43,665 nt of DNA, from positions 1 to 43,665 of the forward strand of contig DATKVX010000074.1 in NCBI GenBank assembly GCA_035529855.1, in the 5' to 3' direction. The translations under genes and the position numbers were made by a program. This DNA is from a bacterium (GTDB lineage: Bacteria > RBG-13-66-14 > B26-G2 > WVWN01). Below are positions 1-43,665 of this stretch, one piece after another. The notes under the pieces are model-generated. The model had not been told where the DNA came from. It saw nothing but the letters and a program-made list of their open reading frames with translations, and ran no database searches. Each line of letters starts with the position of its first letter. Position 1 is the stretch's first letter.

Positions 1-368
1 AGGTAGTCCCCTTCGCCCGGGAGATAGGCATCGATTTGATAAGCCCCAACCGGCTGCGGTACGAGAAGTATTCCGGCCTGGCGCGCCTCGTGGACGAGAG
101 CGACGATTACTACGTCGGCGAGGGCAACCGCGTATTTTCGACGTGGTACGGCCCGGACGATATTAACCGCATAGTGAAGCGGATAAGCTCCGGGTTTTTC
201 GACCGCCGTCAGATGTGGGCCGTCGCCAGGAAGGGCCTGCGTATCGGCTTCCCGGGGTGGATATTTTACCTCCACCTTATCTTCGGCCTGCCGCGCATCA
301 TCTCGCGGGCCAAGAGGCGAAGGAAGCGCCTCCGCGCGGAGGCGCGCGCGAGTTCTGCGAGAGGTTGA
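1..368 (+). CDS. C-terminal part of a probable B12-binding radical SAM protein (5' truncated)
   Basis: The reading frame is open from base 3 at the window edge to the TGA at 366-368, so only the last ~121 codons are present; the TTG at 36 is an internal codon, not a convincing start. The tail has a conserved block (ISPNRLRYEKYSG near the edge, then YGPDDINRIVKRISSGFF, then a hydrophobic stretch and a basic Arg/Lys-rich end). I recognise this pattern from the C-termini of BchE-like cobalamin-binding radical SAM proteins. The catalytic CxxxCxxC and B12 domains would lie upstream, outside the window, so the assignment rests on the tail only. It ends 50 bases before the next gene. Confidence 0.5.
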   Translation, partial: VVPFAREIGIDLISPNRLRYEKYSGLARLVDESDDYYVGEGNRVFSTWYGPDDINRIVKRISSGFFDRRQMWAVARKGLRIGFPGWIFYLHLIFGLPRIISRAKRRRKRLRAEARASSARG

Positions 369-418
369 GCGCCGAAGAAAGCCGCGGCGGTTCGTCAAGA
401 ATATGTGAGGAGAGGCCG

Positions 419-853
419 ATGGATAAGAGGTCGCTCAAGCGAGCTATAGGGGCGGAATTCTGGCGCGAGAGCTCGGGCCGGCTTCCGGACGAGGAGGCGG
501 CGGAGGTCCTGCGCGAGCTCGTCGCGTACGTCGTCGACGGGTGGGCGCGGCGCGTCGACGAGGTGAAGACGGTAGGCGGCGAGGGCGTCATCTTTCTCTT
601 GCGGGGCCGGCCGTTCCTGACGATAAACGTGGGCCGCAAGAACCTGCGCGTGTACGTGCACCCGGAGGCGGGGGCGCTCGTCGAGCCGGAGGCGACCTTC
701 GACGTGGAGAAGTTCCGGTTCTGGGAGGGCTCGTTCCGAAAAACGTCGGGCAAGTATAACGCGATGAGCTTTTGGATTTCGAAACCCGAATTCCTTCCCG
801 GCGCCCGGGAAATAATAGGCCTTATTCCCGAGACCTTGGGGGACGGCGTTTAA
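419..853 (+). CDS. Hypothetical 144-residue protein
   Basis: The ATG at 419 is preceded by a GGAG-type ribosome binding site (about 407-414), which decides the start over the longer open frame beginning at 215. The protein is soluble with no signal peptide or membrane segment. An acidic N-terminal helical region is followed by a beta-rich core (FLLRGRPFLTINVGRKNLRVYV) and an aromatic-rich C-terminal part. The core resembles small single-domain proteins of the YdhG/DUF1801/DUF5655 sort, but I do not recognise a specific family and assign no function. Its stop codon lies in the same frame as the outer-membrane fossil that follows. Confidence 0.6.
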   Translation: MDKRSLKRAIGAEFWRESSGRLPDEEAAEVLRELVAYVVDGWARRVDEVKTVGGEGVIFLLRGRPFLTINVGRKNLRVYVHPEAGALVEPEATFDVEKFRFWEGSFRKTSGKYNAMSFWISKPEFLPGAREIIGLIPETLGDGV

Positions 854-866
854 GTCCCGGCCCGGT

Positions 867-885
867 CGGCGCCGCAAGGGCGCCG
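867..885. repeat. Hairpin at the edge of a gene fossil
   Basis: A perfect 7-bp stem, CGGCGCC/GGCGCCG, closes a GCAAG loop. It sits directly before the outer-membrane-protein remnant and after the preceding stop codon. It is similar in composition to the GGGCGCAAGG-type palindrome at 13126-13145 and may be a decayed copy of the same element. Confidence 0.45.
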
Positions 886-886
886 G

Positions 887-1000
887 GGGGCGGCCGCGGC
901 CTGGTACCGGTACGTCAACGGCGTCGAGCTTCCCGGGAAGGCCGATGAGGACCTGGCCGGGATTACGTATGCCCTGCAGTTCAAGTTCGGCCATTTCTAA
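887..1000 (+). pseudogene. Fossil C-terminus of an outer-membrane beta-barrel protein
   Basis: About 34 codons without a usable start end at the TAA at 998-1000. The translation ends GITYALQFKFGHF: alternating hydrophobic residues and a terminal phenylalanine, the signature of the last strand of an outer-membrane beta-barrel recognised by the BamA machinery. A plausible loop (YVNGVELPGKADED) precedes it, as in real porin-like proteins. Everything upstream is missing; the frame runs back into the stop of the gene at 419-853. I interpret it as the surviving end of a deleted porin-like gene. A strong terminator follows 28 bases later, probably the original terminator of that gene. Confidence 0.6.
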
Positions 1001-1028
1001 ATCTACCGGTTAACGCGGACGAGAGTTA

Positions 1029-1053
1029 CCGCGGCCTTCGGGCCGCGGTTTTT
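1029..1053 (+). terminator. Rho-independent terminator
   Basis: The perfect 8-bp stem CCGCGGCC/GGCCGCGG with a stable TTCG tetraloop is followed immediately by TTTTT. It follows the outer-membrane-protein fossil and insulates the methyltransferase gene that begins at 1066. Confidence 0.85.
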
Positions 1054-1065
1054 CGTCGGGAAAAT

Positions 1066-1974
1066 ATGTTTGGGTTGCGGCGCCGGGTTATGGTAAATTT
1101 CCCCGTGCACTTGCGGGACGTAATCGAACGCCGGGTTCCGCCGGAGCCCTGGGCCGAGGGCGAGAACATCCCCTGGAGCGACCCGGCGTTCAGCGCGCGG
1201 ATGCTGGCCGAGCACTTGAGCCAGGAGCACGACGCCGCGAGCCGCCGGCTCGAGACGATCGACAAACAGGTCGAATGGGTCCACGATGAATTATTGTCGG
1301 GAAAGGCGACGACGGTCCTGGACCTCTGCTGCGGCCCGGGCCTGTACGCGAGCCGGCTCGCCCGGCTGGGCCACGAGTGCAGGGGGGTTGACTACTCCCC
1401 GGCGTCGATAGACTACGCCGAGGCCGAGGCCCGCAAAGAGGGCCCGGCCGCCACGTACCTGCGTCGGGACGTCCGCGCCGGGGATTACGGCGACGGCTTC
1501 GGCCTGGTTATGCTTATCTTCGGCGAGTTCAATACGTTCCGGCCGGCGGACGGCCGGGCCGTCCTCGAAAACGTTTACCGGGCGCTGGCGCCCGGCGGCA
1601 TATTCTTCCTCGAGGCGCACCCCCGGGCGGCGATCAAGAACATCGGCGTCGGGCCCTCCACCTGGCGCACCGAGGAGGCCGGCCCGTTCTCGGACCGGCC
1701 GTACGTCCGTCTAACCGAGAACTTCTGGGACGAGGCCCGCGGGACCGCGACCACCCGGTATTACGTGATAGACGCGGCTACCGGCGACGTCAGCCGCTAC
1801 GCCCAGACGTTCCAGGGATATACGGAGGAGGAGTACCGGGAGCTGTTGCGGGACGTGGGTTTCGACGACGTCGCAATACGCCCGGACTTCCCCGGGCCGC
1901 CGGTGGAGCTGATGGGCGAACTCGTCGCTTTCGCGGCCCGGAAGGCCGGGCCCTTATATTCTAACCGGGTTTAA
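1066..1974 (+). CDS. Class I SAM-dependent methyltransferase
   Basis: A soluble 302-residue protein with a Rossmann-type methyltransferase core. Motif I is VLDLCCGPGLYASRLARLG (about residues 85-103), followed by an acidic strand end (GVDYSP) and the motif LAPGGIFFLEAHP. The ~80-residue N-terminal helical part contains the block PWAEGENIPWSDPAFSARML. The C-terminal ~100 residues form a beta-rich extension (TTRYYVIDAATGDVSRYAQTF) typical of family members acting on small molecules. The substrate is unknown. The start is uncertain: ATG 1066 lies just after the terminator with a weak GGGAA site, and ATG 1090 is an alternative giving a start at MVNFPVHLRD. It is a single gene with its own upstream terminator. 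Confidence 0.85.
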   Translation: MFGLRRRVMVNFPVHLRDVIERRVPPEPWAEGENIPWSDPAFSARMLAEHLSQEHDAASRRLETIDKQVEWVHDELLSGKATTVLDLCCGPGLYASRLARLGHECRGVDYSPASIDYAEAEARKEGPAATYLRRDVRAGDYGDGFGLVMLIFGEFNTFRPADGRAVLENVYRALAPGGIFFLEAHPRAAIKNIGVGPSTWRTEEAGPFSDRPYVRLTENFWDEARGTATTRYYVIDAATGDVSRYAQTFQGYTEEEYRELLRDVGFDDVAIRPDFPGPPVELMGELVAFAARKAGPLYSNRV

Positions 1975-2008
1975 TTTCGGGTCATAACTCAAACCGGAGG
2001 CACGGGAA

Positions 2009-2965
2009 GTGAAAAAGGAGCTGGAAAACCTCAGGTGGACGCCGCGGTGGGTCTCGCACCTCGGCTGCGTAAAGGGTTGTCTCGATTATTTGGGTATCGA
2101 CGTCTCCGACGCGTGGCTCTTCGGCGCGACGGGACACGCCTTCATAGTCAACGTCCACGACGTCGTCTGCCCCAGCGGCCCCACGGCCTGGAATACCGAG
2201 ATGCTTCGTAAGCTGGGGAAGAACGTCGGCTACGAGAGCCGCGGCCTGAGCGCTACCCGGAAAGACGCCGACTTCGAACGGAAGCGCAAGCTCGTTTGGG
2301 AGAATACGAAGCTCGCGCTCGATAATGACCTTCCGACGTACGGCTGGGAGCTCGACGTCCCGGAGTACTACGTCATCTACGGCTACGACGACGTCGGCTA
2401 TCACTACTCCGGGCCGGGGGCCGACGACGGCGCCGGCCCCAAGCCGTGGCGCGACCTCGGCGAGTCGGACATCGGCGTTCTGGAGATGTACTCGCTCGTA
2501 GAGGGCGAGGCCGCCGACGACCGCACGACGGTGAAGGAGGCGCTGGCCTTCGCGCTCGCGTTCGCACAGAGCCCCGCCGAATGGGTTTACGCCAAGTACA
2601 AAGCGGGCCTGGGCGGTTTCGATAACTGGGTCAAGGCCGTGGAGGAAAATATCGCCCACGGCCACGGCATGGCCTACAACGCCGCCGTCTGGCACGAGTG
2701 CCGCCACTTCGCCGTGGAATTTCTGAAAGAGGCGAAGGAGCGCCTCGGCGGCCCGGCGGCGGAGTTCGACGAGGCGATAGCTCATTACGAGGTCGTGGCC
2801 GGGAACTTGAAGAAGGTCGTCGAGCTGTTCCCGTTCCACGGCCTGAAGTCGGAACATATTCAGGACGAGGGCCGGCGGGCCGAGGCGGCCGAGGCGCTCC
2901 GCGCGGCGCGCGCCGCGGAGGAGGCCGGCCTAGCGGCGTTGGTTAAAATCCGCGACGGGTTGTAA
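2009..2965 (+). CDS. BtrH-like / papain-fold (C39-like) protein
   Basis: A soluble 318-residue protein starting at GTG 2009 behind a GGAGG site. The N-terminal half looks like the BtrH N-terminal domain, a cysteine-peptidase-like fold: the segment LGCVKGCLDYLG near residue 20 supplies the candidate cysteine and FGATGHAFIVNVHD a nearby histidine. The middle contains YYVIYGYDDVGYHYSGPG, resembling the DUF4872-type partner region. The C-terminal ~130 residues are helical and rich in Ala and Glu. BtrH itself is an acyltransferase in butirosin biosynthesis, but homologues outside such clusters have no known substrate and no biosynthetic neighbours are present. The function is therefore inferred only at fold level. 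Confidence 0.55.
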   Translation: MKKELENLRWTPRWVSHLGCVKGCLDYLGIDVSDAWLFGATGHAFIVNVHDVVCPSGPTAWNTEMLRKLGKNVGYESRGLSATRKDADFERKRKLVWENTKLALDNDLPTYGWELDVPEYYVIYGYDDVGYHYSGPGADDGAGPKPWRDLGESDIGVLEMYSLVEGEAADDRTTVKEALAFALAFAQSPAEWVYAKYKAGLGGFDNWVKAVEENIAHGHGMAYNAAVWHECRHFAVEFLKEAKERLGGPAAEFDEAIAHYEVVAGNLKKVVELFPFHGLKSEHIQDEGRRAEAAEALRAARAAEEAGLAALVKIRDGL

Positions 2966-2985
2966 CGCTCTACGCAGGAGGACCG

Positions 2986-3330
2986 ATGTTAGCTCGAGAT
3001 TACAAAGAGGTCGTGCAAGACGACGTCGACGCGGAGGGCGCGGCCGGCGTCAAGATCCGCTGGATTATTACGAAAGAGGACGGCGCGCCCAACTTCGCGA
3101 TGCGCGAGTTCGAGCTGGCGCCGGGAGGCCACACGCCCTACCACGCCCACGGCTGGGAGCACGAGGTATTCGTCCTGGCCGGCGAAGGCGTTGCGGTCGG
3201 CGACGCGGAGGAATTCCCGCTCGAGCCGGGTACCGTCGTCCTCGTCCCGCCCAATGAAAAACATAACTTCCAAAATACCGGCGCGGAGGTTTTACGGTTC
3301 CTCTGCGTCGTGCCGCACGGCGCCGCCTAG
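2986..3330 (+). CDS. Small single-domain cupin
   Basis: A 114-residue protein starting at ATG 2986 with a strong AGGAGG site. It has the two cupin motifs: motif 1 GGHTPYHAHGWEHEVFVLAGEG supplies three histidines and the glutamate for a metal site, and motif 2 PNEKHNFQNTG supplies the last histidine. All ligands of the usual 3-His/1-Glu site are present, so metal binding is likely. Small cupins of this type serve as isomerases, dioxygenases or sensors, and nothing here identifies the substrate. It lies 20 bases downstream of the BtrH-like gene and may be co-transcribed with it. Confidence 0.85.
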   Translation: MLARDYKEVVQDDVDAEGAAGVKIRWIITKEDGAPNFAMREFELAPGGHTPYHAHGWEHEVFVLAGEGVAVGDAEEFPLEPGTVVLVPPNEKHNFQNTGAEVLRFLCVVPHGAA

Positions 3331-3518
3331 CGGCGTCTTTTGATTTACGAGCGGCGTAAGGAATTGGCGAGGATGGACGTCGGCGGGCGAGGCCGTGTTG
3401 CCGCCGGAAGTCTTGGACGTGCGGGAAGCGGAGGTTTAATTCCGTCGACCCCTTGGGAAGGGGTTGGATAGAGGCCGCCGGGCCGTTCGACTGGGCGAAA
3501 AACGGGAGGCAAGATAAG

Positions 3519-4040
3519 ATGAAAGTCGACGTCGAGTATCTGGAGTTTATGTGGCCGATGAGGCATTTCCTGATAACGTGCGGCGATGTCCGGAAAGGGT
3601 CAAACATCATCGCCGTCAGCTTCTGCATGCCGGTATCCAAACGGCCGCCGCTGCTCGCCTGCGCCATAGGACGCGCGACCCATTCCTATGAGTTGATAAC
3701 CGGTACGAAGGAGTTCGTCGTAAACGTACCGCCCGCGGCCTTGAAAGACAAGATATATTACTGCGGTTTCCATTCGGGTCGCGACGTGGATAAATTTAAG
3801 GAGACGGGCCTGACGCCGAAGCCGGCACGCGCGGTGACGGTCGCCGTTATTGACGAGTGCGTAGCTCATATGGAATGCAAAGTCGAACAGGAGATCGAGG
3901 CCGGGGATAAGAGCCTGATCGTAGGCGAGGTGGTGGAGGCGTACGCGGATGAAGCTGTTGTGAAACGTGAACGGGAGGTCGATTACGCGAAAGGCGATTT
4001 CCCGCGGAAAGTATATGGCACGAGATTTAAAACCACATAA
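3519..4040 (+). CDS. Flavin reductase-like (FMN-binding split-barrel) protein
   Basis: A 173-residue protein whose ATG at 3519 is preceded by GGGAGG; the longer open frame from 3453 has no such signal. The sequence follows the flavin reductase-like/DIM6-NTAB pattern: an early segment on marshalling of external small molecules (SNIIAVSFCMPVSKRPPLLACAIG), then THSYELITGTKEFVVNVP, then FHSGRDVDKFKETGLTP. Family members bind FMN in a split barrel and reduce it or use it for small redox reactions. The nitroreductase gene that follows about 140 bases later makes a flavin-linked pair plausible but unproven. The ~190 bases upstream (3331-3518) hold no feature I can identify. Confidence 0.8.
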   Translation: MKVDVEYLEFMWPMRHFLITCGDVRKGSNIIAVSFCMPVSKRPPLLACAIGRATHSYELITGTKEFVVNVPPAALKDKIYYCGFHSGRDVDKFKETGLTPKPARAVTVAVIDECVAHMECKVEQEIEAGDKSLIVGEVVEAYADEAVVKREREVDYAKGDFPRKVYGTRFKTT

Positions 4041-4183
4041 CCCATTTACGTTAAGGCCGTCTTCTAGTTTAGTTTGCGTAAATGTCCCCGGCACCGCGTA
4101 AACGGGCCGGGCGTCGCGGGCCGCGCCCGACGGCGCGAGCGGCGGCCGCGTCGGCGGTTCATAACGGATTGCGGAGAAAAATC

Positions 4184-5029
4184 ATGGAACTTTACGACTT
4201 ATTGATGAAGCGGCGGTCCGTCCGAAACTTCGAGGACCGCCCCGTTCCGGACGAAGTTATAGACAAGCTAGTCAACGCCGCCAACAACGCCCCCACCGGC
4301 TGCAACATCCAGCCGCTGTCGATCGTACTGGTTCGGGAGCCGGACCGGCGGGCAAAGCTCGCCCAAATGGTCAAACGCCAGCCTTGGGTCAAGAACGCGC
4401 CGCTTTCCATGGTCTTCTGCCTCGACTTCTGGCGGCTCAAGAAGTGGGCCGAACTATCGGGCGTGGGGTTCCGCGGCAACGAGGCGTTCAGCCATTTCCT
4501 CCTCGGCTACGCCGACGTGATGTGCGCGGCGCAGACCGTCGTGATACTTGCGGAGAGCTTCGGCTTGGGGTCGGTATACGTCGGCAGACTCCCGTACGTC
4601 GCCGACGAGGCCCGGGAGTATTTCGGGATGCCGGCGTACGTCTTTCCGCTAATGTTGTTGTGTCTAGGGTATCCCAAAACCGTCCCCCGCAACGTCCCCA
4701 AGTTGAGTCCGTCGGTGATACGTCATAAGGAACGGTACCGGCCTTTGAGCGACGACGAAATCCGAAACGCCTTCGACGAGAAATACGGCTCCTTCGACGA
4801 GAACGCCGAACGATACTTCGAACGGGTTTTAGTCGAGGCGGTAGAGGCGGACGAGCAGGGGGAGGGGGGTTGGCTCAAGAGGTCCCGCGAGCGGATAACT
4901 AAACTGGCTATTAAGAGTAACGCCGAGTTCGTATTTAAAATCCGGTATCGGGCCGATCTTATGGTCGAGCATAACGCCGAGGCGATCGATATTTTCAAAA
5001 ACGCCGGCTTCGATTGCTTCGGCTCGTAG
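4184..5029 (+). CDS. Nitroreductase family protein
   Basis: A 281-residue protein with the FMN-dependent nitroreductase fold. The N-terminal signature MKRRSVRNFEDRPVPDEVI is followed by AANNAPTGCNIQPLSIVLV, which contacts FMN, and the GLGSVYVG segment (about residues 125-132) is typical of the second FMN-binding region. The last ~75 residues form a charged helical tail not needed for the core fold. ATG 4184 is chosen because a GCGGAG site precedes it and homologues start with a similar MELYDLL; the open frame extends back to 4082 with low-complexity Arg/Ala residues. The substrate is unknown. It follows the flavin reductase-like gene. Confidence 0.85.
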   Translation: MELYDLLMKRRSVRNFEDRPVPDEVIDKLVNAANNAPTGCNIQPLSIVLVREPDRRAKLAQMVKRQPWVKNAPLSMVFCLDFWRLKKWAELSGVGFRGNEAFSHFLLGYADVMCAAQTVVILAESFGLGSVYVGRLPYVADEAREYFGMPAYVFPLMLLCLGYPKTVPRNVPKLSPSVIRHKERYRPLSDDEIRNAFDEKYGSFDENAERYFERVLVEAVEADEQGEGGWLKRSRERITKLAIKSNAEFVFKIRYRADLMVEHNAEAIDIFKNAGFDCFGS

Positions 5030-5133
5030 TTGCGCGGCGAAGGTTTATGTGGTATGAAGCGTAGAAGTTTACGCGGGCGAAGACGACGCAGCAAGGTCGA
5101 GTTTGGGCACGACGTAAGTTCTCTTGGCGGTGG

Positions 5134-5463
5134 GTGTTTTTTGGGCCGCTCCTGTTCCTGCCCTTGGCGTTTTCGGAAAAGTGGGCGCCGGCGGTGTTCG
5201 GCGAGGAGGCGTACGCGCGCTTCGTCAACGCCGGGGGCCTAACCATCGTCGGCGTCGTCACCATCAACGACCAGCCGTACCTCAACCTCACGCTGGAGGT
5301 GGACGACGGCTCCCGCGCGCCGTACGTCGTGAGCTTCGACGCCGTCATCCCGCGGGCCGCGGTACCCCAGTTTCAACCCGGCGCCCTAGTACGGCTGAAG
5401 GTGGACCCGAACGACCCGCAACAGGTCGTCATCGACTGGAGCGCGTCCAGGTTGGTGACGTAG
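5134..5463 (+). CDS. Small hypothetical protein with one N-terminal hydrophobic segment
   Basis: About 109 residues from the GTG at 5134. A hydrophobic N-terminus (FFGPLLFLPLAF) is followed by a beta-rich domain (LTIVGVVTINDQPYLNLTLEVDDG, then FQPGALVRLKVDPNDPQQVVIDW) that looks like a small beta-sandwich or OB-like domain. The frame stays open back to a stop at 5062, and its reading there (RRKFSWRWVFFG) would give the positive charges expected before a signal anchor, but no ATG/GTG/TTG with a clear ribosome binding site is visible. The start is therefore unsure and a 5' frameshift is possible. It lies 28 bases before the protease gene. I do not recognise the family. Confidence 0.5.
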   Translation: MFFGPLLFLPLAFSEKWAPAVFGEEAYARFVNAGGLTIVGVVTINDQPYLNLTLEVDDGSRAPYVVSFDAVIPRAAVPQFQPGALVRLKVDPNDPQQVVIDWSASRLVT

Positions 5464-5491
5464 GTTCGCGAAGCCGCCGGGCGGAGCGATT

Positions 5492-6403
5492 ATGACGCCG
5501 CGACGTTGGATATTGCTTTCGATATCGGCCTGGGCTTTGACGGCCGCCGCTCCCGGCCCCGCCGGGGCTGTTTTTAAAAGCCTCGACGAGGAGGCCGCGG
5601 CCGGACCCGTCGCCGCCCGGGCCGAGGGCGCCTCGATCGAGATATCGGAGCTCGCGTTCGCCGTGGCGCAGCTCGAGTGTTTCAAGGAGAACGAGCTGGT
5701 CGCTCGAGCCACCGGCTTCTTCTACGCCTCGGGCGGCGCCGTATATTTGATTACCAACCGCCACGTCGTATTGGACGAGCGAGCCGGCCACGTCCCCGAC
5801 AAGTTGAAGCTGTGGCTGCATACCGACGCCGCCGACATACGCAAGAACGGCGTGTACGTCGTTCTTCTTTACGACCACCGCGGCCGGCCGCGCTGGCTCG
5901 AGCACCCGGAGCGGGGAAAGGCGGTGGACGTCGTCGCGATACCGATGAACGCCTCGCGCTTGAAGCGCGAGTTCGTCGTAAAACCGTTCGGCCCGGACAA
6001 TCGCCTCCCGGAAGAGGTCGCGGTCCAGGTGGGCGAAGACCTGATCGTAATCGGATACCCGCTGGGGCTGCACGACGCCGCGTACAATTTACCCATCGTG
6101 CGCCGCGGAACGTTGGCCTCGTTCTACCCCATACCCTTCGAGGGCGAACCGTATTTCCTGATAGAGTGCCGGGTCCACAGCGGCTGCAGCGGCAGCCCGG
6201 TGCTGACGCGGCCGGGCGGCATAATGCAGGCCAGGGGGGCGCGGCTCAGCCTGTATCTGAGCCGCGGAATCTACTTGCTGGGCGTCAATTCCGCCCGCGT
6301 GGGAAAAGAGCGCGCCGTAAAGGGCGAGGAACCGCTAGGCCTGAACGCTGTATGGTTCACGTACCTTATCCCCGAAATAATATCGCAGGAAGTAGGTGAG
6401 TAG
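5492..6403 (+). CDS. Exported trypsin-like serine protease
   Basis: A 303-residue protein with a Sec-type signal peptide (MTPRRWILLSISAWALTAAA, cleavage probably after PAGA near residue 26). The mature part is a chymotrypsin/trypsin-fold peptidase with a complete candidate triad: His91 in TNRHVV, Asp146 in DVVAI, and Ser233 in HSGCSGSP. No PDZ domain follows, so it is shorter than DegP/HtrA proteins. It probably acts in the periplasm; its substrate is unknown. Its final codons overlap by 8 bases a possible GTG start of the next frame, although that gene more likely begins at ATG 6480. Confidence 0.85.
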   Translation: MTPRRWILLSISAWALTAAAPGPAGAVFKSLDEEAAAGPVAARAEGASIEISELAFAVAQLECFKENELVARATGFFYASGGAVYLITNRHVVLDERAGHVPDKLKLWLHTDAADIRKNGVYVVLLYDHRGRPRWLEHPERGKAVDVVAIPMNASRLKREFVVKPFGPDNRLPEEVAVQVGEDLIVIGYPLGLHDAAYNLPIVRRGTLASFYPIPFEGEPYFLIECRVHSGCSGSPVLTRPGGIMQARGARLSLYLSRGIYLLGVNSARVGKERAVKGEEPLGLNAVWFTYLIPEIISQEVGE

Positions 6404-6479
6404 GCGTCCCCCGCCGATTAGCGCGCAAAAGGCTGATATCGAAACGTTCTTCGTTTTTAAATATAGGAGTGAGTCGGGT

Positions 6480-7133
6480 ATGTCGGCGTTAAAAAAATTA
6501 CTCCGGGGCTTGTTATACGCCGTTCTTATTATAGTATGCGCAACCGGCGGCACCGTCGTCGCCTACGTGCTGGTGTTCAGGCCGTGGCAGCTGCGGTGGG
6601 GCGCGACCGACGAGGAGCTCGAGCGGGCCATGCCGGGCGACGACCTCGTCACGAACCCGGACCTCGACACCACGCGAGGCGTCACCGTCGAGGCCCGGCC
6701 GGAGGAAATTTGGCCCTGGCTCGTGCAGATAGGTTATCGCCGGGCCGGCTTCTACAGCTACGACCGGCTCGACAACGCCGGCGTCCCCAGCGCCGAGCGG
6801 ATCTTACCCGAGTACCAGGATTTGAAGGTCGGGGATAAAATACCCCTCGATAGAGTCAATCGCATGGAGGTCGTGGTGCTCGAGCCTCCCCGTGTTATGT
6901 TGTGGAACCTGCCCGGCAGGGGGTTCTCGTGGGCGTGGGGATTATACCCCCTCGACGGCCGCCGCACGCGCCTCGTGACGCGGCTTCATTGGCGGTACAA
7001 GTGGAGGTGGCCCGTAATCCTCGGGTACTTCATGATCGACGTCGGCGACTTCATAATGATGCGGAAGTGCATGCTGGGGATCAAGCGGCGGGCGGAAACG
7101 GCGGCCGGTCCCGAAGCCGGCGCGGAAGAGTAA
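6480..7133 (+). CDS. Membrane-anchored SRPBCC-family protein
   Basis: A 217-residue protein from ATG 6480, which has an AGGAG site at about 6465; the open frame extends to a GTG at 6396. An N-terminal membrane anchor (LLYAVLIIVCATGGTVVAYVL) is followed by an SRPBCC-type ligand-binding domain. Typical features are the VTVEARPEEIWPWLVQIGY opening, the block AGFYSYDRLDNAG, and the C-terminal helix preceded by TRLVTRLHWRY. Such proteins bind hydrophobic ligands in a helix-grip fold. The ligand is unknown, and the anchor suggests action at the membrane. It may be cotranscribed with the protease upstream. Confidence 0.75.
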   Translation: MSALKKLLRGLLYAVLIIVCATGGTVVAYVLVFRPWQLRWGATDEELERAMPGDDLVTNPDLDTTRGVTVEARPEEIWPWLVQIGYRRAGFYSYDRLDNAGVPSAERILPEYQDLKVGDKIPLDRVNRMEVVVLEPPRVMLWNLPGRGFSWAWGLYPLDGRRTRLVTRLHWRYKWRWPVILGYFMIDVGDFIMMRKCMLGIKRRAETAAGPEAGAEE

Positions 7134-7219
7134 ATTCGTTGTATATAAACCCGGCCGGAGCGCGAATATTTCGTCCGGTAAAGAGCCGGCGACGTTAAAA
7201 AGAATGTGGGAGTCGCATT

Positions 7220-8224
7220 ATGCCGAAGGATAACTCGAAGGTAAACATCGACGCCGACGACCTCCACCAGCTCGCCCGCGCCTTCTTCCGCAGCCGCATC
7301 CTGTTGACGGCGTACGAGCTGGGTCTGTTCACGGCGCTCGGCGACGGCGGCAAGACCTCGGCCGAGGTGGCCTCCGCGCTGGAAACGGACCCCCGCGCCA
7401 CGGACCGCCTGATGAACGCGCTCGCCGTGCTGGGCCTTCTTCACAAAGAAGAAGGCCGATTCGCGAACGCGGAGGCCGCCGCGCGATACCTGGTAAAGGG
7501 TAAGGCCGAGTACATGGCTGGGTTGATGCACACGGTCAACCTGTGGGATTCGTGGAGCACGCTCACGGGCGCCGTCCGCGCGGGGACGACGGCGTTCGAG
7601 CGGCCGGGAGGCGAGGCGGGCGAGCGCCGGACCGAGGCCTTCATCGCCGCCATGCACGCCGGCGCCTCCCTGCGGGCGGAGCGGCTCGTCGCGACGTTGG
7701 ACCTCGACGGCGTCTCCCGCGTGCTGGACGTGGGCGGCGGCTCCGGCGCGTACGCCATGGCCTTCGCGCGCGCGTCGAAAAAAATAACGGCCACGGTCTT
7801 CGACCTCCCGCACGTAACGCCCCTTGCCCGGCGATACGTCGAGGCCGGGGGGCTGTCCGGTAAAGTAGACGTCGTCGAGGGGGACGCTACCGCGGACGAG
7901 CTGCCGCGCGGCTACGACCTGGTCTTCATGTCGCAGCTCCTGCACAGCAACTCGCCCGCCGAGAACGAAACCCTCATCGCGAACGGCGCCGCCTCGCTCA
8001 ACCCCGGAGGCCGCCTCGTCATCCAGGACTTCGTCGTCGACGAGGGCCGCGCGGGGCCGCCGCAGGCCGTCATCTTCGCGCTCAATATGCTCGTCAACAC
8101 CGAGGCCGGCGATACCTATACCGAGGCCGAGATTCGCCGCTGGTTGGAGGCCGCGGGCCTCGCCGACGTCGAGCGACGCGACACCGATTTCGAGACGACG
8201 CTGATGATAGGCCGAAAAACGTGA
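7220..8224 (+). CDS. O-methyltransferase-type SAM-dependent methyltransferase with N-terminal dimerisation domain
   Basis: A 334-residue protein. Residues about 10-95 form the winged-helix dimerisation domain of small-molecule O-methyltransferases (the hydroxyindole O-methyltransferase/DnrK group), including LARAFFRSRILLTAYELGLF and the NALAVLGLLHKEEGRF segment. The catalytic domain has motif I VLDVGGGSGAYAMAFA (about 168-183), then FDLPHVTPLA and GDATADELPRGYDLVFMSQLLHS. The substrate is unknown. GGGAG precedes the ATG at 7220. The last codon overlaps the GTGA start of the radical SAM gene, so the two are probably translationally coupled and could act in one pathway. Confidence 0.85.
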   Translation: MPKDNSKVNIDADDLHQLARAFFRSRILLTAYELGLFTALGDGGKTSAEVASALETDPRATDRLMNALAVLGLLHKEEGRFANAEAAARYLVKGKAEYMAGLMHTVNLWDSWSTLTGAVRAGTTAFERPGGEAGERRTEAFIAAMHAGASLRAERLVATLDLDGVSRVLDVGGGSGAYAMAFARASKKITATVFDLPHVTPLARRYVEAGGLSGKVDVVEGDATADELPRGYDLVFMSQLLHSNSPAENETLIANGAASLNPGGRLVIQDFVVDEGRAGPPQAVIFALNMLVNTEAGDTYTEAEIRRWLEAAGLADVERRDTDFETTLMIGRKT

Positions 8225-9039
8225 CGGCGGCGATACAGGTTCGGGAGATACGCGCGAAGTCGATATTGACGAAGAGCAACATCCCGGGCGTGGACTTCTG
8301 CGTTAACCCGTACGTCGGCTGCGCGCACGCGTGCCGTTACTGCTACGCCCGTTTTATGAAGAGGTTCACCGGCCACGACGAACCGTGGGGCGAGTTCGTC
8401 GACGTCAAGGTGAACGCCGGGGCGCTGCTCCACAAGCGGCTAACGTCGATGCGGAGCCCGGAGGGCCACGTCCTCGTGGGCAGCGTAACGGACCCCTACC
8501 AACCGCTCGAGCGTAAATACGAGCTCACCCGGGGGCTCCTGCGCGAACTCGCGGCCTCGGCCTTCGACGTCACCGTCCTTACGAAGTCGGACCTGGTAGT
8601 GCGCGACGTCGACGTCCTCGCCGAATTCGAGCGGTGCACGGTGGAGTTTTCCGTAACCGGCGTCGACGAGGGGGTAGCGGCGGCGCTGGAGCCCGGCGCG
8701 GCCTCCCCGGCCCGGCGCCTGGCCGCGCTGAGGAAGCTGCACGAGAGCGGCGTCGCGACGCACGTCTTCGTCTCGCCGATACTGCCGGGGCTTACGGACT
8801 TGCGGGCGGTGTTCGAGGCCGTCCGCGGCTTTACCGGCGGCATAAGCGCCGAGACCTTGAACGTGCGCGCCGCGGATTGGCCGCGGCTGGCCGCGGCGTT
8901 TGAGAAGACCTTTCCGGACCGGTTCCCGGCGTTCCGCGGCAAGGCCCGTTCGCCGGAGTATTGGGACGACGTCGAGCGCGAGTTCCGGGAGCTGGCCCGC
9001 GAGTTCGGCGTACCGCTGGGCGGCTTCTACCGCCATTGA
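8221..9039 (+). CDS. Radical SAM protein of the spore-photoproduct-lyase-like (SPL/Rv2578c) group
   Basis: A 272-residue protein starting with GTG at 8221 inside the GTGA overlap. The radical SAM cluster ligands are Cys34, Cys38 and Cys41 in CAHACRYCYARF. The surrounding segments (KSILTKSNIPGVDFCVNPYVGC before, VLVGSVTDPYQPLERKYELTRG after) match the SPL-type radical SAM proteins typified by Rv2578c. The KSDLVVRDVDVL and ISPILPGLTD-like segments (here SPILPGLTD) are also typical. Family members are widespread in bacteria but have no established reaction. Coupling to the upstream methyltransferase is positional only. Confidence 0.85.
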   Translation: MTAAIQVREIRAKSILTKSNIPGVDFCVNPYVGCAHACRYCYARFMKRFTGHDEPWGEFVDVKVNAGALLHKRLTSMRSPEGHVLVGSVTDPYQPLERKYELTRGLLRELAASAFDVTVLTKSDLVVRDVDVLAEFERCTVEFSVTGVDEGVAAALEPGAASPARRLAALRKLHESGVATHVFVSPILPGLTDLRAVFEAVRGFTGGISAETLNVRAADWPRLAAAFEKTFPDRFPAFRGKARSPEYWDDVEREFRELAREFGVPLGGFYRH

Positions 9040-9062
9040 GTACGGCGCGGCCGTAACTTGTA

Positions 9063-9452
9063 GTGGACCGCTCATCCCGCAGATGGTTTAGATGGTTGCT
9101 AGTCGCCGCCGGGTTTTTCTTCTTCGGCCTCGGCGCCGCGGGGATCTTCATACCGCTACTGCCGACGACGCCGTTTCTTCTGCTGGCCGCGGCCTGTTTC
9201 GCGCGCAGCTCGGAACGGTTCTACCGGTGGCTGTTGGGCAACAGATGGTTCGGCGCTTACGTGCGAAACTACCGCGGGGGGAGGGGGATTCCGGCTAAGG
9301 TTAAAATATTTTCCGTCGCCCTTCTGTGGGTGGCTATATTATTATCGGCCGTTTTCGCGGTGTCGAATTTTATCGTCAGGATTATTTTGGTCGGCATCGC
9401 CGCGGCCGTTACCGTTCATATCGCTTGTATTCGGCCCAAGGGGCGGCGGTAA
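9063..9452 (+). CDS. YbaN/DUF454 family inner-membrane protein
   Basis: A 129-residue protein starting at GTG 9063. The DUF454 signature is clear: an N-terminal membrane helix running into GAAGIFIPLLPTTPFLLLAAACFARSS, then a short basic soluble stretch (RWLLGNRWFGAYVRNYR), then two further hydrophobic helices (about residues 80-97 and 103-120) and a basic tail. The length matches the family (about 115-135 residues). The function is unknown. It begins 23 bases after the radical SAM gene. Confidence 0.85.
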   Translation: MDRSSRRWFRWLLVAAGFFFFGLGAAGIFIPLLPTTPFLLLAAACFARSSERFYRWLLGNRWFGAYVRNYRGGRGIPAKVKIFSVALLWVAILLSAVFAVSNFIVRIILVGIAAAVTVHIACIRPKGRR

Positions 9453-9485
9453 CGCCCCGGCGGCCGCCGGCCGCAGTCGACGAGG

Positions 9486-10334
9486 GTGCGTCGCATTATG
9501 GGTAAAAGCGCGAACGGACGAGAGGGCACGTCGGTCGTCTTGTTGGGCACCGGCACGCCCAACGCCGAGCCGGCTCGAGCCGGGCCGGCGGCGGCGGTGG
9601 TCGTGGGCGAGCAGCCGTACGTCGTCGACTTCGGCCCGGGCGTCGTGCGGCGGGCCGTGGCCGCGGGCCTCGAGCCCAAGAGGCTCACGCGTGCGTTCCT
9701 TACGCATCTCCACTCGGACCACACGACCGGGTACCCGGATTTAATATTAACGCCCTGGACGCTCGAGCGCGAGGAGCCGCTGGAAGTGTACGGCCCGCCG
9801 GGCCTGGCGGCTATGACGGAGCGCGTCCTCGCCGCGTACGACGCGGATATCACGCAACGCCTTACAGGGCTCGAGCCGGCCAACGAAACCGGGTGGCGGG
9901 TGGAGGCGCACGACGTCGACCCGGGCGTCGTCTACGAAGACGAGAACGTCGCGGTCGAGGCGTTCGCCGTCGACCACGGCTCCTGGGACGCGTACGGCTA
10001 CAAGTTCCGGACGGCGGACCGCACGGTCGTCATATCCAGCGACACCGCGCCGACGGAGATTATGGTGGAGAAGAGCCGCGGGTGTGATATCCTCGTCCAC
10101 GAAGTTTACTCGGCGGCCGGGTTTGAAACGCTCCCGCCGGCGTGGCGGAAGTACCACGCCGCGGTCCACACCTCCTCCCGGGAGTTGGCCGCGCTCGCGG
10201 CTCGAGCCGAGCCGAAATTATTGGTCCTGTACCATCAACTCCTGTGGGGAGTTTCGTACGACGAGCTGGTGGCCGAGGTAAAGGAACATTACGCCGGCGA
10301 GGTCGTCTCGAGCCGGGACCTCGACGTCTTCTAA
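9486..10334 (+). CDS. Metallo-beta-lactamase-fold hydrolase (RNase Z-like)
   Basis: A 282-residue protein (GTG 9486; ATG 9498 is an equally possible start). The opening VVLLGTGTPNAEPARAG and the metal-binding motif HLHSDH (residues 74-79) match the RNase Z/arylsulfatase-type branch of the metallo-beta-lactamase fold. Further ligands are probably the aspartate in VVISSDTAP, the histidine in DILVHEVYSA, and the late LVLYHQLLW. It lacks the long exosite arm of true tRNase Z, so it is more likely a small-molecule hydrolase, but tRNA 3' processing is not excluded. Its stop overlaps the ATG of the HAD gene by one base. Confidence 0.85.
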   Translation: MRRIMGKSANGREGTSVVLLGTGTPNAEPARAGPAAAVVVGEQPYVVDFGPGVVRRAVAAGLEPKRLTRAFLTHLHSDHTTGYPDLILTPWTLEREEPLEVYGPPGLAAMTERVLAAYDADITQRLTGLEPANETGWRVEAHDVDPGVVYEDENVAVEAFAVDHGSWDAYGYKFRTADRTVVISSDTAPTEIMVEKSRGCDILVHEVYSAAGFETLPPAWRKYHAAVHTSSRELAALAARAEPKLLVLYHQLLWGVSYDELVAEVKEHYAGEVVSSRDLDVF

Positions 10335-11038
10335 TGGAAATGGAGCGGAAACCTACGAAATACGACGCCGTTATATTCGACGTATTCGGTACGCTGGTGG
10401 ACATATTCTCGCTCGAGGAGTACCGCGTATTTTTAAACGATTTGTGCGCCGTCCTGGGCGTATCGCCGGCGGCCTTTATGAGCTTATGGGACGAGAAGGC
10501 CGACGACCGCGCGCTGGGCCGGGTCCCGGTGGCGGAGCAGCTGAGGGCGCTGTGCCGCGAGCTCGGCGTGGACGTTACGCCGGCGCAGCTCGAGCGGGCG
10601 GTCGAGATGCGCGTCGACTTCGTACGAGGGGTCCTCGTTCCCCGCGACGACGCCGCGTCGACGCTCGCGGCGCTGCGCGAGCGGGGGCTCAAAATAGGCG
10701 TCATCAGCGATTGCTCGGAGGAGGTCGTCGCGGCCTGGCCGGAGACGCCGCTCGCGCCGCTGGTGGACGAGGCGGTCCTGTCGGCCGCGGTGGGGATGAA
10801 GAAGCCGGACCCCCGCGTCTACGAGCTGGCGTGCCGGCGTTTGGGCGTGGAGGCGGCGGCGTGCCTCTTCGTGGGCGACGGCGGCAGCCGCGAGCTCACC
10901 GGCGCGTCGGCGGTGGGGATGGACGCGGTCCTCATCCGCGTACCGGACGACGCCGGCGACGACGCCTTCCGCCGCGACGCCGAGGAGTGGGACGGGGCCA
11001 GGGTGGCGGCGCTGCAAGAGGTCCTCGAGCTGGTTTAA
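10334..11038 (+). CDS. HAD-superfamily hydrolase
   Basis: A 234-residue protein whose ATG sits in a TAATG junction with the preceding gene; ATG 10340 is an alternative. The HAD motifs are present: motif I IFDVFGTLVD, where the second catalytic residue is Phe-flanked as in many haloacid-dehalogenase phosphatases lacking the DxD second Asp; motif II IGVISDCSEE; the lysine in GMKKPDPRVY; and motif IV FVGDGGSRE. The helical cap between motifs I and II marks subclass I. It probably hydrolyses a phosphorylated or halogenated small metabolite, but the substrate is unknown. Confidence 0.85.
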   Translation: MEMERKPTKYDAVIFDVFGTLVDIFSLEEYRVFLNDLCAVLGVSPAAFMSLWDEKADDRALGRVPVAEQLRALCRELGVDVTPAQLERAVEMRVDFVRGVLVPRDDAASTLAALRERGLKIGVISDCSEEVVAAWPETPLAPLVDEAVLSAAVGMKKPDPRVYELACRRLGVEAAACLFVGDGGSRELTGASAVGMDAVLIRVPDDAGDDAFRRDAEEWDGARVAALQEVLELV

Positions 11039-11062
11039 TAACTTCACGCCGGGAGATTCAGT

Positions 11063-12121
11063 ATGAGATTGACCGAAGACGTACTGCACGAGCTCGCGCG
11101 CCTGGCCCGGACGGACCGAACGGTCCTGTCGGCGTACCTGGCGCTCGCCGACGGGTGGGACGCCGCGACGGATTTTATCGCCAAGGAAGCCGCCCGGCTG
11201 GCGCCGTTCCTGGACGCCGGCGAGCGGGATTATTTCGAGGGCTCGCTGTCGTTTTTATCCGATTACGTTAACGAGAAAAAGGCCAAGGGTTACGCCGGCC
11301 CGGGCCTGGCCTTCTTCGCCGACCTGGGCGCCGACTTCACCCGGGGCGTCGAGCTGGTTATGCCGCCGGCGCCGCTGCTCGCCGTCGACGACGAGGCGGT
11401 CATCGCGCCGCTGGCGCTCCAGCTGGACGAGTACCAACCGGTGGGCGTCATTACGGTGGACGCGGCCGGCGCGAAGATTTATATCGCCGCGGGCCGCGTC
11501 GCGGAGGAGGAGGACGCGCTGCGCGAAAATATCCACCACCTCTCCAAAGTGGGCGGTTGGTCGCAGATGCGGTACCAGCGGCGCCGCGACAAGGAGGTCA
11601 AACGTTTCGCCGGTGAAGTGGCGAAGCGGGCGGAGCAGGTTTTCGCGGAGGGCGACGTGAACCGCGTTTTGCTTGCAGGCCGCGACCGTATGGTCGCCGC
11701 GGTCGAAGAAGAGCTGTCGCCGGCGTGGCGGGGGAAAGTAGTAGGTACGGTCCGCTGGGACCTGGACGCGAGCGACGACGAGCTGCTCGCCAAGATAAAG
11801 CCCGTGCTCGAGGAGGCGGAGCGGAACGAGGAGGCGAGGGTGCTGGAGCGTTACGCCGGCGAGCTCCGGCGGGGCGGCCTGGCCGTTGCCGGCGCCGCGG
11901 CCGCGGAGCGCGCGCTGCAGATGGGGGCCGTCGACACGTTGCTCGTCGGCAAAGGTTTTTACGAGACGGCGACCGGCGCGCCCGAGGCCGTCGAGAAGCT
12001 GGCGGGCCTGGCCGAGGCGACGGGGGCCCACGTGAGCTTCGTCCCGGCGGAGGGCGGCGCGCTGGCCCAAGGCGGCCACGTCGGCGCGCTGCTCCGGTTT
12101 AAAGTTAGTCCCGGTGAGTGA
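11063..12121 (+). CDS. Bacterial eRF1-like / Vms1-type (VLRF1) protein
   Basis: A 352-residue protein behind a CGGGAG site. The organisation matches bacterial release-factor-like (baeRF) proteins: an N-terminal helical domain, a central VLRF1-like domain (VGVITVDAAGAKIYIAAG), then the motif GGWSQMRYQRRRDKEV at residues 164-179, and a C-terminal L7Ae-like domain with LQMGAVDTLLVGKG. In eukaryotic Vms1/ANKZF1 the equivalent G-x-x-Q loop hydrolyses peptidyl-tRNA on stalled large subunits; Gln168 is the candidate catalytic residue here. By family I infer peptidyl-tRNA hydrolysis or ribosome binding, but bacterial members are barely characterised. The gene stands alone between a HAD hydrolase and a radical SAM gene. 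Confidence 0.75.
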   Translation: MRLTEDVLHELARLARTDRTVLSAYLALADGWDAATDFIAKEAARLAPFLDAGERDYFEGSLSFLSDYVNEKKAKGYAGPGLAFFADLGADFTRGVELVMPPAPLLAVDDEAVIAPLALQLDEYQPVGVITVDAAGAKIYIAAGRVAEEEDALRENIHHLSKVGGWSQMRYQRRRDKEVKRFAGEVAKRAEQVFAEGDVNRVLLAGRDRMVAAVEEELSPAWRGKVVGTVRWDLDASDDELLAKIKPVLEEAERNEEARVLERYAGELRRGGLAVAGAAAAERALQMGAVDTLLVGKGFYETATGAPEAVEKLAGLAEATGAHVSFVPAEGGALAQGGHVGALLRFKVSPGE

Positions 12122-12234
12122 TGGCACTTAGGCCGTTTCGAGGTATTAGATAGTCGAGATTAGGATATACGAGGAAGAGGACGAGGGCGCCCCGGCGGGC
12201 GCGAAAGAGTTGTAACGGCGAAGGGGATACGGCT

Positions 12235-13125
12235 ATGCTCAAAGGATTACATTTCCTCCTGACGTACGCGTGCAACTTCGAGTGCGACCATTGCTTCCTC
12301 TACTGCGGCCCGAAGTCGGAAGGGACGTTTACGCTCGAGCAACTTCGCGCGGTTCTCGACGAGGCCGCCGAGCTGGGCACGGTCGGGTTCATCTATTATG
12401 AGGGCGGCGAGCCGTTCCTCTACTACCCGGTGATGGTGGAGGGAATAAAGCTGGCGCGGGCGCGCGGCTTCAAGGCCGGGATCGTAACCAACTGCTACTG
12501 GGCGACGACCGCGGAAGATGCCGCGCTCTGGCTCGAGCCGCTTAAAGAAGCCGGCGCCGACGACCTCTCCCTCAGCGACGACGCCTACCATCACGGCGAC
12601 GTCGAGGAGACGCCGGCCCGGGTTGCCGCGGCCGCCGCGGCGGAATTGGGAGTACCGTCCGGTTCCATCTGCATCGACGCGCCGACGCTCGAGGCGGACG
12701 TCGAAAAGGGCGAGCCGGTGATCGCCGGCGGTGCGGTGCTCCGCGGGCGTGCCGTAGAGAAGCTGGTGGAGGGGTTGCCGACGAGGCCGTGGGAGGAGTT
12801 CGACGAATGTACGCGCGAGGATTTGCGGGACCCCGGCCGCGTCCACCTCGACGCCTTCGGCCACGTCCACCTGTGCCAGGGCTTGAGTATGGGCAACATG
12901 TGGGAGACGCCGCTTTCGGAATTGGTTCGAGATTACGACGCGGCCGCGCACCCGATTTGCGGGCCGCTGTTGCGCGGCGGCCCGGGCGAGCTCGTCCGCG
13001 CGTACGACCTTGACCTCCGCGGCGAGTACGTCGACGAGTGCCACCTGTGCTTCCTTGCGCGCAAAGCCCTGACCGACAGATTTCCCGAGTACCTCGCGCC
13101 GCGGCAGGTGTACGGTTTGGAGTAG
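12235..13125 (+). CDS. Radical SAM protein with a SPASM-like C-terminal cysteine region
   Basis: A 296-residue protein with a GAAGGGG site before ATG 12235. The cluster-binding motif CNFECDHC gives Cys13, Cys17 and Cys20, followed by IYYEGGEPFLYYPV, the GGEP-type SAM-binding motif. The C-terminal third carries more cysteines in contexts like SPASM/twitch auxiliary-cluster domains (VHLCQGLSMGNMWETPLSELV, PICGPLL, DECHLCFLARKAL). The substrate, possibly a peptide, is unknown, and no precursor peptide gene is evident in the 113-base gap upstream. A perfect palindrome follows the stop codon. Confidence 0.8.
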   Translation: MLKGLHFLLTYACNFECDHCFLYCGPKSEGTFTLEQLRAVLDEAAELGTVGFIYYEGGEPFLYYPVMVEGIKLARARGFKAGIVTNCYWATTAEDAALWLEPLKEAGADDLSLSDDAYHHGDVEETPARVAAAAAAELGVPSGSICIDAPTLEADVEKGEPVIAGGAVLRGRAVEKLVEGLPTRPWEEFDECTREDLRDPGRVHLDAFGHVHLCQGLSMGNMWETPLSELVRDYDAAAHPICGPLLRGGPGELVRAYDLDLRGEYVDECHLCFLARKALTDRFPEYLAPRQVYGLE

Positions 13126-13145
13126 GGGCGCAAGGCCTTGCGCCC
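13126..13145. repeat. Perfect 20-bp palindrome directly after a stop codon
   Basis: GGGCGCAAGG followed by its exact reverse complement CCTTGCGCCC begins at the first base after the TAG of the radical SAM gene. It is not followed by a T tract, so it is not a typical terminator. A decayed left half (GGGGCGCAAGGCC) recurs near 30777-30789. It resembles the GGGGCGCA-type palindromes at 15538-15756. Confidence 0.75.
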
Positions 13146-13184
13146 TTACCGGGGATTAACGACGACGTCGAGAGAGGAGAGGCG

Positions 13185-13643
13185 ATGGACAAGATAATCT
13201 ACCGTTCCGTAACGCTGCCGTGCGACGCCGCCCGGGCGTTCGAGATGTTTACCGTCAACGGGGAACTGGAGAAGTGGCTCGCGGTCAAGGCCGACGTCGA
13301 GGCGCGCGTGGGTGGCAAGTACGAGCTCTTCTGGAACCCCGACGAGCCGGCGTTCGACAGCACCATCGGCTGCCGGGTTACGGCGCTCGAGCCGGGCAAG
13401 CTGCTGGCCTTCGAGTGGAAGGGCCCGAAGCAATACGCCGATTTCATGAACGAGTGCGAGCCGCTGACGCACGTGACGGTGGCGTTCGTCCCGGGCGGCG
13501 ACGCGTCGCAGCCGCGTACCGAGGTCCACCTCGTCCACACGGGTTGGCGCGCCACGCCGGAATGGGAGGAGGCGCGGCTTTGGCTCGAGCGCAACTGGGA
13601 GGGCGCGTTCGCGACGCTGGAGAAGCAGCTCGGCGGAGGATAA
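13185..13643 (+). CDS. SRPBCC (AHSA1/activator-of-Hsp90-like) domain protein
   Basis: A 152-residue soluble protein from ATG 13185, preceded by GAGGAG. It is a single helix-grip domain of the AHSA1-like SRPBCC group: an initial strand IIYRSVTLPCDAARAFEMFT, then EKWLAVKADVEARVGGKYELFW, then LEPGKLLAFEWKGP, and the C-terminal helix WLERNWEGAFATLEKQL. Stand-alone members bind hydrophobic ligands or modulate partners; no ligand can be assigned. It is the last + strand gene before the convergent repeat-protein gene. Confidence 0.85.
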   Translation: MDKIIYRSVTLPCDAARAFEMFTVNGELEKWLAVKADVEARVGGKYELFWNPDEPAFDSTIGCRVTALEPGKLLAFEWKGPKQYADFMNECEPLTHVTVAFVPGGDASQPRTEVHLVHTGWRATPEWEEARLWLERNWEGAFATLEKQLGGG

Positions 13644-13671
13644 TTTTAAACGAGGAATAACGGGTAAACAT

Positions 13672-13705
13672 ACCCCGAGTTTTGGAGGCCGGGGTTTGCT
13701 TCTGT
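13672..13705. terminator. Possible bidirectional terminator between convergent genes
   Basis: A 6-bp stem, ACCCCG/CGGGGT, with a 12-base loop is followed by a pyrimidine-rich run (TTTGCTTCTGTTTC). It sits in the 96-base gap between the SRPBCC gene (+) and the repeat-protein gene (-). The stem is short, so this is tentative. Confidence 0.4.
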
Positions 13706-13739
13706 TTCTATAGGAGAGATCGTTGTTATAAGTATGCAG

Positions 13740-15419
13740 TTATTCGATTTCTTTTTCGGTCAATAGGTTTCTGAATTTATCGTACGTAGCTATTTTCTTA
13801 AGGTTGCCGTCGACGTCGTACTCGGCGCGTATTGTTACGACGAAACCAAACGCGGGCGTCGGGTTCTCCTGTTCATCAAAGTACGAGATCTGTTCCATAT
13901 TACCGCGGGCGTCGTAGTAATATCTGGTAACGGCTACCGGCGAATGCGCCGGCGTTTTATACCGGCCCTCCGGACTAAGATAAGCTTCCTCGCAAAGGTT
14001 ACGGTCTTCGTCGTACTTAAAGCGTATTATTGCATATCCTCCATCCTCGATTTCTACCGGCCGGCCTTCGAGGTTAACGTAGCATTCCTCGGTTTTATAA
14101 CCGTAAATATTGTATTTCTTCCGTACAGCGGCGAACCCGCGGACTTCGGTTGGTTTACCCGCAAGGTCGAAATACCTGATTTCCGTTACGTTCCCGACTT
14201 CGTCGTATTTAAGTTTTAAAACAGCTACGCCGTCAAGGTCTTCCCTACAACAACGTTCCCCTTCGCAATCGCAATAGGTTTCCTCTACGTTGTTCCCGGC
14301 TTCGTCGAAAACCCTACGTATAATCGCGGCCCCTAAACCTCTACGCTTTTTAGGTTTCCCCTTCTCGTCGTAGTAACATTGTTCGATAACGTTACAGCGC
14401 GAATCGTAAGTAGAACGTACAACAGAAATACCCAATCCTTTATTTTTAGTCGGCCTATCTTTTTTATCGAAGTACGATACTTCGACCACGTTGCCGCGGT
14501 CGTCGTAAGTAGTCCTTTTTACGGCAACCTTTTCGTCTTCTCTTTCAGCAAGGTTACCTTTTTTATCGTAATATGACACCTCGACGATATTACCGTATTC
14601 GCCGTATTTGAACCGCTCGATCGCGTACCCTAAATCCCGTTCCCTCCTTATGAAGTAATCGGCGAGGTCGGGTTCTAATTCCGTGCCCGGAAGGTGTTTT
14701 AATTCCTCGTTTTCGCCTAGATACCTTGTTTCGACTGTATTTCCGGCGGCGTCGAACTCGTATTCTCTGACCGCTATACCGCTTTTATCCTCCTTAAGGT
14801 TTCCCTCGCGGTCGTGGTTCGAAACCCGGACGACGTTATTTTGGTTGTCGTAGACTCGACGCGTTTCGAAATAGCCGGTCTTGTCGGTAACTTGTTGGCC
14901 TAACCTGTTTATTCGAATATCCGCAACGCGGCGGCCTTGGTCGTCGATAGTCCACCGGTATTCGGCGACACCGAATTTATCGTTTATCAAAGAGCCGTCG
15001 GCGCCGAGGTTTTTTAACGCTACGCGGTTGCCCTCGTCGTCAAGCTTTAACCCGAACCCGAACGCGTCGTTATAACTCGGGACGGGTTGGCCTGCCGCAT
15101 TGTAGAAAGACCTCTTTTCGCTAGGTTTATAATACTCGAAAACGACGCACGCGGCGTTCGACTCTAAAAAGGAACCTTCCGCAGGTTTCCCGCCCATAAG
15201 GTAACCTACCTCGGTAACGCGTCCTTCCTCGTCATAAACGAAGCGATAGCAGTTGACCCACGTTGCTTCTTCTTCGGGCACCTCGTACTTCCCGACGATA
15301 TCGTGTTTCCCGTCCAGCATTACGTGCCGGAAGTACTTGGCCTTTTCATCGTCCGCCGCCGTCTGCGCCGCTATCGTGCACGCGAGGGCCAACGCCGTTA
15401 TTACCGTAACGCGGTTCAT
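13740..15419 (-). CDS. Exported protein built of about 15 YD-like repeats
   Basis: A 559-residue protein with a Sec-type signal peptide (MNRVTVITALALACTIAAQT). The rest is made of degenerate tandem units of 31-34 residues with the core Y-D-x-x-G-N-x-V-E-x-x-Y-x-D, e.g. YDDRGNVVEVSYFD, YDEVGNVTEIRYFD and YDARGNMEQISYFD. I count about 14-15 units, best conserved in the middle. The units resemble RHS/YD repeats but lack an RHS core or toxin domain. The gene is visibly AT-richer than its neighbours, and GGGAGG precedes the ATG. Its role is unknown; a periplasmic or surface beta-solenoid is likely from the repeats. Confidence 0.8.
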   Translation of the reverse strand: MNRVTVITALALACTIAAQTAADDEKAKYFRHVMLDGKHDIVGKYEVPEEEATWVNCYRFVYDEEGRVTEVGYLMGGKPAEGSFLESNAACVVFEYYKPSEKRSFYNAAGQPVPSYNDAFGFGLKLDDEGNRVALKNLGADGSLINDKFGVAEYRWTIDDQGRRVADIRINRLGQQVTDKTGYFETRRVYDNQNNVVRVSNHDREGNLKEDKSGIAVREYEFDAAGNTVETRYLGENEELKHLPGTELEPDLADYFIRRERDLGYAIERFKYGEYGNIVEVSYYDKKGNLAEREDEKVAVKRTTYDDRGNVVEVSYFDKKDRPTKNKGLGISVVRSTYDSRCNVIEQCYYDEKGKPKKRRGLGAAIIRRVFDEAGNNVEETYCDCEGERCCREDLDGVAVLKLKYDEVGNVTEIRYFDLAGKPTEVRGFAAVRKKYNIYGYKTEECYVNLEGRPVEIEDGGYAIIRFKYDEDRNLCEEAYLSPEGRYKTPAHSPVAVTRYYYDARGNMEQISYFDEQENPTPAFGFVVTIRAEYDVDGNLKKIATYDKFRNLLTEKEIE

Positions 15420-15468
15420 TTAGTTACCTCCCGTTTATATGGAGATTCCCTATTCCCAGTATTTTTTT

Positions 15469-15497
15469 ATACTAAGTTTTTATCCGTAAAATCGCAA
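15469..15497 (-). promoter_or_regulatory. Candidate sigma-70 promoter of the repeat-protein gene
   Basis: Reading the minus strand, TTGCGA (15497-15492) and TAGTAT (15474-15469) are separated by 17 bases, each matching four of six consensus positions. Transcription would begin about 45 bases before the ATG at 15419. It overlaps the AT-rich edge of the terminator of the gene cluster upstream. Confidence 0.4.
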
Positions 15498-15498
15498 T

Positions 15499-15529
15499 AA
15501 AAACCCCGGTCTCCCGGCCGGGTTTTTTT
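15499..15529. terminator. Bidirectional terminator ending the minus-strand acyl-CoA cluster
   Basis: The inverted repeat CCCGG (15505-15509) / CCGGG (15518-15522) is flanked by an A run on the left and seven Ts on the right, so it reads as a hairpin plus U tract on either strand. On the minus strand it lies downstream of the 3-hydroxybutyryl-CoA dehydrogenase gene and would end the long cluster. Confidence 0.65.
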
Positions 15530-15537
15530 AGGGTTTC

Positions 15538-15565
15538 GTAGGGGCGCACAGCTGTGCGCCCCTAC
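15538..15565. repeat. 28-bp perfect palindrome (GTAGGGGCGCACAG type), copy 1
   Basis: GTAGGGGCGCACAG is followed by its exact reverse complement CTGTGCGCCCCTAC. The same 26-bp core recurs at 15731-15756. It lies 15 bases beyond the stop codon of the dehydrogenase fossil, as copy 2 lies about 20 bases beyond the stop of the intact gene. Confidence 0.85.
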
Positions 15566-15580
15566 TACGTCGTGTCCCTT

Positions 15581-15625
15581 CTATTCGTAATCGTAGAAGC
15601 CCTTCTTCGTCTTGCGGCCCAGGTA
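15581..15625 (-). pseudogene. 15-codon fossil end of a second 3-hydroxyacyl-CoA dehydrogenase gene
   Basis: On the minus strand this encodes YLGRKTKKGFYDYE plus stop, identical in protein to the end of the intact gene at 15777-16628. Over a 47-base comparison (15579-15625 against 15775-15821) there are only two differences, both synonymous (GGC TTC against GGG TTT). Homology stops abruptly at 15625, where another palindromic element begins within eight bases. I read it as the remnant of a duplicated or gene-converted copy after deletion of the rest. Confidence 0.8.
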
Positions 15626-15632
15626 TTCGTAG

Positions 15633-15654
15633 GGGCGTACCTTTAGGTGCGCCC
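15633..15654. repeat. Imperfect palindrome (GGGCGTACCT type)
   Basis: GGGCGTACCT and AGGTGCGCCC pair with one G-T wobble around a two-base TT centre. It starts eight bases after the break point of the dehydrogenase fossil. Confidence 0.7.
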
Positions 15655-15680
15655 ACCGCTTTTTCGTGATATGAAGAAGA

Positions 15681-15702
15681 GGCCGGACCTGAAGGTCCGG
15701 CC
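15681..15702. repeat. Palindrome (GGCCGGACCT type)
   Basis: A perfect 10-bp inverted repeat, GGCCGGACCT/AGGTCCGGCC, has a two-base centre. It is the third palindrome in this 357-base gene-free stretch (15420-15776) and sits 27 bases from its neighbour. Confidence 0.75.
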
Positions 15703-15730
15703 CTACGTACGTGTATAGGCCTCTGGCCGT

Positions 15731-15756
15731 TAGGGGCGCACAGCTGTGCGCCCCTA
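15731..15756. repeat. 26-bp perfect palindrome (TAGGGGCGCACAG type), copy 2
   Basis: Identical in its 26-bp core to the palindrome at 15538-15565. It lies about 20 bases past the stop codon of the intact 3-hydroxybutyryl-CoA dehydrogenase gene, so the unit 'gene end plus palindrome' is present twice, about 195 bases apart. Confidence 0.85.
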
Positions 15757-15776
15757 CGCCGTATCCGTTCTACGTT

Positions 15777-16628
15777 CTATTCGTAATCGTAAAACCCCTT
15801 CTTCGTCTTGCGGCCCAGGTAGCCGGCCAGGACCATCTTGCGCAGCAGCGGGCAGGGCCGGTACTTCGAGTCCGCGAAGCCGTCGTGCAGGACCTCCATG
15901 ATGTCGAGGCAGACGTCCAGGCCAATAAGGTCCGCCAGCTCCAGCGGCCCCATGGGGTGCGCCATGCCGAGCTTCATGACGCTGTCGATGGCCTCCTTGG
16001 TCGCGACGCCCTCGTAGAGCGCGAAGCACGCCTCGTTTATCATCGGCAGCAGCACGCGGTTGGATATGAAGCCGGGGAAGTCGTTGACCTCCACCGGCGT
16101 CTTGCCCACGGCCTTGGCCGCCTCCTCCGCCACGGCGTACGTCTCGTCCGACGTCGCGATGCCGCGGATGACCTCCACCAGTTTCATCATCGGCACCGGG
16201 TTCATGAAGTGCATGCCGATAACCTTATCCGGCCGCTTCGTGACGCCGGCGATCTCGGTTATCGGTATCGAGCTCGTGTTGGACGCCAGGATGGCTTCGG
16301 CCTTGCACTTCTCGTCCAGTTCCGTGAAAATCTTCTTCTTGAGGTCGCGGTCCTCGAAGACCGCTTCCACGACGAGGTCCGCGTCCTTGGCGTCGCCCAG
16401 GTCCGTCGATTTCTCGATGCGGGCCAACGCCGCGTCGGCGTCCTCCTGCGTTATCTTCTCCTTCTTGACCAGGCGCCCCAGGTTCTTGGTGATGACGCCG
16501 AGCGCCTTTTCGAGTAAATCCTTGGATTGGTCGATGAGCACGACGTCGAAACCGGCCTGCGCGAAGACGTGCGCGATGCCGTTGCCCATCGTCCCGCCGC
16601 CGATGACGGCGACTTTCTTTATAGTCAT
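15777..16628 (-). CDS. hbd: 3-hydroxybutyryl-CoA dehydrogenase
   Basis: A 283-residue NAD(P)-dependent dehydrogenase interconverting acetoacetyl-CoA and 3-hydroxybutyryl-CoA. The N-terminal Rossmann motif VAVIGGGTMGNGIAHVFAQA (about residues 6-25) binds the dinucleotide. The catalytic histidine lies in GMHFMNPVPMMKLVEVI and SNTSSIPITEI precedes it. The C-terminal dimerisation domain begins at DFPGFISNRVLLPMINEA and ends with the family signature LGRKTKKGFYDY. Length is typical (about 280). GGGAGG precedes the ATG. It is the last gene of the minus-strand acyl-CoA cluster, 31 bases after the thiolase. Confidence 0.95.
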   Translation of the reverse strand: MTIKKVAVIGGGTMGNGIAHVFAQAGFDVVLIDQSKDLLEKALGVITKNLGRLVKKEKITQEDADAALARIEKSTDLGDAKDADLVVEAVFEDRDLKKKIFTELDEKCKAEAILASNTSSIPITEIAGVTKRPDKVIGMHFMNPVPMMKLVEVIRGIATSDETYAVAEEAAKAVGKTPVEVNDFPGFISNRVLLPMINEACFALYEGVATKEAIDSVMKLGMAHPMGPLELADLIGLDVCLDIMEVLHDGFADSKYRPCPLLRKMVLAGYLGRKTKKGFYDYE

Positions 16629-16659
16629 GGGAACCTCCCGTGCGGTATAGGGATCGTTG

Positions 16660-17838
16660 TTAAATCGTTATGCTCATCGCGACCGCGCCGCCGCCGCCCA
16701 GGCAAGCGGTGGCCAGGCCGCGCTTGCCGCCGCGGTCCTTGAGCGCGTATACCAGCGTCGCCAGGATGCGCGCGCCCGAGGCGCCGATGGGATGCCCCAG
16801 CGCTACCGCGCCGCCGTTCACGTTGACGCGGTCCCAGTCCCAGCCGAGCCCTTTACCGTCCGCCAGGACCTGCGCGCTGAAGGCCTCGTTTATCTCGATG
16901 AGGTCGTAGTCGCCGATGGACTCGCCCGTCTTGGCCATCAACTTCTTGACGGCGTCCACCGGCGCGTAGAACAGCATCTTAGGTTCGACGTGGGCCGAGG
17001 CGTAGCCGACGATGGTGGCGTCCGGCGTAACGCCCAATTCCTTGGCCTTGGCCGCCGTCATTACCACCATCGCCGCGGCGCCGTCGTTGAGGCCCGGTGC
17101 GTTGCCCGGCGTGATAGTGCCGTCTTTGCTGAACGCCGGTTTGAGCTTGGCGAGTTTCTCGGCCGTCGTCTCCCGCGGCCCCTCGTCGGTGTCGAAGACG
17201 ATGGGGTCGCCCTTACGCTGGGGAACCTCGACCGGGACGATCTCGGCCTTGAACTTTCCTTCCTTTATCGCGGCCAGCGCCTTGGCCTGGCTGTTTGCGG
17301 CCCACTCGTCTTGCTCCTCGCGGCTGATGCCGGAGTTCTGCGCGGTAAAGTCGCCCAGGCAGCCCATGTGCTTATCCTCGAAGGCGCACCACAGGCCGTC
17401 ACGGATCATGCCGTCGACGAGCTCCATGTTACCCATCTTCTGGCCGGTTCGTCCTTTGTAAAAGTAGAACGGTACGTTGGACATCGACTCCAGGCCGCCG
17501 GCGACGACTATCTCCTCGTCGGCCGCCTTGATGGCCTGCGCCGCCATCGATACGGCCTTCGCGCCCGAGCCGCACACCTTGTTAATAGTTACGCAGTTCA
17601 CGGATGCGGGCAGGCCCGCGGCGATGGCCGCCTGGCGCGCCGGCGCCTGGCCCATCCCGGCCGAGACGACGTTGCCCATTATTACCTCGTCCACTTGCTC
17701 CGGTTTTATCCCGGCGCGCTCGACCGCGCCCCGAATCGCGACGCCGCCCAGCTGCCACGCCTGGAGCGGCGCGAGGGTCCCGAGGAATTTGCCGACCGCG
17801 GTACGGCAAACGCCCGCGATTACGATATCTTCCGCCAT
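16660..17838 (-). CDS. Acetyl-CoA acetyltransferase (thiolase)
   Basis: A 392-residue thiolase joining or cleaving acetoacetyl-CoA. All three active-site blocks are present: the nucleophilic cysteine in [15 protein letters not shown] (about residue 88), the histidine in [19 protein letters not shown], and the second cysteine in [15 protein letters not shown] near the C-terminus. Length is normal for the family. A perfect AAGGAGG site precedes the ATG at 17838. With the adjacent enoyl-CoA hydratase and 3-hydroxybutyryl-CoA dehydrogenase it forms the C4 part of beta-oxidation or its reverse. Confidence 0.95.
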
Positions 17839-17875
17839 TACGACCTCCTTTAAGATTTAGAACCGTCGCGCCCGC

Positions 17876-18640
17876 CTACCACTTCGGCGCGCGTTTTTCC
17901 AGGAATGCCTTCATACCTTCGTTGCCCTCGCCGCCCTCGAAGCACTTGCCGAAGAGCTCCGCCTCCAGCTTGCAGCCTTCTTCGACGGTGAGGGTCAATC
18001 CGTCGTGCGCGGCCTTCTTCACCATCGCGAGCGACGTGGGGCCCTTCTTGGCGATAGCTTCGGCGAGCTCCATCACCTTCGGCAAAAGCTCCTCCGGCTC
18101 GAAGACGGCGTTGGCTAAGCCGAGCTCCAGCGCCCGGGCGCCGTCGATTTGCTCGCCCGTCGTCAGGAGGTACATCGCCTTACCCGGGCCGACGAGCTTC
18201 GGCAGCCGCTGCGTCCCGCCGAAGCCGGGCGTCACGCCCAGGCCGACCTCCGGCTGGCCCATCTTGGCCTTGGTGGAGGCGAACCGCATATCGCACGCCA
18301 GCGCGAGCTCCATGCCGCCGCCCAGCGCGAAACCGTTGACCGCGGCCACGCTTACGAAGTGGGCGCGCTCGAGCGCGCCGAAGACGCGTTGGCCGTTCTC
18401 GGCGAACGCCTTCGCCTGCGCGCCGTTCATTTCCGCCATGGCGGCGATATCCGCGCCGGCGACGAACGCCTTCCCCTCGCCGGTCACGACGACGACCAGG
18501 ACCTCTTTGTCGGCGTCGAGCTCCGTGATAATTTTCTCAAGCTCGGCTAAAACTCCGTCGTTGAGAGCGTTAAGCGCGTCGGGCCGGTTGATGGTGACGG
18601 TCGCGACGGCGCCCTCTTTGGTAACGTTGACCAGTGCCAT
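17876..18640 (-). CDS. Enoyl-CoA hydratase (crotonase family)
   Basis: A 254-residue crotonase-fold enzyme hydrating crotonyl-CoA to 3-hydroxybutyryl-CoA. It has the oxyanion-hole segment GKAFVAGADIAAMAEM (about residues 55-70), then VAAVNGFALGGGMELALACDMRFAS, and both expected catalytic glutamates appear: one in GGGMELALACD-type context (here as GMELA) and one in KMGQPEVGLGVTPGFGGTQRL. Both are at the usual positions (about 110 and 130). AGGGAG precedes the ATG. It is 40 bases downstream of the epimerase gene. Confidence 0.92.
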   Translation of the reverse strand: MALVNVTKEGAVATVTINRPDALNALNDGVLAELEKIITELDADKEVLVVVVTGEGKAFVAGADIAAMAEMNGAQAKAFAENGQRVFGALERAHFVSVAAVNGFALGGGMELALACDMRFASTKAKMGQPEVGLGVTPGFGGTQRLPKLVGPGKAMYLLTTGEQIDGARALELGLANAVFEPEELLPKVMELAEAIAKKGPTSLAMVKKAAHDGLTLTVEEGCKLEAELFGKCFEGGEGNEGMKAFLEKRAPKW

Positions 18641-18680
18641 AACGTCTCCCTTTTTCGTTAGGGTTAAAGGACCGCCTTGG

Positions 18681-19088
18681 TTAACCTTCCTGTAGCAACT
18701 CGATAAGCGCGCCGAACGTACTCGACGGCTTCATAAAGGTGACGCGCGCGCCGGGTGCGCCCTCGTACGGCGCGTCCGTAACGAACTCGTAGCCGTCGGC
18801 GCGGAGCGAGGCCGCCGCTTCGTCCACGTCGTCGACCTTGAAGCAGAGATGATGAACGCCGGGGCCGCGGTTTTCGATGAATTTGGATATCGGGTCTCCG
18901 CCCAGGCCCTCGAGCAGTTCTATTTTTACGCCGCCGGCATCGAAGAAGGCGAGCTTAAGGCCGCGTTCCGCCAGGACCTCCTCGCCGCCGAGCGTTAGGC
19001 CGAGCGCCTCCCCGTAAAACCGCCTCGCCTCCTCTATGCTCTTGACGGCGACGCCGACGTGCTCGAGCTTCGCGCCCTTTACCGTCAC
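18681..19088 (-). CDS. mce: Methylmalonyl-CoA epimerase
   Basis: A 135-residue protein starting at GTG 19088 in a GTGA overlap with the stop of the upstream mutase. The vicinal-oxygen-chelate fold is clear: [18 protein letters not shown] opens the first module and [19 protein letters not shown] the second, supplying the metal-binding histidines; FGALIELLQ carries the C-terminal glutamate ligand. It interconverts (S)- and (R)-methylmalonyl-CoA, linking the carboxylase product to the mutase substrate. Length is typical (about 135-150). Overlap with the mutase gene makes translational coupling likely. Confidence 0.93.
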
Positions 19089-20698
19089 GGCCGCCCCTTC
19101 GTCTTGTCGTACTCGCCCCACGCCTCGCGCAGCGCGTCGGATGTTTCGCCCACCGTCGCCGCGGCCTCGACGCAGGCGATAGTAGGTTCCATCAGCGGCG
19201 CGCCGTCGGCCGCCGCGGCTTCCCGCAGCGCCGCCAGCGCCTCCTCGCGCCGGGCGTCGTCGCGGCGTTTGCGGTAGGCGGCGAGCTCTTTCGCACGGGC
19301 GCGCTCGAGCGCCGGCTCGAGGCGAAGCGTCTCGAACGGCGGCGCGCCCCCGGTTACGTATTCGTTCACGCCGACGACGACGCGCTTTTTCTCTTCGACG
19401 TCCTTTTGGTATCGGTACGCGCTCGCGGCTATTTCGTCGGCGAAGTAGCCGCTCTCCACCGCCCGCAGCGCGCCCCCCATAGCGTCGATTTCTCGGAGAT
19501 ACTCTTCGACGCGCGCCTCGAGTTCGCGCGTCAGCGCCTCCACGTAGTACGAGCCGCCCAGGGGGTCCGCGGTGTCGGCGACGCCGCTCTCGTGGGCGAT
19601 TATCTGCTGCGTGCGGAGGGCGATGAGCGCCGACTCCTCGGAGGGGAGCGCCAGCGCCTCGTCGCGCGAGTTGGTGTGAAGCGACTGCGTCCCGCCGAGG
19701 ACCGCGGCCAGCGCCTGCAGGGCGACGCGCACGACGTTGTTCGCCGGTTCCTGGGCCGTGAGGGTGCAGCCGGCGGTCTGCGTGTGGAAGCGCAGCTTCA
19801 TCGACGCCGGGTCCCGGGCGCCGAAGCGCTCCGCCATAAGCCGGCACCATATCCGCCGCGCCGCGCGGAACTTCGCGACCTCTTCCAACAGGTTGTTGTG
19901 CGCGCCGAAGAAGAAGCTGAGCCGCGGCGCGAAGTCGTCCACGGCCAGGCCCGCGGCCAGCGCCGCCTCGACGTACGCGACGGCGTCCGCGAACGTGAAC
20001 GCTACCTCCTGGGCCGCGGTGGCGCCGGCCTCGCGGATGTGATACCCCGATATGGAGATGCTGTTCCAGGAGGGCATCTCGGCCGCGCAGTAGCGGATGA
20101 GGTCCGTCGCCAGCCGCAGCGACGGCGCCGGCGGGTAGATGTAGTTGCCCCGGGCGAAGAACTCCTTGAGGATGTCGTTCTGGACCGTTCCGCGCAGCTT
20201 CGCCGGGTCCGCGCCCTGCCGCTTCGCGAGGGCGACGTACATCGCCAGCAGCGCGGCCGCGGTGGCGTTTATGGTCATCGACGTCGAGACGTCGGCCAGC
20301 GGGATGCCGTCGAAGAGCGCGGCCAGGTCGTCGAGCGTGGATACGGCGACGCCCGTCCGGCCCACCTCTCCCCGGGCGAGCGCCGCGTCCGAGTCGTAGC
20401 CGCACTGCGTCGGCAGGTCGAACGCCACCGAGAGGCCGGTCTGGCCCTGCGACAACAGGTAGCGGTAGCGCTTGTTGGTCTCCGCCGCCGTGGCGTAGCC
20501 GGCGTACTGGCGCATGGTCCACAGCCGGCCGCGGTACATGTCGGCGTAGACGCCCCGGGTGAAGGGCGGCGCGCCCGGCTCGCCCAGCTCAAGGCCGTAG
20601 TCGACCGGCGCGTCCTCCGGCTTGTATACCGCCTTGACCTCTATCCCGGAAGTCGCCGCGACGTCGCGTTCGGCGCTCTCTTTATTTTTTCGCGTCAT
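19085..20698 (-). CDS. Methylmalonyl-CoA mutase-type large subunit (no B12 domain)
   Basis: A 537-residue catalytic (TIM-barrel) subunit of an adenosylcobalamin-dependent acyl-CoA mutase; the B12-binding domain is absent and must come from a separate subunit. Specificity residues match methylmalonyl-CoA mutase: Tyr65 in [11 protein letters not shown] (human Tyr110/bacterial Tyr89) and Arg183 in [17 protein letters not shown] (human Arg228/bacterial Arg207, which binds the substrate carboxylate). The conserved histidine lies in [13 protein letters not shown]. It overlaps the biotin-carrier gene by 4 bases (ATGA) and the epimerase gene by 4. It is predicted to make succinyl-CoA from (R)-methylmalonyl-CoA. 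Confidence 0.92.
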
Positions 20699-21210
20699 TC
20701 AATAACGACCAGCACGTCGCCCAGGGCGACGCCGCGGCCTTTTTCTATTTTAACTTCTTTCACGACGCCGCCGCGGGGTGCGCGCATCAGGTTCTCCATC
20801 TTCATGGCCTCTATGACGCACAGGCCCTGGCCCTCGGCGACCTCGTCGCCCGGCGCGACCATCACGTCCAGCACGACCGCCGGCATGGGCGCCTTCACTT
20901 CGGCCGCGGCCTGTTCGTCCGCGCCCGCCGCCCCCTTCAGCTCGCGGATGCGCCGCTGGCGCTCGTCCTCCACCGACACGGCGAGGGTGTGGCCGGCGAC
21001 GAAGACGACGTAGCCGCCGCGCTCGTCGCGCCGCACCCACAGCTCCGCGGAGTTACCGTCGAGTATCAGCGAGTAGATGGCGTCGCGCGCCACTTCGTGG
21101 TAGTCGACGTCGCAACGCTTGCCGTCGACGCTTACGGCCGGCGACGCCCCTTCGCCCTCAACCGTGAGTTCGTACGTGCGGCTGCCTATGGTGGTCCGGT
21201 AGCGCATCAA
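20695..21210 (-). CDS. Biotin carboxyl carrier protein of an acyl-CoA carboxylase
   Basis: A 171-residue protein. The C-terminal ~75 residues form a biotinyl domain with the biotinylation motif [12 protein letters not shown] (target lysine between the methionines). The preceding ~95 residues form a beta-rich linker domain ([34 protein letters not shown]) like the BT region of propionyl-CoA carboxylase alpha chains. It is thus the tail of a PccA-type protein encoded separately from its biotin carboxylase. It overlaps the biotin carboxylase gene by 4 bases and the mutase by 4, so the order carboxylase-carrier-mutase-epimerase is tightly coupled. Confidence 0.92.
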
Positions 21211-22706
21211 TCGCCCACGCCCTCGCGGCGGGCGGCCAACCGCCAGGCGTCGGTCGCGGGGCCGGCGCCGTCCGGGCTAACGGGGGCCGCCGGGCCGCGG
21301 AGGTGGTTGAGAATGGTGCACAGCACCGCCGCCGCCTTCTCCTGGCGTTCGGCGTGAGAGGCCTCGGGCCGGAAATATTTTTCCACGAAAGAGGTGTCGA
21401 ATTCGCCCTTGCGGAACGCTTCGGACGCCATAACCCAGCGGTGGAACGGAATCGTCGTCGCGACGCCGTCGAGGACGAACTCGTTGAGCGCGCGGGTCAT
21501 CCGCTCGATGGCGAGCGGCCGGTCCTCCGCCCACACCACGAGTTTGGCGATGAGCGGGTCGTAGTATATGGGCACCTCGTACCCCTGGGCAACGCCGCCG
21601 TCGAAGCGGACGCCCGGGCCGGCCGGGATGCGGAGCCGCGATATCGTCCCCGTCGCCGGGTAGAAGTTGTTGTCGGGGTCCTCGGCGGAGATGCGGCACT
21701 CGATGGCGGCGCCGCGGGGCCGGACGTCTTCCTGGGCGAACCGAAGCCGCTCGCCGGCGGCGACGCGTAGCTGTTCCTTTACGAGGTCTACGCCCGTCAC
21801 GAGCTCCGTCACCGGGTGCTCCACCTGCAGCCGCGCGTTCACCTCCAGGAAGTAGAAGTCGCGGCCTGCGTCGAGCAGGAACTCGATCGTGCCGGCGTTG
21901 GTATAGTTTGCGGCGCGGGCCGCCTTGAGTGCGGCCTCCGCCATCCGCGCGCGCAACTCATCGTCCAGGACGGGCGACGGCGACTCCTCCACCAGCTTCT
22001 GGTGGCGGCGCTGGATGGAGCACTCGCGCTCGTGGAGGTGGACGACGTTGCCGTGGGCGTCGGCGAGGATTTGAAACTCGACGTGGCGCGGCCCCGCGAG
22101 GCACTTCTCGACGTATACCGCGTCGTCGCCGAAGGCGGAGCGCGCTTCGCTCCGGGCGTGTTTGAGGAGTTCGGCGAAGTCGTCGGCGCGGGCGCATACG
22201 CGCATGCCCTTGCCGCCGCCGCCGGCCGCGGCCTTTATCATCACCGGCCAGCCTATTTCCGCCGCCGCGTTCGCTATATCCTCGTCCCCGCGCAGCGCGG
22301 GGTCGGAGCCCGGTATCACCGGGATGCCGGCCGCGGCCATCGTCGCCCGGGCGCCCTGCTTATCGCCGGCGGCCCGCAGCGTCGCGGGCGACGGCCCCAC
22401 GAATACGAGGCCCGCGTCTTCGCACGCCGCGGCGAAGGCCGCGTTCTCCGCCAGGAAGCCGTACCCGGGGTGCACCGCTTCCGCGCCGGCGCGCCGCGCG
22501 ACGTCGATTATCTTATCTATATTTAAATAAGATTCGCTCGCCGGCGCCGGGCCGACGTTGTAGACCTCGTCGGCGTAGCGGACGTGCGGCGCGGGCCGGT
22601 CCGCGTCGGAATATATTCCCACGCTCCGGATGCCGAGCTCGCGGCACGCGCGCATCACGCGTACGGCTATTTCGCCGCGGTTGGCTACGAGGACTTTTTT
22701 AAACAT
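21207..22706 (-). CDS. accC: Biotin carboxylase subunit of acyl-CoA (propionyl/acetyl-CoA) carboxylase
   Basis: A 499-residue ATP-grasp enzyme carboxylating biotin on the carrier protein with bicarbonate and ATP. It opens with KKVLVANRGEIAVRVMRACRE, has the ATP-binding glycine loop KAAAGGGGKGMRV (about residues 160-172), and the catalytic segment EVNARLQVEHPVTELVTGVD with the essential arginine. About 45 residues extend beyond the usual ~450-residue subunit, a probable linker. Position between carboxyltransferase and carrier genes suggests propionyl-CoA carboxylation. The 5' end overlaps the methyltransferase gene by 8 bases. Confidence 0.93.
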   Translation of the reverse strand: MFKKVLVANRGEIAVRVMRACRELGIRSVGIYSDADRPAPHVRYADEVYNVGPAPASESYLNIDKIIDVARRAGAEAVHPGYGFLAENAAFAAACEDAGLVFVGPSPATLRAAGDKQGARATMAAAGIPVIPGSDPALRGDEDIANAAAEIGWPVMIKAAAGGGGKGMRVCARADDFAELLKHARSEARSAFGDDAVYVEKCLAGPRHVEFQILADAHGNVVHLHERECSIQRRHQKLVEESPSPVLDDELRARMAEAALKAARAANYTNAGTIEFLLDAGRDFYFLEVNARLQVEHPVTELVTGVDLVKEQLRVAAGERLRFAQEDVRPRGAAIECRISAEDPDNNFYPATGTISRLRIPAGPGVRFDGGVAQGYEVPIYYDPLIAKLVVWAEDRPLAIERMTRALNEFVLDGVATTIPFHRWVMASEAFRKGEFDTSFVEKYFRPEASHAERQEKAAAVLCTILNHLRGPAAPVSPDGAGPATDAWRLAARREGVGD

Positions 22707-23268
22707 TTGACGTCTTGGGTTTGGCGAGGCGCAGGTAGAACCAGCCGCCGCGGTCGTCCTCCACCTCGACTTGCAGGCCGGCGGCCGCGGCGAAGTCGCG
22801 GACCATCGCGAGGTCCTGCTCGCGGCCTTCGCCCCGCACGCCGTAGCCCGTCCGCACGGCCTCGCCCCCCGGCAGCGTCACCGTGACGGCGACGCCGAAG
22901 ACGTCGTCGCCCGGGGGGACCGGCGTTCCCCAGAGGTGCAGACTGCCGCCGGGTTTTAATACGCGCGCGGCCTCGGCGAAGAGCGCCCGCTTGGCGTCGG
23001 CGCCCTTCACGTACATCAGGCCGAAGAAGACGGTGACGTGCTCGAAGGTGTTGTCGACGAAGTTCGTGCGCGTGGCGTCGCCCACCAGGAAGATGGTGCG
23101 GGGCGGGCACTTGCGCCGGGCCTCGGTGATCTCCGATATCTGCGAGTCGACGCCGATGACGCGGCCCGGGTACGCCCGGGCGATTATGCCCTCGCCGCCC
23201 GCGCACAGGTCGAGGATGACGGGCATGGGCTCGAGCGGCCCGAGGCTGATTTCGACGCCGTCGCTCAT
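22699..23268 (-). CDS. Class I SAM-dependent methyltransferase of unknown substrate
   Basis: A 189-residue soluble methyltransferase-fold protein. Motif I is VILDLCAGGEGIIARAYPG (about residues 17-35), followed by VIGVDSQ for ribose binding, GDATRTNFVDNTFEHVTVFFG, and ARVLKPGGSLHLWG. It lies between the small membrane-protein gene (4-base overlap) and biotin carboxylase (8-base overlap), so it is translated as part of the carboxylase operon, although no methylation step is known in propionyl-CoA metabolism. It may modify a carboxylase component or a small metabolite; neither can be decided from sequence. Confidence 0.82.
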   Translation of the reverse strand: MSDGVEISLGPLEPMPVILDLCAGGEGIIARAYPGRVIGVDSQISEITEARRKCPPRTIFLVGDATRTNFVDNTFEHVTVFFGLMYVKGADAKRALFAEAARVLKPGGSLHLWGTPVPPGDDVFGVAVTVTLPGGEAVRTGYGVRGEGREQDLAMVRDFAAAAGLQVEVEDDRGGWFYLRLAKPKTSNV

Positions 23269-23477
23269 TCCCCGGGCGCTTCCTTCTCGGCGGGAGGCTC
23301 GCCCGCCAGCCGGCGCAGCGTTTCGGTTTGGCGCTGCAGCTCGGCGAGGACCTTCTTCATTTGCACGGCGCAGTAGAGGGCCGCGCCGGCCGCGGCGAAC
23401 AGCGCCACCAGGCCGAAGAACTGGAAGACGTACGCTACCAAGGTGAAAATAAGTAAATCGTTCACAGTTTCCACCAT
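23265..23477 (-). CDS. Small membrane protein with C-terminal coiled coil
   Basis: A 70-residue protein with one long hydrophobic segment (about residues 8-38, LLIFTLVAYVFQFFGLVALF onward), then a short helical heptad-like stretch (VQMKKVLAELQRQTETLRRL) and a Pro/Glu-rich end. It begins 3 bases after the stop of the carboxyltransferase and overlaps the methyltransferase by 4 bases, so it is clearly part of the operon. Its size and layout recall the gamma/delta subunits of Na+-pumping decarboxylases (OadG/MmdD), but no decarboxylase beta subunit is present, so that link is speculative. A membrane tether for the carboxylase is a possible role. Confidence 0.65.
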   Translation of the reverse strand: MVETVNDLLIFTLVAYVFQFFGLVALFAAAGAALYCAVQMKKVLAELQRQTETLRRLAGEPPAEKEAPGE

Positions 23478-23479
23478 TA

Positions 23480-25030
23480 TTACAACGGTATATTCCCGTG
23501 CTTCTTGGGCGGGTTATGGTCGCGCTTGTTGCGGAGCATCTCGAGCGCCTGGATGATGCGAGGCCGCGTCTCCCGGGGCATGATGACCTCGTCCACGTAG
23601 CCCAGCTCCGCGGCGATGTAGGGGTTCGCGAATTTCTCGCGGAACTCGGCGACGAGCTTATCGCGCAGCTTAGCCGGGTCCTCCGCCGCCGCCAGCTCGC
23701 GCCGGTGCAAAATGTTCACCGCGCCCTCGGGGCCCATCACCGCGATTTGCGCGGTGGGCCAGGCGTAGACCGTGTCGCCGCGCATGTGCTTGGTGGAGGT
23801 GACGGCGTACGCGCCGCCGTACGACTTGCGGACGATGACGTGGACCTTGGGGGCCGTGGCCTCGCCGTACGCGTACAACAGCATCGCGCCGTGCTTGATG
23901 ACGCCGCCGTACTCTTGCGCCGTCCCGGGGAGGAAGCCCGGCACGTCGGAGAAGGTGAGGATGGGGATGTTGAAGGCGTCGCAGAAGCGGATGAAGCGCG
24001 CGGACTTGCAGGCCGAGTCGATGTCCAGGCAGCCGGCCAGGACCAGCGGCTGGTGGGCGTTGATGCCGACGGTCCGGCCCGCCATACGCGCGAAACCGCA
24101 TATCATGTTGGGCGCGAAGTCGCGGTGAATTTCGAAGAAGTCGCCGTTGTCGACGACGCGCCGGATGACGTCCTTCATATCGTAGGGCTTGTTGGGCGAG
24201 TCGGGGAGGAGGGCGTCGAGCTCGGCGTCGGCTCGAGCCGGGTCGTCGCCGGTCTCGACGTACGGCGGCTCGTCGAGGTTGTTCTGCGGCAGGAACGAGA
24301 GGAGGCGGCGAATTCCCTGCAGGCACGCCACCTCGTCGGCGGCGACGACGTGACAGCAGCCGGACTTGGTGGCGTGGACGCGGGCGCCGCCCAGCTCCTC
24401 GAAGGTTACCTCCTCGTTCATCACGGTCTTGATGACGTCGGGCCCGGTGAGGAACATGTACGACGTGCCTTCGACCATGAAGGTGAAGTCCATTACGGCG
24501 GGGGAATAGACGGCGCCGCCGGCGCACGGGCCCATAATGGCGGCTATTTGCGGCACGACGCCGGAGGCGAGGGTATTGCGCAAAAAGAAGTCGGAGTAGC
24601 CGGCCAGCGAGTCGACGCCGTCCTGGATGCGCGCGCCGCCGGAGTCGTTGAGGCCCACGATGGGCGCGCCGACGCGCAGGGCGTGGTCGCATACCTTGCA
24701 GATCTTCTCGCCGTGAGCTTTGGAGAGGGTGCCGCCGAAGGAGGTGAAATCCTGGGCGAAGACGAACGTGAGGCGGCCGTTGACGCGGCCGTAGCCGGTT
24801 ACCACCGCGTCGCCCGGGACGCGCCGCTCCGCCATGCCGAAGTCGTGACAGCGGTGGACGACGGTGGCGTCGAGCTCGCGGAAGGTGCCCTCGTCCAGCA
24901 GGATGTCGAGGCGCTCGCGCGCGGTGAGCTTGCCGGCGTCGTGCTGCTTGGCGACGCGCTCCGGGCCGCCGCCCTCCAGGGCCAGGGCGCGTACGCGGGC
25001 TAAACGTTCGTAGAGGTCCTCGTTGGCCAT
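23480..25030 (-). CDS. pccB: Acyl-CoA carboxylase carboxyltransferase subunit (propionyl-CoA carboxylase beta type)
   Basis: A 516-residue carboxyltransferase moving CO2 from biotin to an acyl-CoA, probably propionyl-CoA. Crotonase-like halves are both present: the first with [20 protein letters not shown] and [18 protein letters not shown] (acyl-CoA site), the second with [23 protein letters not shown] and [19 protein letters not shown] (biotin site). Length is typical of PccB/MmdA (about 510-520). A GGGGG-type site precedes ATG 25030. It lies 22 bases downstream of the B12-subunit gene. The same sequence class also includes methylmalonyl-CoA decarboxylase alpha chains, but the accompanying biotin carboxylase favours a carboxylase. 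Confidence 0.93.
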
Positions 25031-25052
25031 CGACCCCCTTCGCCCCTGCGAC

Positions 25053-25457
25053 TCAGTTCTCGGAGGGGACGGCTTCTTTTATGTACGCTACGATGTCGTC
25101 GGTGGTGGTGCCGGGCGTGAAGAGGCGGCCTATGCCGACCTTCTGCAGCTCGGCAATATCGTCCTCGGGGAGGATGCCGCCGCCGGTGATGAGGACGTGC
25201 TCGGCGCCCTTCTCGCGCAAAAGCTCCCGGACGCGGGGGAACATCGTCATGTGCGCGCCGGATAGGATGGACAGGCCGACGACGTCGACGTCCTCCTGCA
25301 GCGCCGCCTCGACGATGGCCTCCGGCGTCTGGTGCAGGCCCGTGTAGATGACCTCCATGCCGGCGTCCCGCAGCGCCCGCGCCACGACTTTGGCGCCGCG
25401 GTCGTGGCCGTCGAGGCCCGGCTTCGCCACCAACACGCGTATTCGTTTATGCGTCAT
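25053..25457 (-). CDS. B12-binding small subunit of acyl-CoA mutase
   Basis: A 134-residue cobalamin-binding domain from ATG 25457, preceded by GAGGTGG. The lower-ligand motif DGHDRG (residues about 16-21) follows RVLVAKPGL, and the nucleotide-tail segments [13 protein letters not shown] and [12 protein letters not shown] are intact. This is the C-terminal half of a standard methylmalonyl-CoA mutase encoded as a free subunit. It directly follows the isobutyryl-type large subunit, yet it is the only B12 subunit visible for two large subunits in this window, so it may serve both. Confidence 0.93.
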
Positions 25458-25478
25458 AAGCCACCTCGCTGTGCACCG

Positions 25479-25496
25479 GGCCGGCTCGAGCCGGCC
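25479..25496. repeat. 18-bp perfect palindrome centred on CTCGAG at a stop codon
   Basis: GGCCGGCTC followed by GAGCCGGCC spans the short gap between the B12 subunit and the mutase gene and touches the last base of the mutase TAG. It has no T tract and would form a 9-bp stem with no loop, so it is closer to a repetitive or binding element than to a terminator. Confidence 0.65.
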
Positions 25497-27163
25497 TAGT
25501 ATATCGGCGTCTCCTTGTACTCGTCGAACTCCTCGCGCAATACGTCCAGCGTCTCGCCCAGCGTGGCGTACGCCCGGGCGCAGGCCAGGAAGTGGGGCAT
25601 GAGGTTGGTCCCGTCGCGCGCGGCCTGTCGCATACCCCCGAGCGCCTTCTTCCACTCGGCCTCCGAGCGCTCCGCGCGTACCTTCGCCAGCCGCTTATTC
25701 TGGTGCTCCTCGACCGCCGGGTCGACCTTGAGGAGGTCGATCTCGATTTTTTCGTCGTCGAGTTTGAACTCGTTCACGCCCACCTGGACGCGCTTGCCCT
25801 GCTCGATCTTCTTCTGGTAATCGTACGCGGCGTCGGCTATTTCCTTCTGGAAGAAACCTTTCTCGATGGCCTTGAGCACGCCGCCCAGCGCCTCTATCTT
25901 GTCGAAGTACTCCTCGGCCTCCTCCTCCATTTTATTAGTCAGATACTCGACGTAGTAGGAACCGGCGAGGGGGTCGATGACGTTGGCGACGCCGGACTCG
26001 TAGGCGATTACCTGCTGCGTGCGGAGGGCGATGAGGACCGCCTTCTCGGAGGGCAGCGCCATCGTCTCGTCCATGGAGTTGGTGTGGAGCGACTGCGTAC
26101 CGCCCAGTACGCCGGCCAGCGCCTCGATGGCGGTCCGGACGATATTGTTCTCCGGCTGCTGCGCCGTGAGGCTGCATCCCGCCGTCTGCGTGTGGAAGCG
26201 CATGAGCCAGGACCGCGGGTCGCGGGCCTTATACTTGTTCTTCATCCGCTTGGCCCAGATCCGGCGGGCGGCGCGGTACTTCGCTATCTCCTCGAAGAAG
26301 TCGAGGTGGGCGTTGAAGAAGTGGGAGAGGCGCGGCGCGAAAGTGTCCACGTCCATGCCGGCGGCGATGCCGGCCTCGACGTACGCGAAGCCGTCGGCCA
26401 GCGTGAAGGCGAGCTCCTGGGCCGCGGTCGAGCCGGCCTCGCGGATGTGGTATCCCGAGATGGAGATGGTGTTCCACTTCGGGACTTCGGCGGCGCAGTA
26501 GGCCATGATGTCGGTGATGATGCGCATCGACGGCTCGGGGGGATATATCCACGTTTTCTGGGCGATGTATTCCTTGAGGATGTCGTTCTGGATGGTACCG
26601 CGTAATATTCTCGAGTCGACGCCCTGCTTCTCGCCCACGGCGACGTAGTACGCCAGGAGGAGCGCCGCGGGGGCGTTGATCGTCATCGACGTCGAGACCT
26701 CGGCCAGCGGGATGCCGTCGAAGAGGACCTCCATATCGGCCAGCGACGATATCGCGACGCCGCACTTGCCCACCTCGCCGCGCGCGTATGGGTGGTCGGA
26801 GTCGCGGCCCATAATCGTGGGGAGGTCGAACGCGACGGAGAGGCCCGTCTGGCCGTGGCCCAGGAGGTATTTGTAGCGGCCGTTGGTATCCTCCGCCGAG
26901 CCGAAGCCGGAGAACTGGCGCATGGTCCACAGCCGGCCGCGGTACATATTGGCCTGGACGCCGCGGGTGTAGGGGTACTCGCCCGGGACGCCGAGGTCTC
27001 GCTCGTAGTCGAGGCCGGCGACGTCGGCGGGGGTATAGAGCGGCGCCACCGGCAGGCCGCTCACGGTTTCGAACAGGGCGTCCCGCTCCCGGCATTCGCC
27101 GGCCTTCTTATCCCAGGCCGCCTTGGCCCGGGCGATTTTCTCGAGTTCTTTTTTATCGAACAT
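25496..27163 (-). CDS. icmA: Isobutyryl-CoA mutase-type large subunit
   Basis: A 555-residue catalytic subunit of a B12-dependent acyl-CoA mutase, again without a B12 domain. The two substrate-specificity positions differ from the other paralogue: Phe84 in [11 protein letters not shown] replaces tyrosine, and Gln202 in [17 protein letters not shown] replaces the carboxylate-binding arginine. Phe and Gln at these positions are the signature of isobutyryl-CoA mutase (butyryl/isobutyryl-CoA interconversion). The conserved [13 protein letters not shown] histidine is intact. The ribosome binding site before ATG 27163 is weak. The assignment is by residues only, not by overall phylogeny, and many related proteins are annotated simply as methylmalonyl-CoA mutase. 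Confidence 0.85.
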
Positions 27164-27203
27164 AGCGTCACTACCTGTAGATCGTCGCTAAACGGTTTAG
27201 TGT

Positions 27204-27890
27204 TTACCGGGTAACCGGGAGGAATAATTTGTGTATAAGCCCTTTCAGCGGGTGCGACCGCGGGATACCCAGGTACCGGTCTTGCTTGCGCAACGCCTCA
27301 CGCCAAGTGGCGGCTTTTTTCGGGCCGCGTGTGCCGCCAGGGAAAACGTCGCCCACGAAGTAGACCAGTATCAACCTCGACGGCACGCCGTGGACGTTCA
27401 GGAAATACAGGGTCGCTAACCTGTTGGCATATTGAAAAAATTTCTCGGTCCACACGGCTTTTTCTCGCGCTCCTAGGTATTCCTTGGTGTCGTCCAGGGC
27501 CCGGTTTATTTGGCGCCGACTCGCCTCCGATTTCGCTTGGCACGTGGATTCCAACTCATTCACGTGCGCTTTCGCTTCCACCAGCAAAAGGTCCTTACCG
27601 CCGCTTCGGTATAACCACCCTACGGCATCCCAATTAGGTTTCCCCCCGGGCGGCCAGAACTCCCGCCACTTGGAGCGCACCTTTCGGTACTTCGGCCCCG
27701 CGAGGAAATCTAATCCTTTGAGTTCGGCGTCCGGTTGTTTCCGAATCCCGGTATAGTCGAAGTCCAACCATTCGACGCGGGTACCAGCGCCGGCCGCTTT
27801 GATTATTCCTCGATTCAGTTCTTCGCGGTGGCGGCCCAAATATCGCAACAGGTGCCACTCGCTGCCGTACCCGTAACCGATTTTGCCCAT
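27204..27890 (-). CDS. Hypothetical protein with a PD-(D/E)XK nuclease-like motif
   Basis: A 228-residue soluble protein from ATG 27890 behind AAGGGAGG. A candidate nuclease site is visible: Glu11 in an N-terminal helix (GSEWHLLRYLGRH), Asp88 in NWDAVGWLY, and Glu105-x-Lys107 in DLLLVEAKAHVNE, with the spacing of the PD-(D/E)XK fold. The rest is unlike the surrounding metabolic enzymes and codon use is less GC-rich. It is unrelated to the acyl-CoA pathway and is probably a recent insertion between the acyl-CoA dehydrogenase and mutase genes. Nuclease activity is a prediction from motif only; I recognise no closer family. Confidence 0.7.
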   Translation of the reverse strand: MGKIGYGYGSEWHLLRYLGRHREELNRGIIKAAGAGTRVEWLDFDYTGIRKQPDAELKGLDFLAGPKYRKVRSKWREFWPPGGKPNWDAVGWLYRSGGKDLLLVEAKAHVNELESTCQAKSEASRRQINRALDDTKEYLGAREKAVWTEKFFQYANRLATLYFLNVHGVPSRLILVYFVGDVFPGGTRGPKKAATWREALRKQDRYLGIPRSHPLKGLIHKLFLPVTR

Positions 27891-27915
27891 TTCGGCCTCC
27901 CTTGGGATTCAATCA

Positions 27916-29067
27916 TTACCGCAGCAGATGGCCCGCTATCACTAACCGCTGCACCTCGGAGGTGCCCTCGTAAATTTCGGTGATGCGCTGGTCGCGGTAG
28001 AGCTGCTCGACGCGCGAGAAGTCGCCGACGTAGCCGTAGCCGGCGTGAATCTGCATGCAGCGGTCGACGCAGAAGTTCGCGGCCTCGGAGGCGAAGAGCT
28101 TGGCCTGTGCGGCCTCCAGGCCCATCGGCTCGCCCGCGGCTTCCTTCATAGCCGCTTTGTAGGTGAGGAGCCGCGCCGCCTCGAGGCGGACCGACATATC
28201 GGCGATCATCCACTGGATGGCCTGCAGCTTGGCGATGGGCGCGCCGAATTGCTCGCGCTCTTTGGCGTAGGCCGAGGCGAGGTCGAAGGCGCGCTGGCAG
28301 ATGCCGACGGATTGGGCGGCGACGCCGATGCGGGCGCCGTCGAGCGTGTTCATCGTGACGCGGAAACCCTTACCGTGCTCACCCAGGAGGTTTTCCTTCG
28401 GGATTTTTACGTCTTTGAAATAGAGGCGCGCCGTGGTCGAGGCGCGTATCCCCATCTTGTATTTTAAAATTTCGGTGGAATAGCCCGGGTCGTCGGGGTT
28501 GTCGAAGATGAGGGCCGAGACCTTGAACTTGTCCGGTTCCTCGGCGGTGTTGGCCTTGCAGATGACGACGACGACGTCGGCCACGTTGCCGGAGGTGATG
28601 AAGATCTTCTCGCCGTTGAGGACGTAGTGGTCGCCGTCGAGGACGGCGGTGGCCTGCTGCGCCGCGGCGTCGGAGCCGGCGCCGGGCTCGGTGAGCGCGA
28701 AGGCGCCGTGGATTTCGCCCTTGTTCATCTTCGGCAGGTACTTCTTCTTCTGCTCGTCGGTGCCGAACTTCTCGAGGGGATACGAGGCCAGCACCTGCAC
28801 GGCCATGACGATGCCGAGCGCCGCGTCGGCGTACGATATCTCTTCGATAAGCGTGGCGTAGAGCAGCTTGTTTTTACCCTGGCCGCCGTACGCCGGGTCC
28901 GACGGGTAGCCCAGGTAGCCGGCCTTGGCCATGGCTTTGAAAATATCCTCCGGGAACTCGGGTGGCCTCCGGTCGAGTTCCTGGCTCACGGCGTTAATGT
29001 GTTTCTCGGCGAAAGCGCGAGCCTTTTCGCGTACTTCTTCCTGCGCGGGGTCCCAGTTCCAGGCCAT
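27916..29067 (-). CDS. Acyl-CoA dehydrogenase (short-chain/butyryl-CoA type)
   Basis: A 383-residue FAD enzyme oxidising an acyl-CoA at C2-C3. Both family signatures are present: GAFALTEPGAGSDAAAQQ (about residues 127-144) and the C-terminal QIHAGYGYVGDFSRVEQLYRD. The catalytic glutamate is expected in RITEIYEGTSEVQRLVIA. Length and order are standard. GGAGG precedes the ATG. With thiolase, dehydrogenase and hydratase in the same cluster it completes the butyryl-CoA/acetyl-CoA cycle; isobutyryl-CoA is an alternative substrate given the neighbouring mutase. No electron-transfer flavoprotein genes are in the window. Confidence 0.93.
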   Translation of the reverse strand: MAWNWDPAQEEVREKARAFAEKHINAVSQELDRRPPEFPEDIFKAMAKAGYLGYPSDPAYGGQGKNKLLYATLIEEISYADAALGIVMAVQVLASYPLEKFGTDEQKKKYLPKMNKGEIHGAFALTEPGAGSDAAAQQATAVLDGDHYVLNGEKIFITSGNVADVVVVICKANTAEEPDKFKVSALIFDNPDDPGYSTEILKYKMGIRASTTARLYFKDVKIPKENLLGEHGKGFRVTMNTLDGARIGVAAQSVGICQRAFDLASAYAKEREQFGAPIAKLQAIQWMIADMSVRLEAARLLTYKAAMKEAAGEPMGLEAAQAKLFASEAANFCVDRCMQIHAGYGYVGDFSRVEQLYRDQRITEIYEGTSEVQRLVIAGHLLR

Positions 29068-29085
29068 ATTCTCTCCTCCTCGACG

Positions 29086-30054
29086 TTACATTGCGCGAGA
29101 GACTTCTTTAAAGAGCCGGCTCGAAGCTTCGTAGGGTGTGAGTCGCCCCTGCTGTACCTCGGCCGTTAACAGCTCGAGTAAACTTTCGTAGGCCGGCGTG
29201 GCGGCGCACACGCACTTGAATTCGTACGCGAGCAGCTCCTCGAGCTGGCGTTGCGCGCGGCCGCGGCGGCGCAACGTTAAACCGCCCGACTCCTCGAGGT
29301 GCGAGCGATGCGTCGCCACCGCCTCCAGTATATCGTCGACGCCGCGGCCCTCGGTCGCGACCGCCATGACGACCGGCGGCCGCCAGCCGTCCTCCGGCTT
29401 CAGCCCGAGCGTCACTTGCAGCTCGCGCGCCATCTGCTCGGCGCCCTCGCGGTCCGCCTTGTTGACCACCAGCACGTCGGCTATTTCCATAAGGCCGGCC
29501 TTCATCGCCTGGACCGCGTCCCCCGACTCCGGGACGACGACCACCACCGTCGTGTCGGCGGAGTTGGCGACGTCGAGCTCGCTCTGGCCCACGCCCACCG
29601 TCTCGATGAGCACGAGGTCGAGGCCGAAGGCGTCCATCGTCAGCGCGACTTCGCCGGTCGCTTTGGCCAGGCCTCCCAGGCTGCCCCGCGTCGCCATACT
29701 CCGGATAAAGACGCGCTCGTTGCCGGCGAGGTCGTGCATGCGGATGCGGTCGCCCAACAGCGCGCCGCCGGTGAAGGGGCTGGTCGGGTCCACCGCGACG
29801 ATGCCCACGTCGCGCCCGGCGGCGGCGTAACGCTCCGCCAGGTGCGACACCAACGTCGACTTGCCGGCCCCCGGCGGCCCGGTGATGCCTACCAGGTACG
29901 CATTACCGGCGCGGCCGTATATTTCGCGCAGGAAGTCGCGGTAGCCGTCGGCCTCGTCCTCGACCGCGGATATCGCCCGCGCCAGCGCCAGCCGGTCGCC
30001 GGCTACGAAGCGCTCCAGGAAGTCGGCCGCCGTGACTACGCCGGCGCCCCTCAA
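29086..30054 (-). CDS. meaB: MeaB-type GTPase chaperone of acyl-CoA mutase
   Basis: A 322-residue G3E-family GTPase that gates cofactor loading and protects B12-dependent mutases. It has P-loop GITGPPGAGKSTLVSHL (about residues 54-70), DPTSPFTGGALLGDRIRM, switch-region ETVGVGQSE, and base-recognition VVNKADREGAEQM. The C-terminal helical dimerisation arm is present. The start is TTG 30054, overlapping the TGA of the cobO-type gene (TTGA), so the two are coupled. It could serve one or both mutase large subunits of this cluster. Confidence 0.93.
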   Translation of the reverse strand: MRGAGVVTAADFLERFVAGDRLALARAISAVEDEADGYRDFLREIYGRAGNAYLVGITGPPGAGKSTLVSHLAERYAAAGRDVGIVAVDPTSPFTGGALLGDRIRMHDLAGNERVFIRSMATRGSLGGLAKATGEVALTMDAFGLDLVLIETVGVGQSELDVANSADTTVVVVVPESGDAVQAMKAGLMEIADVLVVNKADREGAEQMARELQVTLGLKPEDGWRPPVVMAVATEGRGVDDILEAVATHRSHLEESGGLTLRRRGRAQRQLEELLAYEFKCVCAATPAYESLLELLTAEVQQGRLTPYEASSRLFKEVSRAM

Positions 30055-30578
30055 AACTCTATCCCTTTCCGCGCCGGTACGCCGATGCGATAATGGTGCT
30101 TTATCTCCTTCACTTCGCTTACCAGGTCCGCGGCCTCGGCGAATTCGGCCGGCGCGCCCCGGCCCGTCAGGACGAGCTCCATCTCGGCCGGCCTGGCCGC
30201 GACGATGTCCAGTATCTCTTTCGCTTCTACCAGGCCGTAGTCGGCGGCGACGTTCACCTCGTCGAGGACGACGAGGTCGTACGCGTTCTCGGCGACTACC
30301 TGCCGCGCCCGGGCCAGCGCCTCCCGCGCCAGCGCGACGTCCTCCGCCGCCGGCTCGTCGCGGTCGACGAAGGTCTCGCGGCCGTACTGTTCAACGTCGA
30401 ACCCCTCGAGTTTCGCCGCGGCCTCCAGCTCGCCGTAGTTTATCCGGCCCTTCATGAACTGGATGACGAGCACGCGCGCGCCGTGGCCCCAGGCGCGCAG
30501 CGCCAGGCCGAGGGCGGCGGTGGTCTTGCCCTTGCCGTCGCCGGTGTAAACTTGAACCGTTCCTTGCGAGCCGAGCAT
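30051..30578 (-). CDS. cobO: Cob(I)alamin adenosyltransferase (CobO/BtuR type)
   Basis: A 175-residue P-loop protein making adenosylcobalamin from cob(I)alamin or corrinoid precursor and ATP. The unusual Walker A QVYTGDGKGKTTAALGLALRA (residues about 9-29) and the Walker B-like DLVVLDEVNVAADYGLV are diagnostic of CobO/BtuR. Length is normal. It supplies the cofactor of the mutases that follow. ATG 30578 lacks a clear ribosome binding site; a structured ~90-base leader and a strong promoter lie upstream. It is the first gene of the minus-strand cluster. Confidence 0.95.
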   Translation of the reverse strand: MLGSQGTVQVYTGDGKGKTTAALGLALRAWGHGARVLVIQFMKGRINYGELEAAAKLEGFDVEQYGRETFVDRDEPAAEDVALAREALARARQVVAENAYDLVVLDEVNVAADYGLVEAKEILDIVAARPAEMELVLTGRGAPAEFAEAADLVSEVKEIKHHYRIGVPARKGIEF

Positions 30579-30667
30579 CGTATTGGGGGTAGGCGGCGGG
30601 TAAAGACTCCCGCGAAGCGCCCGCCCTTGGGGTTGGCACCTCTCGTTCCAAACTGGTGAACGGCGAA
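30579..30667 (-). promoter_or_regulatory. Structured leader of cobO without recognisable riboswitch
   Basis: The predicted 5' leader can form at least two hairpins in the transcript: CGUUC/GAACG with a nine-base loop, and GGCGGG/CCCGCC enclosing a smaller CGC-UUC-GCG hairpin. No ribosome binding site is exposed before the ATG. The B12-box and other cobalamin riboswitch motifs were looked for and not seen, and the leader is shorter than that aptamer normally needs. Confidence 0.3.
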
Positions 30668-30673
30668 GGACTT

Positions 30674-30702
30674 TTTATAACATCGGCCCCGTGATGTGTC
30701 AA
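30674..30702 (-). promoter_or_regulatory. Near-consensus sigma-70 promoter of the cobO-meaB-mutase cluster
   Basis: Minus-strand TTGACA (30702-30697) and TATAAA (30679-30674) are separated by exactly 17 bases, eleven of twelve consensus positions. The predicted start near 30667 leaves a leader of about 90 bases before cobO. This is the clearest promoter in the window. Confidence 0.8.
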
Positions 30703-30798
30703 TAAATCTTTTGAAATTGGGCCTTTCGGCGGCAAGAACGGCCGGGGACGTTGGCCGGCCTTCTCGCGGGCGCGCCGGGGCGCAAGGCCCGCCGCGAA

Positions 30799-30845
30799 TT
30801 GCCTTGTTTTGAAAGGGCGAATATGGTAGCCTTATCCGGGATAAG
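30799..30845 (+). promoter_or_regulatory. Candidate ftsH promoter with an operator-like dyad
   Basis: TTGCCT (30799-30804) and TATGGT (30822-30827) are 17 bases apart, each matching four of six sigma-70 positions. The perfect inverted repeat CTTATCC-G-GGATAAG (30831-30845) covers the predicted transcription start. The gene-free stretch 30579-30895 holds this, the divergent cobO promoter, and a decayed half-palindrome near 30777. Confidence 0.4.
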
Positions 30846-30895
30846 TTGCGAAAATACCGGCCGTATGGTCCGCGTTCCGGCGTTCGGAGGTCTCG

Positions 30896-32830
30896 ATGAA
30901 GCGCGCGTTACGGGGATTGCTCCCGTGGTTGATAATAATATTGGCCGTCGCCTCGGTTTACCAGTTCTTCGTTATGAAATCCGAGCACGTCGCCAAGATC
31001 CCCTATTGGAAGTTTACGGACCTGCTCGCGAAGGGCGTCGTTGCCACCGTAACGCTGCAGGAGAATAAGATAACGGGCGAGCTGAGCCGCGAGGCCCGCA
31101 CCGAGGGCGACGCCCAGCCGTTCACCAAGTTCAAGACGCAGGTGCCGGTGGTGGATTCCGACTTCGTTAAAAAACTGGAGGCCGCCGGCGTCAAGGTCGA
31201 TACCCAGGATTCGAGGTCGGCTTGGTTCACGATCCTGGTCTCGGTGGGCCCGTACGTATTGCTGTTCGTGTTTTTCATCTGGCTCTTCCGCCGGATGCAA
31301 AGCCCCAACAATAAAGCGTTGTCCTTCGGCAAGAGCCGCGCCCGCCTGTTCGAAGAGGGCAAGCAGAAGGTCACGTTCGAGGACGTGGCCGGCGCGGAGG
31401 AGGCTAAAGAGGAGCTCCAGGAGATAATCGAGTTCCTGCAGGACCCGCGCAAGTTCCAGCGGCTGGGAGGCAAGATCCCCAAGGGCGTCCTGCTGGTGGG
31501 GCCGCCGGGCTCGGGCAAGACGCTGATGGGCCGCGCGGTCGCGGGCGAGGCCGGCGTACCGTTCCTTTCCATCTCCGGCTCCGACTTCGTCGAGATGTTC
31601 GTGGGGGTGGGCGCGGCGCGCGTCCGCGACCTGTTCGACGAGGCCAAGAAGCGCGCGCCGTGCATCGTCTTCATAGACGAGCTGGACGCGGTGGGGCGGC
31701 TGCGCGGCGCCGGCCTGGGCGGCGGCCACGATGAGCGCGAGCAAACCCTCAACCAGCTGCTGGTCGAGATGGACGGCTTCGAGAGCAACGAGGGCGTCAT
31801 CCTGCTGGCCGCGACCAACCGTCCCGACGTGCTCGACCCGGCGCTGCTTCGCCCCGGCCGCTTCGACCGCACCGTCGTCGTCGACCGGCCGGACCTGAAA
31901 GGTCGCCTGGGCATCCTGCAGGTGCACACCCGCGAGATCCCGCTCGCCGACGCCGTCGACCTCGAGACCATCGCCCGGGGGACGCCGTACTTCTCCGGCG
32001 CCGACCTGGCCAACCTCGTCAACGAGGCGGCGCTGCTGGCGGCGCGCCGGGACCGTAAGGCGGTGGCGCAGGCGGACCTGGAGGAGGCGCGCGACAAGGT
32101 GATGATGGGGCCCGAGCGCAAGAGCCGCGTCATCCGCGAGAAGGACAAGAAGATCGCCGCCTACCACGAGGCGGGCCACTCGCTGGTGGCCAAGCTCACG
32201 CCGGGCTCGGACCCGGTGCACAAGGTCACCATCATACCGCGGGGGATGGCGCTGGGCTTGACACAGTCGCTGCCCGAAGAAGAGAAGCACATGTATTCCA
32301 AGGAATACTGCGGCATATTGTTGGACCATATGTTGGGCGGCCGGGCCGCGGAGATGCTGGTCTTCAACGAGGAGACGTCCGGCGCCGGCAACGACATCGA
32401 GCGCGCCACCGAGCTCGCCCGCAAGATGGTATGCGATTGGGGGATGAGCGAGACGCTGGGGCCGGTGGCGTTCGGCAAGCGGGAGGAGGCCATCTTCCTA
32501 GGCCGCGAGATAGCGCAGCACCGCGACTACTCGGAAGAGACCGCGCAGGTCATAGACGGCGAGATAAGGCGGCTGGTGGACGAGGCGTACGACCGCGCGT
32601 ACAAATTGTTGAAGAAGAACAAGAAGCAGCTGGAGCTCATCGCGGGGGAGCTCCTGGAGCGGGAAACGCTCACCGGGGAGGAGATAGATACCTTGCTGGC
32701 CGGCGAAAAGTTGCCGCCGTTCGCGAAGCAGCCGGCTGCGAAGAAGAAGCGGCCGGGCGAGGGCCGAGCGAAAAAGGCCGCTAAGAGAGCGCGGGAGGTG
32801 CCCGACGCCGAGCCGGCCCTCGAGACGTAA
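30896..32830 (+). CDS. ftsH: ATP-dependent zinc metalloprotease FtsH
   Basis: A 644-residue membrane-bound AAA+ protease degrading membrane and regulatory proteins. Two transmembrane helices (about 9-26 and 112-131) bracket a small periplasmic domain. The AAA domain has Walker A GPPGSGKT (202-209), Walker [11 protein letters not shown] (257-266), and the second region of homology around LRPGRFDRT. The zinc site HEAGH is at 424-428, with the third ligand downstream. The C-terminal ~35 residues are Lys/Arg/Ala-rich and probably disordered. Its TAA overlaps the ATG of folP by one base. Confidence 0.97.
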
Positions 32831-34032
32831 TGACCGACGATAACGACGACCCTCTTTCCATCCGGAGCGTGAATTTCGACTCGCCGGCCCAGGCGAGGGA
32901 GCTGATGGCCGCCGTCGGCGTCGCGCCGCGCGGCGTGGAGATAATGGCGGCGAAGTTCACCTCCCGGGCCCTGTATATAAGGAACCTTCATCCGGCCGCG
33001 GCCAATATCCTCAAACAGGTGGCGTTGTCGTCCGGCGCCGAAGCCGCCGTTCACCGGGAGGCGGTTACGTGTCGCGTCGCCCGCAGCGACGCCGTTTTGT
33101 TCGGTACCGCGAAGGAACTCTCCCTCATAGGTCAAAAATTAACGGGACAGGATTTCGGCCTGGACGCTTTGGGCCGAGGGGTGTTACGGGCGCTCGCCTC
33201 GTGGGACGCGGTCCCCGAGCTAACGTTAAAGGGAGAGCGCCGGCGGCTCGATAGGCCGCTGGTGATGGGGATAGTGAACGTCACGCCGGACTCGTTCTCG
33301 GACGGCGGCGAATTCGAAACACCCGTTGCGGCGACGGCGCGCGCGCGCCGGTTGCTCGAGCACGGCGCGGACCTGGTCGACGTCGGCGGCGAGTCGACGC
33401 GCCCGGGCGCGGCGTACGTATCGGCCGAGGAGGAGCTGCGCCGGGTGCTGCCGGTGGTGGAGGCGATAGCGCCGGATTACCCGGTATCGGTGGATACGCG
33501 GAAGGCCGCGGTGGCGAGGAAGTGCGCCCAGGCCGGCGCCGCGATTATAAACGACGTCTCCGCCGGCCGCGACGACCCCGCGATAGCGGACGTATGCGGC
33601 GAGTTCGGCCTCCCGTACGTCGTCATGCACATGCAGGGCACGCCGGGCGATATGCAAAAAGACCCGCGCTACGACGACGTCGTCGGCGAAGTGCGGGATT
33701 TCCTGGCCGCTCGAGCCGAGTGGGCGAAGGCGCAGGGCGTCGCCGAGATAGTCGTCGACCCGGGCATCGGCTTCGGCAAGACGCTCGACCATAACCTGGC
33801 GCTGCTCAATAACGTACCGGCGCTGGCGGACCTGGGTTACCCGGTAATGGTCGGGCACTCGCGCAAGTCGTTCATCGGCGACTTGACGGGCGCGGAGGTG
33901 AACGGCCGGCTGGCCGGCTCGCTGGCGGCGGCGCTGATAGCGGCCCGCCGCGGCGCGCATATACTCAGGGTGCACGACGTCGCGGCGACGGCGCAGGCTT
34001 TGGCCGTCGCGTCGGCGGTAACCGGTTCATAA
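32830..34032 (+). CDS. folP: Dihydropteroate synthase with an N-terminal extension
   Basis: A 400-residue protein whose last ~270 residues are a complete dihydropteroate synthase: MGIVNVTPDSFSDGG, VDVGGESTRPGA, SVDTRKAAVARKCAQAG, INDVSAG, VMHMQGTPGDMQ and MVGHSRKSFIG. It condenses p-aminobenzoate with dihydropterin pyrophosphate in folate synthesis. The first ~125 residues form an additional domain (PRGVEIMAAKFTSRALYIRNL; ILKQVALSSGAEAAVHREA) seen in some bacterial FolP proteins and of unknown role. The gene overlaps ftsH by one base and is followed two bases later by cdaA, the common ftsH-folP-cdaA order. Confidence 0.95.
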   Translation: MTDDNDDPLSIRSVNFDSPAQARELMAAVGVAPRGVEIMAAKFTSRALYIRNLHPAAANILKQVALSSGAEAAVHREAVTCRVARSDAVLFGTAKELSLIGQKLTGQDFGLDALGRGVLRALASWDAVPELTLKGERRRLDRPLVMGIVNVTPDSFSDGGEFETPVAATARARRLLEHGADLVDVGGESTRPGAAYVSAEEELRRVLPVVEAIAPDYPVSVDTRKAAVARKCAQAGAAIINDVSAGRDDPAIADVCGEFGLPYVVMHMQGTPGDMQKDPRYDDVVGEVRDFLAARAEWAKAQGVAEIVVDPGIGFGKTLDHNLALLNNVPALADLGYPVMVGHSRKSFIGDLTGAEVNGRLAGSLAAALIAARRGAHILRVHDVAATAQALAVASAVTGS

Positions 34033-34033
34033 T

Positions 34034-34783
34034 ATGTTCGGCCTATCTTTCAGAGTTCAAGACGCGGTAGACATCCTGGTGATGGCGTTCGTCATCTACC
34101 GGTTGATGCTGCTGGTGCGGGGAACGCCGGCGGCCCCTATGGCCGCGGGCGCGGTCATCGTGGCCGTCGTCGCCGGCGCGGCCTCGTTGTTCAGCCTGCA
34201 CTCGATCAACTGGTTCTTCGAGCACCTGCGCGGCGTATGGTTCATAGCGGCCATCATCGTCTTCCAACCCGAGCTACGAAAGGCGCTGGGCTTAATCGGC
34301 AAGAACCGATTGGTGCGGGCGGTCCTGGGCCGAAAGGAGACGACGATAGACATCGTCGTGAACGCGGCCTTCGAGTTCGCCGCCACCCGCGTAGGGGCGC
34401 TCCTCGTCTTCGAGCGGACCGTCCCGTTGGGCAGCTACGTCGAGCGGGGCGTCCGCCTAAACAGCGAGATATCGCGCGAGCTCTTGGGTGCCATATTCGA
34501 CGCTCACTCGCCGCTGCACGACGGCGCGGCCATAATCGAGGGTGACCGGGTCGCGGCCGCGGCCGTGATGTTGCCCCTTACCGAAAACCCGGAGGTCGCG
34601 AAGAGCCGCGGCGCCCGCCACCGCGCCGCCCTCGGCATAACGGAGGTCACGGACGCCGTGGTCGTCGTTATATCGGAGGAGACGGGCCGGGTGGCCATCG
34701 CGGCCGACGGCCGGTTGAACCCGGTGACGGGCGTGGAAGATTTGAAAGCGTCGCTGCAGGATTATTTGAAAGGCAGGTTGTAG
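34034..34783 (+). CDS. cdaA: Diadenylate cyclase CdaA (c-di-AMP synthase)
   Basis: A 249-residue membrane enzyme joining two ATP into cyclic di-AMP. Three N-terminal hydrophobic helices (about residues 10-28, 35-55 and 65-78) are followed by the DAC domain with both catalytic motifs: DGA at 163-165 in SPLHDGAAIIEG and RHR at 195-197 in GARHRAALG. Length is normal (about 250-280). It is followed 8 bases later by its usual regulator gene cdaR, and c-di-AMP breakdown (pgpH) is encoded four genes downstream counting from cdaA. Confidence 0.96.
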   Translation: MFGLSFRVQDAVDILVMAFVIYRLMLLVRGTPAAPMAAGAVIVAVVAGAASLFSLHSINWFFEHLRGVWFIAAIIVFQPELRKALGLIGKNRLVRAVLGRKETTIDIVVNAAFEFAATRVGALLVFERTVPLGSYVERGVRLNSEISRELLGAIFDAHSPLHDGAAIIEGDRVAAAAVMLPLTENPEVAKSRGARHRAALGITEVTDAVVVVISEETGRVAIAADGRLNPVTGVEDLKASLQDYLKGRL

Positions 34784-34791
34784 GCCGGGGT

Positions 34792-35727
34792 ATGCCTCGC
34801 CGCGTCGAGATGGAATTACGCGGGCGCTTGCGGCGCCTTTTCGGCAACTTGGGCTTTAAGGTTCTGGCCCTCCTACTCGCCGTCCTGTTCTGGTTCTTCA
34901 TCGCCAGCGGCCGGGAGGGCTATCGCGAAATCGAGGCGCCGCTCGAGCTAGAGGGCGTGCCGGACGGTATCACGGTAAACAGCCCCCAGCCCGAGAAGGT
35001 GTCTTTCCGCGTGGCCGGGAAAGGGCGGGACCTGTTCGGCCTCCGCGCCGCCGATTTCAAAGTGGTAATAAACCTGGCCGACAAGGACGCCGGCGTGTAT
35101 CCCGTAGGCCTTACCACCGCGGACGTTATCTACGCCGGCGACGAGGACGTGAAGGTCGAGGAGATATTGAGCGAGAGGACCGTAATCGTGGAGCTCGAGC
35201 GCCGCGTTACGAAGGCCGTCCCCGTAGAGGTGGATTTCTCCGGTTCGCCTCGAGCCGGGTTCTATTTAGGAGTGCCGGAGGTCCAGCCGCCCAAGGCCAC
35301 CCTCTACGGCTCGGTTAGGGTACTGGATAAGGTGCGGGCGGTATCGGTGGTGGTGGACGCCGAGGGGCGCGACGCGCCGTTCGCGGCCCAGGTACCCATT
35401 AAAGCCCCCGCCGGCATCACGCTCGTGGGGGCCGACGAGGTGCTGGTATCGGTACCGGTAGGCCCGGGCGAGCGTCTGTCTTTCGGCGGCGTGCGGGTAA
35501 CGGCGCGAGGCGCCGAGCGCGGCGCGTACGAGCTGAGGCCGGCCGAGGTTTCGGTTACGCTGGAGGGCGAGGCCGGCCGGCTGGCGGCGTTGGGGCCGCT
35601 TTCGGCCGAGGTCTATCCGCGGGGTCCGGGCAAGTATCCGGTGCGCGTAAACGTACCGGACCACGTAACCCTTATCGCCGTAACCCCGGGCGAGGTCGAA
35701 GCGGCGCTGGTCGCCGCGACGAGGTAA
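34792..35727 (+). CDS. cdaR: YbbR-domain protein CdaR, regulator of CdaA
   Basis: A 311-residue protein with one N-terminal membrane helix (about residues 19-37, VLALLLAVLFWFFIASG) followed by three tandem extracytoplasmic YbbR repeats. Typical repeat features appear in REIEAPLELEGVPDGITV, AVPVEVDFSGSPRAGFYLG and VSVTLEGEAGRLAALG. CdaR binds CdaA across the membrane and modulates c-di-AMP production. Here glmM, the third member of the usual cdaA-cdaR-glmM set, is absent and phoH follows two bases later. Confidence 0.92.
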   Translation: MPRRVEMELRGRLRRLFGNLGFKVLALLLAVLFWFFIASGREGYREIEAPLELEGVPDGITVNSPQPEKVSFRVAGKGRDLFGLRAADFKVVINLADKDAGVYPVGLTTADVIYAGDEDVKVEEILSERTVIVELERRVTKAVPVEVDFSGSPRAGFYLGVPEVQPPKATLYGSVRVLDKVRAVSVVVDAEGRDAPFAAQVPIKAPAGITLVGADEVLVSVPVGPGERLSFGGVRVTARGAERGAYELRPAEVSVTLEGEAGRLAALGPLSAEVYPRGPGKYPVRVNVPDHVTLIAVTPGEVEAALVAATR

Positions 35728-35728
35728 T

Positions 35729-36796
35729 ATGAAGGTTAAGGACCACAAGAAGGGCGAAACGTCGGGCTCGTTTACGGCGCGGCTCTATATTCCGGACAAC
35801 GACCAGGCGGCCGCGTTCTACGGCCCGGGCGACCGGAACCTGAAGCAGGCCGAGGAGATGTTCGGCGTGCATATCGTCGCCCGGGGCAACGAACTCGTCA
35901 TCCGCGGCGAGGAAGCGGCGGTGGACCGCGTCGCCGAGCTCTTCGAGCAGGTGCTCGAGTCCAGCGAGGGGGCGCCCGGGGCCGCGGGCTCGCAGATCGG
36001 TTACGCCCTGGAGGCGCTGCGGAGCGACCCCGCGACGGAGCTGGGTGAGCTGTTGTCCGAGGCCATCCCGGTGCCGTCGCGGCGCCGCTTCATCAGGCCC
36101 CGGACGGCGGGCCAGCGCACGTACGCCCGCAGCATCCGCGACCACACCATAATTTTCGCCATCGGCCCGGCGGGCACGGGGAAGACCTACATCGCGATGG
36201 CCATGGCGGTCGATATGCTGATGAGGGAAGAGGTGCGGCGCGTGGTATTGGTCCGGCCCGCGGTGGAGGCGGGCGAGAAGCTGGGGTACCTCCCCGGCGA
36301 CTTCACCGAGAAGGTCGCGCCTTATTTAAGACCGCTCTACGACGCGCTCCACGACATGATGGATTTCGACCGGGCGATGCGGCTCATCGAGCGGGGCGTG
36401 GTAGAGGTGGTGCCCCTGGCCTATATGCGAGGGCGGACGCTCAACGAGTCTTTCGTCGTACTGGACGAGGCGCAGAATACCACCTACGAGCAGATGAAGA
36501 TGTTCCTCACCCGGCTGGGTTTCGGCTCCAAAGCGGTGGTGACGGGCGACATCACGCAGATAGACCTGGAAGAGAACGTCCGCTCCGGCCTGGTCGAAGT
36601 CCAGGATATATTGAAAGGTTTGGACGGCACCGACTTCGTCTACCTCACGCGGCGCGACGTCGTGCGCCATCCCATAATACAACGCGTGGTGGACGCGTAC
36701 GACGGGTACGAGGCGAAGCATCGCGTAGACCGGCGCGCCTCCGCGGCCCGGGCCGGCAAGCGGCGGCCCGGCGGCCGGCCCCCTTCGGAAGAGTAA
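35729..36796 (+). CDS. phoH: PhoH family ATPase
   Basis: A 355-residue protein. The first ~100 residues form a KH-like RNA-binding segment (FYGPGDRNLKQAEEMFGVHIVARGNELVIRG in pieces). The PhoH ATPase core has Walker A FAIGPAGTGKTYIAMAMAV, the conserved VLVRPAVEAGEKLGYLPGD, and Walker B-like VLDEAQNTTYEQMKMFLTR. The C-terminal ~30 residues are basic. PhoH-like proteins act in RNA metabolism and commonly sit next to ybeY, as here (two genes away). The TAG is 9 bases before the GTG of pgpH. Confidence 0.95.
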   Translation: MKVKDHKKGETSGSFTARLYIPDNDQAAAFYGPGDRNLKQAEEMFGVHIVARGNELVIRGEEAAVDRVAELFEQVLESSEGAPGAAGSQIGYALEALRSDPATELGELLSEAIPVPSRRRFIRPRTAGQRTYARSIRDHTIIFAIGPAGTGKTYIAMAMAVDMLMREEVRRVVLVRPAVEAGEKLGYLPGDFTEKVAPYLRPLYDALHDMMDFDRAMRLIERGVVEVVPLAYMRGRTLNESFVVLDEAQNTTYEQMKMFLTRLGFGSKAVVTGDITQIDLEENVRSGLVEVQDILKGLDGTDFVYLTRRDVVRHPIIQRVVDAYDGYEAKHRVDRRASAARAGKRRPGGRPPSEE

Positions 36797-36805
36797 GGGA
36801 TTACC

Positions 36806-39091
36806 GTGGCGTTCGGTAAAAGATCTCGGGTAAGGTTGCGGCGGCTTTTCGCCGGCCGGCCGCGCGGCGTCGGCCGGAAGAGGGCCGAGAAGCCGTGGCG
36901 TCGCCTCAATACCAAGCGCGCCGCGATAGGCCTGGCCACTTTCGTCGCGCTCTCGGTCCTCGTTACGCCCAGCCAATTTTTCCGCCGTCCGCAGCTCACG
37001 GAGGGGGAGATAGCGAAGACGGACATTACGGCGCCCTACAAATTCGCGGTGTATAAAGACCGCTCGACGCTGCGGCACGAAGAGGACGAGGCCGCGGCGC
37101 GGGTGCTGCCCGTCTTCCGCCAAAACCCCCATATCGCCGGCATCGCCGACGACGAGCTTTCCGAGTTTTTCGTCATATTGCGGCAGCTGGGGGACACGTA
37201 CGCGGCCAAGAGCGGCCACGAACGGGAGGCGTTCGTGGACGAGCTGAGCATCGCCCTCAGCCGCGATACGCTCGTCTTCCTGTTGGAAGCCGAATCCGAA
37301 ACTTTGGACGCCGTTCGCCGCCGTTCCTCGGAGTTGCTGGCGTCGCTGTTCGCCGACGGCATACTGGATACCGCCGAAATCGAGCGCCGGGGGTTGGGGA
37401 AGACGGCGACGTTGCTCGAGCGCGAGGGCGAGGCCGAAGCCATCGTGAGCACCGAGGAACTTTTGAGCCCGGCGACGGCCGCGGGGCGGGCGCGCGCGCT
37501 GGCCGTTAAAGACGCGTCGCTGTCGCCCGAGGAAGGCCGGGCCGTATCCGAAGTCGTAGCCTTGAACGTACGACCCAACCTCTTGTACGACGAAACCGAG
37601 ACCGAACGCCGGCGCCGCGAGGCGCGAACCGCGGTAGAACCCGTCGAGCGATGGGTGGAAGAGAACGAGAAGATAGTACAACGTAATAACGTCGTAACGC
37701 GCGCCCAGATCCGCGCGGTGGCCGCCCTTTATTCCGGCAGGACGGTACGAAACCTCGCCGTGTCCTTAGGCGGCCGGTCTTTGCTCGTCGCGCTCGTGCT
37801 CGGCGTTTTGGGCATATTTTTCTTCCGCTACAGGCCGTCGCTGCGCGCCCAGCTTCGTTACTGGTGGATGTTGGCGGTCGTCCTGGCGGCGTCGTGTTTC
37901 GTTTCGCGGGCGCTGGCCTTGCTCCTTATCAATTATTCGCCGTTGTCGCTGTATATCTTCGCGGCCTGTCTGGGCGCGATGCTCATAACGCTGTTGGTGG
38001 ACGTGGGCTTCGGCTTCGTCACCGCGATGACGCTGGCGGTACTGTCCGGCGTGATGGCCGGCGTGGCGTTCCGACCCATGGTTATATCGTTGTCGGCCGC
38101 CACGGTAGGGGTATTCCTGGTGGCGCACATCCGGCGGAGGACCGACTTCTATCGCGTTTTCGCCGGCATCGCTCTCGCCTCGGCGGCGGCGGCGGTGGGC
38201 ATAGGGCTAGTCGATATGTCGCCCTGGCGGGAAATCGGCGAGGAGATTGCGTGGGGTACGGTACTCGCCGCGGCCAGCGTCGCCATATTGGCCATACTGC
38301 TGCCGCTGTTCGAGATGACGTTCGACGTCGTTACGGACCTCAAGTTGCTGGAGCTCGCGGACTTGAACCAACCGCTGCTCCGCCAACTATTGTTGGAGGC
38401 GCCGGGGACGTACCACCACAGCATCGTGGTGGGCAGCCTGGCGGAGGTGGCGGCGGGCGCGGTGGGCGCGAACCCGCTTTTGGCGCGCGTCGCCTCCTAC
38501 TACCACGACATCGGGAAGTTGCGGGCGCCGTCCTATTTCGCCGAGAACACCGGTTCCGAAAGCGCGCGCCACGAGCACCTGTCGCCCCAGATGAGCAGCT
38601 TGGTCGTCGCTTCCCACACCAAGCAGGGCGCCAAAGTCGCGGAGGAGGCCGGCCTGCCGCCCCCCATCATAGAAGCCGTAATCGAGCATCACGGCACGGG
38701 CCTGATATCCTTCTTCTACCAGGAGGCCCTGAAGTTGGACGAGCATCGGGTCCTGGCCGAGGACGACTTCCGCTACCCGGGGCCCAAACCCCACAGCAAG
38801 GTCTCCGCTATAATCATGTTGGCCGACGCCGTGGAGTCCGCGTCGCGCTCCCTCGAGGGCCCGACGCCCACCAGCATTCGGTCGATGGTCGAGAAGATCG
38901 TGGGCGCGCGGCTGGCCGACGGCCAGCTCGACGAGTGTGAGCTTACCCTCGCCGAAATACAGCTCGTTAAAGAGAGTTTAATAAAAGCCCTGAACAGCAT
39001 ATTCCATATCCGGCCCACTTATCCCGAAGATGGGGAACAATACGTCGTCCCGTATCTGTCTACGCATTCTGCCGAAACTAAGTCGAACTAG
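36806..39091 (+). CDS. pgpH: 7TM-HD phosphodiesterase (PgpH type, c-di-AMP degrading)
   Basis: A 761-residue membrane protein starting at GTG 36806. An N-terminal helix (about residues 35-52) leads to a ~270-residue extracytoplasmic 7TMR-HDED domain, then about seven membrane helices (roughly 310-500), then a cytoplasmic HD domain: APGTYHHSIVVGSLAEVAA, YYHDIGKLRAPSYFAEN, the EHHGTGLISFFY stretch and MLADAVESASRSL carry the HD metal ligands. PgpH in Listeria hydrolyses c-di-AMP to pApA, so this gene is the predicted counterpart of CdaA. Its 3' end overlaps ybeY by 62 bases. Confidence 0.95.
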   Translation: MAFGKRSRVRLRRLFAGRPRGVGRKRAEKPWRRLNTKRAAIGLATFVALSVLVTPSQFFRRPQLTEGEIAKTDITAPYKFAVYKDRSTLRHEEDEAAARVLPVFRQNPHIAGIADDELSEFFVILRQLGDTYAAKSGHEREAFVDELSIALSRDTLVFLLEAESETLDAVRRRSSELLASLFADGILDTAEIERRGLGKTATLLEREGEAEAIVSTEELLSPATAAGRARALAVKDASLSPEEGRAVSEVVALNVRPNLLYDETETERRRREARTAVEPVERWVEENEKIVQRNNVVTRAQIRAVAALYSGRTVRNLAVSLGGRSLLVALVLGVLGIFFFRYRPSLRAQLRYWWMLAVVLAASCFVSRALALLLINYSPLSLYIFAACLGAMLITLLVDVGFGFVTAMTLAVLSGVMAGVAFRPMVISLSAATVGVFLVAHIRRRTDFYRVFAGIALASAAAAVGIGLVDMSPWREIGEEIAWGTVLAAASVAILAILLPLFEMTFDVVTDLKLLELADLNQPLLRQLLLEAPGTYHHSIVVGSLAEVAAGAVGANPLLARVASYYHDIGKLRAPSYFAENTGSESARHEHLSPQMSSLVVASHTKQGAKVAEEAGLPPPIIEAVIEHHGTGLISFFYQEALKLDEHRVLAEDDFRYPGPKPHSKVSAIIMLADAVESASRSLEGPTPTSIRSMVEKIVGARLADGQLDECELTLAEIQLVKESLIKALNSIFHIRPTYPEDGEQYVVPYLSTHSAETKSN

Positions 39092-39482
39092 CCGGCGGCG
39101 GCTGGAGGCGTTGATCGCCCGCTACCGTGAACGGTGCGGCGTCCCGCGTCGGGCGGTGGTCGAGGTAACGGTAGCGGACGACGCGCTGCTGGCGGAATTG
39201 AACCGGAAGTACCGCCGGCGAGAGGGCCCTACGGACGTACTGGCGTTTCCCATAGGACGGGACCCGGTGGAACCGGAGGAGATGTGGTTGTGGGGCGAGG
39301 TTTACGTTTCGGTAGACCGGGCCCGCGAGCAGGCCGAGCGCCGGGGCGTAGCGTTGGACGAAGAGCTCGCCGCCCTCGTGGCCCACGGCCTGCTCCACCT
39401 GGCCGGATACGACGACGATGGCGACGAGGCCCGCGCCGAGATGGAGCGGGCCGCAAACGACCTCACGGCCGAGGCCGGATAA
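39030..39482 (+). CDS. ybeY: Endoribonuclease YbeY (rRNA maturation)
   Basis: A 150-residue protein (ATG 39030, inside the end of pgpH). The core has the expected VTVADDALLAELNRKYRR, GPTDVLAFPIG and LWGEVYVSVDRAREQA blocks. The zinc motif reads HGLLHLAGYDDDGDEARAEM: His119 and His123 are present, but the third ligand, normally histidine in GYDH (E. coli His124), is Asp129. Asp or Lys-Asp variants are found in some lineages such as Bacteroidetes, so it may still bind metal. YbeY trims 16S rRNA 3' ends and works in ribosome quality control. Confidence 0.93.
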   Translation: MGNNTSSRICLRILPKLSRTSRRRLEALIARYRERCGVPRRAVVEVTVADDALLAELNRKYRRREGPTDVLAFPIGRDPVEPEEMWLWGEVYVSVDRAREQAERRGVALDEELAALVAHGLLHLAGYDDDGDEARAEMERAANDLTAEAG

Positions 39483-39491
39483 GGGTATAAC

Positions 39492-40235
39492 GTGACCGCG
39501 GCTAAGAACAAGCGACCGTCGAAGAGGGGTCTCTTTTTAAGGGAAGGGGGCCTCGCCCGCTCCTTCAACAGCGCGTTGGAGGGTATCGTCTACGCCCTCC
39601 GCACCCAGCGCAACGTTAAGATCCATTTCGTCATCACGGCCCTGGTTTTATTCGCCAGCGTTTGGTTGTCCATCACCAAGACCGAGCTCATATTATTACT
39701 TGTAACGATCGCGCTGGTCCTTATCACCGAAATGATAAACTCCTCGCTCGAGGTCTTGCTAGACCTGGCGGTGGAGAGGTACCATCCGATGGCGCGCATC
39801 GCCAAGGACGTCGCCGCGGGCGCGGTCCTGTTCGCGACGCTGAACGCGGTTGTAGTCGGTTATCTCATATTCTTCGAGGCCCTCAAGGGCCCCATCGTAA
39901 CGACGATCGTGAGCGTGCGGCGGGCGCCCGAGCACGTGGCGGTGGTCGCGTTGGGTCTGACCATCCTGTTGGTTCTAACGTTGAAGGCGTTCACGGGGAA
40001 AGGGACTTTCCTGCGCGGCGGCCTCCCCAGCGGCCACGCCGCGGCCGCTTTCGGCTTGTGGACCGCGGCGTCGCTTTTGAGCCGCAATCCGTTGGTCGCT
40101 ACCATAACGTTTATCTTGGCGCTGATTATCGGCGTTTCGCGCGTCCGTTTGGGCATACATTCCTTGCTCGAGATTGCCGCGGGCGCTTTTCTGGGTATCG
40201 GCGTTACGGCGCTCTGCTTTTGGGTATTCACGTAG
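39492..40235 (+). CDS. Diacylglycerol/undecaprenol kinase fused to PAP2 phosphatase
   Basis: A 247-residue membrane protein from GTG 39492. Residues ~20-130 are a DgkA-type lipid kinase: ALEGIVYALRTQRNVKIHF, then the active-site helix TEMINSSLEVLLDLAVE (Glu80, Asn83, Glu87). Residues ~145-247 are a PAP2 phosphatase with GLPSGHAAAAFG (179-182 PSGH) and SRVRLGIHSLLEI (216-223). Kinase and phosphatase probably act on undecaprenol or diacylglycerol in the inner membrane. Such fusions are known in several phyla. Opposing activities in one chain suggest control of the lipid carrier phosphate pool. Confidence 0.9.
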   Translation: MTAAKNKRPSKRGLFLREGGLARSFNSALEGIVYALRTQRNVKIHFVITALVLFASVWLSITKTELILLLVTIALVLITEMINSSLEVLLDLAVERYHPMARIAKDVAAGAVLFATLNAVVVGYLIFFEALKGPIVTTIVSVRRAPEHVAVVALGLTILLVLTLKAFTGKGTFLRGGLPSGHAAAAFGLWTAASLLSRNPLVATITFILALIIGVSRVRLGIHSLLEIAAGAFLGIGVTALCFWVFT

Positions 40236-40266
40236 AGCCGTGGCGTAAGAAGCGAGGTGCATGTAG

Positions 40267-41496
40267 TTGGACGAGCCCCCATCACTTATTACGGTCGTCG
40301 CGTTAGTCGCGGCGTACGGCGTTTTCGTCGTCGCACGCTGGGCCGTAGTGGCGAACGCGACGCGCGACCGCAACCCGGCAGGGGAGGGCGCGGGTAAACC
40401 GGCAGTCCCGTTAGCCGTACTGAACGCGCTCTTCTTCGTCGAGGTATTCTTACTGATCGCCGCTTCGTACTCGGCCGCGACGCTTTTGGCGTTCGAGGCG
40501 CCGGCGCTGCCTTTGGCCGCGGCGTGGCTCATTTGCGCCGCGGGGCTCTTCGTGGTGCGGGCGGCGGCGCGCGCGGTGCTACCGGCTGCCGCGGCGAGGT
40601 CGCTCGGCCGCTTCATAAGGCCGGTGGCCAAGTTCCTTTACCTGTTGCTGTTTCCGCTGATTTGGACCGCCAAAACGATCGCGCTGGTGCTCGCCAAGGT
40701 TACGCGCGCCGGCATCGACCCCGCGGCTGTTTCGCCCGCCGCCGAGTTGGAGGCCTTATGCGGCGTGGGTGGCGCGCGGCTGGCCGAGGAAGAGCGGGAG
40801 ATGATAAACGGCATCTTCAGCATCCGCGAGACGGTGGCGCGGGAGGTCATGGTGCCGCGCGTCGAAATGGTGACGGTGGACATCCGCGACCCGCTGGACG
40901 AGATAAAACGAATCGTCATAGCCAAGGGCTTTTCGCGGATTCCGGTGGTGGATGAATCCCCCGACGCTGTCTTGGGCATCCTCCACGCCAAGGACATCTT
41001 CAAGCTCGAGGACACGGGCGAGGGTTTGAGGTCCGTTTTGCGGGAACCTTTTTACGTCCCCGAGTCCAAGAGGGTCAACGAGCTCCTGCGGGAGTTCCGC
41101 TCGGCCAAGGTACAGTTCGCCATCGTCGTCGACGAATACGGCGGCACCGCGGGCCTTATAACGCTCGAGGACACGCTGGAAGAGATCGTGGGCGAGATCC
41201 ACGACGAGTACGACGCCGAGGTGAAGCTGCTGGAGAAGGTCGGCGACGACGTTTGGCTTATAGCGGGCCGCGCCGACATAGGCGAGTTGAACGAGCAGCT
41301 CGGCATCGCCATACCGGAGGAAGAATTCGAGACCGTGGGCGGTTTCATCTCGGCTTTGTCCGGGAAAGTCCCCGAGACGGGCGAGCGGCTGTCGTACGAG
41401 AATCTGGATTTTTACGTTACCGCGGCCGACGCGCGGAGGGTCAAACAGGTCCGCCTTACCGTCGCGCCCGAAGGCCGGGGCGATGGTAAGGATTAG
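40267..41496 (+). CDS. CorC/hemolysin C-like CBS-domain membrane protein
   Basis: A 409-residue protein starting at TTG 40267, with no strong ribosome binding site. Four hydrophobic segments occupy residues ~5-135 in a reduced, DUF21-like membrane part. A helical stretch EEEREMINGIFSIRETVAREVMVPRVEM leads to a CBS pair (about 205-320, with GFSRIPVVDESPDAVLGILHAKD and FAIVVDEYGGTAGLITLEDTLEEIVGEI) and a C-terminal CorC_HlyC domain (WLIAGRADIGELNEQLG). Family members bind adenine nucleotides at the CBS pair and take part in Mg2+/Co2+ efflux or membrane maintenance. It often neighbours ybeY, as here. Confidence 0.92.
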   Translation: MDEPPSLITVVALVAAYGVFVVARWAVVANATRDRNPAGEGAGKPAVPLAVLNALFFVEVFLLIAASYSAATLLAFEAPALPLAAAWLICAAGLFVVRAAARAVLPAAAARSLGRFIRPVAKFLYLLLFPLIWTAKTIALVLAKVTRAGIDPAAVSPAAELEALCGVGGARLAEEEREMINGIFSIRETVAREVMVPRVEMVTVDIRDPLDEIKRIVIAKGFSRIPVVDESPDAVLGILHAKDIFKLEDTGEGLRSVLREPFYVPESKRVNELLREFRSAKVQFAIVVDEYGGTAGLITLEDTLEEIVGEIHDEYDAEVKLLEKVGDDVWLIAGRADIGELNEQLGIAIPEEEFETVGGFISALSGKVPETGERLSYENLDFYVTAADARRVKQVRLTVAPEGRGDGKD

Positions 41497-41556
41497 ACTT
41501 GACTCCGCGCCGGCGGTAGGTTATTACTCTAAAAACTTTTCCCGGGAGCCTCGATT

Positions 41557-42399
41557 ATGCTGAAAAAGTCTTTGACGCGCGATTTGGGCCGCGGGGCGCG
41601 GGGCGCGTTCGCGCTCTTGGCGGCGGCCGTGGCCGCGGCGGCGCCGGCCGCGTACCCCCAGGAGGACTTCGTCCCCGAGGGCGAGACCTGGGTTATAGAG
41701 GACCCCACGGCCTGGACCCGGCTGCGGGGCGAATACGACGCCAGCATCGGCGTGGAGCCGTTCGTGGTGCGCGGCGAAATAGGCATTCTGGACTATTTGA
41801 CCGTCGGCATGTCGTACGGCGGCGTCGACGTCCTGGGCAACGCCACGCCCACGATGAACCCCCGCCCCGGGTTCCAGGTAAAATTCCGCATCACCAACGG
41901 CGGTCCTATAATGCCCGCGTTGGCCCTCGGCTACGACGACCAGGGCCACGGCAAGTACTACGACTTCGACCCCTACATCGAACTCACCGAGGGCAACCAG
42001 GTCAACTACGACCGCTACCAGTTCAAGGCCAAGGGTTTCTACCTCGCGCTCTCGCAGGAGGTCGAACTCCTGGGCGCCCTGGGCATGCACGCCGGCGTGT
42101 CCTACAACGTCGTCGAGGACGTGGACGACAACGGCCCGGACGTCTACGCCGCGGTGGAGAAGACCGTGGGCCCGCACTTGATGTTGCTAACCTCGTACGA
42201 TATGGGCTTGAACGATAACGCGCCGGAGTCGCTCGGCATGGGCCGCGGGTACCTGGACGCCGGCGTCCGGTGGCGCGTAACCGAAAACTTCAACCTCGAG
42301 TTCTGGGCCACCAACCTCCTCGAGAATCAGATCGCGAAGCTCGGCAACGAGGGCCGCTACTCGCGCGTGCTCTATTTAACGTATATCGGCTCGTTCTGA
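41557..42399 (+). CDS. Outer-membrane beta-barrel protein
   Basis: A 280-residue protein with a Sec signal peptide (basic start MLKKSLTRDLGRGARGAF, hydrophobic LLAAAVAAAAPAAYPQ, cleavage near residue 34). The mature protein is a series of amphipathic strands with aromatic edges (FVVRGEIGILDYLTVGMSYGG, FYLALSQEVELLGALGMHAGVSY, YLDAGVRWRVTENFNLEFWATN) ending YSRVLYLTYIGSF with the terminal Phe needed for BAM-dependent insertion. About 12-14 strands fit the length. No pore ligand can be inferred. It is 60 bases after the CorC-like gene and 17 before accA. Confidence 0.8.
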   Translation: MLKKSLTRDLGRGARGAFALLAAAVAAAAPAAYPQEDFVPEGETWVIEDPTAWTRLRGEYDASIGVEPFVVRGEIGILDYLTVGMSYGGVDVLGNATPTMNPRPGFQVKFRITNGGPIMPALALGYDDQGHGKYYDFDPYIELTEGNQVNYDRYQFKAKGFYLALSQEVELLGALGMHAGVSYNVVEDVDDNGPDVYAAVEKTVGPHLMLLTSYDMGLNDNAPESLGMGRGYLDAGVRWRVTENFNLEFWATNLLENQIAKLGNEGRYSRVLYLTYIGSF

Positions 42400-42416
42400 A
42401 GCGTTGCGGGATAACG

Positions 42417-43406
42417 ATGGCGGTAGAGGCGAAGAAGGTAGTCCTGGAGTTCGAGAAGCCGCTCGCGGCGCTGGAGGAACAACTCGAGGCGCTGCGGCCT
42501 AAGGCCGAGGCGGGCGACGCCGACGCCGCGGCCGAGGTGGCCGCCCGCGAACGGGAGCTCGAGGGGCGCCGCGCCGAGGTCTACGCCGGCCTGACGGCGT
42601 GGGACCGCGTCCTGCTCGCGCGCCACCCGGACCGCCCCTACACCATGGACTACGTCCGCCGGCTCATCGAGCGGCCGTTGGAGTTCCACGGCGACCGCCT
42701 CTTCCGCGACGACCAGGCCATCTTGTGCGGCGTGGGATGGTTCCGCGGCCGCAAGGTCGTTTGGATGGGCCACGAGAAAGGCCGCAAGACCGCCGACAAG
42801 ATCCGCCACAATTTCGGCTCGCCCCACCCGGAGGGCTATCGCAAGGCGCTGCGCGTGATGAGGTTGGCCGAGAAATTCGGCCTCCCCGTATTGTCTTTCC
42901 TGGATACCGCCGGCGCGTACCCCGGCATCGGCGCCGAGGAACGCGGCCAGGCGGAGGCCATCGCGCGTAATGTCCTCGAGATGTTCAACCTCCACGTTCC
43001 GTTCGTCGTGGCGGTCATCGGCGAGGGCGGCTCCGGGGGCGCCTTCGGCATCGGCGTCGGCAACCGCGTTCTGATGCAGGAGTACGCCTACTATTCGGTC
43101 ATCTCCCCCGAGGGGTGCGCCGCCATCCTGTGGCGGGACCGGGCGTACGCGCCCCAGGCCGCGGCGGCGCTCAAGATAACGGCGCGAGATTTACTGGGCC
43201 TCGGCGTCGTCGACGAAATAGTCGAGGAGCCGGCGTACGGCGCCCACCGCGACCACGACCGGGCCGCGGAGCTTTTGGCCGAGGCGCTCGAGCGCCACCT
43301 GGCCGAATTGGAAAAGATGTCCGGCGACGAACTCCGCGAGGACCGCCGCCGGAAGTTCCTGGCGATGGGGTTCTTCGAGGAAGGGGAAAAAAGTGGGGGC
43401 GACTAG
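42417..43406 (+). CDS. accA: Acetyl-CoA carboxylase carboxyltransferase subunit alpha
   Basis: A 329-residue protein from ATG 42417. The N-terminal helical part (VVLEFEKPLAALEEQLEALR) and AWDRVLLARHPDRPYTMDYV are AccA-specific, followed by FHGDRLFRDDQAILCGVGWF, the acetyl-CoA site GFPHPEGYRKALRVM-like block (here GSPHPEGYRKAL), SFLDTAGAYPGIGAEERGQAEAIA, and GEGGSGGAFGIGVGNRVLM. Length is typical (about 320). It makes malonyl-CoA with AccD, which is not in the window. Its end overlaps the thioesterase gene by 14 bases. Confidence 0.96.
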   Translation: MAVEAKKVVLEFEKPLAALEEQLEALRPKAEAGDADAAAEVAARERELEGRRAEVYAGLTAWDRVLLARHPDRPYTMDYVRRLIERPLEFHGDRLFRDDQAILCGVGWFRGRKVVWMGHEKGRKTADKIRHNFGSPHPEGYRKALRVMRLAEKFGLPVLSFLDTAGAYPGIGAEERGQAEAIARNVLEMFNLHVPFVVAVIGEGGSGGAFGIGVGNRVLMQEYAYYSVISPEGCAAILWRDRAYAPQAAAALKITARDLLGLGVVDEIVEEPAYGAHRDHDRAAELLAEALERHLAELEKMSGDELREDRRRKFLAMGFFEEGEKSGGD

Positions 43407-43665
43407 CGGGAACGCCGGCCGCGCGCGCGTAGTAACCTCCCTCCGCGTCCGCTACGCCGAGACCGACGCCATGGGCGTCGTCTACTACGGCCACTACCTG
43501 GCGTACTTCGAGGACGGCCGCGTGGCCTACCTTCAACATAAGGGCATACCGTATTCGGAGATGGAGGCGGCGGGCGTATATATGCCGGTAGCGGAGGCCC
43601 ATTGCAAGTACCGGGCGCCGGCGCGCTTCGAGGACGAGCTGACGGTCGAGACCTCTATCGGCGCC
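43393..43665 (+). CDS. YbgC-like acyl-CoA thioesterase (3' truncated by window end)
   Basis: The GTG at 43393 follows a GAAGGGG site and the frame stays open for 91 codons to the edge of the window. The hot-dog fold signature is clear: RVRYAETDAMGVVYYGHYLAYFEDGR contains the YbgC/4HBT catalytic aspartate (TDAMG) and the following tyrosine-rich helix; later SEMEAAGVYMPVAEAHCKYRAPARFEDELTVET in pieces continues the fold. It probably hydrolyses acyl-CoA thioesters. It overlaps the end of accA by 14 bases, suggesting coupling. Confidence 0.88.
   Translation, partial: MGATSGNAGRARVVTSLRVRYAETDAMGVVYYGHYLAYFEDGRVAYLQHKGIPYSEMEAAGVYMPVAEAHCKYRAPARFEDELTVETSIGA

Follow-up and report, generated by a model that had tools for sequence, protein, structure and literature searches.

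The well-studied adenosylcobalamin (AdoCbl)-dependent acyl-CoA mutases carry their B12 domain within the catalytic chain or use a dedicated small subunit. In the fused methylmalonyl-CoA mutases (MCMs; human MUT, E. coli ScpA, Rhizobium BhbA) and the fused IcmF, the B12 domain cannot be shared because it is part of the same chain. Separate small subunits are found in the 2-hydroxyisobutyryl-CoA mutase HcmA/HcmB of Methylibium and Aquincola (PDB 4R3U), which comes with MeaB and an adenosyltransferase, and in the MCMs of Ilyobacter, Moorella and Desulfofundulus, whose small-subunit gene directly follows that of the large subunit. A further example is the IcmA/IcmB cluster (Slip_0757-0760) of Syntrophothermus lipocalidus, which degrades isobutyrate; clusters of this kind are described in syntrophs and sulfate-reducing Bacillota (PMC5017805). 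Here we describe a cluster in which two mutase large subunits are encoded with one B12 subunit. The enzymes themselves are of known kinds; what is new is the two-to-one arrangement, and our search of the open literature, with subscription journals mostly outside its range, found no earlier report of a shared small subunit.

The window, a stretch of 43,665 nucleotides, comes from an uncultured Coatesbacteria bacterium whose genome is assembled into 135 contigs (2.62 Mb, 97.39% complete). Below, A and B denote the large subunits at 25496-27163 and 19085-20698, the open reading frames of which are both present on the minus strand, and S denotes the small subunit. The cluster comprises the following genes:

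15777..16628, minus strand: 3-hydroxyacyl-CoA dehydrogenase (PF02737/PF00725)
16660..17838, minus strand: acetyl-CoA acetyltransferase, thiolase (PF00108/PF02803)
17876..18640, minus strand: enoyl-CoA hydratase, crotonase (PF00378)
18681..19088, minus strand: methylmalonyl-CoA epimerase, overlapping the end of B (TIGR03081 above cut-off)
19085..20698, minus strand: B, MCM-type large subunit, 537 aa (PF01642/TIGR00641; Tyr65, Arg183; Y/R clade)
20695..21210, minus strand: biotin carboxyl carrier subunit (PF00364)
21207..22706, minus strand: biotin carboxylase subunit (PF00289/PF02786/PF02785)
23480..25030, minus strand: acyl-CoA (propionyl/methylmalonyl) carboxyltransferase subunit (PF01039; TIGR01117 under cut-off)
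25053..25457, minus strand: S, mutase B12-binding small subunit, 134 aa (TIGR00640; KxxxDxHxxG motif)
25496..27163, minus strand: A, isobutyryl-CoA mutase (ICM)-type large subunit, 555 aa (PF01642/TIGR00641; Phe84, Gln202; F/Q clade), in an operon of the same kind as Slip_0757-0760 (PMC5017805)
27916..29067, minus strand: acyl-CoA dehydrogenase, between meaB and A (PF00441/PF02771/PF02770)
29086..30054, minus strand: MeaB GTPase, B12 loading/repair chaperone (TIGR00750 above cut-off)
30051..30578, minus strand: CobO-type cob(I)alamin adenosyltransferase, 4-nt overlap with meaB (TIGR00708 above cut-off)

The CobO-MeaB-A-S part matches the gene set of the S. lipocalidus cluster (PMC5017805), but the locus extends beyond it into a propionyl-CoA to succinyl-CoA module whose mutase lacks a dedicated small subunit. 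B resembles the free-subunit MCMs of Ilyobacter, Moorella and Desulfofundulus in its Tyr/Arg pair and in its position beside epimerase and carboxyltransferase genes, yet lacks the small-subunit gene that follows directly there. A and B share the catalytic fold and reaction families of fused MCM and IcmF. Both match PF01642/TIGR00641 over their full length, and neither chain carries a B12 domain, as stated in the first-pass annotation. The nearest solved structure to both is HcmA/HcmB, which also resembles the cluster in its accompanying genes, although HcmA has Ile/Gln at the specificity sites and forms a separate branch. A hydrophobic C-terminal tail (ETPIY-like) is present in A and absent from B.

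Direct reading and alignment to human and P. shermanii MCM and to HcmA confirmed that Tyr65 and Arg183 of B occupy the MCM specificity positions and that Phe84 and Gln202 of A, at the same positions, are the ICM pair. These pairs are not due to chance, because they are conserved: Phe/Gln in 76 of the 80 proteins most closely related to A and in all 37 F/Q proteins from genomes with two large subunits and one small subunit (2:1 genomes), and Tyr/Arg in 40/40 Y/R proteins from such genomes. In trees built without IcmA of Streptomyces itself, A groups in the F/Q clade with SH-aLRT support of 100 (first tree) and 95 (second tree), and not with the Y/R proteins of methylmalonyl-CoA operons, in agreement with the earlier residue-based assignment. 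This is the clade of the isobutyrate-degrader mutases; it includes syntrophs and sulfate-reducing Bacillota. Tree and operon context together rule out that A is a misread MCM. For the Y/R proteins without a small subunit, clade support is low (65, second tree).

The ICM residue pair, the position in a clade apart from MCM and the separate small subunit encoded 38 nt downstream suggest that A interconverts isobutyryl-CoA and butyryl-CoA. It is fairly unlikely that A acts on other branched acyl-CoAs (pivalyl-, isovaleryl- or 2-hydroxyisobutyryl-CoA) rather than mainly on isobutyryl-CoA. Such a substrate would accord with the F/Q clade containing HcmA (Ile/Gln) as one branch in the first tree, and with IcmF also converting pivalyl- and isovaleryl-CoA (PMC9974510), but the first site of A is Phe and not Ile, and its relatives are encoded in operons for butyrate beta-oxidation and in clusters of the isobutyrate-degrader kind. 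A different substrate for A would not conflict with the sharing of S.

B, for its part, is flanked by the epimerase and biotin carboxyl carrier genes with a 4-nt overlap on each side, and its link to epimerase and propionyl-CoA carboxylase subunit genes is preserved in related loci. Residues, phylogeny and neighbouring genes thus point to methylmalonyl-CoA as the probable substrate of B, with succinyl-CoA as the likely product. MCMs usually come with a B12 domain in the chain or a small subunit dedicated to them, although the reaction does not depend on this. B has no B12 domain in its chain, no small-subunit gene adjoins it and there is only one in the genome, and we therefore refer to it as an MCM-type large subunit and not as a complete MCM.

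That one small subunit is S, which scores 174.7 bits against TIGR00640 (cut-off 57.45) and bears the KxxxDxHxxG motif. Across the whole genome there are two PF01642 genes and a single TIGR00640 gene above cut-off, and a PF02310 scan returned 13 B12-domain proteins, the other 12 being MetH, radical-SAM/B12 proteins and one two-domain corrinoid-type protein. The first-pass annotation had seen only one free B12 subunit in the window, and no second one was found in the 97.39% complete genome: the two scans and the identities of the other matches lead us to reject a hidden second small subunit. They also make it unlikely that S serves A only while B partners another B12 protein, diverged or unassembled. 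That S adjoins A and that the assembly is in 135 contigs would fit such a division, as would relatives with large subunits in which the small subunit was not found (G066, G077 and G087), a gap from which it follows that genes are occasionally missed. However, about 45 genomes, some of them rated 100% complete, would then each have to lack a visible partner for B independently of the others. A candidate conserved hairpin between A and S (GGCCGGCTCGAGCCGGCC) was nearly kept only in L005 and was dropped.

All seven Coatesbacteria genomes in which both large subunits are complete encode exactly one small subunit. Among them are two genomes that are 100% complete (G039, G048) and two that are assembled as a single contig (G040, G042), the latter pair with completeness rated at only 78% and 89%; four further Coatesbacteria genomes have neither large nor small subunits. 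In Eisenbacteria, one small subunit was found in 10/10 genomes with mutases, the whole set being absent in 5/15. Altogether the 2:1 ratio was found in about 45 genomes, the majority of them MAGs, from about nine phyla. On the single-contig chromosomes of G008 and G042, about 1.2 Mb separates B from the genes for A and the small subunit. The small subunit is encoded away from both large subunits in Neomarinimicrobiota, Bacteroidota and one Chloroflexota genome; in G078 this separate gene adjoins meaB. In Bacillota, by contrast, each large subunit is encoded next to a small subunit of its own, the Y/R one being accompanied by epimerase and carboxyltransferase as well.

These data also bear on a rival reading that we consider highly improbable, in which S is carried by a mixed dimer of one A and one B chain instead of being exchanged between two enzymes. 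The known heterodimeric MCM has one degenerate chain, unlike A and B, which have both retained the residues of active enzymes (ICM for A, MCM for B); in addition, the A and B genes often lie far apart and Bacillota provide each large subunit with its own small subunit. What a mixed dimer has in its favour is that A and B share 59% identity across 535 residues and are co-encoded in several loci of different phyla, and that in actinobacterial MCM two related large chains pair as a heterodimer (structure 1REQ).

The recurring 2:1 ratio and the contrast with the separate adjacent small subunits of Bacillota support the idea, put forward in the first-pass annotation, that A and B share S, which we regard as well supported at the level of sequence. 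One operon-like cluster thus probably encodes two AdoCbl-dependent acyl-CoA mutases that would use one exchangeable B12 subunit. At ten columns that separate F/Q from Y/R large subunits in 2:2 genomes, we saw no sign of convergence between A and B in 2:1 genomes (B in the Y/R state at 86%, A in the F/Q state at 69%). Small subunits of the two kinds differ at one conserved column (separated at 85%), and in a small-subunit tree of 129 columns most of those from 2:1 genomes group together (95), at a resolution too low to assign them to an ICM or MCM origin.

MeaB and CobO had been reported from the same cluster as the mutases, in agreement with their TIGR00750 and TIGR00708 matches. In the mechanism we propose, CobO would make AdoCbl and MeaB would aid its loading onto S. 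MeaB chiefly touches the B12 domain (PMC9974510), and a single MeaB could therefore serve a subunit used by both mutases. Paired with A (F/Q), loaded S would support the interconversion of isobutyryl-CoA and butyryl-CoA; paired with B (Y/R), that of methylmalonyl-CoA and succinyl-CoA. The product of A would be converted to two acetyl-CoA by acyl-CoA dehydrogenase, crotonase, 3-hydroxyacyl-CoA dehydrogenase and thiolase, while the substrate of B would derive from propionyl-CoA via biotin carboxylase and epimerase. The cluster as a whole may thus process both isobutyryl-CoA and propionyl-CoA, derived for instance from valine and isoleucine. Methylmalonate-semialdehyde dehydrogenase, of the classical valine route, was not found above the TIGR01722 cut-off in 14 Coatesbacteria genomes, which is in keeping with the ICM route without proving it.

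If S is shared, specificity would reside wholly in the large subunit, and the B12-loaded small subunit would be a common cofactor carrier for which two carbon pathways may compete. We lean towards the view that a single interchangeable B12 subunit serving two AdoCbl mutases of different specificity is old and widespread, extending over about nine phyla, and that the amount of loaded S couples isobutyrate/valine flux to propionate flux. Annotation that assumes one small subunit per mutase would then misjudge many uncultured lineages.

The window encodes two acyl-CoA mutase large subunits with the specificity residues described in the first-pass annotation; as it had also claimed, neither carries a B12 domain and only one free B12-binding subunit is present. 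The relevant features are as follows.

25496-27163 (-), large subunit A (F/Q): Phe84 and Gln202, the isobutyryl-CoA mutase (ICM) pair
25053-25457 (-), free B12-binding small subunit, proposed to be common to A and B
19085-20698 (-), large subunit B (Y/R): Tyr65 and Arg183, the methylmalonyl-CoA mutase (MCM) pair
27204-27890 (-), 228-aa ORF between acyl-CoA dehydrogenase and A
25458-25498, perfect palindrome GGCCGGCTCGAGCCGGCC at the stop codon of A, ahead of the small subunit
23262-23478 (-), 70-aa ORF, hydrophobic in its N-terminal half, filling the carboxyltransferase-methyltransferase gap
22699-23268 (-), SAM-dependent methyltransferase amid the carboxylase genes
13740-15419 (-), 559-aa protein with degenerate RHS-like repeats, adjoining the cluster in a region of lower GC (52%)

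A and B share 59% identity. The genes are transcribed in the order CobO, MeaB, acyl-CoA dehydrogenase, 228-aa ORF, A, small subunit, carboxyltransferase, 70-aa membrane ORF, methyltransferase, biotin carboxylase, BCCP, B, epimerase, crotonase, thiolase and 3-hydroxyacyl-CoA dehydrogenase. Several adjoining genes overlap by 4-8 nt in an operon-like manner, and the B gene overlaps both BCCP and epimerase. Since a separate AccA-like protein, identified by eye, is encoded at the far end of the window, the biotin subunits of the cluster plausibly serve propionyl-CoA; the 70-aa ORF might be a small membrane subunit of a carboxylase or decarboxylase.

The closest loci, at 90-92% identity, come from Coatesbacteria and from MAGs labelled 'Zixiibacteriota'. 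Among loci L005, L006 and L007, matched by coordinates to genomes of the same genus as the window, the full cluster order is conserved in L005 and L006; L008 retains it from acyl-CoA dehydrogenase onward, with no CobO or MeaB seen, and the fragment L009 has the same gene order. Loci from other lineages (L011, L016, L025) retain A, the small subunit, carboxylase, the Y/R large subunit and epimerase. The palindrome is nearly conserved in L005 and absent from L006-L008, and a methyltransferase gene is present in L005, with none seen in L006. The 228-aa ORF finds no match in either Pfam or NCBIfam. L005-L007 leave no space for it at that place, and it has the look of a recent insertion in the operon; by eye, its LLVEAKA stretch suggests a nuclease-like fold.

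Genome-wide, the source assembly (2,622,481 bases, 135 contigs, 97.39% complete) contains two genes above cut-off for PF01642 and one for TIGR00640. A PF02310 scan returned 13 B12-domain proteins: the small subunit, MetH, a two-domain corrinoid-type protein and ten more, seven of which are radical-SAM/B12 proteins by Pfam and three of the same kind as judged by eye.

In Coatesbacteria, two complete large subunits were found in seven genomes, always as one F/Q and one Y/R protein, and each of the seven has just one small subunit; this set includes two genomes with a completeness rating of 100% and two single-contig assemblies. Four others lack both subunit types. Of three fragmentary genomes (G044, G045, G047), one has only the small subunit, another two large subunits plus part of a small subunit adjoining a run of N, and the last a single large and a small subunit. 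Among 15 Eisenbacteria genomes of at least 90% completeness, ten carry mutases, each with one small and two large subunits (allowing for split genes), and five carry neither subunit; G054 is too fragmented for a safe large-subunit count. The same ratio recurs in other lineages.

Table. Further genomes with two free large subunits and one small subunit (2:1)
Gemmatimonadota: G008
KSB1: G033
Zixibacteria: G020, G029
Ignavibacteriota/Bacteroidota/Chlorobiota: G062, G063, G065, G068-G070, G072, G073
Neomarinimicrobiota and kin: G074-G076, G079, G080, G082-G086, G088
Chloroflexota: G078, G097
Acidobacteriota: G102, G104

By our own tally from per-genome subunit tables, about 45 genomes are 2:1; the 40 Y/R and 37 F/Q proteins read in loci from such genomes all have the expected residue pair. 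The exceptions to the ratio are G066, G077 and G087, where large subunits occur but no small subunit turned up, and G071, with a fused mutase and one free small subunit.

In Bacillota and some others, by contrast, large and small subunits are equal in number (two or three each), and each large subunit is immediately followed by its own small subunit; F/Q often lies near beta-oxidation genes and Y/R near epimerase and carboxyltransferase. A free-standing Y/R protein thus normally comes with a dedicated small subunit, and the lack of one in 2:1 genomes needs explaining. Nor does the small subunit adjoin A in several of the 2:1 lineages. In a Chloroflexota MAG (L202, G078:C673), meaB and the small subunit adjoin on a contig without either large-subunit gene, a pair resembling a cofactor-handling module.

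Phylogenetically, F/Q proteins form a single clade (SH-aLRT 100 in one tree, 95 in another) that includes HcmA (Ile/Gln) and excludes every Y/R protein. B groups with Eisenbacteria B proteins in the Y/R group (support 99), and in a larger tree 37 of 40 Y/R proteins of 2:1 genomes cluster, with support of only 65. In a poorly resolved small-subunit tree, those of most 2:1 genomes cluster (95). At the 85% level, the small subunits that belong to F/Q and to Y/R large subunits differ in only one column, and those of 2:1 genomes are equidistant from both kinds (mean identity 64% and 63%), which makes exchange between large-subunit kinds plausible. The proposed sharing of one small subunit by A and B finds support in genome comparison.

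Both enzymes are of known kinds, and the open literature searched yielded no description of the conserved two-to-one arrangement. The Tyr/Arg rule for MCM is in use following Jost et al. 2015, as cited in PMC7238569. Syntrophothermus lipocalidus isomerises isobutyrate, and its ICM cluster, comprising two mutase genes, adenosyltransferase and MeaB, groups with sulfate reducers (PMC5017805); A matches it in both clade and gene set. None of 14 Coatesbacteria genomes encodes a methylmalonate-semialdehyde dehydrogenase above the family cut-off, so the usual valine-carbon route may be absent from them. Since MeaB binds mainly to the B12 domain (PMC9974510) and loading requires that domain to shift off the substrate domain (PMC10481361), one loaded small subunit could serve either large subunit: a single MeaB would load the free small subunit, which would then serve A or B.
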